A stretch of DNA of 54,792 nucleotides from Planctomycetaceae bacterium (GTDB lineage Bacteria; Planctomycetota; Planctomycetia; Pirellulales; Pirellulaceae), in contig RECD01000276.1 in NCBI GenBank assembly GCA_007694185.1, forward strand, positions 1 through 54,792, read 5' to 3'. A program made the position numbers and the translations under genes. Shown in pieces: positions 1 to 54,792 of the stretch (its first letter is position 1; the number at the start of each line of letters is the position of its first letter). The notes below the pieces were generated by a model that saw only the letters and a program-made list of their open reading frames with translations, was not told where the DNA came from and searched no databases.

Positions 1-2
1 GC

Positions 3-2201
3 AACCAGGACGGAACGGTACTCACCAACACGTTGGTCGCCTCTGCCGACAACCTACCGACCGTCGAATCTTCGCACGACGTCACGGTGATCGAACCGGA
101 CCTGGCGATCAGCAAGAGTGTGGATGACTTGACGCCCCGGTTTGGCCAGACGGTTACCTACGAACTGCTGGTGCAGCATTCGGGTGACAGCACCGCCGAC
201 GCGTTTGATTTGGTCATTGAAGATACGCTGCCGGGAAATCTGACGCTGGACCTTAGTTCCGTCACGATTTCATTGACGAGTGGGTTTGTGAATCAATCGA
301 GCGGCAATACGATCCGCTTTTTGGTTGATGAGCTCACTCTCAACGGGGATTTCACGATCAGCTATGACGCCGTCGTGACTACCGAGATCGATCAATACGG
401 CAGCGTCAACACGAACTCGGCAGCGGTCGACTGGACGAGCCAGCCTGGGGAGAACCCGGATGAGCGGACCGGTGACGGGGGCATCAACGATTACTTGGAC
501 GACACGAACGTTTCGATCACGATCTTTGGTCCCGATTTGCGGGTGACGAAGGACAACGGCGAAACGGTCTTGTTGCCTGGGGAGGAGTACACCTACACGA
601 TCATCGTGACCAACTCCGACGGGCCATTCTCTTTGACGGCCAACAACGTCGTCGTCGTCGACGAGGTGCCGGTGGGGTTGACAGTAGTCGGCACCGCCGG
701 GGGCGATGGGCCGGCGCTGATCGACGGTCAGACGGTGACCTTCAACCTCGCCAGTTTGGACCCTGGCGAGTTCGCGACGTTCACGATCACCGTGCTCGTC
801 GATTCACCGGTTGCCGCCGGGTTGAATGACATCATCAACGTGGTGTCGGTAGTCCACGATGACGTCGACCCGACACCGGAAGACAACACGGACACGCACC
901 CGAACTCGATCAATGCGGTTCCCGACTTGGTCGTCACCAAGACGAGCAGCGTTGAGGAAGCGGCACCGAGCGACTTTTTTAGCTACGTCATCACGGTGGA
1001 AAACGTAGGGAATCAGGACGCGACCGGCGTCACCGTGGTCGACGACTTTCCGTCGGCCGTGCTGCTGTTCGTCGGTGCCACCGGCGGTGGCGTTTACAAT
1101 GCCCTCACCGGCGAAGTCACTTTCGACGTGGGTGATCTGGGCGCCGGCGACAGCGTCAGCTTCACGATCGATGTGCAGGTGCGTCCGATCGTACCGCCGG
1201 CCTTTTTCGAGTTCACCAACTTCGTCATCGCGACGGACGACGGCAGTGGCGGACCCGACCCGACACCGGAGAACAACGAGGATTCCGTTACGGTCGCGTT
1301 ACCGGCCCACCCGCTGCTGGCGATCGAAAAGGATGACGGGCTGGAGACGGTCGAACCGGGCCAGGTCTTCACCTACTTCATCACGGTTCAGAACATCGGT
1401 AACCAGGGGGCCACTGGTGTTGAAGTCGTCGACGTGTTGCCTCCCCAGTTGATCTTCATCGAAGCGTCCGACGGCGGTGTCTTCGATCCCGACACGGGGG
1501 AGGTGACCTGGATTATCGGCGAGTTGCTGGACGCTTCCACGGTCAACTTGACCCTGACCGTTCAGGTGCCGGCGGACTTCCGCATCCCGCAGACGATTTT
1601 CACGAACCTGGTGACCGTGACCGACGATGGGACGAACAGCATCGACGGTCAACCGCAGGTGGCCACCGACAGCGATGACACGGAGTTGTTCTTCTTTGTC
1701 TTTGACTTTTTCAACAACCTGTCCCGACCTACGGAATGGACTCCGTTCGACGAGCCGAGGTTCGAGCTGCCGGACTTGCCGGTCGACCCGATTTTCTCGG
1801 GGTGTGCCGACCCGGGCACGACGCTCGAGGCGGTGATCTACGACGAACGCGGCATCGTGATCGGTCGGCGAACGGTCGTGGCGGATGCCGGCGGCAATTG
1901 GTTGATGACATTCCCTTCGACGATCATCTCGAAGCCGCCTCACCGCATGGACGTGGTCCAAACGTCCCCGTCGAGCGACCAGAACCAGGACGCCGCGTTC
2001 AACGTCCGGCGTCACTTCCATCCGACGATCCATGGAACGTTGTTCTTTTCCAAAGCGGATACCGTCAATAGCGTCTTGAGGAACCGACCGAGTGTGGTCT
2101 TGGATTCGATGAGTGAGGTGGCCGCGCGTCCGGTGACGACCGATTGGAGTTTGCAAGGCCAGGATTTCCGGATGTCGTCTGTTTCCCCGGCGGAACGTTA
2201 G
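3..2201 (+). CDS. DUF11-repeat giant surface protein, C-terminal part (5' truncated by window edge)
   Basis: The frame is open to the left edge, so only the last ~732 residues are present; the TTG at 33 is just an internal codon. At least four DUF11-type beta-sandwich repeats are visible, each starting with a phrase like DLAISKSVDD, DLRVTKDNGE, DLVVTKTSSV or LLAIEKDDGL and continuing with YTITVTN/VENVGNQ..GVTVVD. DUF11 repeats are typical of very large secreted or cell-surface proteins. After them (from about nt 1690) the protein changes to a Ig-like stretch (FSGCADPGTTLEAVIYDERG, then DAGGNWLMTFPS) and an unrepeated tail rich in R and S that could carry a sorting or export signal; this last point is inference. 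The next gene, a SecA-like ATPase, starts 25 bp downstream, suggesting substrate and exporter are linked. No membrane anchor or LPxTG motif is seen at the C-terminus. Confidence 0.85.
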   Translation, partial: NQDGTVLTNTLVASADNLPTVESSHDVTVIEPDLAISKSVDDLTPRFGQTVTYELLVQHSGDSTADAFDLVIEDTLPGNLTLDLSSVTISLTSGFVNQSSGNTIRFLVDELTLNGDFTISYDAVVTTEIDQYGSVNTNSAAVDWTSQPGENPDERTGDGGINDYLDDTNVSITIFGPDLRVTKDNGETVLLPGEEYTYTIIVTNSDGPFSLTANNVVVVDEVPVGLTVVGTAGGDGPALIDGQTVTFNLASLDPGEFATFTITVLVDSPVAAGLNDIINVVSVVHDDVDPTPEDNTDTHPNSINAVPDLVVTKTSSVEEAAPSDFFSYVITVENVGNQDATGVTVVDDFPSAVLLFVGATGGGVYNALTGEVTFDVGDLGAGDSVSFTIDVQVRPIVPPAFFEFTNFVIATDDGSGGPDPTPENNEDSVTVALPAHPLLAIEKDDGLETVEPGQVFTYFITVQNIGNQGATGVEVVDVLPPQLIFIEASDGGVFDPDTGEVTWIIGELLDASTVNLTLTVQVPADFRIPQTIFTNLVTVTDDGTNSIDGQPQVATDSDDTELFFFVFDFFNNLSRPTEWTPFDEPRFELPDLPVDPIFSGCADPGTTLEAVIYDERGIVIGRRTVVADAGGNWLMTFPSTIISKPPHRMDVVQTSPSSDQNQDAAFNVRRHFHPTIHGTLFFSKADTVNSVLRNRPSVVLDSMSEVAARPVTTDWSLQGQDFRMSSVSPAER

Positions 2202-2226
2202 GCCGGCGGGCAACTTGGGAGGCGGC

Positions 2227-4170
2227 ATGCTATTTCGAAAGACGGGAAATCGCTTCGGGTTACTTCCAACAGGCCGCTGGTCTGCCTCGCGTCTGGCTGA
2301 TGAAATCCTGCGGTTGGCACCCGATCGGGAGGGGCTTTCGGATCAAGAGTTGCTTGGCTGTGCCGCGGATTGTCGCTGCAGTGTACGCGGGGGCGCAGAA
2401 GCCGATGCGGACGAAACGTTGTTGGCCGTCGGCCCGCTCGTCTTCGAGGCGATCCGGCGGCATCTCGGTTTTCGGCTGTATGCCGTGCAACTGCACGCCG
2501 GCATCGTGTTGGCTCGTGGCGGGATCGCCGAGATGGCGACCGGCGAGGGTAAAACGCTGGCCGCCGCGTTGCCGGCGGCGGTCTGGGGGCTGACCGAGTC
2601 CGGGGTCCATGTCGCCACCGTGAACCAGTTTTTAGCGGAACGGGATCATCGCCAACTCCGTCCCGTGTATGCCGCCTTGGGGTTGTCGTCTGCCTTGTTG
2701 CCGGAACAGGCGGCGCTCGAAGAGAAGCGGGCGGCTTACCGGGCGGACATCGTCTATGCCAGCGGTTATGAACTCGGTTTCGATTACTTGCGTGACCAAG
2801 CGGCGCTATTTCGTCGGCCGGTTTCCCGTTTGGGTGACGGTTTGTTGGCGTCGCTTCGTGGCGATTCGGCTTCGGACTTTGCGCCCGTTCAACGCTCCCG
2901 CGGCATGTGCATCGTGGACGAGATTGACAGCGTGCTGATCGACGAGGCCCGCACGCCACTCGTCCTGAGTGAACCGCCGGGGGATGCCATGGCATCCCCG
3001 CAGGGCACTCGCCGAGGTGCCGAATCCGATGGGGATGCTTACGAGCGTGCCCAAGTGGTCGCCGAAAGTTTGGCCCTCGGGCGGGATTACCGCCTCGACC
3101 CGCGAAAAAAAAGTGTCGAGTTGACCGAGCGGGGACTGGCGGCGGTCACCGAGTCCGCACCGATGAAGTGCCCGTTGCGGCGTCCTTGGGCCGTTTATGT
3201 CCAGAATGCCCTCCGGGCGGAGCACCTTTTGCAACGAGACGTTCACTACGTCGTGGACGATGGGATTCGACTGGTGGATGAGTTCACCGGAAGGATCTTC
3301 GATCAGCGTGTGTTGCGGGGTGGCCTGCACCAGGCGGTCGAAACCAAAGAGCGACTGTCGCCGTCACCGGAAAACCTGACTTCGGCAAAAATCTGTCGGC
3401 AGCGTTTTTTTTCGCTCTATCAAACTTTGAGCGGGATGACGGGCACGGCGAGTTCGGCGCGTCGTGAGTTCCGGCGTTTGTTCGGCCGTAAAGTCGATCA
3501 GGTTCCGTTGGCGCGTCCTTCCCGACGGCGGTATTACCCCACTCGCTACTTTGCGGCCGCAGAAATCAAGTACCGGGCGATTTGCGATGACGTCTTGGGG
3601 CGTCATCGCCGAGGCCAGCCGGTGTTGGTCGGTTCACGGACGATCCGCAACAGCGAAGTGATCGCCGAATTGCTGCGGAAGCGCGGCGTCCCCTGCCAGT
3701 TGCTCAACGGCCGCCAGGACCTTGCCGAGGCGACCGCCGTCGCCGCTGCCGGGCGGATGGGGGCGGTTACGGTCGCCACCAACATGGCCGGCCGCGGAAC
3801 CGACATTCGGCTCGGCGAGGGCGTTGCCGAACGGGGCGGGCTGCACGTGATCGGGGTGGAACGGCACGAATCGACACGGATCGACCAGCAGTTGGCCGGC
3901 CGCTGTGCCCGCCAGGGAGACCCCGGGTCGGTTCAGTTCTTCGTTTCGGCGGAGGACGACTTGATTCGCTTGTATGATTTCCGGTTGGGATTTCGGATCG
4001 CCAAGTACGCTGCCGCGGATGGGGAGTTGTATGGTAACCTCGATAAACGGATCAACCGCTTACAACTGCGGGTCGAAGGACGCCACGCCGCTGAACGTGC
4101 CGAACTCTTAAGACAGGATCAGCAGCTCAATCAATTGTTGGCTCAGGCGGCCGGCATTCGAACCGGATAA
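2227..4170 (+). CDS. Short SecA-like preprotein translocase ATPase
   Basis: A 647-residue SecA homologue. It has Walker A (MATGEGKT, ~residues 104-111), the SecA DEAD signature DEIDSVLIDEARTPL (~232-246), a preprotein cross-linking region containing VDEFTGRIFDQR, GMTGTA, and the second motor domain with TNMAGRGTDIRLGEG (~518) and IDQQLAGRCARQGDPGS. Family SecA proteins run 800-900+ residues. This one ends inside the helical scaffold helix, at about the place where SecA normally reads YDDVxNxQR (here RQDQQLNQ), so the helical wing, two-helix finger and zinc-binding tail are absent. ATG 2227 is preferred over TTG 2215 because GGGAGG lies just upstream of the ATG. Context is a DUF11 giant protein upstream and two membrane-fusion-type proteins downstream. 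It is probably a dedicated paralogue rather than the housekeeping SecA; its energy-coupling mode is unknown. Confidence 0.9.
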   Translation: MLFRKTGNRFGLLPTGRWSASRLADEILRLAPDREGLSDQELLGCAADCRCSVRGGAEADADETLLAVGPLVFEAIRRHLGFRLYAVQLHAGIVLARGGIAEMATGEGKTLAAALPAAVWGLTESGVHVATVNQFLAERDHRQLRPVYAALGLSSALLPEQAALEEKRAAYRADIVYASGYELGFDYLRDQAALFRRPVSRLGDGLLASLRGDSASDFAPVQRSRGMCIVDEIDSVLIDEARTPLVLSEPPGDAMASPQGTRRGAESDGDAYERAQVVAESLALGRDYRLDPRKKSVELTERGLAAVTESAPMKCPLRRPWAVYVQNALRAEHLLQRDVHYVVDDGIRLVDEFTGRIFDQRVLRGGLHQAVETKERLSPSPENLTSAKICRQRFFSLYQTLSGMTGTASSARREFRRLFGRKVDQVPLARPSRRRYYPTRYFAAAEIKYRAICDDVLGRHRRGQPVLVGSRTIRNSEVIAELLRKRGVPCQLLNGRQDLAEATAVAAAGRMGAVTVATNMAGRGTDIRLGEGVAERGGLHVIGVERHESTRIDQQLAGRCARQGDPGSVQFFVSAEDDLIRLYDFRLGFRIAKYAAADGELYGNLDKRINRLQLRVEGRHAAERAELLRQDQQLNQLLAQAAGIRTG

Positions 4171-4176
4171 GCAAGT

Positions 4177-4503
4177 ATGACAGATTCGATCCCCGCAGGA
4201 GGAAGTCGAGACGACGCGCCACGTGTTCGTGTCGAATACGATACCCGTGAAGTGCAATTCGCTAGCCAGTTCATCGTGAGCGGTTCCGCGGAAGGGATTT
4301 TGTTGGAGCTGTCCGGCGGCACGATCAGCGATGATCGCACGGGAGAACTCGTCTTGCCGATCCAGTCCCGGATCGGACTGACTGCTGGCGGGGCGAGGCG
4401 TCTGGCCGAGATGCTGCTGAGAGCCCTCGAGCAGGTTCCTGGTGACGGCACCAGCCATTCGTCCGTCCATGCGGCGCGTCTGCCCAAACTCCGCCCGCAC
4501 TGA
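4177..4503 (+). CDS. DUF3467-like small protein
   Basis: A 108-residue soluble protein starting 6 bp after the SecA-like stop codon, so it is almost certainly in the same operon. The central pattern (a beta-rich FIVSGSAEGILLELSGG, then LPIQSRIGLTAGGARRLAEM and LLRALEQ) resembles DUF3467 proteins, where a strand-rich half with a phenylalanine/glycine core is followed by R(I/V)xxxxxxAKRLxxxL. No signal peptide or membrane segment. Function of DUF3467 is not known; here its position between the motor ATPase and the membrane fusion protein suggests an accessory or adaptor role, which is inference. Family assignment is by eye and should be read as moderate. Confidence 0.7.
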   Translation: MTDSIPAGGSRDDAPRVRVEYDTREVQFASQFIVSGSAEGILLELSGGTISDDRTGELVLPIQSRIGLTAGGARRLAEMLLRALEQVPGDGTSHSSVHAARLPKLRPH

Positions 4504-4520
4504 CTTGACTAATTACCGCT

Positions 4521-6389
4521 GTGATTACTTCGCTCGCACCCGAACCCATTCCCCTGCCACCGGCAGACCCGGCGGCCGTTTCGCCGACCGATTTGGCGCG
4601 GCTGCATGTCGCGTTGCTCGAGCGGGTGGTGGCGGCCGCCGACCCGGAGGCGGCGATCCGAGGTTTGTTGGACGTCAGTCGGGAACTCACCAACGCGATC
4701 GCCACGGCTTATTTCATTGGGCCTTCTGACGCACAGGTAGTCCCGCGGGCGGTTGACGGTGCGTCCGATTTCGACCCGCAGTCGGTTTTCAACGACCCTC
4801 AATTTTCGGCTCCGTTGCGACAAGCTTTCGAGCAGCGGGCCGTGCAAATCGCCCCGCTCGAATCGTTGCGGGGCGCGATCGCGATCCTCGTCCCGGTGTC
4901 GCACGTCGACGGGACGACGCCTGAGGGGGAGGAAACGGGGGGCGACGGGGTCGCTTCTGGCGTGTTGGCCGCGTTGTTGGTGGTCGAAGGCGAGCCGCTG
5001 GAACCTTTTGTCGTCGTGCTGCAACTGTTGGTCGGCTACCTGTCGCTCGCGGGTCAGCGGTCGTTGACGGCTCGATATCAATGGGAAGCTGTCAACGCGT
5101 CAGCGATCCTGGAACTGGTTCGCCGCATTCTCGACGCGGAAGACGCTCATCACGCCGCCTTCACGATCACCGATGGGGTCCAGCGGCATTTGGACGTCAA
5201 GGAAGTTGCGGTGGGACGCCAGCGGCGGGGCAAGGTTCGCCTGGAGTCCTTGTCGGGGCATTCCGAGTTGACGCCCGGCAGCGAACTCGGCGGTGAGTTC
5301 TCTGCGGTGCTTGGAGAAGCCTTGATCAAGGATGACGAAACGTCTTGGTCGGCCGATTCGGCGCGTCCGACGACCGAGCCGCACCGTCGGCTGTGTGAAT
5401 CGCGTCGAGCCGCCTTCATTCACAGCGGGCCGTTGGTCGCCGAGGGGGATTCCCCCCGCTGGGCCTGGGTCATTTTGGCCGACCGACCGCTGGTGGAATC
5501 GGAGCAGCGCTGGTTGACCGCTGCGGCGCCTTTGTTGGCGACCGCCTTGGAGGCTGTGACCGCGGCGTCGCGCGGGCGTGGTTTGGCTGGGAACGCCCGC
5601 ATCGGCCGCAAGTTGTGGGTTGTGGCGGCGCTTGTACTGGCCGGTCTATTCGTTCCGGTCCCGTTTCACGTGCGCGGGGACAGTGTGATCCAGCCGATGA
5701 CGCGGCGATTCGTTTCCGCTCCCTTCGACGCGACCTTGGTGACGAGCACCGTTCGACCGGGCGATCTGGTTGCCGCGGATCAACTGTTGGCTCGGTTGGA
5801 CGACCGCGACCTGCGGAGCCAATTGACCGAAGCGATCGCACAACAATCGAGTGCCGAAACGAAGGCCAAGGCCAGTTTGGCAAATCGGGAGGTGACCGAA
5901 TCACAATTGGCGAGGATCGAGGCCGATCGTCTCGGCTTGCGGATCGATTTGTACCGTCGGCGGCTGGATGAAATCGAGATCAAGGCCCCGATCGCCGGCG
6001 TGGTTTTGGCTGGCGATTGGGACCAGGCGATCGGGGCGCCGTTGCGGGTCGGCCAGACCCTTTTTGAAGTCGCCCCCCTCGACCAGATGCGGATCGAAGT
6101 CGATGTCGCCGCCGAAGACGCTGCGTGGGTATCCGAGGGGTCCGAGGTCGCCTTGTGGTTCGACACCATCGGCCGCTCGGACACGGCGACCGTGACGCGG
6201 TTGCGTCCCCGATCGGAAGTTCGAGACGGCCGGAACGTGTTTGTCGCCGAAGTCGAATTGGACAACGCGGATGATACGTTGCGTCCCGGGATGCGAGGTT
6301 CGGCCCGCGTGCGATCGGGGACGCATCGGCTGGGGTGGGTGCTGCTGCGGAAACCTTGGTACTTCATCCGCGACCTATTTTGGTGGTGA
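4521..6389 (+). CDS. GAF-domain / HlyD-type membrane fusion protein
   Basis: A 622-residue protein in two halves. Residues ~1-360 form a soluble alpha/beta region with at least one GAF-like domain (~185-350, e.g. ILELVRRILDAEDAHHAAF then WVILADRPLVESEQRWL). A single membrane segment follows (~365-384, WVVAALVLAGLFVPVPF). The C-terminal half is a periplasmic-adaptor (HlyD/RND-MFP) fold: a lipoyl half-motif (VSAPFDATLVTSTVRPGDLV), a short coiled coil, the second half-motif (IKAPIAGVVLAGDW), then a beta-barrel part. Start is GTG 4521, because an in-frame TGA lies at 4506-4508. The stop codon abuts the ATG of the next gene with no spacer, implying coupling. MFPs normally bridge an inner-membrane exporter to the outer envelope; an N-terminal GAF on the cytoplasmic side suggests a sensory input (inference). 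Confidence 0.85.
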   Translation: MITSLAPEPIPLPPADPAAVSPTDLARLHVALLERVVAAADPEAAIRGLLDVSRELTNAIATAYFIGPSDAQVVPRAVDGASDFDPQSVFNDPQFSAPLRQAFEQRAVQIAPLESLRGAIAILVPVSHVDGTTPEGEETGGDGVASGVLAALLVVEGEPLEPFVVVLQLLVGYLSLAGQRSLTARYQWEAVNASAILELVRRILDAEDAHHAAFTITDGVQRHLDVKEVAVGRQRRGKVRLESLSGHSELTPGSELGGEFSAVLGEALIKDDETSWSADSARPTTEPHRRLCESRRAAFIHSGPLVAEGDSPRWAWVILADRPLVESEQRWLTAAAPLLATALEAVTAASRGRGLAGNARIGRKLWVVAALVLAGLFVPVPFHVRGDSVIQPMTRRFVSAPFDATLVTSTVRPGDLVAADQLLARLDDRDLRSQLTEAIAQQSSAETKAKASLANREVTESQLARIEADRLGLRIDLYRRRLDEIEIKAPIAGVVLAGDWDQAIGAPLRVGQTLFEVAPLDQMRIEVDVAAEDAAWVSEGSEVALWFDTIGRSDTATVTRLRPRSEVRDGRNVFVAEVELDNADDTLRPGMRGSARVRSGTHRLGWVLLRKPWYFIRDLFWW

Positions 6390-8567
6390 ATGACGCTCGC
6401 ACCCGACTATGCCGTCCGTGAACTTGAGCAACTGCGGTTGACACTCCGCGAGGATTTGCGGTTTTCGCTGCGTTCGGAAAGTGGCAGCATTTGCTACGTC
6501 GCCGAGGATCCGGTCGCGGGAGCGTTCTACCGGTTAGGAAACGCCGAATATGAGTTTGTCTCCGAACTCGATGGCGAGGCGGACTTGGCGACCGTCTTGC
6601 GTCGCACCTCTTCGCGACTAGGGGAGGACGCGTTCACACTCGAAGAAGCCACCGCCATCTGTCAGTGGTTGCTCGAAACCGGGCTGGCGACGACGGCCGA
6701 CAGTCGTACAGCGGAAATGTTGTCTGACCGGGCCCAGCGGCTCCGGCAACAATCGCTGCGGCGTAAAGTTCACCCGTTGTTTCTCCGTTTTCCGCTGGTC
6801 AATCCCGACGGCTGGGTGCGACGCCTCGCCCCCCTCGCGGGCGTCGCCCTGTCGTGGCCGGCCGGTTTGGTATGGCTGCTGGTCGTGGGCGCCGGTGGGT
6901 TGGCGGTTGTCGATGAATGGGCGACCTTCCGCCATGAATTGATGAGGGTTTGGGTGCCGAACCGTTGGTTGTGGTTGGCAGGTGCCTGGGCTTTCTTGAG
7001 GCTGGTTCACGAATCGGCTCACGGCGCCGTCTGCCGGTATTTTGGCGGACATGTCCCCGAAGGTGGCATGTTCATGATCCTCGGGATGCCGATCCCCTAC
7101 GTCGACGTCACGAGTTCTTGGCGATTCGGTTCGAAGTACCACCGGATCGCGGTGTCTGCGGCCGGGATGTACGCCGAGGTTTTCGTGGCCGCCCTGGCGG
7201 CCTTGCTCTGGTCGGCATCGGACGCCGCGACTACTCGGTCGCTCGCCCAATATGTGATCGTCTCAGCCGGTTTCACGACGATCGTCTTCAATTTGAATGT
7301 GCTGATGCGGTTCGACGGCTACTACATGCTCGTCGATTGGATGGAACTTCCCAACCTTTACAGTCGGGGCACGCACTACCTCGGCTACCTTTACCGCCGC
7401 TTCTACCTCGGTCTGCCGGTCAAATCGCCATTGGCCAGTGACCAGCACGCCAACTTCATCCGAATCTACGCGGTCGCCGCCCTCGGCTGGCGGATCGCCG
7501 TGATGTTCGGCCTGATGACGGCCGCGGTGCTGATTTTTGGTGAGTTGGGATGGCTGCTGGTCGTCGCAACCGTGTTGATGTGGCTGGTGGTTCCGGGCTA
7601 CAAGGCGGTTCGCGGGGCCCTGTTTGGCGATGCCCGCCAACCGGGGACACCCGGCCGATTCCTAGCGATGACCTCGCTCGTGGTGGCTCTGTTGATGCTT
7701 GCCGCTTGGGCGATCCCGAGCCCTTGGGGCCAAGTGTTGCCCGCGGTCGTCGACTACGCCGATCTGCGTCGGGTGCGCAACGAGTCGCCCGGCTTCATCC
7801 GCTCGGTCGAGGTCACGACGGGACAGCAGGTCAAGGCCGGCGAGGTGCTGGTTCAGCTCGAAAACCCGGAACTGACCAGCGAACTGGCCAACCTGCGACT
7901 GGTCCGACAGCAAATCGCCACTCACCAGCTACGCGACCTAAACCAGCGAGAGATGGCCGTTCATCAGGCGCGGGACAACGAGCTTGAAGTTGTCGATCAT
8001 CAAATCGCTTTGTTGGCGACCCGTACTGAAGCGTTGACGCTGCTGTCGCCCATCGACGGACGGATTGTCGCCACAGAGATCGAATCGCTCATCGGGCGGT
8101 ACGTGGAGGCGGGAACCGAATTGCTGATCGTAGCTGACGAACGGAATAAGGAACTGGTGCTCGCCACCGAACGGGTCGAGTCGACTGAGCTTCAGGGCAT
8201 CACCGAAACCCGAACGACCATCCGTGGTGGAGGCCAGTTGCGGACGTCGGCGCCGGTATTTGAGCCGCGTGCGACCCGTACGTTGCCTCATCCCGCGTTC
8301 GCCGCCGACGCCGGCGGAACGCTCGCGGTTCGACCGGTCGAGTCGTCGTCAAACTCGGCGGATGTCAGCCACGAATTGGCTGCCCCGGCCTTTCGCGGCC
8401 GCATCCCACTTTCGAACTCCCAGGCGGAGGGGTTGTTGGCGGGACAACGGGCGTCAGTACGTTTGATCGGCCGCGACCAAACGCTCGGGGATTGGCTCCG
8501 CAGGATCTTGGCCAAGTCCGCCGCGAACTGGCGGGCTGTTTCCCGCCATGTCCCGCCGACCGAGTGA
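6390..8567 (+). CDS. PqqD-like / M50 zinc metalloprotease / lipoyl (HlyD-like) membrane protein
   Basis: A 725-residue polytopic protein. Residues ~20-105 resemble a PqqD-type winged-helix domain (GAFYRLGNAEYEFVSELDGE). The central membrane region carries the site-2-protease zinc motif HESAH (H207, E208, H211) and the downstream conserved Asp in FDGYYMLVD (D309), so the active site looks intact. After the last membrane helix (~430-445) comes a biotinyl-lipoyl/HlyD-like region (GFIRSVEVTTGQQVKAGEVL, ~467-487; SPIDGRIVATEI) interrupted by a low-complexity stretch. This architecture (PqqD + M50 + HlyD) is found in peptide and protein export loci. It starts directly at the stop of the GAF-HlyD gene, so the two probably act together. 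Possible jobs are processing of the exported protein or release from the membrane (inference). Confidence 0.88.
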   Translation: MTLAPDYAVRELEQLRLTLREDLRFSLRSESGSICYVAEDPVAGAFYRLGNAEYEFVSELDGEADLATVLRRTSSRLGEDAFTLEEATAICQWLLETGLATTADSRTAEMLSDRAQRLRQQSLRRKVHPLFLRFPLVNPDGWVRRLAPLAGVALSWPAGLVWLLVVGAGGLAVVDEWATFRHELMRVWVPNRWLWLAGAWAFLRLVHESAHGAVCRYFGGHVPEGGMFMILGMPIPYVDVTSSWRFGSKYHRIAVSAAGMYAEVFVAALAALLWSASDAATTRSLAQYVIVSAGFTTIVFNLNVLMRFDGYYMLVDWMELPNLYSRGTHYLGYLYRRFYLGLPVKSPLASDQHANFIRIYAVAALGWRIAVMFGLMTAAVLIFGELGWLLVVATVLMWLVVPGYKAVRGALFGDARQPGTPGRFLAMTSLVVALLMLAAWAIPSPWGQVLPAVVDYADLRRVRNESPGFIRSVEVTTGQQVKAGEVLVQLENPELTSELANLRLVRQQIATHQLRDLNQREMAVHQARDNELEVVDHQIALLATRTEALTLLSPIDGRIVATEIESLIGRYVEAGTELLIVADERNKELVLATERVESTELQGITETRTTIRGGGQLRTSAPVFEPRATRTLPHPAFAADAGGTLAVRPVESSSNSADVSHELAAPAFRGRIPLSNSQAEGLLAGQRASVRLIGRDQTLGDWLRRILAKSAANWRAVSRHVPPTE

Positions 8568-8921
8568 AGCCGTTCTTCGCTCGGCCCACGATATCCGCCC
8601 CGGGATCCTCGAGAGGTCGGTGCGGTATCGATTCGCCTGCGCCGCGACTCTCTGCGGTTTCGATTTCGGCCGTTTCGATGGCCGCTGGGGCAGGCGCCCC
8701 GGGAACGCCGATCTCCAAGACGCCCGTCGGATCAAAGATCCGGCGCGATGATTCGGCATGTCGGTTCGGATCGCCTGAGTCGTGCGGACGAATCGGCGAG
8801 AAAATCGGCACTTGGCCTTCAGTTTGGCGACGGCGAATGCCGACCAAAATCAACGGGATGGATCTTTTCTTCGTTGTCATGGATCGACCAGACTTTGGCT
8901 CATGTGTGTCTGGTGCTCTCA
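8568..8921. other. Intergenic region with two strong hairpins
   Basis: No convincing gene. Two inverted repeats stand out: GGGGC/GCCCC around AGGC at 8687-8700, and a 9-bp stem with one G-U pair around AAA at 8725-8745 (CGTCGGATC / GATCCGGCG). Neither is followed by a T-run. They lie between the M50 gene and the EEP-like gene, so they could stop or stabilise the upstream transcript. An open frame continuous with the EEP-like gene runs back to 8748, but its translation there shows no protein character. Confidence 0.5.
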
Positions 8922-10001
8922 ATGTCGATTCGACTCGGCCAACTCTTGTCCTGGCGCGGCGTGGCTTTGGCGGCGCTGCTGACCGGCGGCTACCAATTGC
9001 ACCAACGGTTCGAGCTCGATGGGCTGAGCGGGCTGGCGGTGAAACCGCGTGCGGCGGACGCCCCGGATCCCGTTACGCCTGACGAGTCCGAGGCGAGCAC
9101 CTGGTTCGCGGGGCTGTACCCGCTCGGATCAGGGGAAAAGGGTGGCGATCGCGTCAAATCGGATTCGGTCGAGGCGACCCCCGTGTCGGGCTCACGGTCT
9201 GTTGTCGGCGCCAGCGTCAACCCTCGCAACCTGGTTGTCGGCACTTGGGCCTTGAACGGGTTCGGACCCGAGCAGCTCGATGACGAAACGGTGATGCCGA
9301 TTTTTGCATCGGTGGTTCGGCATTTCGATGTCATCGCGCTGCAGCAGGTTCGGGTCTCCCAACGAGACTTTCTTCATCGTTTGGTCGCCCGTTTGAATCG
9401 CGACGGCCGTCAGTACGAGACGCTCAGTACCAACGATTTGAACGTCTGGCGGGTCGATGGCGCGGCGGAGCATCTGGTGTTCTTGTACGACACCCGGCGG
9501 GTCGTGGCGGATCGAACCCAGCTCTATCGGGTCGCAGACCCCGAGAAGCAGCTCCGAGATCCGCCGTTGGTCGCCTGGTTTCGCGCGGCCCAACCCGACC
9601 CGCAGTTGGCGTGGACCTTTTCGCTCGTCAACATCCGGGTCGACTTGTCGCGCGCCCGGCAAGAGATCCGTCACTTGGGTCGCTTGGCGGAGGCGGTCGC
9701 GGGGGACGGACGTGGGGAGGACGATGTGATCTTGGCGGGGCTGTTTCAGGCCGACCATGCCTACCTCGGCAGCGTGATGGGCGAGCGCAAGTATTGGATC
9801 GCGAATCAGGCGAGCGCCACCGATGTCGACGGCCGCCATCAGACGAGCAACCTGATCATCAACCGGCGGCATACGACCGAATCGTTGATGCGAAGCGGTG
9901 TGATCGATTTCCTGCGGGTACACAACCTCAGCATCGAGCACGCGAAGCGGGTTAGTCCCTACCTGCCGGTGTACGCCGAATTCAGCCCCTGGGAAGGTTG
10001 A
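8922..10001 (+). CDS. Endonuclease/exonuclease/phosphatase-fold protein with degenerate active site
   Basis: A 359-residue protein of the DNase I-like (EEP) superfamily, recognisable from VGTWALNGFG, FDVIALQQV, VILAGLFQAD, NRRHTTESL and YLPVYAEFS, which line up in order with the family motifs. Active members carry Q-E in motif 1, G-D-F-N in motif 4 and S-D-H-x-P-V near the C-terminus. Here these read Q141-Q142, G273-L-F-Q276 and S345-P-Y-L-P-V, and the Y-D-N of the central motif reads T-S309-N. Every catalytic or metal-binding residue I can place is replaced while the scaffold is kept, so this is most likely a pseudoenzyme. ATG 8922 is chosen because it gives an N-terminal hydrophobic anchor (SWRGVALAALLTGGYQL). 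It follows the exporter-like genes after a 354-bp gap. Confidence 0.8.
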   Translation: MSIRLGQLLSWRGVALAALLTGGYQLHQRFELDGLSGLAVKPRAADAPDPVTPDESEASTWFAGLYPLGSGEKGGDRVKSDSVEATPVSGSRSVVGASVNPRNLVVGTWALNGFGPEQLDDETVMPIFASVVRHFDVIALQQVRVSQRDFLHRLVARLNRDGRQYETLSTNDLNVWRVDGAAEHLVFLYDTRRVVADRTQLYRVADPEKQLRDPPLVAWFRAAQPDPQLAWTFSLVNIRVDLSRARQEIRHLGRLAEAVAGDGRGEDDVILAGLFQADHAYLGSVMGERKYWIANQASATDVDGRHQTSNLIINRRHTTESLMRSGVIDFLRVHNLSIEHAKRVSPYLPVYAEFSPWEG

Positions 10002-10048
10002 TCCTACTGGCAGGCGTTGCCGGCAGAGGTGAACGTCTGGTTTCGCTT

Positions 10049-10076
10049 CGCCGCGAGTTCCTTTGATGTCGCGGCG
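10049..10076. terminator. Possible terminator hairpin downstream of the EEP-like gene
   Basis: CGCCGCGA and TCGCGGCG form a perfect 8-bp stem around a 12-nt loop, 48 bp after the stop codon of the EEP-like gene. No U-run follows, so if it ends transcription it is not a classical intrinsic terminator. Confidence 0.35.
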
Positions 10077-10151
10077 GACTCGCCGCTCGCGGGGTTAAGG
10101 ATGCCGACAGGTGTCCTTCGGCAAAACAAACACCCGCAGTTGGCCCTGTTC

Positions 10152-10184
10152 ATCGGCAGGTTATCGGCAGGTTAACGGCAGGTT
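10152..10184. repeat. Three tandem copies of an 11-bp unit
   Basis: ATCGGCAGGTT, ATCGGCAGGTT and AACGGCAGGTT follow each other without a gap, then AACGG starts a partial fourth copy. The copies differ at a single base. It lies in the convergent gap between the EEP-like gene and moeA; no function is apparent. Confidence 0.8.
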
Positions 10185-10430
10185 AACGGAAGGGCGCGAA
10201 CCCTCCGGTATTGCGATTGCCGACGCACCGGACGGCTTGCGCCGTGCCGCTACATTGCTCCGCCAGAAGGCTTGGTAAGCACGTCGACGGGTGTTGGTCC
10301 GCACAATATGAAGGCGCTCATTCACACCTAATTTAGCTGTTCGCTAGGATGCTGATGGTGCGCCTGACGATCCGCAAACCGACCCGATCCGCCCCCAATT
10401 CTGGCGAACCGTCCCCATGAGCCAGCGGGC

Positions 10431-11651
10431 TCACCACGGGAAAAAGGGCCACGGCCCGGGGCCGGATTCTCCGGGCGGCTGTTCGATGAACCCCTCGCTG
10501 CGGCCTAGTGAAACGAGATCGCCCGAACCCTGGCTGGTGATCCGTTCGACCTGGGTCGGCCCCGTAGCGGGGGTGGCGGCGCCGAGGATGACCAGTCGCA
10601 TCCAGTGCAGCGGCAAGGTTTTGTCGTCGGGGTTCGCGACGGTGACCGCGAGCGGTTGTGGCCGCCAATCGCGGCGTCCGCCGAGTTTGGTCAATAGCGG
10701 CAGCCCGATTCGCATCAGGCAGCAGGCTGTGCTGACGGGGTTTCCAGGCAGGCCCAGCACCAATTGCCCCCGGTGGGCGACGGCTCCCAACACCGGTTGC
10801 CCCGGCCGGATCGGCAGCCGATGAAAGAGCGTTTCGCAACCGGCCGCGGCGAGTACCCCGGGGACGTGATCGTGATCCCCTTTGGAGACACCGCCGGTCA
10901 GGATCACCGCGTCGCTGTCGTCCAGGCAGCGTTCGAGCAGTTGTCTCAAGGCGGCGGGCTGGTCGCCGCAACGGGTCATCCGTTTCAGTTCTATCCACGG
11001 GCGGGCTTCGACCATCGCCGCGACGGTCGGCCCGTTGCTGTCGCGGAGTTGCCAAGGTTGAGGCGACTCTTCGACCCCGAGCAGCTCGTTCCCGGTCACG
11101 ATGACCGAGACGGTGACGCGGCGGAATGCGGTCACGCGAGCCGCGCCGAAGTTGGCCGCTGCGGCGATCGAGGCCGCGTTCAGGCAGGTGCCGGCGGCCA
11201 GGATGGCCGAACCCGCCTTGGCGTTTTCGCCACGGCGGCGGATGTTCGCGCCGGCAGGCTGTTGCCTCGCCACATCGGCCCAACGGATGTGGTGAGATGA
11301 TTCGCTGACGTCTTCGCGACGGATCACCACCTCGGCGCCGGACGGAACGATCGCACCGGTAAAAACGCGCACCACGCCGCCAACCGGCAGCGGCCCGCTC
11401 GGGGCGCCGGCCGCGATTTCGCCCGTTACCTCGAGTTCACCGGCTTCGCTCAAGTCGGTTAGCCGCGCGGCGTAGCCGTCCATCGCGGAGACGTCAGCCG
11501 CGGGGCTGTCACGATCCGCCCAGATCGGTTCGGCCAAGACACGACCGGCGCTGGGGCGGATCGCTTCAGTATCGACCGGCGACAGACGTTCCCCCAACGT
11601 CTCGATCGCTTCGTCAGGTCCGGACAAGGGGCGAATCGGTTCCGGCATCAC
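10431..11651 (-). CDS. moeA: Molybdopterin molybdenumtransferase MoeA
   Basis: A 406-residue cytoplasmic enzyme that inserts molybdate into adenylylated molybdopterin, the last step of molybdenum cofactor synthesis. Family motifs appear in order: SAMDGYA near residue 55, VFTGAIVPSGAEVVIRREDV (~95-115), the MoCF domain with SVIVTGNEL and VILTGGVSKGDHDHVP, and LVLGLPGNPVSTACCLM in the C-terminal part. Length fits the family. The start may be GTG (11651) with AGGAG 7 nt upstream, or the ATG one codon later. No other Moco gene is adjacent; the preceding gene on the same strand is a mannose-1-phosphate guanylyltransferase 173 bp away, so any co-transcription looks functional coincidence. Confidence 0.95.
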   Translation of the reverse strand: MMPEPIRPLSGPDEAIETLGERLSPVDTEAIRPSAGRVLAEPIWADRDSPAADVSAMDGYAARLTDLSEAGELEVTGEIAAGAPSGPLPVGGVVRVFTGAIVPSGAEVVIRREDVSESSHHIRWADVARQQPAGANIRRRGENAKAGSAILAAGTCLNAASIAAAANFGAARVTAFRRVTVSVIVTGNELLGVEESPQPWQLRDSNGPTVAAMVEARPWIELKRMTRCGDQPAALRQLLERCLDDSDAVILTGGVSKGDHDHVPGVLAAAGCETLFHRLPIRPGQPVLGAVAHRGQLVLGLPGNPVSTACCLMRIGLPLLTKLGGRRDWRPQPLAVTVANPDDKTLPLHWMRLVILGAATPATGPTQVERITSQGSGDLVSLGRSEGFIEQPPGESGPGPWPFFPW

Positions 11652-11824
11652 TGCGGAGCTCCTGCTGGAGGGCTGGCGAGTTCAGGTTCGGGTGCGGCCG
11701 ATCGGCGGGCCGACATGTGCAGAATCGGCGGCTGTTTGCTCAAACGACACGGCGCAGCGCGGCAGTTCAGGGCGCGAGCGTTCCCTGCAACGCCATCGCT
11801 ACGGATGTCGGAACGGGGTGAAGC

Positions 11825-12898
11825 TTACAAAAAATCGTCCCAGCCTCTGCGTTCGATTTCTTCCACCGCTTTGCGAACCCGTTCTTCCGACCGTTTGGGG
11901 GCGACGAGGGTCGCGTCGGGGGTATGCACGATGATCAGGTTTTCGACATCGATCGTGACGATCAAATGATCGGACCCGCCGTGGACGATCGTCCCCTGGG
12001 TATCGATCCCGATGTGGCGGCCCTGGACGGCGTTGCCGGCCGGGTCGAGCGGTTGCAGGCGGGCGATCGCTTGCCAACTGCCGACATCATCCCAATCGAA
12101 GGGAGCTTGGATCACGACCACATTGTCGTGGCGTTCCAGCACGGCGTAGTCAATCGATTTGCCGACGATCCGTTGGAATCGGTCGTCCAGGGTTGCATCG
12201 AATTCCGGGGTGCCGACCCGTTCGCCGATCTCATCGAGGTGTCTGGCCATGTCCGGTTCGTGGCGGCGGAGCAGATCGAGGATCGTGTCGGCTCTCCACA
12301 AAAAGATGCCACTGTTCCAGAGAAACTCACCCGATCGCAAGTACTCGGTGGCGGTCGCCGCATCTGGCTTTTCGCGAAATCGATCGACCCGAAAGGCAGG
12401 CGTTTCGGTCTCACCCTCCGCGATCACCCGGCCTCGCTGGACGTATCCGAACGACTCCGCGGGATAGGTCGGCGGGATCCCGAACGTCACGATCCGCGAG
12501 GGGTCTTGGGTGATCAGATCGACCCCGGTACGGACCGCCGTGGCGAAGGCGGCGCGGTCGATGATCACGTGATCGGTCGGCATGACCAACAAGACGGCGT
12601 CGGGATCTTCGGCGACCAGGATCGCTGCGGCCAACCCGACACAGGGGGCGGTATCTCGCCGGCAGGGTTCGCCGATCACGCGGGTGCCGGGCAATTGTCG
12701 CAACACCGGATCGACCAGCGGCCGGCTGGTCACCACCAGCCGTCGAGCCGGCGGAACCGACTCGCCCAGCCGATCGGCGGTCGCTTGGATCATCGTCGAC
12801 TGGCCGGCCAAGGCGAGCAGTTGTTTAGGCAGCAGGCGGCGGCTGGCGGGCCAGAATCGGGTACCACTCCCCCCGGCCATCAGGACGGCATGCAACAT
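11825..12898 (-). CDS. manC: Mannose-1-phosphate guanylyltransferase
   Basis: A 357-residue nucleotidyltransferase that makes GDP-mannose from GTP and mannose-1-phosphate, a sugar donor for polysaccharides and glycoproteins. It begins with the pyrophosphorylase signature GGSGTRFWPASRR followed by PKQLLAL, and carries LLVMPTDHVI, ESFGYVQRG, FREKPD, FLWNSGIFLWRADTI and PFDWDDVGSWQAI, all in the usual order. It is the short form: the C-terminal phosphomannose isomerase cupin domain found in AlgA/ManC fusions is absent. It starts 46 bp after the RdgC-like gene and shares its strand with a glycosyltransferase further upstream, which fits a role in surface glycan synthesis. Confidence 0.95.
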   Translation of the reverse strand: MLHAVLMAGGSGTRFWPASRRLLPKQLLALAGQSTMIQATADRLGESVPPARRLVVTSRPLVDPVLRQLPGTRVIGEPCRRDTAPCVGLAAAILVAEDPDAVLLVMPTDHVIIDRAAFATAVRTGVDLITQDPSRIVTFGIPPTYPAESFGYVQRGRVIAEGETETPAFRVDRFREKPDAATATEYLRSGEFLWNSGIFLWRADTILDLLRRHEPDMARHLDEIGERVGTPEFDATLDDRFQRIVGKSIDYAVLERHDNVVVIQAPFDWDDVGSWQAIARLQPLDPAGNAVQGRHIGIDTQGTIVHGGSDHLIVTIDVENLIIVHTPDATLVAPKRSEERVRKAVEEIERRGWDDFL

Positions 12899-12944
12899 GG
12901 TGATTTCCTGATCGTCAAGGGTCGAGGGGAGCTTCGTCGCGGCT

Positions 12945-14129
12945 TCAAGCGGCGGCGTTGCGACGGCGTTCGGGATGCAAGGGGCTGGCCCAACGGCTGA
13001 TCTTTTCCAACTGCTCGCCCCAATTCGTTGAGATGCGGACCTGGAGGAAGCGTTCGTAGAGTCGATCGAGCGTTTCGTTCAGTTGGCGGATCGCATCGAT
13101 CCGGCTCTCCAACACCGCTCGGCCTTCGGCGTCGGGGTCCTTGGCCAACTTTGCCCCGCTGATCGCGAGCGATTCCGCTTGGAGAGTCAGCTCATATTGC
13201 TGGCCCAACCGAACCAGCGTCAAGCCGGCCTTCCTCGGCAGCTTGCCGGTACGGATCGCTTCCATCGCTTCGGGGAGCCGCGTGGGGTTCTCGAACGACA
13301 ACGATTCGCGGCCGGACAGCCCGGCGGGGCATTCGAGCGCCAGCGAACGAGCGAACATCACGGCGACTTCGGTGCCATCGGCCAGTGCGAAGGTGTCCGA
13401 TTCTTGGTCCACGGCGTGCCACAACCAGAGCAGGAATTCGTTGCCGAGGAAGTCCGGATGGGGTGAATCGGCGTTGGCCCAACCCGCTTCGCCGCCGGTG
13501 TGTTCGGGGTGGAAAACGGCGGGCCGGATTTCGTCGAGGAGTGCCTCGGCTTGGTTGGCCTGGGCCCAGCGGGTTGCCAGGTAGCCGGCCCCGGCGCGGT
13601 CGAACTGCATGCCGAAGGCCGCGGTCATCAGCAGCACGAACTCGTCGGCGGCTGCGCCGCGGGAGCCGCCGAAGTAGACCATCTCGCTCGGGGCATCCCA
13701 GAGTACGGGATAGTGATTGCTGCGGACGTACTTGCCCCCTTCCGATTCGACCTTGGCACGTTGTTCGACCGCCTCTTTTGCCGCTTCCCGCTGCGCCTTG
13801 GTCGGGCGTCGTCCGGGGTTTTCGGCCATCAACGCGTGCAATTCCATCTGGGTCCAGGCCCGCAGGATGGCCGCCGGGATCTTGTGCGTGTCGATGCGAA
13901 TCCCGAAGTGGAGGGCGTCGATCAGGACGTTCTTTTCGAAATCGAACGTGCGATCGAACAGGTGGTCGCCACCCAGGAAGCCGGAGCGGATCGGGTCGTC
14001 GGCTGTCGGTCGCGTCTCGCCAGCCACCCGTTCGGCCAGCCGCTCCAAGTGTTCGGGGCCGAATGTCCGGACCTCCGGGCTGACGACGTGGAATCGCTCG
14101 AAGCTGAGGCTGCCAGAGAGAAATGCCAT
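12945..14129 (-). CDS. RdgC-like recombination-associated protein
   Basis: A 394-residue protein without signal peptide or membrane segment. The start MAFLSGSLSFERFHV, GFLGGDHLFDRTFDFEKNV (~48-66), the statement-like RIDTHKIPAAILRAW and LLWLWHAVDQESDTF, and a charged helical middle (AQREAAKEAVEQRAKVE) are the pattern of RdgC-like proteins, DNA-binding rings that limit RecA loading in E. coli. It is longer than E. coli RdgC (303 residues). ATG 14129 is chosen over an upstream in-frame start because the text before it has no protein character and homologues begin at this M. It sits between a glycosyltransferase and manC on the same strand; the context does not explain it. Family call is by eye. 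Confidence 0.7.
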   Translation of the reverse strand: MAFLSGSLSFERFHVVSPEVRTFGPEHLERLAERVAGETRPTADDPIRSGFLGGDHLFDRTFDFEKNVLIDALHFGIRIDTHKIPAAILRAWTQMELHALMAENPGRRPTKAQREAAKEAVEQRAKVESEGGKYVRSNHYPVLWDAPSEMVYFGGSRGAAADEFVLLMTAAFGMQFDRAGAGYLATRWAQANQAEALLDEIRPAVFHPEHTGGEAGWANADSPHPDFLGNEFLLWLWHAVDQESDTFALADGTEVAVMFARSLALECPAGLSGRESLSFENPTRLPEAMEAIRTGKLPRKAGLTLVRLGQQYELTLQAESLAISGAKLAKDPDAEGRAVLESRIDAIRQLNETLDRLYERFLQVRISTNWGEQLEKISRWASPLHPERRRNAAA

Positions 14130-14325
14130 GGAGTGATACCAAGCGGAACGGGAAGAATCGGACACCGCGAAGGGAATGTCCTGCCAAGAGCTTTGGATAT
14201 CGGTCGTCAGCGTCGGGGACCTTCGGCAAAGCGGCGATGCCGACACGCTTTGTCCCAGTGAAGCCGGCGCTTCAGTCGCGACAATCGGTAAGGTTTGCCG
14301 GCGACCACCCCCGACCCGAACCGCT

Positions 14326-15735
14326 TCAGCGACTCACCGCGCGAACCGCGGCCCATTCTCCCAATTCCATGGCGACCCGTTCCAACAGTTCGCCCCAATG
14401 CCCCATCCGCTGTTGACGAAAGATCCGGATCGTCGGATACCAATCGGTCGAATCGCCCTCCTGCAGCCATCGCCAATCAGGAACCTTCCCCAGCAGCAAC
14501 CAAACCGGCACGCCCAAGGCGGCGGCCAAGTGAGCCGTGGAAGTGTCGATCGTGATCACCAAGTCGAGATTGCGGATGATCGCGGCGGTATCCATGAAGG
14601 CGCCACCCGAACGGTCGATCGTCTCGGGCAACCGGTGGATGCTGCTGGCGAACGGGACCTGATCGGCCTGTTCCCGGCCGAAGCCGAACTGCAGCGAGAC
14701 GAGTGAGACGCCGGGGATTCTCGCCAGCGGGGCAAACTCGGCCAGCGGGATCGACCGATAGACGTCGGCATGGAATTCGGGGTTCCCCTGCCAACAAATC
14801 CCGACCCTTGGGCCGGGAATCGTCAGGCCACGTCGCCAATAATCGACCAACGAGTCGCTGACGCGTAGGTATTCCGGTCGGCCTGGTTCGACTGCCGGGA
14901 CTTCGGTCGCCAATTCCCCGGTGCGGCCGTGCCAGTGATCGATTACGTCGATCAGTGAAGCCTGATAATCGATCGGCGGGGCGCCGAACTGGCTGACCGG
15001 GACGCCGTCGGGGATCATCAGGTCGATGCCTCCGACGGACGAAAAGAGTGGGATCAATTTCGGATCGCACTGCAAGATCGTTCGTCCGCCGGCCCGGCGG
15101 ATCGTCTGGGCGGCGCGGATGAAGTGGATCGCGTCCCCGATTCCCTGTTCCGGATAGAGCAAAAAAACCTTCCCCTGCGGGTCTTCCCCTCGCCAAACCG
15201 CCCCGCCATCGGCGACCCGCGAGTGTGGCAGGAAGTGCCAGCGGTATCGGTATTCGGGCCAACCCTCCTCGTACCGTTGTAGCAATAGGTAGATCACTCC
15301 CAAGTTGCGATGCAATTCCGCGTCCTCGGGAACCAAACGCAACGCCTCGCGATAAGCATCCAAGCCCCGCTGGATCTGGCCCGCCCAAATCCATAAAGTT
15401 CCGCGGTTTTTGAGTGGCGACACGTAATCGGGTTGCTGTTCCAACGCACGACCGAAGCACTCATCCGCCGCGTCGGTCTGTCCCATCATCCGCAGGGAAT
15501 TGCCGAGGTTGTTCCAGGCGATCGCGAATTGGGGCTGAAATCGCAGGGCGGTGCGATAGGATTCCGCCGATTCGGCGAACCGCCGCCGATCGAATTGCGC
15601 TATCCCCAGGTAGACGTGTGTCGCGGCATGCTGGGGGTAGTGGGCCAAAACCTGTCGATAGACCGCTTCGGCCTCTTCCACGCGACCGGCTTGGTGGGCC
15701 TGCCAAGCTCGGCTCAGTTTTTCTTGAACGCTCAT
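14326..15735 (-). CDS. TPR protein with C-terminal glycosyltransferase (GT9/GT41-like) domain
   Basis: A 469-residue protein. Residues ~1-165 are TPR repeats (AWQAHQAGRVEEAEAVYRQV, AWNNLGNSLRMMGQTDAADE, LKNRGTLWIWAGQIQRGLDA). Residues ~190-455 are a GT-B-type transferase domain with LYPEQGIGDAIHFIRAA, VGICWQGNPEF and LVITIDTSTAHLAAALG followed by VPVWLLL, the signature of heptosyltransferase/SPINDLY-like domains that often follow TPRs in planctomycetes. The activity would be sugar transfer to a protein or glycan; substrate unknown. The start codon at 15735 lies 156 bp from the divergent MOSC gene. It is the first gene of a minus-strand run that includes the GDP-mannose enzyme, so mannosylation is a guess worth noting. 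Confidence 0.88.
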   Translation of the reverse strand: MSVQEKLSRAWQAHQAGRVEEAEAVYRQVLAHYPQHAATHVYLGIAQFDRRRFAESAESYRTALRFQPQFAIAWNNLGNSLRMMGQTDAADECFGRALEQQPDYVSPLKNRGTLWIWAGQIQRGLDAYREALRLVPEDAELHRNLGVIYLLLQRYEEGWPEYRYRWHFLPHSRVADGGAVWRGEDPQGKVFLLYPEQGIGDAIHFIRAAQTIRRAGGRTILQCDPKLIPLFSSVGGIDLMIPDGVPVSQFGAPPIDYQASLIDVIDHWHGRTGELATEVPAVEPGRPEYLRVSDSLVDYWRRGLTIPGPRVGICWQGNPEFHADVYRSIPLAEFAPLARIPGVSLVSLQFGFGREQADQVPFASSIHRLPETIDRSGGAFMDTAAIIRNLDLVITIDTSTAHLAAALGVPVWLLLGKVPDWRWLQEGDSTDWYPTIRIFRQQRMGHWGELLERVAMELGEWAAVRAVSR

Positions 15736-15891
15736 TCCGCCGACGATCGAAGCGAGTGCGGTGTCGGATTGGGTACCGCGCTGGGCACCGCTGGTTAGGA
15801 TACCTTATCGGTTCGGCCGCACCGGGATCTGCCGCGAATGCCGGTCGCCGACTGAGAATGCTGGCGGGGCGGGTGGTGCCGATTTTGCGGA

Positions 15892-16599
15892 ATGATGAGG
15901 GAATGGATGTTGGAGGAACCGGAGAGTCGACCGCGATTGGTTCAAGTCAGAGTCGGTCTGCCTCGGTCGTTCGGCACGCCGGGGGCAACCGATCCGCTTG
16001 AAAAGGTCTGGACAACCGGGTTTTTTAAGGACGCGGTCGTCGGCCCGGTGCGGCTGACCCGCATGGGCCTGGCCGGTGACGGCCAAGCGGACCGTCAGAA
16101 CCACGGCGGTCCCGACAAGGCGATCAACGCTTACGCCGACGAGCATTACGCGGATTGGCGGGAGACGCTCGAGTTGCCCGAAATTGGCCCCGGGGGGTTT
16201 GGTGAGAACTTCACGACGGCGGGGATGCGAGAACCCGATGTCTGTGTCGGCGATGTCTACGAAGTCGGCAACTCGCTGATCCAGGTTTCTCAACCCCGTC
16301 AGCCCTGCTGGAAACTGGCGCGTCGATGGCGGGTCAAGGACTTTGTCGTTCGGGTGCAACGCAACGGGCGGACCGGGTGGTATTTCCGCGTTTTGCGAGA
16401 GGGCGAAGTCGCAGCCGGGGAAACGCTCGTTCTGGTCGAGCGCCCCTACCCCCTTTGGACGATCGCGGCGGCGAATGAGGTGATGTACTGTGGCAAGCGA
16501 GATCGGTCGGCCACGCTGGATTTGGCGGCCTGCCCGGCGCTGGCCGAGAGTTGGCGGGCCAGTTTGACGCGGCGAGCCGAAGCGTTGGATACAGCTTGA
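15892..16599 (+). CDS. MOSC-domain protein (YiiM-like)
   Basis: A 235-residue MOSC protein. MOSC domains bind a molybdenum-cofactor sulfur or the cofactor itself and occur in small reductases such as YiiM, which detoxifies N-hydroxylated purines. Supporting text: GLAGDGQADRQNHGGPDKA (~65-85), GGFGENFTTAG, VCVGDVYEVGNSLIQVSQPR and CWKLARRW with the conserved Cys. The C-terminal 3-alpha part (NEVMYCGKRD onward) is as in YiiM. The start could be 15892 or the ATG at 15907, which has GAGGGA upstream. The gene is divergent from the TPR-glycosyltransferase. moeA is 4 kb away on the other strand, so any link to it is functional only. Confidence 0.88.
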   Translation: MMREWMLEEPESRPRLVQVRVGLPRSFGTPGATDPLEKVWTTGFFKDAVVGPVRLTRMGLAGDGQADRQNHGGPDKAINAYADEHYADWRETLELPEIGPGGFGENFTTAGMREPDVCVGDVYEVGNSLIQVSQPRQPCWKLARRWRVKDFVVRVQRNGRTGWYFRVLREGEVAAGETLVLVERPYPLWTIAAANEVMYCGKRDRSATLDLAACPALAESWRASLTRRAEALDTA

Positions 16600-16703
16600 A
16601 TCGTAACTGGCGGACGCTTAACCTGCGAGCAACGCTCTTCCCTCCCAACGTTCTGTGGGGCCGCTCCCTGCTCCCTGTTCACGCTCCTGCTCGGAAACCT
16701 GCC

Positions 16704-18209
16704 ATGAATTTTTTCCCTCCCGCCCCGGTCGGGGCACTGCTGCTGTGTGCGTGGCTCGTCGGATCGGCGGTCCGTGCCGATCCGACGCCCAACGTGCTGT
16801 GGATTGTCGTCGACGACATGTCGGCGAATTTTGCCAGCAACGGAGAGACCTTGATCCGGACTCCCAACGTCGACCGGTTGGCGCGAGAGGGGACGCAGTT
16901 CGACCACGCCTTCGTCACCGTTCCGGTCTGTTCACCCTGTCGTTCGGCGTTCATCACCGGGATGTATCAAACCAGCATCGGGGCCCATCACCACCGCAGC
17001 GGTCGCGGCGAATTGAAAATCGAACTCCCCGCTGGTGTGGTGCCGATCCCCGAGTTGTTTCAGCAGGCCGGGTATTTCACCTGCATCGGCAGCGGGTTGC
17101 CGGGGATCTCGCCGAACGGGAAACCGACCAATCGCGACCGGCTCGGTAAAACGGATTACAACTTCGAGTGGGACGCGGGGATGTATGACAGCCACGACTG
17201 GGCGGGTCGAAATGACGGGCAGCCATTTTTCATGCAGGTTCACCTTCCCGGCGGCAAACTGCGTGGCGGGACGGACCGATCCGCGATCGAATTGTCGCGC
17301 CGAGCGGAGCAAGAACTTGGCGGGTCGGTCGACCCGGAAAGCGTCACCCTGCCGCCCTACTATCCCCGTGACCCCGTGTTGCTGCGGGATTGGGCCGCCT
17401 ACCTCGACTCGGTCCGCTTCACCGATGATTACGTCGGTAAGCTGATCGAGCGATTGGAACGCGAGGGATTGCTCGACCAGACGCTGGTGATCTTCATGAC
17501 GGATCACGGGATCAGCCACGCGCGGGGCAAGCAGTTCCTGTACGACGAGGGGACCCATGTGCCCTTCGTCGTCCGCGGACCTGGCATCCCGGCCGGGGTG
17601 CGCCGTGGCGACCTGATCGAGCACATCGACATGGCGGCGATTTCGCTCTCGGCAGCCGGCATCGCGATTCCCGGCCGACTGCACGCCCAGGACGTTTTTG
17701 CCGCCGACTATCAGCCGCGTGACGCCGTCTTTTCGGCCCGTGATCGCTGCGACGAAACCGTCGATCGGATCCGCAGCGTGCGGACCGACGAATACCTCTA
17801 CATCCGCAACTTTTTCCCTGGGCGTCCGTTGTTGCAGCCCAACGTCTACAAGGACAGCAAGTCGATCTTGCAGGCCTTGCGGGGTTTGCACGCGAGCGGC
17901 CGGCTCGACGCTGTGGCCGAGCGGGTATTGTTCCGCGAAACCCGACCGGCCGAGGAGCTTTACCGCTGGACCGAGGACCGGTGGCAGGTGACCGATTTGG
18001 CGGCGGACCCGTCGCTGCGACCGACGCTCACCGCCCTCCGCGAACGGCTCGATCGCTGGATTTTGGAGACGGGTGATCAGGGGGAGGAGAGCGAGGCGAT
18101 GTACGACAGCGACATGGCGGCGTACCTGGGCGGCCGGGCGGGAGAGCGTGAATCGCTCACGAAGCGGAACATCGAGTTGATGAAACGGTGGGCCGCCGAG
18201 GGGAAATGA
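16704..18209 (+). CDS. Secreted sulfatase (type I, formylglycine-dependent)
   Basis: A 501-residue sulfatase exported by a signal peptide (residues ~1-25, FFPPAPVGALLLCAWLVGSA then VRADP). The formylglycine site C76-S-P-C-R80 is intact, as are the N-terminal metal Asp pair D37-D38 (LWIVVDDM) and the second metal cluster MTDHGISHARGKQFLYDEGT. Family knowledge: such enzymes hydrolyse sulfate esters of polysaccharides and are abundant in marine planctomycetes; the closest look is to N-sulfoglucosamine sulfohydrolase-like sulfatases, but substrate cannot be told from sequence. ATG 16704 is chosen because it gives the signal peptide. The stop codon lies inside a perfect 6-bp inverted repeat. No sulfatase-maturating enzyme is in the window. 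Confidence 0.93.
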   Translation: MNFFPPAPVGALLLCAWLVGSAVRADPTPNVLWIVVDDMSANFASNGETLIRTPNVDRLAREGTQFDHAFVTVPVCSPCRSAFITGMYQTSIGAHHHRSGRGELKIELPAGVVPIPELFQQAGYFTCIGSGLPGISPNGKPTNRDRLGKTDYNFEWDAGMYDSHDWAGRNDGQPFFMQVHLPGGKLRGGTDRSAIELSRRAEQELGGSVDPESVTLPPYYPRDPVLLRDWAAYLDSVRFTDDYVGKLIERLEREGLLDQTLVIFMTDHGISHARGKQFLYDEGTHVPFVVRGPGIPAGVRRGDLIEHIDMAAISLSAAGIAIPGRLHAQDVFAADYQPRDAVFSARDRCDETVDRIRSVRTDEYLYIRNFFPGRPLLQPNVYKDSKSILQALRGLHASGRLDAVAERVLFRETRPAEELYRWTEDRWQVTDLAADPSLRPTLTALRERLDRWILETGDQGEESEAMYDSDMAAYLGGRAGERESLTKRNIELMKRWAAEGK

Positions 18210-18215
18210 TTTCCC
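18201..18215 (+). other. Hairpin spanning the sulfatase stop codon
   Basis: GGGAAA and TTTCCC form a perfect 6-bp stem with the stop codon TGA as the three-base loop. It is followed by GC-rich sequence, not a T-run. It may be chance or a 3'-end stability element. Confidence 0.35.
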
Positions 18216-18441
18216 GCGGAGCAAGCTTCGCTGCTGCGACGCGGCTTGCGGAGGCAAGGCCAGCGGCGGAACGAGAGCGGGAAGGCGTCGCGGCCGGTTT
18301 GCGCGGGACCTCAAAAAATGGCCACAGCGACCGCATTGGCGCAGCGGTAAACCGGGCTCGATTGTTAAACTGGACCATCTCAACCGCCTCGATCGGTCCG
18401 ATCGGGCGTTCGATTCACCCGAAAGCCGGCCGAGAGTGACC

Positions 18442-19425
18442 ATGTCGATTGTTTCGGAACGTCCTGTAAACTCACCGCAGGCGATCACGCCGGCTGGCGA
18501 ACCGACGGGATCGGGTGCTCCCGGCCAGGACCCGCAGCGATTGCCGCTGCCGGAGGCGACCCAACCGTTGCGGTTGGTATGGTCTTACGCGGGCGTGTTG
18601 GTCGCGATCCACCTGGTCGCCGCCTTAGCCGTGATCCCCTACCTGTTTACCTGGTCCGGCTTGATCTTGGCGATCATGGGGCACTTCGTGTTCGGGATGC
18701 TGGGGATCAACGTCGGTTATCACCGGTTGCTGACCCACCGCGGGTTCGTCTGTCCCCGTTGGTTGGAACGGACCTTTGCGATTTTGGGCATGTGCAATTT
18801 GCAGGACAGCCCGGCGCGTTGGGTCGCGATCCACCGGATGCACCATCAACACAGCGATCATCAGCCCGACCCGCATTCCCCGTTGGCCGCGTTCTTGTGG
18901 GGACATGTCGGCTGGGTCGTTTACCGCAATCGGGAACTCGACCGGACTTCCCATTTCGAACGCTATGTCCGCGACTTACTTCGCGACCCCTTCTACTTGC
19001 GGATGGAGCGTTACAGCGGCTGGTTTTTCGTTTTCCTGCTCCACGGGCTGCTGTTCACCTTGGCCGGCGCCGCCTTCGGGTATTGGGTTGGCGGTTCGGG
19101 GGCCGAGGCGATGCGGTACGCCGCCAGTTGGTACGTCTGGGCCGTGGCGTTGCGAACGGTCTTCGTGTTACACGGCACCTGGGCGGTCAATTCCGTCACC
19201 CACCTGATCGGCTATCGGAATTACGAGACCCGCGACAACAGCCGCAATCATTGGTTGGTGGCTTTGCTGAGCCATGGTGAAGGGTGGCACAACAATCACC
19301 ACGCCCAACCCCGCTCGGCTCGTCATGGCCACCGCTGGTGGGAATTCGACATGGCCTGGTGGGTGATCCTCACGTTGGAAAAGGTGGGCTTGGCGAAAGA
19401 CGTCGTTCGACCCAGACTTGACTGA
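18442..19425 (+). CDS. Membrane fatty-acid (acyl-CoA delta-9 type) desaturase
   Basis: A 327-residue integral membrane di-iron desaturase. All three histidine boxes are present: HRLLTH (H94-H99), HRMHHQH (H131-H137) and HNNHH (H283-H287), plus the late RHGHRWWEFD. Four hydrophobic segments flank them (for instance LIAIMGHFVFGMLG-type text near residue 75 and WFFVFLLHGLLFTLAG near 195). The reaction is O2-dependent insertion of a cis double bond into an acyl chain to adjust membrane fluidity. ATG 18442 is preferred to the GTG two codons earlier. It stands alone, 232 bp after the sulfatase. Confidence 0.93.
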   Translation: MSIVSERPVNSPQAITPAGEPTGSGAPGQDPQRLPLPEATQPLRLVWSYAGVLVAIHLVAALAVIPYLFTWSGLILAIMGHFVFGMLGINVGYHRLLTHRGFVCPRWLERTFAILGMCNLQDSPARWVAIHRMHHQHSDHQPDPHSPLAAFLWGHVGWVVYRNRELDRTSHFERYVRDLLRDPFYLRMERYSGWFFVFLLHGLLFTLAGAAFGYWVGGSGAEAMRYAASWYVWAVALRTVFVLHGTWAVNSVTHLIGYRNYETRDNSRNHWLVALLSHGEGWHNNHHAQPRSARHGHRWWEFDMAWWVILTLEKVGLAKDVVRPRLD

Positions 19426-19511
19426 GTCGGACTTGTGGCCCCCGCTCGGCGGGTGCGCCCGGTTTTCTACAGCAAGTTTCATCATCGATCGATTTTCCAG
19501 GGCACCGGACC

Positions 19512-20480
19512 ATGGTTGAGCACCGCATCGCCCGTCGGCTGTTTTGTCCTCCCCATGATTGGCTGCGGTTTTTGCCGGAAGGTCCCTACCCGACGCACCG
19601 CAACGGCGAGCTTTCCTGGGTCGCCATCCAGCACGGTGCGGAGGCGACTCACGGATCGCTGAATCTGTTGAACTTTTCTGAACCCGACACGCACGGGATT
19701 CGAAACCAATCGTTCGACCTGCCCGGTCGGCCCGGCTTCGCCTTCGCCTGCGACGACGACTTAAGTTTTGTCGTCGGCATGGAACGCTCACTCGGTCGGT
19801 TCACCCCCCAGACCGGCACTTGGGAAGCGTTTTGCGACGGAATCGACGCGGACGTCGAAAACACGATCATCAACGACGGGATGATCTGGGGAGATAACCT
19901 GATCTTCGGTACGAAGGACCTGGAGTTCAAAACGAAGAAGGCCGGCTTGTATTTGTATCGGGGATCGGACCAGCGTCTGATTCGCCTGCGTGACGACCAA
20001 ATTTGCAGCAACGGCAAAGCGATTCGTGAGACCGCGACCGGATTGGAACTGATCGACATCGACTCCCCGACCCGGCAGATCGCGGCCTACGATCTCGATA
20101 TCGCCGCCGGGCGTCTGGGCGAGCGACGCGTGCTGCTCGACTTGACCGGGGACCCGGCGGTACCCGATGGCGCGATACTGACTCCGGACGGCGACGGAAT
20201 GATCGTTTCGATGTTTCACCCGACCGGGGTCGGCGAGGGAGAGACGCGGCTGTATGACCTGGCCGATGGCCGGTTGAGGATCGTCTGGAAGACTCACGGT
20301 TCGCCTCAAAACACCTGCCCCAACCTGATCGGTTGTGACGGCAAGGTTGTCCTCGTGATCACGACGGCGGTCGAAAACATGTCGCCGGAGCGATTGGCCG
20401 GTTGCCCGGATGCCGGGTGTCTGTTCATCGGCGACACCGATTTCGACAAGCCGACCCCAATGCCGACCTGGCCGGCGTAG
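19512..20480 (+). CDS. SMP-30/gluconolactonase-like beta-propeller protein
   Basis: A 322-residue soluble protein without signal peptide. It shows the SMP-30/gluconolactonase (regucalcin-like) blade phrases: FACDDDLSFVVGMERSLGRF, a metal-site-like ENTIINDGMIWGDNLIFGTK (~116-135), QICSNGKAI (~162), and VPDGAILTPDGDGMIVSMF (~215-233). Family members are metal-dependent lactonases of sugar acids. The substrate here is unknown and the catalytic status was judged only from the conserved E/N/D pattern. Its stop lies 25 bp from the convergent AMP-ligase gene. Confidence 0.75.
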   Translation: MVEHRIARRLFCPPHDWLRFLPEGPYPTHRNGELSWVAIQHGAEATHGSLNLLNFSEPDTHGIRNQSFDLPGRPGFAFACDDDLSFVVGMERSLGRFTPQTGTWEAFCDGIDADVENTIINDGMIWGDNLIFGTKDLEFKTKKAGLYLYRGSDQRLIRLRDDQICSNGKAIRETATGLELIDIDSPTRQIAAYDLDIAAGRLGERRVLLDLTGDPAVPDGAILTPDGDGMIVSMFHPTGVGEGETRLYDLADGRLRIVWKTHGSPQNTCPNLIGCDGKVVLVITTAVENMSPERLAGCPDAGCLFIGDTDFDKPTPMPTWPA

Positions 20481-20505
20481 GCTTCGCCCGCGGCAGGTCG
20501 TCGGC

Positions 20506-22218
20506 TCAGTCTGTGGCGATTTCGGCCGCCAACTGTTCGCGGAAGATCTTGCTGTTGTGCCGGATGTCGACCGGCAGTCGCTTGGGATAGATCCGGATGT
20601 CCTCGATCCGGCGGGTCAACGGGTTGCGGATCGCCAGGTCGCGGAGCTCGTTGATCAGGCTCGCACGGTCCGCCGCGGATTTGGGGCGAAGCTCGGCGTG
20701 GGGTTCGACCAGCACAACCGGGGTTTGGCCACCGGCCGGGCCCGAGCCGACCAAGGCGGATCGATAGACCGTCGGATGGGCATTGAAGACGGCCTCGCAG
20801 GGGACCGTGAACCAGGTTTTGTTCCCCTGGACGACACGCTGATTTTTTCGTCCGCAGAACCAAAAGCGATCTTGGTCGTCGAGGTAACCGACGTCGCCCA
20901 TGCGATGCCAGATGGTGCCACCGTCGACCACCTTGTGAATCGCGTTCTGGTCTTCACGCACGACATACTTCTGAGTCACCACCGGCCCGCTGACCATCAA
21001 TTCGCCGATTTTGCCGCGGGGCAATTCGTGAATCGCCTCGATCGTCTCGAGCGGTCCATCCGCGATCGCGATCACCTTCCAGCGGATGGCATCGAATCGG
21101 GTGCCGACACAGACTCCTCGTCCTTTCGCAGCCGCGTGCCCGGTTTCGGAGATCACTTCGCGTGACTCGATCGAAGCGAGCGGCAGCGCTTCGGTCGCGC
21201 CGTAGGGGGTCAAGATGTCGGCGTCGGGGTGGACGAATTGCCGTAGCAGACGCAGCGTTTCGGCAGGCACCGGGGCGCCGGCCGACAGGATGCGACGGAG
21301 TGTCGGAAAACGCTTGCCGGTCGCTTGGCACCAATTCACCACGCGGTACCAGAGCGCCGGCGATCCGAATGCTTGGTCGATCTCCCATTGGCAGACCGCT
21401 TCATGCAGCCGCTGTGGATTCACGTCTGCCGGTCGCGTCGGGTCCATGTCGGGGATGATCGTCGTCACCCCCATCACGTTATCGAACAGCCCGAACAGCG
21501 GGAAACAGGCGAGGTCACGGGTTCCCGCATGGATGTCGTAACGATCACGAATCAGATCGACTTGGGCTTGGAAGGTGCTGTGTGTGTAAGCCACCCCTTT
21601 GGGCGGCCCGGTGCTGCCGGTGGTGAAGATCACCGCGGCGGGATCGAGGCCGCGGACGGTCGGCAGCGGCGAGTTGCCCGCCTGCTCGCCCAACCGAGTG
21701 ATTTGGTCGAGCGTCAAACCGCCCCACCCGAATCGACGCCCCACGGTCACGTTCCAGCGAGCGTTGGGGAATCGGTGCCGCAGCAGCGCTCGCACCGCTT
21801 GGGCTTTGGGGATGCCGACAAATCCGTCCGGTTCTGATTGCGCCAAGCAGCGGATCAGGTGTTTGCGTCCCATGCCAGGATCGATCAGGACGACCGACAC
21901 GCCCGCCTTCAAGAGTGCGAAGGTGAGTTCGATGAATCGGGAACCGAACGGGACCAGCATCACCAAACGCATCCCCGGGCGAATGCCCCAATCGAGCAGG
22001 CCGCGGGCGATCGCGTCGCTCTGCCGATCGAGTTGTTCGAAGGTCGTCAACCGGTACGACCGCGACGCGTCGGCACGCGGCGGACCGTCCGGTTCGGCGA
22101 TCGCGATCGCCCCGGGCAACCGCTTCGCCCAGAGTGTCAAGCGGCTGGCGATGTTCTGCTGCACGGGGACTTCGTCAGGTGGCGTGAGGCTCAATCGGCT
22201 GCTCCGGAAATCAGACAT
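20506..22218 (-). CDS. AMP-dependent acyl ligase, OleC-like
   Basis: A 570-residue member of the acyl-adenylate/CoA-ligase superfamily. Key motifs: the phosphate loop TTGSTGPPKG (199-208), YGATEALPLAS, HRMGDVGYLDDQDRFWFCGR and a C-terminal HNSKI carrying the expected catalytic Lys. The text (fatty acid ligase start, FPLFGLFDNVMGVTTIIPDM, SAGAPVPAETLRLL) resembles OleC, which in bacterial olefin synthesis forms a beta-lactone from beta-hydroxy acids; no OleA, OleB or OleD is in this window, so the real substrate is open. ATG 22218 overlaps the end of the preceding ATP-grasp gene by 28 bp, so it is the third gene of the mch operon. It may be a free acid or C1-pathway-linked ligase instead. Confidence 0.8.
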   Translation of the reverse strand: MSDFRSSRLSLTPPDEVPVQQNIASRLTLWAKRLPGAIAIAEPDGPPRADASRSYRLTTFEQLDRQSDAIARGLLDWGIRPGMRLVMLVPFGSRFIELTFALLKAGVSVVLIDPGMGRKHLIRCLAQSEPDGFVGIPKAQAVRALLRHRFPNARWNVTVGRRFGWGGLTLDQITRLGEQAGNSPLPTVRGLDPAAVIFTTGSTGPPKGVAYTHSTFQAQVDLIRDRYDIHAGTRDLACFPLFGLFDNVMGVTTIIPDMDPTRPADVNPQRLHEAVCQWEIDQAFGSPALWYRVVNWCQATGKRFPTLRRILSAGAPVPAETLRLLRQFVHPDADILTPYGATEALPLASIESREVISETGHAAAKGRGVCVGTRFDAIRWKVIAIADGPLETIEAIHELPRGKIGELMVSGPVVTQKYVVREDQNAIHKVVDGGTIWHRMGDVGYLDDQDRFWFCGRKNQRVVQGNKTWFTVPCEAVFNAHPTVYRSALVGSGPAGGQTPVVLVEPHAELRPKSAADRASLINELRDLAIRNPLTRRIEDIRIYPKRLPVDIRHNSKIFREQLAAEIATD

Positions 22219-23081
22219 CGGATCATCGGTTCGGCGAGGTCGAAATCGAAGCAAGCTTGCGCGCCCTTCCAGCCGGGAACCGCGTTCACCTCGATCACCA
22301 CATGACCATGGGTCGGGCAATCGATCAAGTCGACCGAACCGATCACCAATCCGATCGCTTGGGCGATCTCGCGGGCCATCGCGGTCAGGCCGCTGGTCAA
22401 AGGGAACGCGGTCGCCTGCCCCCCGTTGGCGACGTTCGTACGGAAGTCTCGGTCGTTCGTCCGCCGGATGCCGAGCACTCGGTCCCCGAGCACCAGCATC
22501 CGGACGTCACGTCCGCCGGGAGCGACAAACTTTTGCACATAGAATACCGCCCCGACCCGTTCCAAGGCTGTGAAGATGTACCAGGCCAATTGCGGGTCCT
22601 GGATCCGCATCACACCCCGGCCTTCGCCCCCAAAAATCGGCTTGACGACCACGTCACGGCCGAGCGTTTCGAATGCGGCCAGCGCTTCTCCCCGCGATTG
22701 GACGACGATCGTTTCCGGCACGCGGTAGCCCAGCCCGGCGACGATCCCCAGCGTCGCGTACTTGTCGATCGCCAACTCGAGGGTCCGCGGCGAGTTGGTG
22801 ACGGCGATGCCGGCGGCCTGGGCCGCGTGCAGCACCGCTAGGCGGAACGAAATCTGTTCGAGCGATCCTGCCGGCATGGTGCGGCAGAGGAGCCCGTCGA
22901 AGTCGTGCAGCCTTCCCGCCTCGCAGCGGAGGCCTCTGCTACCGGCGTCATCGATGGAAGCCGCCAGCGATTCGTAAGGGGCGTAGACTAACTTGCGTCC
23001 GACCCGCTCGGCGGCTCGTCGCAGGCGATCGGCGTGCCAGCCTTCGGACGGTCCCAATGCCAGAAGCGGGCGAGCGGTCAT
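22191..23081 (-). CDS. ATP-grasp ligase, RimK/MptN-like (tetrahydromethanopterin-linked glutamate ligase candidate)
   Basis: A 296-residue ATP-grasp enzyme. Visible ATP-grasp features are DKYATLGIVAGLGYRVPETI, VVKPIFGGEGRGVMRI (~140-155) and the Mg-binding VIEVNAVPGWKGAQ. It matches the RimK-type ATP-grasp proteins found in methanopterin-dependent C1 gene clusters (the OrfY/MptN group), where they add glutamate to the cofactor side chain. Start ATG 23081 overlaps the mch stop by 4 bp (ATGA), which fixes the start and shows translational coupling. Its partner mch supports the cofactor-related reading; direct substrate proof is not in the sequence. Confidence 0.8.
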   Translation of the reverse strand: MTARPLLALGPSEGWHADRLRRAAERVGRKLVYAPYESLAASIDDAGSRGLRCEAGRLHDFDGLLCRTMPAGSLEQISFRLAVLHAAQAAGIAVTNSPRTLELAIDKYATLGIVAGLGYRVPETIVVQSRGEALAAFETLGRDVVVKPIFGGEGRGVMRIQDPQLAWYIFTALERVGAVFYVQKFVAPGGRDVRMLVLGDRVLGIRRTNDRDFRTNVANGGQATAFPLTSGLTAMAREIAQAIGLVIGSVDLIDCPTHGHVVIEVNAVPGWKGAQACFDFDLAEPMIRCLISGAAD

Positions 23082-24025
23082 GTGCCGAAGGACGCCCGTA
23101 AGATGTCGGTCTCGATCTGACCGCATCGCCGAGCCGTCCCGCTGCGGCGGTTGATGATCTGCACCACCGCGGGGCTGAAGAGGTGCGGATCGACTTGGTA
23201 AAAGTCGTACTGGTAATCCTTGAAAATCTCCGCGAACGGGCGGCCGTGGTCTCGCGACGCGGTGCTGGGGACCGCGTCGGCGACCGCATCGATCGCCGCC
23301 TGGTCACAATCGACCCACAGCGTCACGCGGCCACCATACAGGATCGCGTCGTTCGTCCGACCGATGCCACCGACCACGTCGCCGGGCTTGGCGGGCGGCC
23401 CGAGCGGGGCGACGCCCGCGGCCGAGAAAATGTCGCGAACGTCAAAGCCGAGCGCGTGAAGTTTGTGCAGCGCCGTCTCGACGCTGCGGGCGACGACCTG
23501 GACCGTCCCGGCGAGCGACCCGGCCGGGGCGGCCAGCAGCGCGACCGACGCCGGTTCCACCCCACACTCCTGGGCGACCTGCAGGATCACCTCCTCCGCG
23601 GGCAATTCGGTCGACTCCAGAACCCCGGCGATGCGATCGGGCTTCTCTCGTAGTCCCAAACGCTCCAACACCTCCTCACGGCCCCGCGCCATCCGCATCG
23701 GCCCGCTCCCCATCGCGAAGTACTTGTCGACCGAAACCGGCCAGCCCGCGTATTGGCCACCCAAGCAAGCCGCGACCGGGTGGTCGGTCCGAACCGCGAC
23801 GCCCCAATCGCTCGCCAACCGATCAGCATCCTCGGGTACGAAGCTGACCTGGGCGGCGCCGCCCAAGCAGACCCGAGCCATCAACAGCCCCGCGTCGAGC
23901 GAACCGGTCGTTGCGATCCCGGCATCGACCAGCAGGGCCCCCGCGACCCGGTGGCAACTGACCCGCAACGGCTCGGGCGCCTCCGCCGCTCGCTGACAGA
24001 GGTCGTGGGATCGGAGATTCAGCAT
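23078..24025 (-). CDS. mch: Methenyltetrahydromethanopterin cyclohydrolase
   Basis: A 315-residue cytoplasmic enzyme that interconverts methenyl- and formyl-tetrahydromethanopterin, a step of the archaeal-type C1 pathway also used by methylotrophs and many planctomycetes for formaldehyde oxidation. Recognised by DAGIATTGSLDAGLLMARVC, PVAACLGGQYAGWPVS, VDKYFAMGSGPMRMARG (~98-114), VGGIGRTNDAILYGG and FKDYQYDFYQVDPHLFSPA near the C-terminus. Length fits (~315-325). It is first of three overlapping minus-strand genes. No fae, fhcABCD or mtdB is in the window, so the rest of the pathway must be elsewhere. Confidence 0.95.
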   Translation of the reverse strand: MLNLRSHDLCQRAAEAPEPLRVSCHRVAGALLVDAGIATTGSLDAGLLMARVCLGGAAQVSFVPEDADRLASDWGVAVRTDHPVAACLGGQYAGWPVSVDKYFAMGSGPMRMARGREEVLERLGLREKPDRIAGVLESTELPAEEVILQVAQECGVEPASVALLAAPAGSLAGTVQVVARSVETALHKLHALGFDVRDIFSAAGVAPLGPPAKPGDVVGGIGRTNDAILYGGRVTLWVDCDQAAIDAVADAVPSTASRDHGRPFAEIFKDYQYDFYQVDPHLFSPAVVQIINRRSGTARRCGQIETDILRASFGT

Positions 24026-24411
24026 GGGGTTACCGATTGGGAGGACTTCAGGGCGGCTGACCGACTGCTCGTTTGGGCGGTCACTCGGGGGGCCGTCACC
24101 GCGACCCGCCGCGTGGACAATCAGGGACCGAGGGCTCGGTCGCTGCTACCCCGAGCAGACGCTCCGTGTCAGGACGTCAGCGGCCTGCCTGACGTCGGTC
24201 AGGTTAGCCAACGCCCCCCGTCCGTTCCAGGGCGGGTCCGTTTGCGTTCCGGTTGGAAAGGGGAAGTCGTTCCATGCCCGATACTCGGGGCCGATCCCGC
24301 GCGGGGCTGAGTCCGCGGCCCCCGTTTTGGTACATTCCACGGACGACCCGAACGTGCGAACGTTCGAACCTTCGAATTTCCATTTCTATTGACCACCGGA
24401 TTGGGCTGCTC
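24026..24411. other. Divergent promoter region between mch and the Xaa-Pro peptidase
   Basis: A 386-bp gap with no recognisable gene. Both flanking operons start here in opposite directions, so their promoters should lie within it. It holds a cluster of nested palindromes at 24350-24376, listed separately. I could not place a convincing -35/-10 pair. Confidence 0.5.
24350..24376. promoter_or_regulatory. Nested GAAC/TTCGAA palindromes, operator candidate
   Basis: Within 27 bp there are the 10-bp perfect palindrome CGAACGTTCG (24357-24366), the overlapping GTTCGAAC (24362-24369), a further GAAC upstream and TTCGAA at 24371. They sit 36-62 bp upstream of the peptidase start. Such clustered dyads fit a repressor or activator site for the peptidase-hydroxyproline operon. 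The spacing does not match a CGAAC-N4-GTTCG LexA box. Confidence 0.4.
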
Positions 24412-25734
24412 ATGATTTCGATGTCGCCGCTGACTTCCCTCACGTTCATCGAACACCGCGCGCGGGTGACGGCTTGGATGGAGCCGCGCAGCCTCGCGGT
24501 GGTCAACAACAACGACGTGTTGCCGACCAACGCGGACGGAACGCTGATCCTGCATCCCAATTCGGACCTGTTCTATTTGACGGGGATCGAACAGGAAGAG
24601 TCGGTGGTGTTGTTGTTCCCCGATGCGCATGAGGAAAAGAACCGCGAGATCCTGTTCATCCGCGATACCTCACCGCTGCTCGAGATTTGGGAAGGCACGA
24701 AGTTGACCAAAGCCCAGGCGAGCGAGCGATCGGGGATTCGCCGCGTCGAGTTCCTCTCTTCGTTCCCGACGATCTTTCACGCGTTGATGTGTGAAGCGGA
24801 CAACGTCTATTTGAATGCCAATGAGCACTCGCGGGCCGGGACGGTTTTGGAAACGACCCGCGAAGCGCGGTTCGTGCGGGACTGCCAGGCACGCTACCCG
24901 CTGCATCGCTACCACCGCTTGGCCCGGATCTTGCATCGGGTGCGAGCGGTCAAATCGGCGGGCGAGATCGGGATGATTCGGCGGGCTTGCGGATTGACCC
25001 GAGACGGATTGTTGCGGGTCGCCCGCTTCCTCCGGCCGGGGGTTAACGAACGGCAGATCGAGGCGGAATTCGCCCACGAATTCATTTCGCAGGGCGGCCG
25101 GTTCGCTTACTCGCCGATCGTAGCGTCGGGCGTCAACGCCTGTGCCCTGCACTACATCCGCAACGACATGCCTTGCCAAGATGGCGATTTGGTGTTGCTC
25201 GACGTCGGCGCGGCGCTCGGGAATTACAATTCGGACATGACCCGGACGTTGCCGGTCAGCGGCCGGTTCACGGCTCGCCAGCGACAGGTTTACGACGCGG
25301 TATGGAACGCCTACCAGGCCTGTTTCGCAGAACTCAAACCGGGGTTGTTGGCCAAAGATTGGCGACGGTTCGCGCAGCAGGCGATCGAAAAGGAGCTGGT
25401 CGATTTGGGTTTGCTGACCGTCGAGCAGGTCAAGTCCCAAGGGCCCGATAAGGAGGCACTAGCCAAGTACTTCATGCACGGCGTCGGGCACTCGATCGGC
25501 CTCGACGTTCATGACGTGCAATTGACGGAGGCTCCGATGGAAGCCGGTTGGGTGATGACCTGTGAACCGGCGATCTACATCCGTGAAGAAGGGTTCGGGA
25601 TTCGCTTGGAAGACACGGTGTTGATCACCCAGCACGGGGCCCAAAGCCTGATGGCGGATATCCCGATGGAGGCCGAGGCGATCGAGGAGTTGATGAATTC
25701 GCCCGCCGAGGGCGTGGGAGATTCCGAGGAATGA
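24412..25734 (+). CDS. pepP: Xaa-Pro aminopeptidase (M24B family)
   Basis: A 440-residue cytoplasmic metallopeptidase that removes N-terminal residues preceding proline. It has an aminopeptidase P N-domain (FIEHRARVTAWMEPRSLAVV, LHPNSDLFYLTGIEQEESVV) and a pita-bread catalytic domain with the dinuclear metal ligands D264 (LLDVGAALGNYNSD) and D275 (SDMTRTL), HGVGHSIGLDVHD, CEPAIYI and GIRLEDTVLIT. ATG 24412 is chosen; a second ATG three codons later is possible. The stop overlaps the ATG of the hydroxyproline epimerase gene by 4 bp, so the two are coupled, consistent with breaking down proline/hydroxyproline-rich peptides. Confidence 0.92.
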   Translation: MISMSPLTSLTFIEHRARVTAWMEPRSLAVVNNNDVLPTNADGTLILHPNSDLFYLTGIEQEESVVLLFPDAHEEKNREILFIRDTSPLLEIWEGTKLTKAQASERSGIRRVEFLSSFPTIFHALMCEADNVYLNANEHSRAGTVLETTREARFVRDCQARYPLHRYHRLARILHRVRAVKSAGEIGMIRRACGLTRDGLLRVARFLRPGVNERQIEAEFAHEFISQGGRFAYSPIVASGVNACALHYIRNDMPCQDGDLVLLDVGAALGNYNSDMTRTLPVSGRFTARQRQVYDAVWNAYQACFAELKPGLLAKDWRRFAQQAIEKELVDLGLLTVEQVKSQGPDKEALAKYFMHGVGHSIGLDVHDVQLTEAPMEAGWVMTCEPAIYIREEGFGIRLEDTVLITQHGAQSLMADIPMEAEAIEELMNSPAEGVGDSEE

Positions 25735-26699
25735 ATCGCAAGATCCGCGTGATCGATTCTCATACCGGTGGGGAGCCGACGCGGGTCGTGATCGACCCGG
25801 GCTGGGGTCACTTCCCCGCGGGCTGGGGAGAGCGATCGCTCGCCGAGGACCTGCATGCCTTGCGGCGGGACCACGATGATCTGCGTTCGATCTGTCTCCA
25901 CGAACCCCGTGGCGGCGAGGTCTGGGTGGGTGGCCTGCTTTGTCCGCCCGCTGACAAGACCTGCGACTTTGGCGTGATCTTTTTCAATCACATCGGCTAC
26001 CTCGGCATGTGCGGGCATGGCACGATCGGGCTGGTGGTCACGCTGGCTCACCTGGGGCGGATCGAGCCGGGGGCGGTCCGGATCGACACGCCGGTCGGGC
26101 CGGTCGAAGCGGTCTGGCACGGCGGCGCCGAAGTGTCGGTGACGAACGTCCCGAGTCGGCGGATCGCGGCCGGCGTGGTCGTCGAGGTTCCGGGGATCGG
26201 GCAGGTCAGCGGCGATGTCGTCTGGAGCGGCAACCCGTTCTTCTTGGTCCAGCGGCACGACGAGACGATCACGGCGAGCAACGTGGCGCGGTTGACCCAC
26301 GTCGCCCTGGAAATTCGCCGGGCCGTGCGTGCCGCCGGATACGAGCAGGTCGATCACGTCGAACTGTTCGGCCCGCCGAGCACGCCGGATCGGGACTCGA
26401 AGAACTTCGTCCTCTGTCCCGGCGGGGCCTACGATCGTTCACCCTGCGGAACCGGGACGAGCGCAAAGCTGGCCTGCTTGGCCGCCGACGGTCTGCTCGC
26501 AGAGGGGCAGCCCTGGGTGCAGGAGAGCATCATCGGGAGCACGTTCGTGGCGAGTTATCGCTGGGCGGATCGCCAACAGGGAGAAGTGATCCCGACCATC
26601 CGCGGGTCGGCTTACGTCACGGCGGAAGCGGATCTGATGGTCGCCCCGGACGACCCGTTCCCGCAGGGGATTTCCGCCACGAGTGGGGAGCCGGGCTGA
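25731..26699 (+). CDS. 4-hydroxyproline 2-epimerase (proline racemase family)
   Basis: A 322-residue enzyme. Both catalytic cysteines of the proline racemase family are present: C94 in GMCGHGTIG and C239 in DRSPCGTGTSAK. The first Cys separates epimerases from trans-3-hydroxyproline dehydratases, which have Ser or Thr there. Typical text also includes IDSHTGGEPTRVV near the N-terminus and VQESIIGSTFVASYRW near the C-terminus. It converts trans-4-hydroxy-L-proline to cis-4-hydroxy-D-proline, the entry step of bacterial hydroxyproline catabolism. The neighbours, an Xaa-Pro peptidase upstream and a DadA-type oxidase downstream, fit this role. Proline racemase activity cannot be excluded from sequence alone. 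Confidence 0.9.
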   Translation: MNRKIRVIDSHTGGEPTRVVIDPGWGHFPAGWGERSLAEDLHALRRDHDDLRSICLHEPRGGEVWVGGLLCPPADKTCDFGVIFFNHIGYLGMCGHGTIGLVVTLAHLGRIEPGAVRIDTPVGPVEAVWHGGAEVSVTNVPSRRIAAGVVVEVPGIGQVSGDVVWSGNPFFLVQRHDETITASNVARLTHVALEIRRAVRAAGYEQVDHVELFGPPSTPDRDSKNFVLCPGGAYDRSPCGTGTSAKLACLAADGLLAEGQPWVQESIIGSTFVASYRWADRQQGEVIPTIRGSAYVTAEADLMVAPDDPFPQGISATSGEPG

Positions 26700-26801
26700 C
26701 ACCAGCGCGATGTTCTCGCGGCGTTTTTTCCGAGTTTGAGTGCCTGACTGGCGGTCTGTCCGTCGTCCACAGGAATCGAGTCCTCTGTACCGGCGAACCC
26801 T

Positions 26802-28049
26802 ATGAATCAGCATGTGGTCGTGATCGGCGGCGGGGTGATCGGGCTCAGCGTGGCCACGAGCTGCGTCCAACGCGGCCACCAGGTGACACTGATCGACGCG
26901 ACCCCAAGCACCCGCGGGGCCTCGCTGGGCAATGCCGGGATGGTGGTACCGAGCCACTTCACGCCGTTGGCGGCACCGGGCATGGTCGCCTTGGGGATCA
27001 AGTGGATGGCCGACCCCGAATCCCCGTTCTACATCAAGCCCCGGCTCGATTGGGACCTGATCCGTTGGGCGTATCGCTTTTGGCGTTCGTGTACGGCGGC
27101 GAAAGTCCGCCGCGCCGCCCCGGTCCTGCGGGATCTGCATCTGGCCAGCCGGGCGGATTACGCGGAACTGGCTGGCTCCGGCGAGGATCTGGGGTTGGCT
27201 CAGAACGGGTTGATGATGCTTTGCAAAACCCGCGAGACGTTTCAGGAAGAGTCGGAAACGGCCGAAATCGCGAGGGGATTGGGGCTCAACGCGGAAGTCC
27301 TGACGGCGGACGAAGCCGCCGCGTGGGAACCGGGTATCCGAATGGATATTCATGGCGCGATCCGTTACGCCGAGGACTGCCATCTCGATCCGCGCCGCTA
27401 CGTCGCCTCGCGGTTGGCGGCGTTCGATCGGGCCGGCGGCGAATCGATCCGGGATGTCCGGGCGACCGATTGGCGGATGGAAGGCAAACGGATCGCAGCC
27501 GTGGTCACCACGGCCGGGGAGATCGCCGGTGATCAGTTCGTGTTAGCCGGAGGGGCATGGTCGACCGCGTTGGCCCGCCGCTTGGGGCTGCGGTTGCCGA
27601 TGCAAGCCGGCAAGGGTTACAGCTTCACGCACCCCTCGCCGCGGCAGTCCCCCCGAATTTGCGCTATCCTGGTTGAGGCTCGCGTCGCCGTCACGCCGCT
27701 GGGCGGGCAGTTGCGATTCGGCGGCACGATGGAGATCGCCGGGATGGACGAGCGGATCGATCCGAGACGCGTGGCGGGAATCGTCAAGTCGATTCCCCGC
27801 TACTACCCCGAGTTTGCGGTCGAAGATTTCGAGCAGCTGGAGCCCTGGCAGGGGCTGCGTCCCTGCTCGCCCGACGGGTTGCCCTATCTCGGCAAGACGC
27901 GGGCCGTTGACAACCTGATCGTCGCGACCGGCCACGCCATGATGGGCCTTAGCCTCGCGCCGATTACCGGACGGATCGTCGCGTCGTTGGTCGATCGCCA
28001 GCCATCGCCGATCGACTTGAGATGGTTGTCGCCCGACCGTTTCGGTTGA
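26802..28049 (+). CDS. FAD-dependent D-amino acid / D-hydroxyproline dehydrogenase (DadA-like)
   Basis: A 415-residue DAO-family flavoenzyme. It starts with the FAD-binding VVVIGGGVIGLSVATSCVQR, then GASLGNAGMVVPSHFTPLAA, and ends with LRPCSPDGLPYLGKTR and ATGHAMMGLSLAPITGRIV, the pattern of DadA-like D-amino acid dehydrogenases. Because the neighbouring gene is a 4-hydroxyproline 2-epimerase, the likely substrate is cis-4-hydroxy-D-proline, oxidised to the pyrroline compound for the next pathway steps; this is inferred from context. The deaminase and semialdehyde dehydrogenase steps are not in the window. A 102-bp gap separates it from the epimerase. Confidence 0.88.
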   Translation: MNQHVVVIGGGVIGLSVATSCVQRGHQVTLIDATPSTRGASLGNAGMVVPSHFTPLAAPGMVALGIKWMADPESPFYIKPRLDWDLIRWAYRFWRSCTAAKVRRAAPVLRDLHLASRADYAELAGSGEDLGLAQNGLMMLCKTRETFQEESETAEIARGLGLNAEVLTADEAAAWEPGIRMDIHGAIRYAEDCHLDPRRYVASRLAAFDRAGGESIRDVRATDWRMEGKRIAAVVTTAGEIAGDQFVLAGGAWSTALARRLGLRLPMQAGKGYSFTHPSPRQSPRICAILVEARVAVTPLGGQLRFGGTMEIAGMDERIDPRRVAGIVKSIPRYYPEFAVEDFEQLEPWQGLRPCSPDGLPYLGKTRAVDNLIVATGHAMMGLSLAPITGRIVASLVDRQPSPIDLRWLSPDRFG

Positions 28050-28065
28050 CGGACGCCGCTCGCGA

Positions 28066-28722
28066 TCAGAGCAGCTTGGCCGCTTTGGCGAGTGCCTCGT
28101 CGCTGCCTGCAACCAGCAGCGTGTCCGAATCGGTGAGGGTCGAATCGGGATCGGGCGAGGGGACGATCGTGTCGTTGAGCATGTCGTGCAACGCGATCAC
28201 GGTGATGTCGTACGTCTGGCGAAGTTTCAATTGGCGGATCGTTTTGCCGTTCCATTTCTCCGGCACCGCCATCTCCTGGATGCTGAATCCATCCCCGAGC
28301 CGCACGTAGTTCAACAACGCGGTGCCCGACAAACGTGTCGCTAAGGCGGTGGCCGAGTCCCGCTCGGGAAAGACGGTTTCCGTGACCCCGATCCGCTTCA
28401 TCACCCGGGCGTGATCGCGGGAAATCACCTTGACGTAGACCTCCTTCACCTTCAGGTCGTGAAGCGCCATCGTCGCCAGGATGCTGGCGGTGATGTCATC
28501 GCCGGTGGCGATCACGCCGACGTCCGCGTCCGCCGCGCCGAGTCGCTGGAGCGTTTGCAATTCGGTGCCGTCGCCAACCGCGGCACGGGCGACCAACGGG
28601 GCGATCCGGTCGACCACCTCTCCGTCGCTGTCGATCACGATCACATCATGTCCGGCCGAGCTCAACGCTTCGGCCGCCCCGAATCCGAAATTGCCAAGCC
28701 CGATCACCACAAAACGTTTCAT
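28066..28722 (-). CDS. TrkA/KtrA-type potassium uptake regulator
   Basis: A 218-residue RCK protein, the cytoplasmic gating subunit of Trk/Ktr potassium transporters. It has one Rossmann domain ([17 protein letters not shown], then [12 protein letters not shown] and [20 protein letters not shown]) and one RCK_C domain (residues ~135-215, [20 protein letters not shown]). That is one RCK unit, as in KtrA, unlike the duplicated E. coli TrkA. It starts 33 bp after the membrane subunit gene and is probably co-transcribed with it. Its end is 16 bp from the convergent DadA-like gene. Confidence 0.92.
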
Positions 28723-28755
28723 TGGAACTCTCGGCGTGCGTTCTCGCCCCCGGCA

Positions 28756-30198
28756 TCAGCCGACGACGACGTCTTCGTAAGCGTAGCGAAAATGGCCCCG
28801 GCGAGGCCGGCGCAGGATCAGGGCCGCGGCCAATGTCAAAGGGCCCACCCGCCCGAGGAGCATCAGCAGCGTCAGCATCAAACGACCACCGGTCGACAGG
28901 TCGGAGGTCAGGCCCATCGACAATCCGACCGTGTTGAAGGCGCTGACGACTTCGAACATCCGGATCAGGAATCGGCCTTCCCGATCTTCCAACGGCTCGG
29001 TTCGCGCCATCACGAACATGCCGACGGCGACCGTCGCCACCGCGACCACCATCAGCCCGACCGCCCGCTGGATCGTCTCGTCCGGCACCGAACGGCCGGC
29101 GAAGGATGTCGCCGGCTGGGAGCGCAGGCGTGACCAGGCGAGCAAACCGATCAGGGCAAAGGTCGTGGTCTTGAGCCCCCCGGCGGTCGACCCGGGCGAG
29201 CCGCCGATCATCATCAGCAGGATAGTTAAGAAGTTGCCGCTGTCGGTCACGTCCGCATAGTCGACCGTGTTGAAGCCGGCCGTGCGCGCCGTGACGCTCA
29301 TGAACAACCCGTTGCAAACCCGATCGATCGGCTTCATCCCGGCCAAGGAGGACTCCGATTCGAACCACACGAACAGGATTCCGCCGCCCACCACCAGGAC
29401 GGCTGTCGTCCAGAGCACCAAGCGGCTGTGGAGCGACATCCGGAATCGTGTTCGGCCCCGCAGGTCGCCAAGTGCGAGGACCGTTTCCTCCATCGTCAAG
29501 AAACCGATCCCACCGAGAATGATCAGAATCATCACCACAAGGAGGGTGGCGGGAGCCGTTTGAAAGCCGACCATCGAATCGGAAAAGTTCGAGAATCCGG
29601 CGTTGCAGAACGCGCTGACCGAGTGAAAAACGGCCGGCCACATCGCCTCGCTCCAACCCAGTTTCGGCCCCCAAAGCAAAAACAAAGTGACGGCGCCCAA
29701 GGCCTCCAGCGCCAACGTGAACCGCACGACATCCAACATCAATCGCTTGGAATCGATGTTCGGCGCGGCATCCCGGATTCCGTGCGCGAGGGTCTCCGCA
29801 CGCAGCGATAACCGCTTGCCAAGCGCCACGATGATCAGACTGGTGAAGGCCAACATCCCCAGCCCTCCCAATTGGATCAGCAGTAGCAAATACGCCTGGC
29901 CCAACGGGGTGAAGTGCGTCGCCGTATCGGTCACGATCAAGCCCGTCACGCAGACGGCGCTGGTGGCCGTGAAGGCGGCATCGACCCAGCCCAGCGGGGA
30001 AGAGACGTACAGCCCCGGCAAGGCCTTCAGGCCGAGCGTCCCGACTGCGATCAACAACAAAAAGGAGCCGACAAACATCTGGGGCGGAGTCAGCCCCTGC
30101 CAGAGGCTGACGTGGCGACCCTGAGGAATATCCCAGCGTCGATTCACAACCGCTGATTTCGCCGGTTTCGCGGATCGGTTCGAGCGGTTGGAAGCCAC
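28756..30198 (-). CDS. TrkH/KtrB-type potassium transporter
   Basis: A ~480-residue polytopic membrane protein with the four pore-loop repeats of TrkH/KtrB: ATSAVCVTGLIVTD, HSVSAFCNAGFSNFSD, FMSVTARTAGFNTVDY and FEVVSAFNTVGLSMGL. About eight to ten hydrophobic helices surround them. It imports potassium, gated by the RCK protein encoded next. The start is uncertain; GTG 30198 with TGAGG upstream is chosen, and the frame extends further upstream without protein-like text. GTG starts a few tens of codons later are also possible. Confidence 0.9.
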   Translation of the reverse strand: MASNRSNRSAKPAKSAVVNRRWDIPQGRHVSLWQGLTPPQMFVGSFLLLIAVGTLGLKALPGLYVSSPLGWVDAAFTATSAVCVTGLIVTDTATHFTPLGQAYLLLLIQLGGLGMLAFTSLIIVALGKRLSLRAETLAHGIRDAAPNIDSKRLMLDVVRFTLALEALGAVTLFLLWGPKLGWSEAMWPAVFHSVSAFCNAGFSNFSDSMVGFQTAPATLLVVMILIILGGIGFLTMEETVLALGDLRGRTRFRMSLHSRLVLWTTAVLVVGGGILFVWFESESSLAGMKPIDRVCNGLFMSVTARTAGFNTVDYADVTDSGNFLTILLMMIGGSPGSTAGGLKTTTFALIGLLAWSRLRSQPATSFAGRSVPDETIQRAVGLMVVAVATVAVGMFVMARTEPLEDREGRFLIRMFEVVSAFNTVGLSMGLTSDLSTGGRLMLTLLMLLGRVGPLTLAAALILRRPRRGHFRYAYEDVVVG

Positions 30199-30527
30199 GT
30201 GTTGCCTCAGCAGGCGAGTCCGCCAACCGTCCCAGGGACCGCTCGGCCATTGTCGACTCAAAACGACGACAAACGCTATCAAATAGCTTGTCACTCCGCT
30301 ATCGGCCCCAGCCCGAGACGCGGTGGTTGTCGCGGTTCCCGACGGGCGGTTTCGCTGGACCTTCACCTCCCCCTGCGCTAAACTCGATCGATGGGTGATC
30401 CTTGTTCAGCGATCGCTGGTCAATGATCGGACGCGGTTGTTGGCTCTCCTGCGCGCTATCTGCACCATTCGATCTTCCCCCTTGGCGAAAGACCTGCCGC
30501 GTCGATCGCCGCCCCTGAGGCCGCCTG
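30199..30527. other. Divergent intergenic region
   Basis: This 329-bp gap lies between the potassium transporter gene and the orphan exported protein. I see no gene. A plausible promoter for the rightward gene is at 30356-30384, and a small inverted repeat GCTAT-CAA-ATAGC lies near 30274. Confidence 0.5.
30356..30384 (+). promoter_or_regulatory. Candidate sigma-70 promoter for the 30528 gene
   Basis: TGGACC and TAAACT are separated by 17 bp; each matches the consensus -35 and -10 at 4 of 6 bases. It lies 144 bp upstream of the ATG. Promoter calls in this phylum are uncertain. Confidence 0.35.
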
Positions 30528-31814
30528 ATGCATCCTTTCACCGCACAAACCTCTGTCGACGACGTGTCGGTTGGGATCGAGCCCGGCGAGATTCGATCGG
30601 TCGCACATTCAATCTGCCGCGGCATGTTTGCCGGCCGCGATAGGCCCGCTTGGGAGGTGGCGGTTCACTGGCTGATTGCCGGCTTGATCACGCTCACCGT
30701 TTCGTTGGCAACGCTCGGCAACGGATTGGCCCTGCAACCGCCGGACCCGGTCGCGACGGACGATTCCGAGCCGGTAGCCGATGAGCCGGATCCGAGCGAG
30801 GAGGGCGAGAAAGCGGAAAACGCAGAGGAGGGAACGGAGGTTGATGCTCAGTACGATCTCAGCGAAGCGATGACTTTGGAGGATGCCTTGCGGCAGATTT
30901 CGGCCGTGTCCGACGTCGAGTTTCGGCATCCTTTGCCCGAGGAGACCCCGGTCATGCCGCTGCCGGGACCGACGTCGTTTTGGCGGGCACTCGATCATGT
31001 CTTGGATGAAGCTTCGCTGGATATCGATCCCTACGGGGGGGACGCGGGGACTCTGAGGCTCAGACCGAGTCAATCGCAGCGGCCGCGCCGAACCTTTTCG
31101 GCGGCTTACGCCGGGATCTTTCGGTTGGAGCCGACCGTGGTGACCAATCGTCGGGTGTTGCGTCACCCGGTGCTCAGCGGCCTGAGCGTCGAACTGGAAA
31201 TGGCGTGGCAGCCGGGCAAGACGCCGATTTCGCTGTCGTTGCCGCTGGACCAGATTCGCGGGCTGCTCGATAGCGGCGAGGTGCTGACCGGTACCGGCGG
31301 TGCGACGCTCGATGTCGCCACCGGCCGCGACATCCCGCTCGCGATCATCTCCGTACCGCTTCAAGCCCCCCTGCAGCAGTCCGAAAAGATCGTGGAGTTG
31401 ATCGGCCGCTTGAGAATGTTGCTGCCCGTTGAAACCCACCAGTTCGAGTTTCCGCTTGAATCCGCGACCGAGTCGCAGACGGTCGGATCAGTCCAGGTTC
31501 GGCCCGAGGGGGTTAGGCTGAACGAACAGCTTCACGAGGTGCGACTGGGGATCGAGGTCGACGTGCCGCCCGAGGCGATGGAAAGTCATCGCGGCTTTTT
31601 GCTCGACAACGGGGTCTATGCGGTCGATGCCACTGGCAGGCGGGCCGAACATCTCGGCTATCAACTTTATCGGCAGGTGAAAAACGGCATCGGGATTGCC
31701 TACCTGTTCGATTTGGGCGAGTCCGCAGCCGGCTGGAAATTGGTTTATGAATCGCCGACCCGGATCATCAGGGAAGAGGTCGAGTTTCGGATCGAGCAGA
31801 TTCCGTTGCCGTGA
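30528..31814 (+). CDS. Orphan exported protein with an acidic linker and secretin-like N-terminal segment
   Basis: A 428-residue protein I do not recognise. A hydrophobic segment (~46-64, WLIAGLITLTVSLATLG) is preceded by a 45-residue N-tail, fitting an export signal or membrane anchor. An acidic linker follows (DDSEPVADEPDPSEEGEKAE). The next part (MTLEDALRQISAVSDVEFRH then FWRALDHVLDEASLDIDPY, ~95-150) looks like the short N-terminal fold seen in secretins and their partners, and the rest is a beta-rich region ending in EVEFRIEQIPLP. GAGG lies 8 nt upstream of the ATG. It could be an envelope protein; function unknown. Confidence 0.75.
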   Translation: MHPFTAQTSVDDVSVGIEPGEIRSVAHSICRGMFAGRDRPAWEVAVHWLIAGLITLTVSLATLGNGLALQPPDPVATDDSEPVADEPDPSEEGEKAENAEEGTEVDAQYDLSEAMTLEDALRQISAVSDVEFRHPLPEETPVMPLPGPTSFWRALDHVLDEASLDIDPYGGDAGTLRLRPSQSQRPRRTFSAAYAGIFRLEPTVVTNRRVLRHPVLSGLSVELEMAWQPGKTPISLSLPLDQIRGLLDSGEVLTGTGGATLDVATGRDIPLAIISVPLQAPLQQSEKIVELIGRLRMLLPVETHQFEFPLESATESQTVGSVQVRPEGVRLNEQLHEVRLGIEVDVPPEAMESHRGFLLDNGVYAVDATGRRAEHLGYQLYRQVKNGIGIAYLFDLGESAAGWKLVYESPTRIIREEVEFRIEQIPLP

Positions 31815-31863
31815 CGCGATCACCTCTTGATACGTTCTGCCCCGCGATCGGCCGCGGCCCGAA

Positions 31864-32220
31864 TCAGGCCTGGTAGTCGATCCGAGAGATCGGTTGGTCG
31901 CCGTTCTCGGCCCCGAGGCGGTTGAACCGGTCGCGTCCGGGATCGGGCTGGCCCTGGTCTTCCTCATCGGCCGCCTGAGAAGACGTTTCCGTCTCCAGAC
32001 TTGCTCGTCCGCGAAACGGTCCTCCGGCCCAGCGTCCGTCACCGTCTGAATCGCCCGCCGCATCGCTGCAGAAGACCGTTGAGCGAGCGATTCGCAATTC
32101 CGCAGTTCGCGCCGCGTGCATCGCGTTTCGGTTCGCGGTGGCGGCGGCCGACAGCGCGGTCGCCGGAATGGCGGCGAAACGGTTGGTCGCGTGAGGCTGC
32201 AAGGCGTCGGGAACATTCAT
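31864..32220 (-). CDS. Small hypothetical protein
   Basis: A 118-residue protein with an Ala-rich helical N-terminal half (ALSAAATANRNAMHAARTAE) and an acidic, low-complexity C-terminal half. ATG 32220 is chosen over one six codons upstream. It is convergent with the 30528 gene, 49 bp apart. It has no signal peptide and I recognise no family. The reading frame has protein-like composition but could be spurious. Confidence 0.5.
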   Translation of the reverse strand: MNVPDALQPHATNRFAAIPATALSAAATANRNAMHAARTAELRIARSTVFCSDAAGDSDGDGRWAGGPFRGRASLETETSSQAADEEDQGQPDPGRDRFNRLGAENGDQPISRIDYQA

Positions 32221-32294
32221 CGGTGCGGCACACGGCAAAGGGGGCGGTAGCAGGCCAGGGGCGGCGGAGAATCCGCCGAAACGACGGCTTCTGA

Positions 32295-32327
32295 TTGACT
32301 TATCGTCGCTTCAGAACCGTCTATGCT
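32295..32327 (+). promoter_or_regulatory. Weak promoter candidate for the esterase gene
   Basis: TTGACT (5 of 6 to consensus) is followed after 21 bp by TATGCT, overlapping TAGGAT at 32327. The spacing is too long for an ideal sigma-70 promoter. It lies ~95 bp upstream of the ATG. Confidence 0.3.
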
Positions 32328-32421
32328 AGGATTTGTCGTGGCCGCTCCGAGAAACCACAGATCGGCAGTTTCGGCCGACCGACTTTTCCGCCCCAGCCGT
32401 TCTCCCTCTTCGAGGCTGTCC

Positions 32422-33312
32422 ATGAACCGGTTCTGCTCCCGTCCACTGTTCTGCCTGATCGCCCTGTTCATTTCGACCGTTTCGGGCGTCGACCGGGCGG
32501 CGGCGCAACCGACCGCTTCGAGGGTCGATATCACGACGGATGTCGTCTACGGCCACAAGCACGGCCTGGCGATGACGTTTGACGTTTTTCAGCCGCAATC
32601 GGCCAATGGCGCCGGGGTGCTGTTCATGGTCAGCGGCGGCTGGTATTCGAATTGGTCGCCTCCGGAACAGTTGCTGGGGCTGTTGCGTCCGTTGACCGAC
32701 GCCGGCTTCACGGTGTTTGCGGTCCGGCACGGCAGCAGTCCTAAGTTCGGCATCCCGGAAGCGGTCAGCGACGTTCGACGCGCCGTTCGGGTGATCCGCA
32801 TGCGGGCGGACGAGTTCGGGATCGAGCCGGAGCGGTTGGGGGTGTTCGGGATGAGTGCCGGCGGACACCTTTCGCTGATGTTGGGGACGACCGGAGACGA
32901 CGGGAACCCGGATGTTCCGGATGCTGTCGATCGGGTCGGCAATCGCGTCCAGGCGGTCGTCGCCTGGGTCGCCCCGACCGATTTGACGATTTTGATCCAC
33001 AGTTCTCCGGAATCGTTGCCGGCCCACAAGAACTTCCCCGCCTTGGACCTCGATCCGCGGGCGGCGGCCGACCACTCGCCGCTGACGCATGTCACTGCGG
33101 ACGACGCCCCGGCGTTGCTGTTGGCCGGCGACGCTGATGACTTAGTCCCGATCGCCCACAGTCGCCGGATTCGGGATGAGTTCCAGCGGGTCGGCGTGAC
33201 GCACGAACTGATCGAGTTTCCCGGGGCCGGACATGGGATCGGGGGCGAGCAGTTGGCGCAGGGGACTCGAGCAATGGTCGACTGGTTTCGAGATCACCTG
33301 CTGGAGGACTGA
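32422..33312 (+). CDS. Secreted alpha/beta-hydrolase (esterase-like)
   Basis: A 296-residue protein with a signal peptide (RPLFCLIALFISTVSG, then AAAQ). It is an alpha/beta-hydrolase of the BD-FAE/lipolytic group: nucleophile elbow GMSAGG, oxyanion-side GVLFMVSGGWYSNW, acid residue in LLLAGDADDLVPI and His in FPGAGHGIGG. It would hydrolyse esters outside the cytoplasm, perhaps acetyl groups on polysaccharides (inference). ATG 32422 is chosen because it yields the signal peptide; the upstream frame has no such character. The gene is convergent with the di-CxxCH gene, 49 bp apart. Confidence 0.88.
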   Translation: MNRFCSRPLFCLIALFISTVSGVDRAAAQPTASRVDITTDVVYGHKHGLAMTFDVFQPQSANGAGVLFMVSGGWYSNWSPPEQLLGLLRPLTDAGFTVFAVRHGSSPKFGIPEAVSDVRRAVRVIRMRADEFGIEPERLGVFGMSAGGHLSLMLGTTGDDGNPDVPDAVDRVGNRVQAVVAWVAPTDLTILIHSSPESLPAHKNFPALDLDPRAAADHSPLTHVTADDAPALLLAGDADDLVPIAHSRRIRDEFQRVGVTHELIEFPGAGHGIGGEQLAQGTRAMVDWFRDHLLED

Positions 33313-33361
33313 GTTCCTACGCTTGCCATCGCGTGGCGGATAGGCATCGGAAACCGCCCGT

Positions 33362-35389
33362 TCAATTTCGCCTCCGGCCGCCTCCGGCCAGGACCGGTTT
33401 CCAACGGTCGATGTATTCGGCGGGCGATCCGCCAAAGGCGGCCTTAAACGCATCCGCGAAGCTTTCGCCTTTGTCGAGGTTTTTCAGCAGCGTGTCGTAT
33501 TGACGTCGTTGCGATTTGAGGATTTGGGTCGCGATGGCGTAGCCGATCAAATCGGTTTGTTCGGGAGCCAAGCCGTTTTCGACGACTTGCTTGCCGTCTC
33601 GAATCCCGCTGACCGCCACCGGCAGTCCTTGGTTCCAGGCGTCGACCGCGGGAAAGCCACGGGCGTACAGCCGCACCGTTGTCGCCCGTCCGACCCCTTC
33701 GGACAGCCAGCGCGGGATATCGGCCCCTCGGGTCGCGACCGCCAGGCTGGTCAACGGTCCGGTCAACCTCGCCTCGAGCAGCGCGTCGCTGTCGCCTGGG
33801 CCCGCGACCATCGCGATGTAGGCGTCGACGCCGTCATGACGCCAATGGCTCTGCCAGTCGGAAGGCACCGAGCGGCTTTCGGCCATTTTCGCGAATTCGC
33901 TGTAATCGTATCGCTTGGGCAGGGCGTAGATGGTGATGCGGCCGCGGATCGTGCCCAAATCGATCGTCGATTTGATTTTGCCACTGACTTTGTTGGCCGC
34001 CGCTAAAACCGCTGCCGCCGTCGCCTCACCGACGTTACCGATCACCAGAAATCGGTCGGATTCGACTTCCGTCGGGCTGGAATTGCCGGCAGCGACCAAC
34101 CCCATGTTCTTTTTGGCCAATTCTTGGCGACGTTCACTCAGTTCCTCGTCGCTAGCCGATTCGGCCCAGGCCTGTTGTGCCAGCACTCGCAACGGTTGGT
34201 TGGCGACAGGGCCATCGAACGTGGCGTTCTCGTCGATCCAGCGGCTGATCAGCGTGATCTGCTCGTCGCTCAGCGGTGGCCGGTTGACCGGCATCCGCTG
34301 CCCTTCTTCGCCCTTCAGCTTGCGGATCAGGAGGCTCGCCGCCGCGCGGTTCGGCAACACGATTTCGCCGCTGTCGCCGCCCCGCATCAGCAGACCGAAG
34401 TTGTCCATCCGCAAGCCGCCTCGGGTCTGCGGCGCGTCGATGTGGCAACCGTTGCAGTTCTCTAGCAACAGTGGGGCAACGTCCTTTGCGAAACTGACCG
34501 TTTCTGACCCGGTCGGCGGCCGCACCGAGGGGTCCGCGGGAGCCGCGGGGGTCGGCATGTCAGGAGTCACCGGCAGCGGCGGGGCGTTGGCCGCCATGGA
34601 GACCAGCGGGATGAGTGGGGAGTTGCCGTCGTATTTGGCCCCTGCGCTGACCCAATCCTTCAGCAGTTGAAGGTGCGCCGCGGGGACGGTCCCGCCCCGC
34701 GGCATGTCACCCGTTTCGATCGTTTCGATCAAGCGACTGCCTACCGGGTCCCCAGGGAAAATCACCGTCCCCTCGGGAGGGCCTTGGGCCAGCATCGCGA
34801 AGTTCGCCATGCTGAAATTCCCCTGAGTCCGATTGATGTGGCACCGGCCGCAGTGCTGGACCAACAGCGGCCCGATCTGCCGCACGAAGCTCGGGCCGGC
34901 ATCTTGCGGTTCCGGTTGTTCGGCCCCACGCGAGGCTTTGGGCCGCCGCGCCGGCGGCTTGTCCGGTGTCTCGGGCGTTTCCGCCGGTTCGGATTTCGCC
35001 TTGGAGGCCATCTCCGGACGTCGCGGCCGTTCGAACGGCGGCAGGGCGACCCCTTCCAATTCCAGCAGGGCGTGGGCGTTGATGATCCTGCCGAATGCGG
35101 GGGCGACCGCGTCGTAGGCTTCCCGCCCTCCCTGTTCGATCAACGAATCGATCTGGGTCATCGCCGCTTCAATTCGTTTCCCAGACTCTGCAAAGTCGCG
35201 AGCTTGAAACAGTTCACCCGCTTCGCGGACCAACTTCGCGATCTCAACCACCTGTTGCTTCTGCGGGGCACTCAGCTCTGCCCGGCAGACGTCGCTCAGA
35301 ATGAAGAGCAACAGCAATGCCGCTCCGACGAGGAGTCGGCAATGGCGGGCGGGGGAGGGAATTGCCCAGCGAGAGGTTTTCGCGTTCAT
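33362..35389 (-). CDS. Secreted di-CxxCH protein with degenerate peptidase-like C-terminal domain
   Basis: A 675-residue exported protein: signal peptide (LLVGAALLLLFILSDVCRAE), an N-terminal helical region, a proline/lysine-rich linker, then two planctomycete-type cytochrome-c-like modules with QHCGRCHIN (C180-H184) and NCNGCHID (C312-H316), each followed by GDMPRGG- or GQRMPVNRPPLS-type text. The C-terminal ~270 residues resemble the peptidase MA/DUF1570 group near IPRWLSEGVG, but the expected HExxH is not visible (the aligned stretch is LTSLAVATRG), so it may be inactive. Whether heme is bound, and what the protein does, is unknown. ATG 35389 gives the signal peptide. Confidence 0.8.
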   Translation of the reverse strand: MNAKTSRWAIPSPARHCRLLVGAALLLLFILSDVCRAELSAPQKQQVVEIAKLVREAGELFQARDFAESGKRIEAAMTQIDSLIEQGGREAYDAVAPAFGRIINAHALLELEGVALPPFERPRRPEMASKAKSEPAETPETPDKPPARRPKASRGAEQPEPQDAGPSFVRQIGPLLVQHCGRCHINRTQGNFSMANFAMLAQGPPEGTVIFPGDPVGSRLIETIETGDMPRGGTVPAAHLQLLKDWVSAGAKYDGNSPLIPLVSMAANAPPLPVTPDMPTPAAPADPSVRPPTGSETVSFAKDVAPLLLENCNGCHIDAPQTRGGLRMDNFGLLMRGGDSGEIVLPNRAAASLLIRKLKGEEGQRMPVNRPPLSDEQITLISRWIDENATFDGPVANQPLRVLAQQAWAESASDEELSERRQELAKKNMGLVAAGNSSPTEVESDRFLVIGNVGEATAAAVLAAANKVSGKIKSTIDLGTIRGRITIYALPKRYDYSEFAKMAESRSVPSDWQSHWRHDGVDAYIAMVAGPGDSDALLEARLTGPLTSLAVATRGADIPRWLSEGVGRATTVRLYARGFPAVDAWNQGLPVAVSGIRDGKQVVENGLAPEQTDLIGYAIATQILKSQRRQYDTLLKNLDKGESFADAFKAAFGGSPAEYIDRWKPVLAGGGRRRN

Positions 35390-35656
35390 CGACCGAGATT
35401 CCGGATGCGTGCGGTGGGGGCGGATAGGCAAGCCGCGAAGCATTCGCCCTGGATTCATTCGCCTAGTGCAGACAGCTAGCTATTCTAGACAGTAACGCAC
35501 CGGTTCATCCGGTGAACCCTTATCTCGACCGGGATCGTTGTTCGGATTCGTCCGGTTTTGCTAATCGGGTCGCGCACCACCGATATCGCGATGCTATTCT
35601 GATTCGGGTGTATCGCATCTTACCAGGTCCCCTTCCGTTCAACCCAGCATCCGGCG

Positions 35657-37408
35657 ATGGCTCGAATTCCCAAGGATTTCACCGACCTGCTCATCCAACG
35701 CGGCATCATCAGCCCCGATCAACTCACCGAAGCCAATTCGGTGGCCCAATCGGGGGGGAAGCCGATCGGCGATGTGTTGGTGGCATTGGAATACGCCTCT
35801 CCCGAAGACGTCACCAAGGCACTCGCCGACTTCAACCACGTCCCCTACGTCGATTTGCGGGAACATCGAATCCCCGATGACGTGATCGAACAGGTGCCCG
35901 AATCGGTCGCTCGGGAAAACACGGTACTGCCGTATTCCAGCGAGGAAGGCTCGATCTGCGTCTTGGTGGCCGACCCGTTCGACCTGGAAGTCATCGAAAA
36001 GCTCCGTTTCATCCTCAACAAGCGGATCGAGACGGCGCTTGCGCCCAAGACGGCGATCGTGGAAGCGATCAACCAATATTACGGTCAGATCGAAGGGGAA
36101 TCGGCTGACTCGATGCTGCAGGAGTTCACCGACACGGCGATCGACTTCACCGAAACGTCGGATGACGGCAGTGGCGGTGGGGTAGACGATGACGATGAGG
36201 GGACCGCCCCGGTCATTCGGCTCGTCAACCTGATGATCCAAGAAGCGGTCCAACTGCGGGCCAGTGACATCCACGTCGAACCGTTCGAAGATCGGATCCG
36301 CATCCGCTATCGGATCGACGGCGTCTGCATCGAACGGGACTGCCCCCCCAAACGGATGTTGGCCGCCATCGTCGCCCGCATCAAGATCCTCAGCAAAATC
36401 GACATTTCGGAGAAGCGGCGGCCGACCGACGGGCGGATCAAGATCACCGTCGGCGACAAGCAGCTCGATCTGCGGGTCAGCATCATCCCGACCAATCACG
36501 GGCAATCGGTCGTCATGCGACTGCTCGACAAGGACAACATCAAGGTCGGCACCCGGCAACTCGGTTTGGCCGAACGGGATTACCGGAATTTCAATTCGCT
36601 TATCAAACGCCCCAACGGGATCGTGCTGGTTACCGGGCCGACCGGGAGCGGCAAGACGACGACGCTCTACGCCGCACTCAACGCCCTCAACCGCCCCGAT
36701 CGCAAGATCATCACCGCCGAGGACCCGGTCGAATACTACCTGCCGGGAATCAACCAAGTCGAGGTGCGGCACAACATCGGGCTCGACTTCGCTCGCATCA
36801 TTCGCGCCATGTTGCGGCAGGCCCCCAACATCATCTTGGTCGGCGAGATGCGGGATCACGAGACCGCATCGATGGGGATTCAGGCCAGTCTTACTGGACA
36901 CTTGGTTTTTAGTACGCTACACACGAACGACGCGCCCAGTTCTGTGTCACGCATGGTGGACATTGGTGTACCGGGTTACATGGTCGCCAGCAGCGTGATC
37001 GCGATTTTGGCACAGCGTTTGGTGCGAACGATTTGTCCCCGTTGCAAGCAGAAGTACACCCCCCCCGATAGCGTGATCGAAGATTCGGGGTTGCCACCGG
37101 AGTTGGTCAAGCAGGCGGAGTTCGCCAAGGGGAAGGGTTGCACGTTCTGTCAGCGGTCGGGGTACCGCGGCCGGATCGGGATTTACGAGCTGATGTTGAT
37201 CAGCAACAAGATTCGCGACATGATCTTCAAGAGTGCTCCCACACGGGAGTTACGCTCGGCCGCGATCCAGGGCGGCATGACGACTTTGTACGTCGACGGC
37301 ATGCGAAAAGTGTGCCGAGGGATCACTTCGTTTGAGGAGGTCCATCGGGTCGCCAAGCGGACGGAGCAGGATCACGAAGCTTTCGCTCACGTCGTCCGAG
37401 AGGGGTGA
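35657..37408 (+). CDS. gspE: Type II secretion / type IV pilus assembly ATPase (GspE/PilB), copy 1
   Basis: A 583-residue hexameric ATPase of the GspE/PilB family. It has the N1 domain (LLIQRGIISPDQL), then an acidic linker (DDGSGGGVDDDDEG), the N2/ATPase core with Walker A GPTGSGKTTT (~327-336), Asp box TAEDPVEYYLPGINQVEV, Walker B IILVGEMRD (~392-400), His box HLVFSTLHTND and a tetracysteine zinc module (CPRCKQ ~461; CTFC ~495). It powers pseudopilus or pilus extension. The ATG at 35657 has no clear Shine-Dalgarno site. It is separated by 380 bp from pilT, and a second GspE-like gene follows; which of the two serves secretion and which the pilus cannot be told. Confidence 0.93.
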   Translation: MARIPKDFTDLLIQRGIISPDQLTEANSVAQSGGKPIGDVLVALEYASPEDVTKALADFNHVPYVDLREHRIPDDVIEQVPESVARENTVLPYSSEEGSICVLVADPFDLEVIEKLRFILNKRIETALAPKTAIVEAINQYYGQIEGESADSMLQEFTDTAIDFTETSDDGSGGGVDDDDEGTAPVIRLVNLMIQEAVQLRASDIHVEPFEDRIRIRYRIDGVCIERDCPPKRMLAAIVARIKILSKIDISEKRRPTDGRIKITVGDKQLDLRVSIIPTNHGQSVVMRLLDKDNIKVGTRQLGLAERDYRNFNSLIKRPNGIVLVTGPTGSGKTTTLYAALNALNRPDRKIITAEDPVEYYLPGINQVEVRHNIGLDFARIIRAMLRQAPNIILVGEMRDHETASMGIQASLTGHLVFSTLHTNDAPSSVSRMVDIGVPGYMVASSVIAILAQRLVRTICPRCKQKYTPPDSVIEDSGLPPELVKQAEFAKGKGCTFCQRSGYRGRIGIYELMLISNKIRDMIFKSAPTRELRSAAIQGGMTTLYVDGMRKVCRGITSFEEVHRVAKRTEQDHEAFAHVVREG

Positions 37409-37788
37409 TCGCGGCTTCAAGGCGGCTGATTGCCGGGTGCCTGTCCGGCGTCACGATCAGGGTGCGAATCGGCCTCGCCATGGTGGTGGCGACGACTGGT
37501 GCGACCGGGCGAGGCGTACCGCCCGCCTGCGGATCGTGCCCCGTTTCGGGCTTCAAACCCCTTTTTGTTTGGCGTTTTGGGCTGGCCCGAAGATAATGAC
37601 AGCACAAACACGCCGGTGATTTGGCCCAAATGTGGCCGGGTCCTGAGCCAGATTCATGGGCGAATTCGACAACCGGATTCAGTCGTGAACGGATTCGGGT
37701 GGCTGTTTCGCGTTGGCGATCAGTTCATCCGCGTCTTGTTCGACACTTTCGATACCTTTTCCCCTTTTCGCGACCTCGGACGAATCTC
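37409..37788. other. Intergenic leader between gspE copy 1 and pilT
   Basis: A 380-bp gap with no gene seen. It contains an 8-bp perfect inverted repeat, GCCTCGCC (37472-37479) with GGCGAGGC (37508-37515), and a possible promoter with GATAAT at 37592. The long gap implies that pilT can be transcribed on its own. Confidence 0.5.
37568..37597 (+). promoter_or_regulatory. Candidate promoter for pilT
   Basis: TTTGGC and GATAAT are 18 bp apart. The -10 matches consensus at 5 of 6 bases; the -35 is weak. It is 191 bp upstream of the pilT ATG. Confidence 0.35.
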
Positions 37789-38904
37789 ATGGCAACCGTT
37801 CTGATTGACAAATTGCTTCAAGCAGCCGTCAAGCAGGGCGTCAGCGACATCCACATCGTCTGCGGCCAACCGCCGGTATTCCGGTTGCACGGCCGGATGA
37901 GGAAGTTGGAAACCAAGACGCTCGAGGCCGAGGACACGGTGGCGTTGATGAAGAGCATCACGCCGGAACGGTGTCAGCGGGAGTTGCAGGAGACCGGCAG
38001 CGCCGACTTCGGCTTCGCGTTCGGCGATTTGGCTCGATTCCGGGTTTCGGTCTTCAAGCAGCGCAGCTTCATCTCGATGGTGCTGCGGCAGATTCCCAAC
38101 GACAAATTGACGCCCGAGCAGTTGGGCCTTTCCGAGGCGGTGGTCAAGTTGGTGCACCGCCCGCGAGGTTTGTTCCTCGTCACCGGGCCGACCGGCAGCG
38201 GCAAAAGCACGACGTTGGCCAGCCTGATCAACATGCTGAACGAGACGGTCGATCACCACATCATCACGATCGAAGACCCGATCGAGTTTTATCACGAACA
38301 CAAGAAGAGCACGATCAACCAGCGGGAAGTCGGGGTTGACGTGCCGAGTTTTTCGGAGGCGATCCGCCGGGCGTTGCGTCAGGACCCGGACGTCATCCTG
38401 GTCGGCGAGTTGCGTGACTTGGAGACGATCGAGGCGGCGATCAGCGCGGCCGAAACGGGGCACATCGTGTTCGGGACGCTGCACACGAACAGCGCCCAGG
38501 GGACGGTCAACCGGATCATCGACGCTTTTCCGGGAAACCTGCAGGATCAAGTCCGCACGCAATTGGCCAGCTCGCTGATCGGCGTCGTGGCTCAGACGCT
38601 GCTGCCGCGGATCGGCGGCGGGCGATGCGCGGCCTACGAGGTGTTGATCGTGACCTCCGGGATCAGCAACCTGATCCGCGAAAACAAGACCTTCCGGATC
38701 AACAGCGCGATCCAGACGGGTGCTAAGTTCGGGATGCAGTTGATGGACGACGCCCTGTTCAATCACTGGACCGCCGGGAAAGTGACCGTCGAAGACGTGT
38801 TGGCCAAGGCGCATTTGCCTGATGAGTTGGCCAAGCGGATCGTGCAGGCTCGTCGCGGCATCGAGGAAGGTGGCGGCGGCGACGGGAAGGAGCCTTCGCA
38901 TTGA
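37789..38904 (+). CDS. pilT: Twitching/retraction ATPase PilT
   Basis: A 371-residue PilT-type ATPase that drives pilus retraction. It begins directly with the PilT N-terminal fold (IDKLLQAAVKQGVSDIHIVC), followed by Walker A GPTGSGKSTT (~132-141), Asp box ITIEDPIEFYHEH, Walker B VILVGELRD (~201-209), His box GHIVFGTLHTNS and the family end AYEVLIVTSGISNLIRENK. It lacks the N1 domain and the Cys module of the assembly ATPases. ATG 37789 is chosen because homologues start here; the frame upstream is not protein-like. A clear intrinsic terminator follows the gene. Confidence 0.95.
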   Translation: MATVLIDKLLQAAVKQGVSDIHIVCGQPPVFRLHGRMRKLETKTLEAEDTVALMKSITPERCQRELQETGSADFGFAFGDLARFRVSVFKQRSFISMVLRQIPNDKLTPEQLGLSEAVVKLVHRPRGLFLVTGPTGSGKSTTLASLINMLNETVDHHIITIEDPIEFYHEHKKSTINQREVGVDVPSFSEAIRRALRQDPDVILVGELRDLETIEAAISAAETGHIVFGTLHTNSAQGTVNRIIDAFPGNLQDQVRTQLASSLIGVVAQTLLPRIGGGRCAAYEVLIVTSGISNLIRENKTFRINSAIQTGAKFGMQLMDDALFNHWTAGKVTVEDVLAKAHLPDELAKRIVQARRGIEEGGGGDGKEPSH

Positions 38905-38963
38905 TCGCAGGTGGCCCTTTGGCGGGCGTCGCGAGTCGACGGTCGCCAGCGGGTCGAGGTCGT

Positions 38964-38983
38964 GTCGCCGCGGCGACTTTTTT
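38964..38983 (+). terminator. Intrinsic terminator downstream of pilT
   Basis: A 14-bp perfect palindrome GTCGCCGCGGCGAC (stem GTCGC/GCGAC with loop CGCG) is followed directly by six T residues. It lies 59 bp after the pilT stop and 73 bp before the next ATG, so pilT and the second ATPase are probably separate transcripts. Confidence 0.65.
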
Positions 38984-39055
38984 GCTCGTTTCCGATTCGC
39001 TTTTCCATTCGACGCCGGCCCCGGTTGCCGATTACCTCTGACTTGCTAATTCCTC

Positions 39056-40777
39056 ATGGCTCCTCGACGCATCGGACAGATCCTGGTCGACCTCGGTTTC
39101 ATCACCGACGAGCAATTGGAAGTGATCCTGGAGGAACAGGAGCAGCAACCCGGCTCGCTGTTCGGCAAGGTCGCCGAAGACATGCAGTTGATCACCGATG
39201 AGCAACTGATCCAGGGCTTGGCGGAACAGCTCGGGATGCAGACGGTCGAGTTGTCCGAAGCGACGCTCGACCCGAAGGTGCTGGAGAAAATCACCGAGAC
39301 GATGGCGCAGATGTACCGCGTCATCCCGTTGGCCTTTGACGAAGACAACCAGCGATTGACGATCGCGACCTGCGACCCGCAGAAGTTGTCGATCCAAGAT
39401 GAGTTGCGAACCTTCTTGGGTTACGAGATCGGGATGGTCATCGCGACCGAGACCGATATCCGCCAAGCGTTGACCCGATATTACGACAGCGAGAGTGAGA
39501 GTGTCGAAAAGTTGGTCGCGGAATTGGCGAACGACAGCGAACTGAAGGCCGCGATCTCGATGTTGGAGAACGAGAAGTTCAACCTAACGGACATCGAGGC
39601 GTTGGCCGATTCGGCCCCGGTCCGCAAGTTGCTCAACATGGTCCTATTGATGGCGATCAAGGATCAGGCCAGCGACATTCACTTCGAGCCGTTCGAGGAT
39701 GAGTTCCGCATCCGGATCAAGGCCGAAGGGGTGTTGTACGAAATGGTGCCGCCCCCGCGGCACCTGGCGTTCGCGATCACGACGCGGGTCAAGGTGATGT
39801 CGAACCTCGATATCGCCGAACGCCGCATGCCGCAAGACGGCCGGATCGAACTGATGGTGGGGGGGCACCCGGTCGACCTGCGGGTCAGCGTCTTGCCGAC
39901 GATGTTCGGCGAATCGGTCGTCATGCGGATCCTCGACCGCAGCGTCGTTAACCTGTCGTTGGAAAACGTCGGGATGGACGAGTCGATGTTGGGGCGATTC
40001 CGCAAGGCGATCGATCGGCCCAACGGGATCGTCTTGGTCACCGGTCCGACCGGCAGCGGCAAGACGACCACGCTCTACTCAGCGTTGACCGAGCTGAATG
40101 ACCCCGGCGACAAGTTGATCACCACCGAGGACCCGGTCGAATACGACATCGACGGGATCATCCAGATCCCGATCGATCATGACGTCGGCGTGACCTTCGC
40201 GAGCTGTTTGCGGGCGATCCTGCGGCAGGACCCGGATACGATCCTGGTCGGCGAGATCCGTGACTTGGAAACGGCCGACATCGCGATCCAGGCGGCGCTC
40301 ACCGGCCACCTGGTTTTTAGCACCCTGCACACGAACGACGCCGCCGCCACGATCACGCGGTTGACCGACATGGGGATTCAGCCCTTCATGATCTGCGCCA
40401 CCGTCGAAGCGATCCTGGCTCAGCGGTTGGTCCGCCGGCTCTGCACCAAATGCCGGGAAGAGGTCCATGTCAGCGCCGATCTGCTGTTCGAATTGGGGAT
40501 CTCGCGGGAGCAGATCGAAGGCCGCAAGTTCTTCCGCGGCTCCGGCTGCGAAGTCTGCCACAACACCGGGTACAAGGGTCGTGTCGGGTTGTTCGAATTG
40601 ATGGTTCTGAACGACAAGATCCGCGACATGGTGATGGCCAAGGTTTCGACCGACGAGATCCGTGACCAGGCTCAGAAAGACGGGATGATCACACTCCGCG
40701 AGTTCGGCATGGGTTTAGCTGGAGAAGGCATCACCAGTTTGGAGGAGGTCGTTCGCGAGACGATCGATGAGGCCTAG
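39056..40777 (+). CDS. pilB: Type II secretion / type IV pilus assembly ATPase (GspE/PilB), copy 2
   Basis: A 573-residue GspE/PilB ATPase with the same order as copy 1: N1 domain (RRIGQILVDLGFITDEQLE), Walker A GPTGSGKTTT (~329), TTEDPVEYDIDGIIQIPI, Walker B TILVGEIRD (~395), HLVFSTLHTND and a tetracysteine module (CTKCRE ~462; CEVC ~497). It differs in sequence from copy 1 throughout, so the two are ancient paralogues and not a recent duplication. It is followed by pilC after 99 bp, so this pair is the closest match to a PilB-PilC unit. Confidence 0.93.
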   Translation: MAPRRIGQILVDLGFITDEQLEVILEEQEQQPGSLFGKVAEDMQLITDEQLIQGLAEQLGMQTVELSEATLDPKVLEKITETMAQMYRVIPLAFDEDNQRLTIATCDPQKLSIQDELRTFLGYEIGMVIATETDIRQALTRYYDSESESVEKLVAELANDSELKAAISMLENEKFNLTDIEALADSAPVRKLLNMVLLMAIKDQASDIHFEPFEDEFRIRIKAEGVLYEMVPPPRHLAFAITTRVKVMSNLDIAERRMPQDGRIELMVGGHPVDLRVSVLPTMFGESVVMRILDRSVVNLSLENVGMDESMLGRFRKAIDRPNGIVLVTGPTGSGKTTTLYSALTELNDPGDKLITTEDPVEYDIDGIIQIPIDHDVGVTFASCLRAILRQDPDTILVGEIRDLETADIAIQAALTGHLVFSTLHTNDAAATITRLTDMGIQPFMICATVEAILAQRLVRRLCTKCREEVHVSADLLFELGISREQIEGRKFFRGSGCEVCHNTGYKGRVGLFELMVLNDKIRDMVMAKVSTDEIRDQAQKDGMITLREFGMGLAGEGITSLEEVVRETIDEA

Positions 40778-40876
40778 TCGGCCGGTTCGGTGCCCCAGAC
40801 GCCCTGAGGCGAGCTGATCCCTGGTGGTCAGCGGTGCGATTCATTTTTTCAGTTTCCCCTGTTCCCTTGATCAAAA

Positions 40877-42313
40877 ATGCCAACATTTCTATTCGAAGCG
40901 ATGGACGCCAAGGGTCAGGAGATCCGGGACGAGATCGACGCGCCGTCCGAGGATGAGGCGCAAACGACCATCCGCCAAATGGGCTACTTCGTCACCAAGA
41001 TCACGGTGAAGAAGGTCGTGACCCAGGCGGCGACCAAGAAAAAGCAGCGGCGCGGCTTCGCCATGGGCGGCGCTAAGACGAAGCACATCTGCGCCTTCAC
41101 GCGGCAATTGTCGATCCTGCAGGACGCGGGCTTGCCGATCTTGCGGAGCCTGAGGATTTTGGAAAACAACCAGAAGCCCGGCAAACTGAAAAACGCCTTG
41201 CAGGACGTTTGTGAAGAGATCGAAGGGGGGTCGACGCTCAGCGAGGCGATGTCCAAATCGCCGAAGGTCTTCAGCCGCCTGTATGTCAACATGATCAAGG
41301 CCGGCGAGGCCGGCGGTGCGTTGGAAGTGATCTTGCAGCGGTTGGCCGACTTCTTGGAGCGGGCCGAGTCGCTGAAGCGGAAGGTCAAAGGGGCGTTGGT
41401 CTATCCGGTGATCGTGGTCACGGTCGCGATCCTGATCTTGACGTTCATCATGATCTTCATCGTGCCAACCTTCGAGAAGATGTTCGACGAGTTCGATCTG
41501 AAACTGCCCGCCCCGACGCTGCTGCTGGTCGCGGTCAGTAACTACATCGCGAACTACTGGTTCTTGATCATCTTGATGCCGATCTGCGCGTTCATCTTCG
41601 TCAAGCTGCTCCGCAAGTTCCGCCAAGGACGGACCGGTTTTGACATGTTCGTCATCAAGCTGCCGGTCTTCGGTGGCTTGGTCGAAAAGAACATCATGGC
41701 GCGGACGACACGGACACTCGGGACCTTGGTTTCCAGCGGTGTGCCGATTTTGGAAGCGCTCAACATCACCCGCGAGACCGCCGGCAACGCGATGTTCGAG
41801 CGGTTGTACGGCAAGGTGACCGAGGCGATCCGTGAAGGCGAGGTGATCAGCAAGCCGCTGGCCGAACACAGCGTCCCCGGCTTTCACCCGATGGCCTTGG
41901 TGTTCTGGATGCTGATGGGTTCTTTCCCCGGGCTGATGATGGCCTCCGTCGCGATCACCGCCCGTGGCACCAAGCTCGATACCGATTCGATGTTGCAGAC
42001 GTTGACGTTGCTGTCGATCCAAGCGATCGTCTTCGGCGCCTTGGGCGCCGCCGCCTATTACTTCTTAAAAATGAAAAGCCGTGTCGTCGATGACCTGGTC
42101 GTCAACATGGTTGACGTCGGCGAGGAAACGGGTGAACTCGACACGATGCTTTATAAGGTTGCCGATACCTACGACGAAGAGGTTCGCGTCTTGACCGATT
42201 CGTTGACCGCCTTGATGGAGCCGTTGATGATCGTGTTCCTCGGCGTCGCGGTCGGCTTCATCGTCATCAGCCTGTTCATGCCCTTGGTCGAACTGATCAG
42301 CGGCTTGACTTGA
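40877..42313 (+). CDS. pilC: Platform protein PilC/GspF with an extra hydrophobic insertion
   Basis: A 478-residue inner-membrane platform protein of T2SS/T4P. Both GspF domains are present: TRQLSILQDAGLPILRSLRI (first) and RTLGTLVSSGVPILEALNI (second), with MINMVDVGEETGEL-type text (here VVNMVDVGEETGELDTMLY) and a C-terminal membrane pair (MEPLMIVFLGVAVGFIVISL). Unlike standard GspF (~400 residues) there are ~65-70 extra residues between LAEHSVPGFHP (~334) and VVDDLVV (~405), containing two further hydrophobic segments (MALVFWMLMGSFPGLMMASV and LLSIQAIVFGALGAAAYYFL). No Shine-Dalgarno site is seen before the ATG. The insertion may be lineage-specific. Confidence 0.92.
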   Translation: MPTFLFEAMDAKGQEIRDEIDAPSEDEAQTTIRQMGYFVTKITVKKVVTQAATKKKQRRGFAMGGAKTKHICAFTRQLSILQDAGLPILRSLRILENNQKPGKLKNALQDVCEEIEGGSTLSEAMSKSPKVFSRLYVNMIKAGEAGGALEVILQRLADFLERAESLKRKVKGALVYPVIVVTVAILILTFIMIFIVPTFEKMFDEFDLKLPAPTLLLVAVSNYIANYWFLIILMPICAFIFVKLLRKFRQGRTGFDMFVIKLPVFGGLVEKNIMARTTRTLGTLVSSGVPILEALNITRETAGNAMFERLYGKVTEAIREGEVISKPLAEHSVPGFHPMALVFWMLMGSFPGLMMASVAITARGTKLDTDSMLQTLTLLSIQAIVFGALGAAAYYFLKMKSRVVDDLVVNMVDVGEETGELDTMLYKVADTYDEEVRVLTDSLTALMEPLMIVFLGVAVGFIVISLFMPLVELISGLT

Positions 42314-42336
42314 TTCATACAGCTCGCCTCCGTGAT

Positions 42337-42368
42337 CGGGCGGGTCGGCCGCAGGCTGGCCCCGCCCG
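42337..42368 (+). terminator. GC-rich hairpin after pilC
   Basis: CGGGCGGG (42337-42344) pairs with CCCGCCCG (42361-42368) around a 16-nt loop, which itself contains a GCC/GGC mini-stem. It starts 23 bp after the pilC stop. No T-run follows, so it may be a terminator or a 3'-end stabiliser. Confidence 0.45.
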
Positions 42369-42444
42369 GTTGCCCCGAAGCGTGCCGCAACTACAGACAG
42401 TCGGAAGTTACGAAACTTGGCATCCCGTTTGCTCTCTATGAGTT

Positions 42445-42614
42445 CCGTTGGGCTGGTCGAAACCAGTGCCGGAAACGGGTTGGTGTTTGAGCGTCAGTCT
42501 GGGTGTCACCGAATGAATCGCATTCGGTGACGGGAGCCTGAAGGACGTTCAGGGCTATAGGTGGTCGCTTGAGTCGAGTGGTCGCCTGAGACAGATCGTG
42601 AGACGAAAGTCTCA
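42445..42614 (+). ncRNA. Candidate structured leader RNA of the pseudopilin operon
   Basis: Four perfect stems follow each other: CTGGT/ACCAG around CGAA (42453-42466) nested in CCGTT/AACGG (42445-42478); an 11-bp stem GTCACCGAATG/CATTCGGTGAC around AATCG (42505-42531); CCTGAA/TTCAGG around GGACG (42537-42553); and TGAGAC/GTCTCA around a GAAA tetraloop (42599-42614). A second TGAGAC at 42587-42592 could pair with the same GTCTCA, so two exclusive structures are possible. GTGGTCGC is repeated at 42561 and 42578. The density of perfect stems suggests a cis-acting RNA; it does not match the cyclic-di-GMP type I riboswitch pattern. Transcription start and ligand are unknown. Confidence 0.45.
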
Positions 42615-42672
42615 AAATGATCCTGGTAATTTCGTTCCCTAGCCATTTCCCGAAAATCACACGGTCTTTGTC

Positions 42673-43710
42673 ATGAAATCTCGTCGAACAAGAAACGGAT
42701 TCACGCTTGTCGAACTGATGGTTGTGATCGCGATCATCGGGATTCTGATGACCTTGGCTGTGACGGCGGTCGGTCGGGCGATCACCCGCGGCAGGGAGAC
42801 GGCGATGCGGTTGGAGGTCAACGCGTTGCAGGCTGCGGTTCAGCAGTATTTCGACAAGTATGGCGATTATCCGCCCGACGGGAGCAGTCCGGATCGGTTG
42901 ATGCGGCACATGCGGCGGTTGTTCCCTCGTATGAGCCCCCAGGATTCCGATTTACTGGTGCAGTTGACGCGGGAACGGGGTTCGCCCAATTTCAGCTCGG
43001 TTGCGATGGATCGGGGTGAGGCGCTCGTTTTCTTCTTGGGCGGATTCAGCAACGACCCGTTGTACCCGCTGACGGGAGAAGGCGGGCCGCTGCTGTTTGT
43101 CGGCAGCAATCCGAATGACGTGGCAGACTACGACTACAACGCCACCCGAGACAACGCGTTTTTCGAGTTCAGTCCGGACCGATTGACGTACGCTCGCAAC
43201 GCGGGGGGGCGACTGTTGAGCACCGACGAGCAGTTGGTCGGCACGGTCGATGCCATGCATGGGTTCAACGATCCGTTGCCTGCCTATTTGGCCCGCGACG
43301 GCAACCCGACCCCGATCGTTTATTTCGATTCCCAGACCTATGGGATGGTCGGTGCAGCGACGTTCAACGGATACCTGGCCGGCGGTACCGAGTTCGGTGG
43401 GGTGCGGCCTTACTTGACGAACCGCAATGGCATGATGGCGAATCTGAATGACATGTTCATGAATCCGCAGACCTTCCAGATCATTTCACCCGGATTGGAT
43501 GGCATTTTCGGGTCGCTCGTCTTCAGCAGCGGCAGTCCCGTTTATTTTGTCGCCGAGACGGGGGAAGCGGTCGTGGCGGATGGCAATGGCGTTTTGAGTC
43601 CCTTCGTTCCGGCCGTGCGTGGGTTCCAGGAGCCTGGGGTCGCGATCTTGGGTCAGCTCGACAACTTGACCAACTTCAGCACCTCCACCCTTGAGAGCGA
43701 CTTGAAGTGA
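42673..43710 (+). CDS. gspG: Type II secretion major-pseudopilin-like protein (GspG-like)
   Basis: A 345-residue prepilin-type protein. The class III signal is textbook: basic leader, cleavage after G9 in RNGFTLVELMVVIAI, and Glu at +5 (E14). The post-TM helix reads TRGRETAMRLEVNALQAAVQ and QYFDKYGDYPPDG, the GspG pattern. The remaining ~270 residues are much longer than GspG (~140 total), and contain SPQDSDLLVQLTRERGSPNF and a C-terminal beta-rich part with SSGSPVYFVAETGEAV. So it is a large variant of the major pseudopilin. It is first of six overlapping genes. The ATG has no Shine-Dalgarno site, and the structured leader lies upstream. Confidence 0.85.
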   Translation: MKSRRTRNGFTLVELMVVIAIIGILMTLAVTAVGRAITRGRETAMRLEVNALQAAVQQYFDKYGDYPPDGSSPDRLMRHMRRLFPRMSPQDSDLLVQLTRERGSPNFSSVAMDRGEALVFFLGGFSNDPLYPLTGEGGPLLFVGSNPNDVADYDYNATRDNAFFEFSPDRLTYARNAGGRLLSTDEQLVGTVDAMHGFNDPLPAYLARDGNPTPIVYFDSQTYGMVGAATFNGYLAGGTEFGGVRPYLTNRNGMMANLNDMFMNPQTFQIISPGLDGIFGSLVFSSGSPVYFVAETGEAVVADGNGVLSPFVPAVRGFQEPGVAILGQLDNLTNFSTSTLESDLK

Positions 43711-44894
43711 TGGCAACTGTGGCATCGGATCGAAACGACGTGGGGCGACGAACTCGGATGCAGCCGGCCGGTGGGTTCACGCTCATCGAGGTGCTGGTGT
43801 CTTTGATGTTGGTCGCGATCCTGGCCTCGATGGTGTTGACCGCCGTGCAGGGGGTGACTCAGACCGCCCGGATCGCGCGGACACGGAGCATCATCGCGAT
43901 CATCGATTCGGCCCTGCAGGAGCAATTCGAAGCTTACAAGTATCGGCCGCTGCCGGTCGCGACACCCGACCTGTCGACCATGCCTGCCGACGGGGTGAGC
44001 ACGTTCGGTTACCAGTTGTTGCCATCCGAAGCGGCTCGGACGCGATTGATCATGATGCGGGATTTGCAGCGAATGGAGATGCCCGACCGGATCTCGGACA
44101 TCGGGGTGATCCAGGGGGGGGCGATGGTGATGAATCGGCCGGCCCAGATCACGGCGATCGCCAATCCGGTGGTGCGGGACGGCAACCAGTTGCGCCGGTC
44201 CGCACAGCGGCGACAGGTGATGATCGATTGGTACAACGGCGGCAAGAACGTCCCGAGTCGCTTTTCGGGCTACTACCGCCGGGCGTTGCCGACCTGGACG
44301 CCCCAGCATCAGGGGGCCGAGTGCCTCTACATGATTTTGTCGAGCACGTTTGTCGGTGGTGCGCCCGCGATTCAGGCGATCCCGCCGTCGAACATCGGCG
44401 ACACCGATGGGGACGGGATGCCGGAGATTCTCGACGGGTGGGGGCAACCGATCGCGTTCATCCGTTGGCCCAGCGGCTATCAGTTGGCCGATTCCGAATT
44501 GTCGATCGACATGTCGCTGCCGGACGATTTCGACCTGTTCCGCAGTGATTTCGGATTCACGGTCGCGGGCGTCGATCCCCCTTGGTCGCTGCGTCCGTTG
44601 GTATTGTCCGCCGGACGCGACGGCGAATTCGGCGTGACGCTCGCACCGGGCACCGGGGCGGGTGTGGAGGTGAACTTCCGTTATCACGCGATGTCGCCGG
44701 CGGTGTTGACGCCGATGACTTGGCCGATATCTCCCGCCGCGATGGGGCCCGAGGCGGAAGGTCGCACGGGCAATTACTTTTTCCCCGACCCGTACCTGCG
44801 TCAGGTCGGTGCCGTGGTTCGTCCCGGCACGCCGATCGGATTGCAATCGTTGCGGGCCGACAACATCACCAACTATCAATTGGCGACTGAGTGA
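43710..44894 (+). CDS. Prepilin-type pseudopilin, large
   Basis: A 394-residue pseudopilin with cleavage after G22 in PAGGFTLIEVLVSLMLVAI and Glu at +5 (E27). After the hydrophobic helix comes RTRSIIAIIDSALQEQFEAY and a long globular part holding the calcium-loop-like DTDGDGMPEILDGWGQP (~231-247). ATG 43710 shares its A with the last base of the preceding TGA, the TGATG arrangement used throughout this cluster; GTG 43707 is the alternative. Which minor pseudopilin (GspH/I/J) it corresponds to is not clear from sequence. Confidence 0.85.
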   Translation: MATVASDRNDVGRRTRMQPAGGFTLIEVLVSLMLVAILASMVLTAVQGVTQTARIARTRSIIAIIDSALQEQFEAYKYRPLPVATPDLSTMPADGVSTFGYQLLPSEAARTRLIMMRDLQRMEMPDRISDIGVIQGGAMVMNRPAQITAIANPVVRDGNQLRRSAQRRQVMIDWYNGGKNVPSRFSGYYRRALPTWTPQHQGAECLYMILSSTFVGGAPAIQAIPPSNIGDTDGDGMPEILDGWGQPIAFIRWPSGYQLADSELSIDMSLPDDFDLFRSDFGFTVAGVDPPWSLRPLVLSAGRDGEFGVTLAPGTGAGVEVNFRYHAMSPAVLTPMTWPISPAAMGPEAEGRTGNYFFPDPYLRQVGAVVRPGTPIGLQSLRADNITNYQLATE

Positions 44895-46066
44895 TGCGAA
44901 GCGGGAATCCGAAACGCGAATCGTTGCCTCGAAGACAGGACCACCGGACGTGGTCGGTGTCGGAACTGGGGACCGGCCGACGGCTCGGCGGCTTCACGCT
45001 CGTCGAGCTGTTGGTGGTGTTGTTCCTGTTGTTGATGCTGGCGGCGATCGCGTTGCCGACGATCCGCAACGTGTTGTTGGATCAGAAGAACGCCCGAGCG
45101 GCCCGTTCGATCGTCTCGTTCATCGATGTCGCCCGCAGCCGCGCGATGTCGGAGGGGCGGGAGGTCGGCGTTTATCTGGAGCGGCTCAGCGAGGACGTGG
45201 CGCAGATCGAATTGGCCTCTTCCAGCATTCGGCTGCGTCAGATGACGGGGGTTCCGCCGTACAGTGGCGAGTCGGGCGACGCGACGGCAATCCTGTTGGA
45301 CCGCACCGCGACGCCGGGTGTCGATACCGCGACCTTCGATCCGGTCGACAGCCAATTGTTGACGCTGAGTCATCAGATGTTGGGGGATCGACTGGCGCCG
45401 ATCCGGCCGCTGGTCGATCGGTTGGAATTGCCGGGTGGCAAGATGGTCACGATCAGCGACATCGGGCTCGTTTCCGGTCGCGTGTTCGTCACGTTCGACC
45501 CGCGGAACGTGTTGGAATTGCCTGGGGGAACCGGGTTGCCGACGTTCGAGTTTCCGGCCGGGACGCGGCGGGAATTGGCCCCGAGTCAGTCGGTCAAGTA
45601 TCGCATCCATCGCTCGGCGGTGATGTCGAACTCGATCCCGCTGGCGCTGCCGCGTGGGGTGGCGATCGATTTGAATTTGTCCGGCATCGGACTGAGCGGC
45701 AACGAATTCGCGACCGGCGTCGGCGCGACCCGTTCGATCGTGATCAACTTCGGCCCGGACGGTCGGATCTCGCGGGTGATCCGGGCCGACGGCACTTACG
45801 TGGTCCCTCACAGCCAGATTTATCTCTGTTTGGGCGACTTGAACGGGGTCCGCCCCGACAACTTGTTCGCGTCGCAAGGGCGAGACCGCTCCAACCTGAC
45901 CCGCCTCAAGTCGTCGTGGGTGGTTATCAATCACCAGACCGGTCGGGTAGCGGCCGCGCCGACATCGTCGATCACGCCTCAATTGCTGATCGATCAAAAC
46001 CTGCCGGCTGCGTTGGCCGAAGCCCGGATCCTGGCCGGCATGTCCGACAAGTTGGAGACGAATTGA
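44894..46066 (+). CDS. gspH: Prepilin-type pseudopilin (GspH-like)
   Basis: A 390-residue pseudopilin, cleavage after G33 in LGGFTLVELLVVLFLLLML and Glu at +5 (E38). The next helix (RNVLLDQKNARAARSIVSFI then DVARSRAMSEGREVGVYLER) is the GspH/FimT-type pattern where a short helix leads into a beta-rich domain. The long leader of 33 residues is unusual for this family. It is coupled to its neighbours by TGATG junctions on both sides. The C-terminal region is rich in beta-strand-like text (GRVFVTFDPRNVLELPGG) and not assignable. Confidence 0.82.
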   Translation: MRSGNPKRESLPRRQDHRTWSVSELGTGRRLGGFTLVELLVVLFLLLMLAAIALPTIRNVLLDQKNARAARSIVSFIDVARSRAMSEGREVGVYLERLSEDVAQIELASSSIRLRQMTGVPPYSGESGDATAILLDRTATPGVDTATFDPVDSQLLTLSHQMLGDRLAPIRPLVDRLELPGGKMVTISDIGLVSGRVFVTFDPRNVLELPGGTGLPTFEFPAGTRRELAPSQSVKYRIHRSAVMSNSIPLALPRGVAIDLNLSGIGLSGNEFATGVGATRSIVINFGPDGRISRVIRADGTYVVPHSQIYLCLGDLNGVRPDNLFASQGRDRSNLTRLKSSWVVINHQTGRVAAAPTSSITPQLLIDQNLPAALAEARILAGMSDKLETN

Positions 46067-47253
46067 TGATGAGAACCGACCCCAACCGCTCCGGCGTCAC
46101 CTTGGTCGAGGTGATCTTTTCGATGGGCGTGATCTTGATCGGTTTGCTCGGCGTGATGTCGATCCTGCCGTTGGCGGGCGAGCGGGCGCGCGATGCGGTG
46201 GGGCTGGGGATCGCACCGACGATCGGCGACAACATCATGGAAGAGATGCTCGCGCAGCGTTGGCTCAGCAGCGGGCGGTTGGTATTTTTCAACGACGCCA
46301 ATCCTCCCGCGCTCATGCCGTTCACTGGGGACGAACCGTTCTGCATCGACCCGGCGTTTTTTGCGGCTTCGACGGTCGCACAGGTTCCCGGCGGGACCGC
46401 TTACGATTCTCGTTTCTTTCCTTTTTATCGGCCGCGACATGATCCGACGCTCGACCCTTCGGCGACGCCGACGGGTCCGGGCAATCAGTTGACCGGTCAA
46501 CTGACGCGGATGCGTCGGGTGGGGTTGCTGCGACGCCCAGTCAGCCTGGGCAACCAGACGTTGTTGACCACCCCGGAGGCTTTTTTTGTCGCCGATTCGC
46601 CTGATGATCTGTTGATCGAACGCCCGCAGGACCGCGCGGCCAACCCGTTCCGGTTCGGGACTCGCGTCTCCACCGCGGCCAACGGGTTGCCCTACGGTGG
46701 CCGGTTCGGGTCGGGTGAATTCACTTGGATCGCGACCGTGACGGCCAACCCCGTTCCCGGGTATGCGACCGTGTCGATCGTGGTGATCCGCAATCGCCAG
46801 CGGGCTTTTCAGTTACCCACCGGTCCGGTGAGTGCTCCGATCAACAACGCGACGGACGAACGGGTGGCGACGATCTCCTTCGCCAGCGGTTTTCGGGGCG
46901 GGGCCGGTGGCGTCGTCGAGCTGAATGGCGCCATCAACACCGTCTCGCGGTTGCGGCAGGGCGATTGGATCCTGTTGTCCCGCGCGGTTAACGTCACCAG
47001 CGTGGAGAACCTGTTGCACCGCTGGTACCGGGTGGCGGCGCTGGAGGGCGATGCGGAGCGATTGACTTTGGCGCGATCTGAGATCGGCTTCGACAACCCG
47101 ACCCCCAGCCGAGAGGTCTGGCGGCGCAAGGTTTATCTCGACGGGCCCGACTTTACCTTCGCGCCGAGTCTCACGTCGACCGGCACCCTGGCGACCCTCG
47201 TCGAGGGGGTCGTTTCGGTGACGGAGCACGTGGTTCAAGTGAGTTCATTGTGA
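46066..47253 (+). CDS. Prepilin-type pseudopilin (GspI/PilV-like)
   Basis: A 395-residue pseudopilin with a short leader, cleaved after G10 in RSGVTLVEVIFSMGVILIG, with Val rather than Phe at +1 and Glu at +5 (E15). The text after it (LLGVMSILPLAGERARDAVG then LGIAPTIGDNIMEEMLAQRW) is the GspI/PilV-type pattern. The start codon ATG 46066 uses the A of the previous TGA; the reading frame extends further upstream in another gene's shadow but that part is not protein-like. The globular part is far larger than GspI (~120 residues). Confidence 0.82.
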   Translation: MMRTDPNRSGVTLVEVIFSMGVILIGLLGVMSILPLAGERARDAVGLGIAPTIGDNIMEEMLAQRWLSSGRLVFFNDANPPALMPFTGDEPFCIDPAFFAASTVAQVPGGTAYDSRFFPFYRPRHDPTLDPSATPTGPGNQLTGQLTRMRRVGLLRRPVSLGNQTLLTTPEAFFVADSPDDLLIERPQDRAANPFRFGTRVSTAANGLPYGGRFGSGEFTWIATVTANPVPGYATVSIVVIRNRQRAFQLPTGPVSAPINNATDERVATISFASGFRGGAGGVVELNGAINTVSRLRQGDWILLSRAVNVTSVENLLHRWYRVAALEGDAERLTLARSEIGFDNPTPSREVWRRKVYLDGPDFTFAPSLTSTGTLATLVEGVVSVTEHVVQVSSL

Positions 47254-50200
47254 TGTTTTGGAAGGCCTCCCGCGTGGGGGCGTTTGGTCGCCGGGCCGTC
47301 AGGGGCGGCGTTCACTTTTCGTTGCGGTCAAAAGTTATGGTTACTCCACGAGCCCAGCGTCGATCGGGCATGATCTTATTGGTCGTGCTCGGGATGCTGA
47401 CGTTCTTCAGCATCTTGGTGGCGACCTATTTGGTCTTTGCCAATCAATCGCGGCAGTCAGCATCGGTGATGGCCAGCCGTCAGTACCGCGCGCCCGATGT
47501 GCGGAAGATGATGGATTCCGCGTTGATGAAGTTGATCCGCGGCACGGCCGATCCGACCGATCCGTTCTTCGGCGAGGACTTGCTCAGCGATTATTACGGC
47601 CGTTTTGACGCGCGCGATTTTCAGGTGGTTGGACCGATCACCTATGTCGGCCGACGGTTCGCACGGGTCCGCGTCGCGATCATCCCTGCGCCCGGCGCGC
47701 CGCCGTTGCCTGCCGGACACGACGACTTCTTCACCGGCCGGGTGATCACCTTCATCGGCGAGGGATCGCCGCTGAACAACCAGTCGGTACGAGTCTTTCG
47801 GTCGCGGTACACGGTCGGGAATTCGAACCCGCACTCGTTCTATTTTGAGTTGCCCGAGAAGCTTTATTCGGGCAGCTTGTTGTCCGATGGGCTGCCGCCG
47901 GGCCCCTTGCCGGACGCCCAATTTCCGTGGGCCGGATTGCGGATCCACATGAACGGCGAGCCGCGGAATTCACCGGGGCTGGGGTTTGGGCATGCCGCCG
48001 GGACGCTGCCGGCGAGCGAACGCAACATCGATTGGCACAGCACGCCGCAGCGAGGAGATTTCTTACCAGGACTGACTATTTCTCATCCCAATCCTCCACC
48101 GGCTAATCCGAATGCACGGATTCCTGCCTTTCCGATGGCATTGCAACCGAACCACTTAGTCGGCGGTGGAACCGCGACAACCAAGCTGCATCTGGATAAT
48201 TCAGGTGTCATTTTGCCCCAAGGTGATTTTGATGAGGCGTACGACGCTGCCGATTACAACAATTGGTTTTTGAGCTACCGGGACTCAGAGGGGAAGATCA
48301 TCCCCTCGTTCCATCGTCCTTCGGTCATCAACTACATCGTCAGCCGGCCGGAGTTCTCGGCAGCGTTGTTGCGTAATAGCTCCTTAAACGTGAACGAGCC
48401 GCCCGGTCGCGGAAGCGCGATGGTGACTCTGGCGCGAGCGACCTATCGCCCGTTGCCGTTTGCACCTCAGGTGGTCAAGCTCAACGCGTCGCTCCCCGCG
48501 TTGGCGGAGCACAACACGGGGTTCACCGGCAGCAACCCGAATTACGCCCTACGGACACCGATTGATTTCTCCAACATCGCCAACAACGAGGCGGCGATCC
48601 GATTTCGTGTCGACCAGTTGATACGGGCGTTGGTCGGCAGCCCGGAGGATTGGAATCCGTGGGACGTGGATAACGACGGCGACGGGATCCCCGACAGCAT
48701 TTGGATGGATATCGGCCTGCCGGTGATCACGTCACGCGAAGGGAAATTGCTGAAGCCGCTGATCGCTCCGATGATCGAGGATCTCAGCGCGCGGCTGAAC
48801 GTGAACGCCCACGGCAACTACGAGTTGCCTGACAGCCCCACGGTCGGTGGCGCGACCGGCAAGGCGTTGTGGGCGTCGACCCGCCAACCCTTTTCCGAAG
48901 TCAACCCGACCAACCATAGGTTGTTTCGCGGTTTGGGTTACGGCCCGGCGGAGATCGTGATCCCGCGAGTGACGGGGTTGGAGCGGGCTCGGCATCAATA
49001 CGGCAACCGGGCGGATGTGGCGTTGCCGCCGGTCGGGATCGCCGACCGCGATTCGCTCGATTTCCTGCGAACCGGTTGGCGTCCGCCGCTACACGGCGCC
49101 GTGTCGGGTTACGGCTATTCCACCGACCCGTTCGGCCGCGCGGCCGTGGGCTTGGGGCGAGGAGGCCAATTGGTGGTGGCGAACAGCGGTTTGCCGGCGA
49201 TCGCCGGTGGCGGCAACGAGGCGACCAATACGCCTTATGAATCGGACCCTTCGGGAAGGTTGGCGGGCGATCGGCCGTTCACCTTTCACGAATTGGAGCC
49301 GTTGTTACGGAGCAATTCGTTCGATTTGGAATTGTTGCCCAATCGGTTGTACGGCCGTTTGCAGACGCTGATCCAAGCCGACCCCGATTTCGCCCGGGTA
49401 CTGACGACGCTCAGCAAGTCGGACGATTCGCTCGCGCTGCCGATCGAGAACTCCGGGAATCAGCCGGCATTTTTGCAAATGATCCGGTCGATCCGCAGTT
49501 GGGTTCCGCCGGGAACAACGATGACCCCTGCGCAAGTTCAGCAGGTGTTGCCGCCTGAGTTTCGCCAGGGACGAAAGCTCGATGTGAATCGCGCCTTCGG
49601 CAACGGGGTCGACGACAACAACAATCAGGTGATCGATGAGCCGGGCGAGGGCGAATCGGAGGCGTTTCGGCCAGCCCTGTTTGCCACCGATGCGGTCCCT
49701 GCCGATTACCAAGGGGTGGCCCCCGATTACGGGTTTGGGACCGGCCTCAACGGCCGGCAATTGTTAGCGCGTCACCTCTATGTGTTGATGATGGCGCTCG
49801 TGGAAGACGTCGAATTCCCGGGGCTCGACCCGGCGATCCCGATGGACCCTTCCGAACAAGCCCTCTATCGGGCTCGCCGGATCGCTCAGTGGGCGGTCAA
49901 CGTTGTCGATTATCGCGATCCCGATTCGATCAGCACGCGGTTCGTTTACGACCCGAACCCGTTCGACGGTTGGGACGTGCGTTATGAGGATTTCAACTTT
50001 GTCACGAACCAGCCGTTCACAGAAACGATCGGCAACCCGCCGGCCATGCCCAGTCCCGAGGTTTGGGGGGTCGAGCAACCGGAGTTGGTTTTTTCGGAAT
50101 CACTCGCCCTGCATGACGTGAAGGTGCGGGACACCAACCGCGACCCGTCGGGTAGGGATAAAGGGGAAGCCCTCAATCCCGATCCGCACACCGACCAAGT

Positions 50201-52925
50201 TCGACTCCCACAGGGGTCACTGTTTTTGGAACTCTACTGCCCACGAGATCCTGTCGACCTGACGGTCGACGGTAGCGGCAACCCTCAGGTTCAGGATCAA
50301 CGATCCAAACAGGGCTTCCCACGCGAGTTGTACCGTTTTCCCAACGAGTCGAATCCCGGGAACGCTTCGACGCTGGCGCTCGACCTGTCGCTCACCGCGC
50401 CCGCGGTGGATGGGGATGTTCGCCATCGAGTCCCGGTATGGCGGATCGCCTTCAGCGCCCCTCACCCGGACCCGGCAACGGTGGCGTTAGCCGATCCGAG
50501 CGTTCCACCGCTGAGCGACCCCGAGCGGGACCCGTGGCGATTGCGACAAGAGCGTCCCGATACGGCATCGTTCGAACCCGGCAATCCGGACGAGTTGATC
50601 CTGGGCGACCCGATCCTGCTGGATCGATTCATCTGGTTCATGCCGTTTGATGATTTCGACGACGTCGTCGCGATGGCCAGTCAGGTCCCAGACATGATGC
50701 CGGAGCAGATCTTTTTCACGCCACCGAACTTCGCGACCAATGCCAACCGACGGTTGTTTCCTGGGCAATTCCTGACGCTGGCGCCGCGGCCGGTCACCAA
50801 TCTTGGGTCGCAAGCTTTCGCGGCGGGCAGTCCTCCGGATCGCCCTACTCATCACCGTTTTGCCGTCGACAACGCCCAGGGGTTGGTCCATTTTGATCAC
50901 GACAACCGCCGGTTGACGCCGACCTTGGGGATGGCGCATCCTGCTCCCTTTGCCCCGGCAAAACCGTTGGTCATCGGCACCTTTCCTCCCGTGGGTGCCA
51001 ATTGGTCTCGGGCGTTGGTCGACAATCGCGTCGGCTTGAACGTGTCCGAGCCGATGCCCCGAGGTGGCAATTACTATCCGTTGCCGACGCTCCGTTATTC
51101 CGAGAACAACGCCGATTACCCACTGGAAGACGCTTACGTCGACTTGAGTCTCGCGGACAACACCGCCCTCGATTTACCGCTCGACCCCACGCGCGGACGA
51201 GTCCCGCCCGATTCGACCAACCCGGACGAGCCGTTTTTGGGCAGCTTGCCGAGCTACTGCACGGCCTACTTGCAGCGTCTGGCCGATCCGACGCGACCCT
51301 ATCACGTGGTCGCCAATCCTTACCGGACGGTTGATGCGATGCCGATCGACCTGACGGTCTTCAGCGGTGAGGAACGTGAGCAAACGGTCAATGAGCGTGA
51401 CAGCGACTACTTCCGCCGGAGTCGTCAGCGGAACGGCGTGGCCAATGGGCCACGTCCGGTCGATCGGGTGCGGCGCGACGCGTTGTTCTCGTACGAGACG
51501 TCGGAACCGGAGGCGGTAAGTTTGAACACGGCCGCACCGGCCTACTTCACGTTGAACGGATCGCCGCACCTCTATTCGTCGCTCAGTTTTCTCAACACGG
51601 TGTTTCCGCTACCAGGCGCCGGGGGTGGGACACCGGTCAATCCGGTCCATGCGGACCCGGAGATGAACGGCTTTTCGCCGAGTATCGGGATGAGCGGCCC
51701 GATGGCCCAGACCGTCAGCGGCTTTGATCGCAACCTGCCTCAGGTCCCGTACGGGCGTCATCCGTGGCTGAATCGGCCCTTCGCGTCGCACCTGGAATTG
51801 ATGATGGTGCCGGCGAGTTCGCAGGGACGTATGTTCCAGGAATTCTCGCTACCCCCCGAGGCGGCGAACCCTTTGGTTTATTCCGAACCGAATGCCGCAC
51901 CCGGTGATATTCAGACGGTGATGCGGTTTTATGGGCCGTTCCGGCACCTGCTGAATTTCTTCCATGGTGATTCCCAAGACACCACGGCGAACCCCTATCT
52001 CCGAGCCGACTTCGCCAGAATTTTCGACTTCGTACACACGTTGCCGAGGTTCCGAGGCGAAGTGGAGATGATTTCGCCAGCGCGGCTGGCGGGGATCGAA
52101 CCGACGACGCAGACTTGGTTACGCCAGATCTACAGCCCGCCCTTCAACTATCGGTACGACAACCAACGGCTGGGCCGGATCAACCTGAATACGCTCGCCG
52201 AGTTCCCGGCTTGGCAAGGATTGATGCAAGGGCACATGAACAACGGCGAGTTCACCAACCCGAACGACAACGCGTTGTTGAGTTTTCAAAATTTCCTCCG
52301 GAACCGGCGCGGTTTTGACGTCACCGGCGGGGCACCGCAGGGCTTGGTCGGTGGTGGTGGCAACATCAACTACGATCCGACCCGGTTTGATTCCCGCTTC
52401 CCAACCGAGTTCGCGGGGGTGTATCGCCAGCATGCCGACGCGGGGCTCGCACCGCGGGTCAGCGGTCCCTCGAACCCGCCGGAGTCGCTGCGGCGACGCG
52501 GGGTCGACGCCAACTTCCTGCGGCACCGCGAAACCATGACGACGGGGGCGAACCCTCCGTCGGAATTGTCGATGTACGTTCGCGATCTGGCGCAAGCGCC
52601 GTTGCCCAACCCAGCCGACCATACCCGCGACCGTCAGCGGGACGCGTTCATCCGGAACCAGACCGCGATGCGGATGCCGAACCTGGCCGGAGACAATTCA
52701 CAGACCTACGTCGTCTGGTTGACGCTCGGGTTCTTCGAAGTGGATGAAAACATTCGCTTTTCGGTGCCACCTCCCTCGTTGGGGCGTGAGTACAACGAGG
52801 ACATCGGCCAGAACGTCCGCTACCAAGCGATGTTCATCATCGACCGTTCACGTCCGGTCGGCTTCGTTCCCGGACAGGATCTGAACGCCCGCGACGTCGT
52901 CGTTTTTGAGAAGCATTTCCAATGA
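47253..52925 (+). CDS. gspK: Giant GspK-like minor pseudopilin (1890 residues)
   Basis: The largest gene of the window. The N-terminus has a basic leader and a prepilin-like helix (RRSGMILLVVLGMLTFFSI, cleavage after G39) without Glu at +5, as in GspK. Normal GspK is ~300-350 residues; this is five times larger. The body holds two calcium-loop-like motifs (VDNDGDGIPDSIWMDIG ~471-487; GVDDNNNQVIDEPGEGE ~786-802), SARLNVNAHGNYELPDSPT, and many planctomycete-type phrases such as RINLNTLAEFPAWQGLM. A conserved SAM-like GspK core cannot be outlined by eye. ATG 47253 overlaps the previous stop; M29 at 47337 is an alternative start. Its stop overlaps the GspJ-like start (ATGA). Confidence 0.82.
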   Translation: MFWKASRVGAFGRRAVRGGVHFSLRSKVMVTPRAQRRSGMILLVVLGMLTFFSILVATYLVFANQSRQSASVMASRQYRAPDVRKMMDSALMKLIRGTADPTDPFFGEDLLSDYYGRFDARDFQVVGPITYVGRRFARVRVAIIPAPGAPPLPAGHDDFFTGRVITFIGEGSPLNNQSVRVFRSRYTVGNSNPHSFYFELPEKLYSGSLLSDGLPPGPLPDAQFPWAGLRIHMNGEPRNSPGLGFGHAAGTLPASERNIDWHSTPQRGDFLPGLTISHPNPPPANPNARIPAFPMALQPNHLVGGGTATTKLHLDNSGVILPQGDFDEAYDAADYNNWFLSYRDSEGKIIPSFHRPSVINYIVSRPEFSAALLRNSSLNVNEPPGRGSAMVTLARATYRPLPFAPQVVKLNASLPALAEHNTGFTGSNPNYALRTPIDFSNIANNEAAIRFRVDQLIRALVGSPEDWNPWDVDNDGDGIPDSIWMDIGLPVITSREGKLLKPLIAPMIEDLSARLNVNAHGNYELPDSPTVGGATGKALWASTRQPFSEVNPTNHRLFRGLGYGPAEIVIPRVTGLERARHQYGNRADVALPPVGIADRDSLDFLRTGWRPPLHGAVSGYGYSTDPFGRAAVGLGRGGQLVVANSGLPAIAGGGNEATNTPYESDPSGRLAGDRPFTFHELEPLLRSNSFDLELLPNRLYGRLQTLIQADPDFARVLTTLSKSDDSLALPIENSGNQPAFLQMIRSIRSWVPPGTTMTPAQVQQVLPPEFRQGRKLDVNRAFGNGVDDNNNQVIDEPGEGESEAFRPALFATDAVPADYQGVAPDYGFGTGLNGRQLLARHLYVLMMALVEDVEFPGLDPAIPMDPSEQALYRARRIAQWAVNVVDYRDPDSISTRFVYDPNPFDGWDVRYEDFNFVTNQPFTETIGNPPAMPSPEVWGVEQPELVFSESLALHDVKVRDTNRDPSGRDKGEALNPDPHTDQVRLPQGSLFLELYCPRDPVDLTVDGSGNPQVQDQRSKQGFPRELYRFPNESNPGNASTLALDLSLTAPAVDGDVRHRVPVWRIAFSAPHPDPATVALADPSVPPLSDPERDPWRLRQERPDTASFEPGNPDELILGDPILLDRFIWFMPFDDFDDVVAMASQVPDMMPEQIFFTPPNFATNANRRLFPGQFLTLAPRPVTNLGSQAFAAGSPPDRPTHHRFAVDNAQGLVHFDHDNRRLTPTLGMAHPAPFAPAKPLVIGTFPPVGANWSRALVDNRVGLNVSEPMPRGGNYYPLPTLRYSENNADYPLEDAYVDLSLADNTALDLPLDPTRGRVPPDSTNPDEPFLGSLPSYCTAYLQRLADPTRPYHVVANPYRTVDAMPIDLTVFSGEEREQTVNERDSDYFRRSRQRNGVANGPRPVDRVRRDALFSYETSEPEAVSLNTAAPAYFTLNGSPHLYSSLSFLNTVFPLPGAGGGTPVNPVHADPEMNGFSPSIGMSGPMAQTVSGFDRNLPQVPYGRHPWLNRPFASHLELMMVPASSQGRMFQEFSLPPEAANPLVYSEPNAAPGDIQTVMRFYGPFRHLLNFFHGDSQDTTANPYLRADFARIFDFVHTLPRFRGEVEMISPARLAGIEPTTQTWLRQIYSPPFNYRYDNQRLGRINLNTLAEFPAWQGLMQGHMNNGEFTNPNDNALLSFQNFLRNRRGFDVTGGAPQGLVGGGGNINYDPTRFDSRFPTEFAGVYRQHADAGLAPRVSGPSNPPESLRRRGVDANFLRHRETMTTGANPPSELSMYVRDLAQAPLPNPADHTRDRQRDAFIRNQTAMRMPNLAGDNSQTYVVWLTLGFFEVDENIRFSVPPPSLGREYNEDIGQNVRYQAMFIIDRSRPVGFVPGQDLNARDVVVFEKHFQ

Positions 52926-54667
52926 TTCGGAAACCAAATTTGCGCACCGCCCGAAGCGATGGGTTCACGCTCGTCGAGATGTTGATCGCGATGGCGGTCA
53001 CCCTGTTGCTGATGGCGGCACTCGGCAAAGGGTTTGCCTTCATCGGCGAATCGATCCGTGACAGCCGCGTGCAGGTCGAATTGACCAACGATCTCCGCGA
53101 CGTTACCCATCGTTTGCAGGAAGACCTGGAGCGGTGTACGACGAGGCTGCGCCCCTGTGTGGACCAACAGGAACCGGTCGGGTACTTCGTCTATTACGAG
53201 GGTCCCGTCACCGACGCGACCTCGTCGCTGTTCCTGTCGACCACCGACCCCCGCAACCCGTCGCCCGAATCTCGCTACGGCGACTTCGACGACTACCTCG
53301 CGTTCACGGTCGTTGCGACCGGTGACAACTGGTTCACCGGGGTTGTGCCGAGGCAAATTTTGGATGCGAAGACCGCCGAATTGGCGGGTCAGGCTTACAA
53401 CGCGAGTAATTTTCCGGGCGGTCCCAACGACCCGATCATGATCCGGTCGAAGTATGCCGAGATCATCTATTTCGCCAGCCCGGAATACGACCCGGCGAGT
53501 TCTCCCGCCAACCCGCAATACCTCGACTTCGAAGGCAACGGCTTGCCCGACCGGTTGAAGGTCCACCGCCGGGTGTTGTTGATCCGCCCCGATTTGAATC
53601 TGACCACGGGATTGCCCGAACCGCGAATCACGGCGCTTGCCGCGGGGGGCGATTGGTTGACGGGGATGGCGGCGGTTCACCAGCAATGCGACCTGTCGGT
53701 TCGCCGGGTACTCAACAACGGGGTGGCGACCAACTTCGTCGCCGCCAATTCGCTCGCCGATCTTGCCAAGCCTCACAACCGGTTTGCCCACGTGCGGGTA
53801 CCCGGGGCGGCGATCGGCATCGGAGCCGATTACACCTCGATGCCGATCCTGGCGTTGGGACCGGCGGCGACGGTGTTGACTTCTGCCGCCGGTTTGACGC
53901 TCGGGCCGCCCGCGATGGGGTCGGGTTCGCCCGTGATCACCCCGACCAATTGGGCCGGATTTCTGCGGCCCGAGTTCGTTCTTGGTGGAAACCGGATCGG
54001 GGAGGACGTGTTGGTCCCCAGTGCGGTCGGTTTCGATGTCAAGATCTACGATACCCTGGCACCGGTCATCACGACCGCCAACGGTTCGGTCGTTTCCAAC
54101 AGCGACCCGGGATATCGCGAAGCGATGCGGGCGTTGGCCGCCGGCAACGCGACGGCGATCCCTGGTGATTTCGTCGACCTGATGTACCCCGTGTTGGCCG
54201 GTGGCCCGATCCGAGGCTGGCAAGCCAGGCGTTGGGATCGCTTGACCGCAGCCGGCCAAGAGGACGCCGTGTTCGCTCCGGGGCAGTTGCGGAGTCAGTT
54301 CGCGGGGCTGACCGGGTTGCCGAACGTCAACGATGCCTACACGGCGTCGCTGTACCGGTCGGGCAAGATCGTGGTTGACGGAACGCCCGCGATTCGGCTG
54401 TTCCAGCCGACTTTCGATACCTACACGAATCATTACGAGCGGGACGGGTTGCAACAGTTCCACCCGCTGGGAGCGCGGTGGCGGATCGACAGTGTCGGTG
54501 TCGCGGACCGGGGAGCTGATGGTCTGGGGGTATTGGGGATCGCCCCACGCGAAACGCTGCCGCCGTTTCTGAGCGCACCCGAGGCGATTCGGGTGACGAT
54601 CCGCTTGGAACATCAGTTGAACCGCCAAGTCCGACAATTGTCGGTCGTCCACCGCGAACGCAAGTGA
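52922..54667 (+). CDS. gspJ: Prepilin-type pseudopilin (GspJ-like)
   Basis: A 581-residue pseudopilin, cleavage after G14 in RSDGFTLVEMLIAMAVTLLL with Glu at +5 (E19). The helix and following text (GESIRDSRVQVELTNDLRDV, THRLQEDLERCTTRLRPC) match GspJ-type minor pseudopilins, where a Leu/Arg-rich helix leads into a beta-rich domain. It is twice the usual length of GspJ (~200-230). ATG 52922 overlaps the stop of the GspK-like gene by 4 bp. It is the last gene of the coupled run; outer-membrane secretin and GspC/L/M genes are not in the window. Confidence 0.85.
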   Translation: MIRKPNLRTARSDGFTLVEMLIAMAVTLLLMAALGKGFAFIGESIRDSRVQVELTNDLRDVTHRLQEDLERCTTRLRPCVDQQEPVGYFVYYEGPVTDATSSLFLSTTDPRNPSPESRYGDFDDYLAFTVVATGDNWFTGVVPRQILDAKTAELAGQAYNASNFPGGPNDPIMIRSKYAEIIYFASPEYDPASSPANPQYLDFEGNGLPDRLKVHRRVLLIRPDLNLTTGLPEPRITALAAGGDWLTGMAAVHQQCDLSVRRVLNNGVATNFVAANSLADLAKPHNRFAHVRVPGAAIGIGADYTSMPILALGPAATVLTSAAGLTLGPPAMGSGSPVITPTNWAGFLRPEFVLGGNRIGEDVLVPSAVGFDVKIYDTLAPVITTANGSVVSNSDPGYREAMRALAAGNATAIPGDFVDLMYPVLAGGPIRGWQARRWDRLTAAGQEDAVFAPGQLRSQFAGLTGLPNVNDAYTASLYRSGKIVVDGTPAIRLFQPTFDTYTNHYERDGLQQFHPLGARWRIDSVGVADRGADGLGVLGIAPRETLPPFLSAPEAIRVTIRLEHQLNRQVRQLSVVHRERK

Positions 54668-54724
54668 TTCGGGCACGGCACGCGGCGCTGCGGTTCGCGA
54701 TTCCGAGCCGCTTTCTGTTCGCCA

Positions 54725-54792
54725 TCACTCGTCCACGGGGTGGAAACCGCGTTTCGACCCATCGAGTGATTCCGAGACCAACTTGTTGATCG
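54725..54792 (-). CDS. Partial gene at right edge (C-terminus only)
   Basis: On the minus strand a frame runs in from the window edge and ends at a TGA whose complement is at 54725-54727. Its last 21 residues read INKLVSESLDGSKRGFHPVDE, which looks like a protein end. Only this fragment is visible, so family cannot be named. It would be convergent with the GspJ-like gene, 57 bp apart. Confidence 0.4.
   Translation of the reverse strand, partial: INKLVSESLDGSKRGFHPVDE

Follow-up and report, generated by a model that had tools for sequence, protein, structure and literature searches.

The question raised by this locus is whether a short SecA and the membrane proteins encoded beside it form an exporter for the DUF11-repeat protein whose gene precedes them. 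The window, that is, the whole stretch of DNA that was analysed (54,792 nucleotides from a Planctomycetaceae bacterium), has six open reading frames between positions 3 and 10001, all on the + strand:

3–2201, + strand: DUF11-repeat protein, C-terminal 732 aa, the proposed substrate; N-terminus off the contig
2215–4170, + strand: short (secondary) SecA, motor and preprotein cross-linking domains intact
4177–4503, + strand: small DUF3467-like protein, which aligns with PF11950 members in or beside the cassettes of relatives
4521–6389, + strand: GAF-HlyD adaptor protein (HlyD_3, 1.3e-17; GAF only by homology)
6390–8567, + strand: PqqD-like, M50 site-2-protease-like, HlyD membrane protein, HExxH intact
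8748–10001, + strand: DNase-I-like (EEP) protein with catalytic residues replaced, a neighbour outside the conserved block

The first five genes (3–8567) are observed to lie head to tail, with gaps of 25, 6, 17 and 0 bp. The SecA frame starts at 2215 (TTG) or 2227 (ATG), and the ATG gives exactly these junctions. Positions and junctions are those of an earlier, sequence-only reading, which also proposed that the locus is a dedicated export system with the giant protein as its substrate. That proposal is supported by the results below: the locus is probably a dedicated exporter together with its large cargo, in which SecA powers the HlyD/TolC-type export of tagged giant proteins. There is no experiment behind this conclusion and export itself is inferred.

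The family assignments of the sequence-only reading hold in part. Pfam/NCBIfam profiles confirmed DUF11 (6.7e-64), the DEAD, PPXD and P-loop domains of SecA and two HlyD proteins. The window's own GAF, M50, PqqD and DUF3467 domains are all below Pfam thresholds, which relatives do reach. No third HlyD or OEP protein is present among the genes at 3–10001, where one side is unseen as the contig starts at base 1. In addition, neither a HlyB-type ABC transporter nor a second SecY or accessory Sec proteins are found among the nine window proteins scanned (3–14246). The sixth gene product is DNase-I-like (3.2e-6) and has QE changed to QQ, H to R and GDFNAD to GLFQAD. As these are residues at positions which we take to be catalytic, the protein is probably inactive, as had been suggested. 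Its inclusion in the export locus did not survive: a phmmer search of the ORFs in 243 loci, many of them only ~3 kb, gave no relative, and the EEP protein was rejected as a member of the system.

The machine is not new. Loci with a secondary SecA, a GAF-HlyD and an M50-HlyD protein, of unknown role, were described in Planctomycetes, Verrucomicrobia, Proteobacteria, Nitrospirae and Chlorobi (Kamneva, Poudel and Ward 2015, PMC4452313), with Methylobacterium extorquens AM1 among the carriers given there. As far as the accessible part of that paper goes, the secondary SecA lacks SecA_SW, while further HlyD and OEP proteins occur in some loci, a third HlyD or OEP not being required. The window matches this description in its SecA_DEAD protein, where the wing-scaffold domain is wholly or mostly missing, its adjacent GAF-HlyD (GAF by homology) and its adjacent M50-HlyD membrane protein. 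The same part of the paper names no substrate, and 'giant', 'adhesin' and 'DUF3467' are absent from the main text available. Relative to it, the giant neighbour, DUF3467, an N-terminal tag and the position of the truncation are added here; the cargo is the part not found in print.

The tag was described separately, as Planc_extracel (PF07595), consensus RRLxxExLExRxLLA, a putative novel export signal (Studholme 2004, quoted in PMC8567305). The passages on the motif in the quoting paper name no exporter for it. The proposed substrates carry the same class of N-terminal motif, which is also covered by NCBIfam NF012209 (LEPR-8K). No published link between tag and machine was found in the open PMC literature, with bioRxiv and subscription papers outside the search.

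A test suggested earlier for the export reading was whether the block is conserved while its giant substrates vary, and across phyla this is found. GAF-HlyD, M50-HlyD and short SecA recur in many Planctomycetota, where at least 29 SecA rows, among the 133 SecA matches listed, have an M50 relative no more than 10 kb away. On alphaproteobacterial plasmids (13 records), GAF-HlyD and M50 adjoin a giant gene in 14 of 14 loci; a second M50 place in the Pontibrevibacter record is outside the loci examined. Most of these giants have 8,000–13,000 aa, and E-P-R-x-L-L-[SAN]-A, the LEPR-XLL/Planc_extracel motif, is found at the N-terminus of the giants in all 14 loci. A short SecA is present in 13, the one without it being from Thalassospira. 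In the annotated plasmid loci, the giant and cassette genes have no ABC transporter gene between them or as an immediate neighbour. Separately, peptide-type ABC genes were seen ~8–10 kb beyond SecA in two plasmid records.

Placement of the substrate next to its machine, as first read, holds in the 14 alphaproteobacterial loci; Planctomycetota genomes often encode the substrate at another site. Here, an ORF of at least 1500 aa is present in 6 of 31 SecA-M50 stretches, compared with 1 of the 19 control regions, each 20 kb long (Fisher p 0.23). Short contigs account for some of the 31 stretches, and the giant shared by L048 and L152 entered the count once. ORFs of at least 1000 aa already occur in 9 of the 19 control regions, and in two of the six large-ORF stretches (L167, L169) the ORF does not start like a tagged cargo. 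Because the enrichment is not significant, giant neighbours in Planctomycetota were dropped as support. Two motif-bearing frames, of 4,760 and 4,737 aa (G205 and G121), are ~24 kb from the cassette, which is too far to count.

For the window's own protein, the DUF11 assignment stands and the giant size does not show: since the contig (C184) begins where the window begins, no more than the C-terminal 732 aa can be seen. In a contig of the same genus the break comes at almost the same position, leaving 736 aa. The C-terminal domain is homologous to the giants of two other genomes, G107 (6e-23) and G346, both located beside the same cassette and both beginning with a LEPR-XLL-type motif. G346 is a one-contig genome of the window's family, in which SecA, a 328-aa HlyD-like protein, GAF-HlyD, M50, OEP and the giant are all on one strand. 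This giant has an open frame of 4,879 aa, with RRRLWEQMEDRVLFDA near its start and the C-terminal domain in common with the window protein. In G107, the DUF11-like giant has 5,810 aa and carries LEPLEQRIMLDA close to its start; it is flanked by SecA on one side and on the other by a run that includes OEP, DUF3467, GAF-HlyD and M50.

The short SecA of the window has 651 aa and ends 80 residues after the GRxxRQGxxG motif, before the two-helix finger and the helical wing; the 3jv2 match covers only residues 16–612. The tail after the end motif is 69–90 residues in 53 short SecAs versus 303–338 in 6 canonical SecAs. The motif was not found in 5 of 64 SecA proteins, for which no tail length was taken, and the midpoint-rooted FastTree tree, which has no printed support, was used only for tail lengths. 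The GEGKT, DE, GMxGT, AGRGxD and GRxxRQG columns are invariant or nearly so in 21 SecA rows. These are the Walker A/B and helicase motifs of the SecA ATPase and, judged from its sequence, they are intact in the window protein.

Canonical SecA uses the two-helix finger and the wing with SecYEG. Export could instead occur in two steps, with the tag as an unusual Sec signal, the short SecA as a SecA2-like accessory to SecYEG, and HlyD/TolC acting only at the outer membrane. The short SecA does keep its motor and preprotein-binding domains, its best matches among solved SecAs include Bacillus SecA and Clostridium SecA2, and apart from the M50 protein no dedicated inner-membrane channel is encoded. 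However, this is unlikely, as the 53 short SecAs are without the ~250 C-terminal residues that include finger and wing, the tags have no hydrophobic core (by eye only, with no signal-peptide prediction) and neither SecY nor accessory Sec proteins are annotated in the plasmid cassettes viewed.

Peptidase_M50 is present in 25 and PqqD in 14 of 28 M50 rows, the window's included, and the HExxH site is invariant in all 28. GAF is found in 12 of 17 GAF-HlyD rows, which include the window's, itself without GAF. DUF3467 was reached in all seven relatives scanned. A role for it as a SecB-like chaperone was considered, but its predicted model is weak (pTM 0.53; top scores VIA Z 4.5 and Foldseek E 0.34), SecB is not among the structure matches listed for it, and no conclusion rests on this comparison. 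The M50 protein also matches the daptide metalloprotease family (3e-41, below that family's curated cut-off), PqqD domains are known in peptide-modification systems and HlyD adaptors serve many pumps. The block could then export a RiPP-like peptide or a small molecule, with the giant genes mere neighbours. This is very unlikely, as tagged giants adjoin all 14 of the alphaproteobacterial loci and tag and machine co-occur at the genome level in Planctomycetota.

That co-occurrence is observed with two motif definitions. A short SecA is listed in 15 of 18 Planctomycetota genomes carrying LEPR-8K versus 26 of 276 others (p 7e-12). With a broader motif profile (294 Planctomycetota), it is listed in 32 of 50 motif genomes versus 8 of 244 (p 1e-22) and, by family, the matches listed give 14 of 25 against 4 of 67 (p 6e-7). 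The profile test excluded G147 and G222 (ambiguous partial frames) and added G030 from locus L059; the LEPR-8K test kept the first two and lacked the third. M50 genomes number 70 in the full tally and 67 in the LEPR-8K test, where low-scoring partial rows were left out. Within the family of the window, 79 of 80 genomes have the motif (median at least 15 matches per genome) and 77 of 80 a short SecA, leaving out SecA rows below 580 bits.

Exceptions exist. Three motif genomes, G186 (motif 1.2e-16), G125 and G183, have neither a short SecA nor an M50 match, the same is true of G165, which has LEPR-8K, and 8 of 40 short-SecA genomes have no motif match among those listed. The motif profile misses true cases, since G107 is one. 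Absences are soft because few first-look candidates were scored per genome (3 in the M50 search, 4 in the SecA search and 24 in the motif search, up to 89 in the window's family), and low-scoring short SecAs may be missing from the 133 matches listed. The p-values overstate independence because the genomes are related. Genomes rich in surface proteins are large and related, and a few tag genomes are without the machine, but co-occurrence through shared ancestry or genome size alone, with no functional link, is extremely unlikely as the link persists when counted by family and is seen again in a second phylum, where the two are direct neighbours on plasmids.

In the proposed exporter of tagged giants, the tag of the cargo would lie some dozens of residues into the protein and consist of a basic stretch and then hydrophobic-E-x-L-E-x-R-x-L-L-[SAD] (LEPR-XLL or Planc_extracel). 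Recognition is inferred, and either SecA itself or the PqqD-like domain in the M50 protein may be responsible for it. The truncated SecA would hydrolyse ATP to drive the unfolded chain into a conduit formed by the two inner-membrane proteins, M50-HlyD and GAF-HlyD, together with further HlyD and a TolC-family channel; the direction of transport and its completion in one step are likewise inferences. The M50 protease site, observed to be intact, may remove the tag, a cleavage that is also inferred. We suggest only tentatively, and with somewhat more doubt than belief, that this is a self-contained, SecYEG-independent system of at least two phyla, partly plasmid-borne. In this view giants of up to ~13,000 residues would pass through the entire envelope, with a truncated SecA in place of the type I ABC motor, and a single N-terminal tag, bound by a PqqD-type domain and cut by M50, would direct dozens of cargos per genome.

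The proposed system resembles two known ones. Type I secretion (HlyB-HlyD-TolC) of giant adhesins shares the HlyD adaptors, TolC and giant repeat cargo. Unlike type I secretion, no ABC transporter lies beside the giant and cassette, the ATPase is a truncated SecA and the tag is N-terminal. The SecA2 accessory systems of Gram-positive bacteria share with it a second SecA, which in certain systems serves large surface proteins. Here, in contrast, SecA is truncated before finger and wing, the partners are HlyD and M50 proteins, and neither SecY2 nor accessory Sec proteins were seen.

Two orphans thus appear to fit each other: the planctomycetal export tag of 2004, which had no machine, and the SecA/HlyD/M50 machine of 2015, which had no cargo. 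Their pairing is open to testing by single knock-outs in cultured bacteria, and it predicts how some of the very large proteins of bacteria are exported.

The source genome belongs to Planctomycetota (5.78 Mb in 288 contigs), and the window begins at base 1 of its contig C184. Here, at the left edge, five plus-strand genes lie in tandem, head to tail, and a sixth gene is found beside them:

3–2201, plus strand: DUF11 protein, 5' end open at the contig edge
2215 or 2227–4170, plus strand: short SecA (alternative starts)
4177–4503, plus strand: 108-aa protein, DUF3467-like
4521–6389, plus strand: HlyD protein (GAF-HlyD)
6390–8567, plus strand: M50/HlyD protein
8748–10001: DNase-I-like (EEP) protein, residues replaced, beside the block

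The intergenic gaps given for the five-gene run in the sequence-only reading were recovered with the same values on re-examination. That reading had also placed the EEP gene in the export locus, and this was not borne out: phmmer, run against 243 fetched loci of which many are short, found no relative of its product, and the gene is therefore placed outside the conserved block. Its replaced residues occupy positions that we take to be catalytic. An interspersed repeat lies at 10087–10330, with at least 46 further matches elsewhere in the genome at 70–100% identity.

In the short SecA, domain search and alignment show that the motor domains and the preprotein cross-linking domain are retained, motifs included. 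Its predicted model (pLDDT 84.5) matches Bacillus subtilis SecA (3jv2) with a Z of 45.3 and an rmsd of 5.8 over 580 aligned positions (chain residues 16–612). Tail length, counted from the last motor motif, was measured in 59 of 64 collected proteins and is 69–90 residues in 53 short SecAs versus 303–338 in 6 canonical SecAs, so that approximately 250 residues are absent at one common point. By the domain order of SecA, these include the two-helix finger, the wing and the tail. Judged from the sequences, the short SecA is a separate class rather than a broken gene. The same genome encodes a second, 735-aa short SecA (G000:C67:6970-8838; loci L010 and L084) without HlyD or M50 neighbours; the SecA proteins of genomes G121 and G205, which adjoin a cassette, group with it in a tree without support values. 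At L152:2-1672 and L153:11055-13256, protein kinase domains adjoin two short-SecA genes.

The remaining parts of the block are also recognizable. Across 28 aligned M50 rows the HExxH residues do not vary, nor do an N and a D further downstream; by Pfam, 25 rows match Peptidase_M50 and 14 match PqqD, and neither is matched in the window's own copy. HlyD_3 is found in 17/17 GAF-HlyD rows and GAF in 12/17. Seven scanned relatives of the 108-aa protein reach PF11950 (DUF3467); the protein itself falls below it in the Pfam scan and is placed with DUF3467 on sequence grounds. TolC-type (OEP) genes adjoin the block in four planctomycete genomes (G238, G051, G107 and G346) and in Methylosinus. GAF-HlyD also partners M50-HlyD at two further loci (G000:C27:73469-75016 and G000:C73:9597-11288), where the 20 kb inspected contain no SecA; these are possibly another kind of pump, or served by a distant SecA.

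The window locus is a further case of a locus type published in 2015. Kamneva, Poudel and Ward (PLoS One 2015; PMC4452313) reported, from several phyla, loci in which a secondary SecA_DEAD protein is accompanied by three type-I-related proteins, suggested that the M50 protein forms the pore and called the role of the locus completely unknown; the words giant, adhesin and DUF3467 do not occur in the main text. Separately, PMC8567305 quotes Studholme 2004 for a consensus, RRLxxExLExRxLLA, presumed to be a novel N-terminal signal for export. Searches of the open PMC literature did not turn up the pairing of this machine with a giant cargo and a tag.

Outside Planctomycetota, a tblastn search of plasmids, queried with M50 of Methylosinus, returned 13 records matching ≥97% of the query at ≥35% identity, in which 14 loci were viewed, excluding one further Pontibrevibacter M50 place. 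All 14 carry GAF-HlyD and M50, 13 carry a short SecA (the exception is Thalassospira), and a common order is giant, DUF3467, GAF-HlyD, M50, SecA. The adjoining giant contains E-P-R-x-L-L-[SAN]-A, the tag, in every case, no more than about 85 residues from the open-frame start.

Giant open frames beside plasmid cassettes
Mesorhizobium: 10,518 aa
Methylosinus: 8,865 aa
Pseudosulfitobacter: 12,776 and 12,939 aa
Rhizobium WSM1274: 10,175 aa
R. johnstonii: 10,148 aa
R. beringeri: 8,082 + 2,152 aa (split)
Sinorhizobium: 9,022 aa
Ensifer: 9,023 aa
Alisedimentitalea: 8,199 aa
Pontibrevibacter: 10,630 aa
Thalassospira: 4,054 aa
Pseudohalocynthiibacter: 9,033 + 2,547 aa, across the origin
Rhodobacteraceae M382: 3,472 aa with tag, 4,238 aa beside the cassette; looks broken

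The Thalassospira marina plasmid locus (L234, 193606-212571) holds the LEPR-XLL giant, DUF3467, GAF-HlyD, M50, HlyD and TolC, and no SecA.

Within Planctomycetota, M50 relatives were found in at least 70 of 294 sampled genomes, and 29 of 133 SecA matches, among the matches listed, lie <10 kb from one. The conserved block has giant neighbours at 14/14 plasmid loci; beside planctomycete cassettes, giants are not significantly enriched. The N-terminus of the window's DUF11 protein is off the contig; in G330, of the same genus, an 84% identical contig also has SecA immediately downstream and breaks off at almost the same position. One match of the DUF11 C-terminal domain is to a giant of 5,810 aa in G107 (40% over 102 aa, 6e-23), which starts MASRKKKLLLEPLEQRIMLDA and is flanked by a short SecA and by a run with OEP, DUF3467, GAF-HlyD and M50. 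Another is to a giant of G346, of the same family (45% over 93 aa), which starts MKKRNTIKTIYQSLLSRRRLWEQMEDRVLFDA and lies in a run on one strand: SecA, a 328-aa protein (HlyD-type match, weak), GAF-HlyD, M50, OEP and the giant. Because of these matches to cassette-linked giants, the DUF11 protein is most likely a cargo of the adjoining machine.

For export, what is established is the set of parts, with their active sites intact, together with neighbourhood and co-occurrence. The steps are inferred: the tag would be recognised by the PqqD-like domain, the chain fed by the truncated SecA, the cargo passed through HlyD/TolC and the tag removed by M50. The main rival is that SecYEG takes part in export.

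The motif of the plasmid giants is of the same class as NCBIfam NF012209 (LEPR-8K) and Pfam PF07595 (Planc_extracel). LEPR-8K occurs in 18/294 Planctomycetota, and a short SecA is present in 15 of these 18 carriers versus 26/276 others. A 46-position tag profile, built from 15 motifs, was taken to match a genome at E 0.01 or better, with counts and absences referring to the candidates scored in each genome. It matched 50 genomes, with short SecA in 32/50 versus 8/244 others (by family, 14/25 versus 4/67). In the window's family, 79/80 genomes carry the tag (median at least 15 matches, up to at least 64) and 77/80 a short SecA; the sole genome without a tag match among the candidates scored, G370 (80% complete), likewise belongs to the three without a full short SecA among the matches listed. 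Genome G220 has at least 20 tag matches, with tagged frames of 10,951, 12,094 and 5,823 aa (e.g. contigs C58, C13 and C54). The window's own genome has at least 14, including frames of 5,511 and 5,243 aa. With many tagged proteins per genome, a single machine therefore probably handles many cargoes in trans; this would account for the lack of significant giant enrichment beside planctomycete cassettes.
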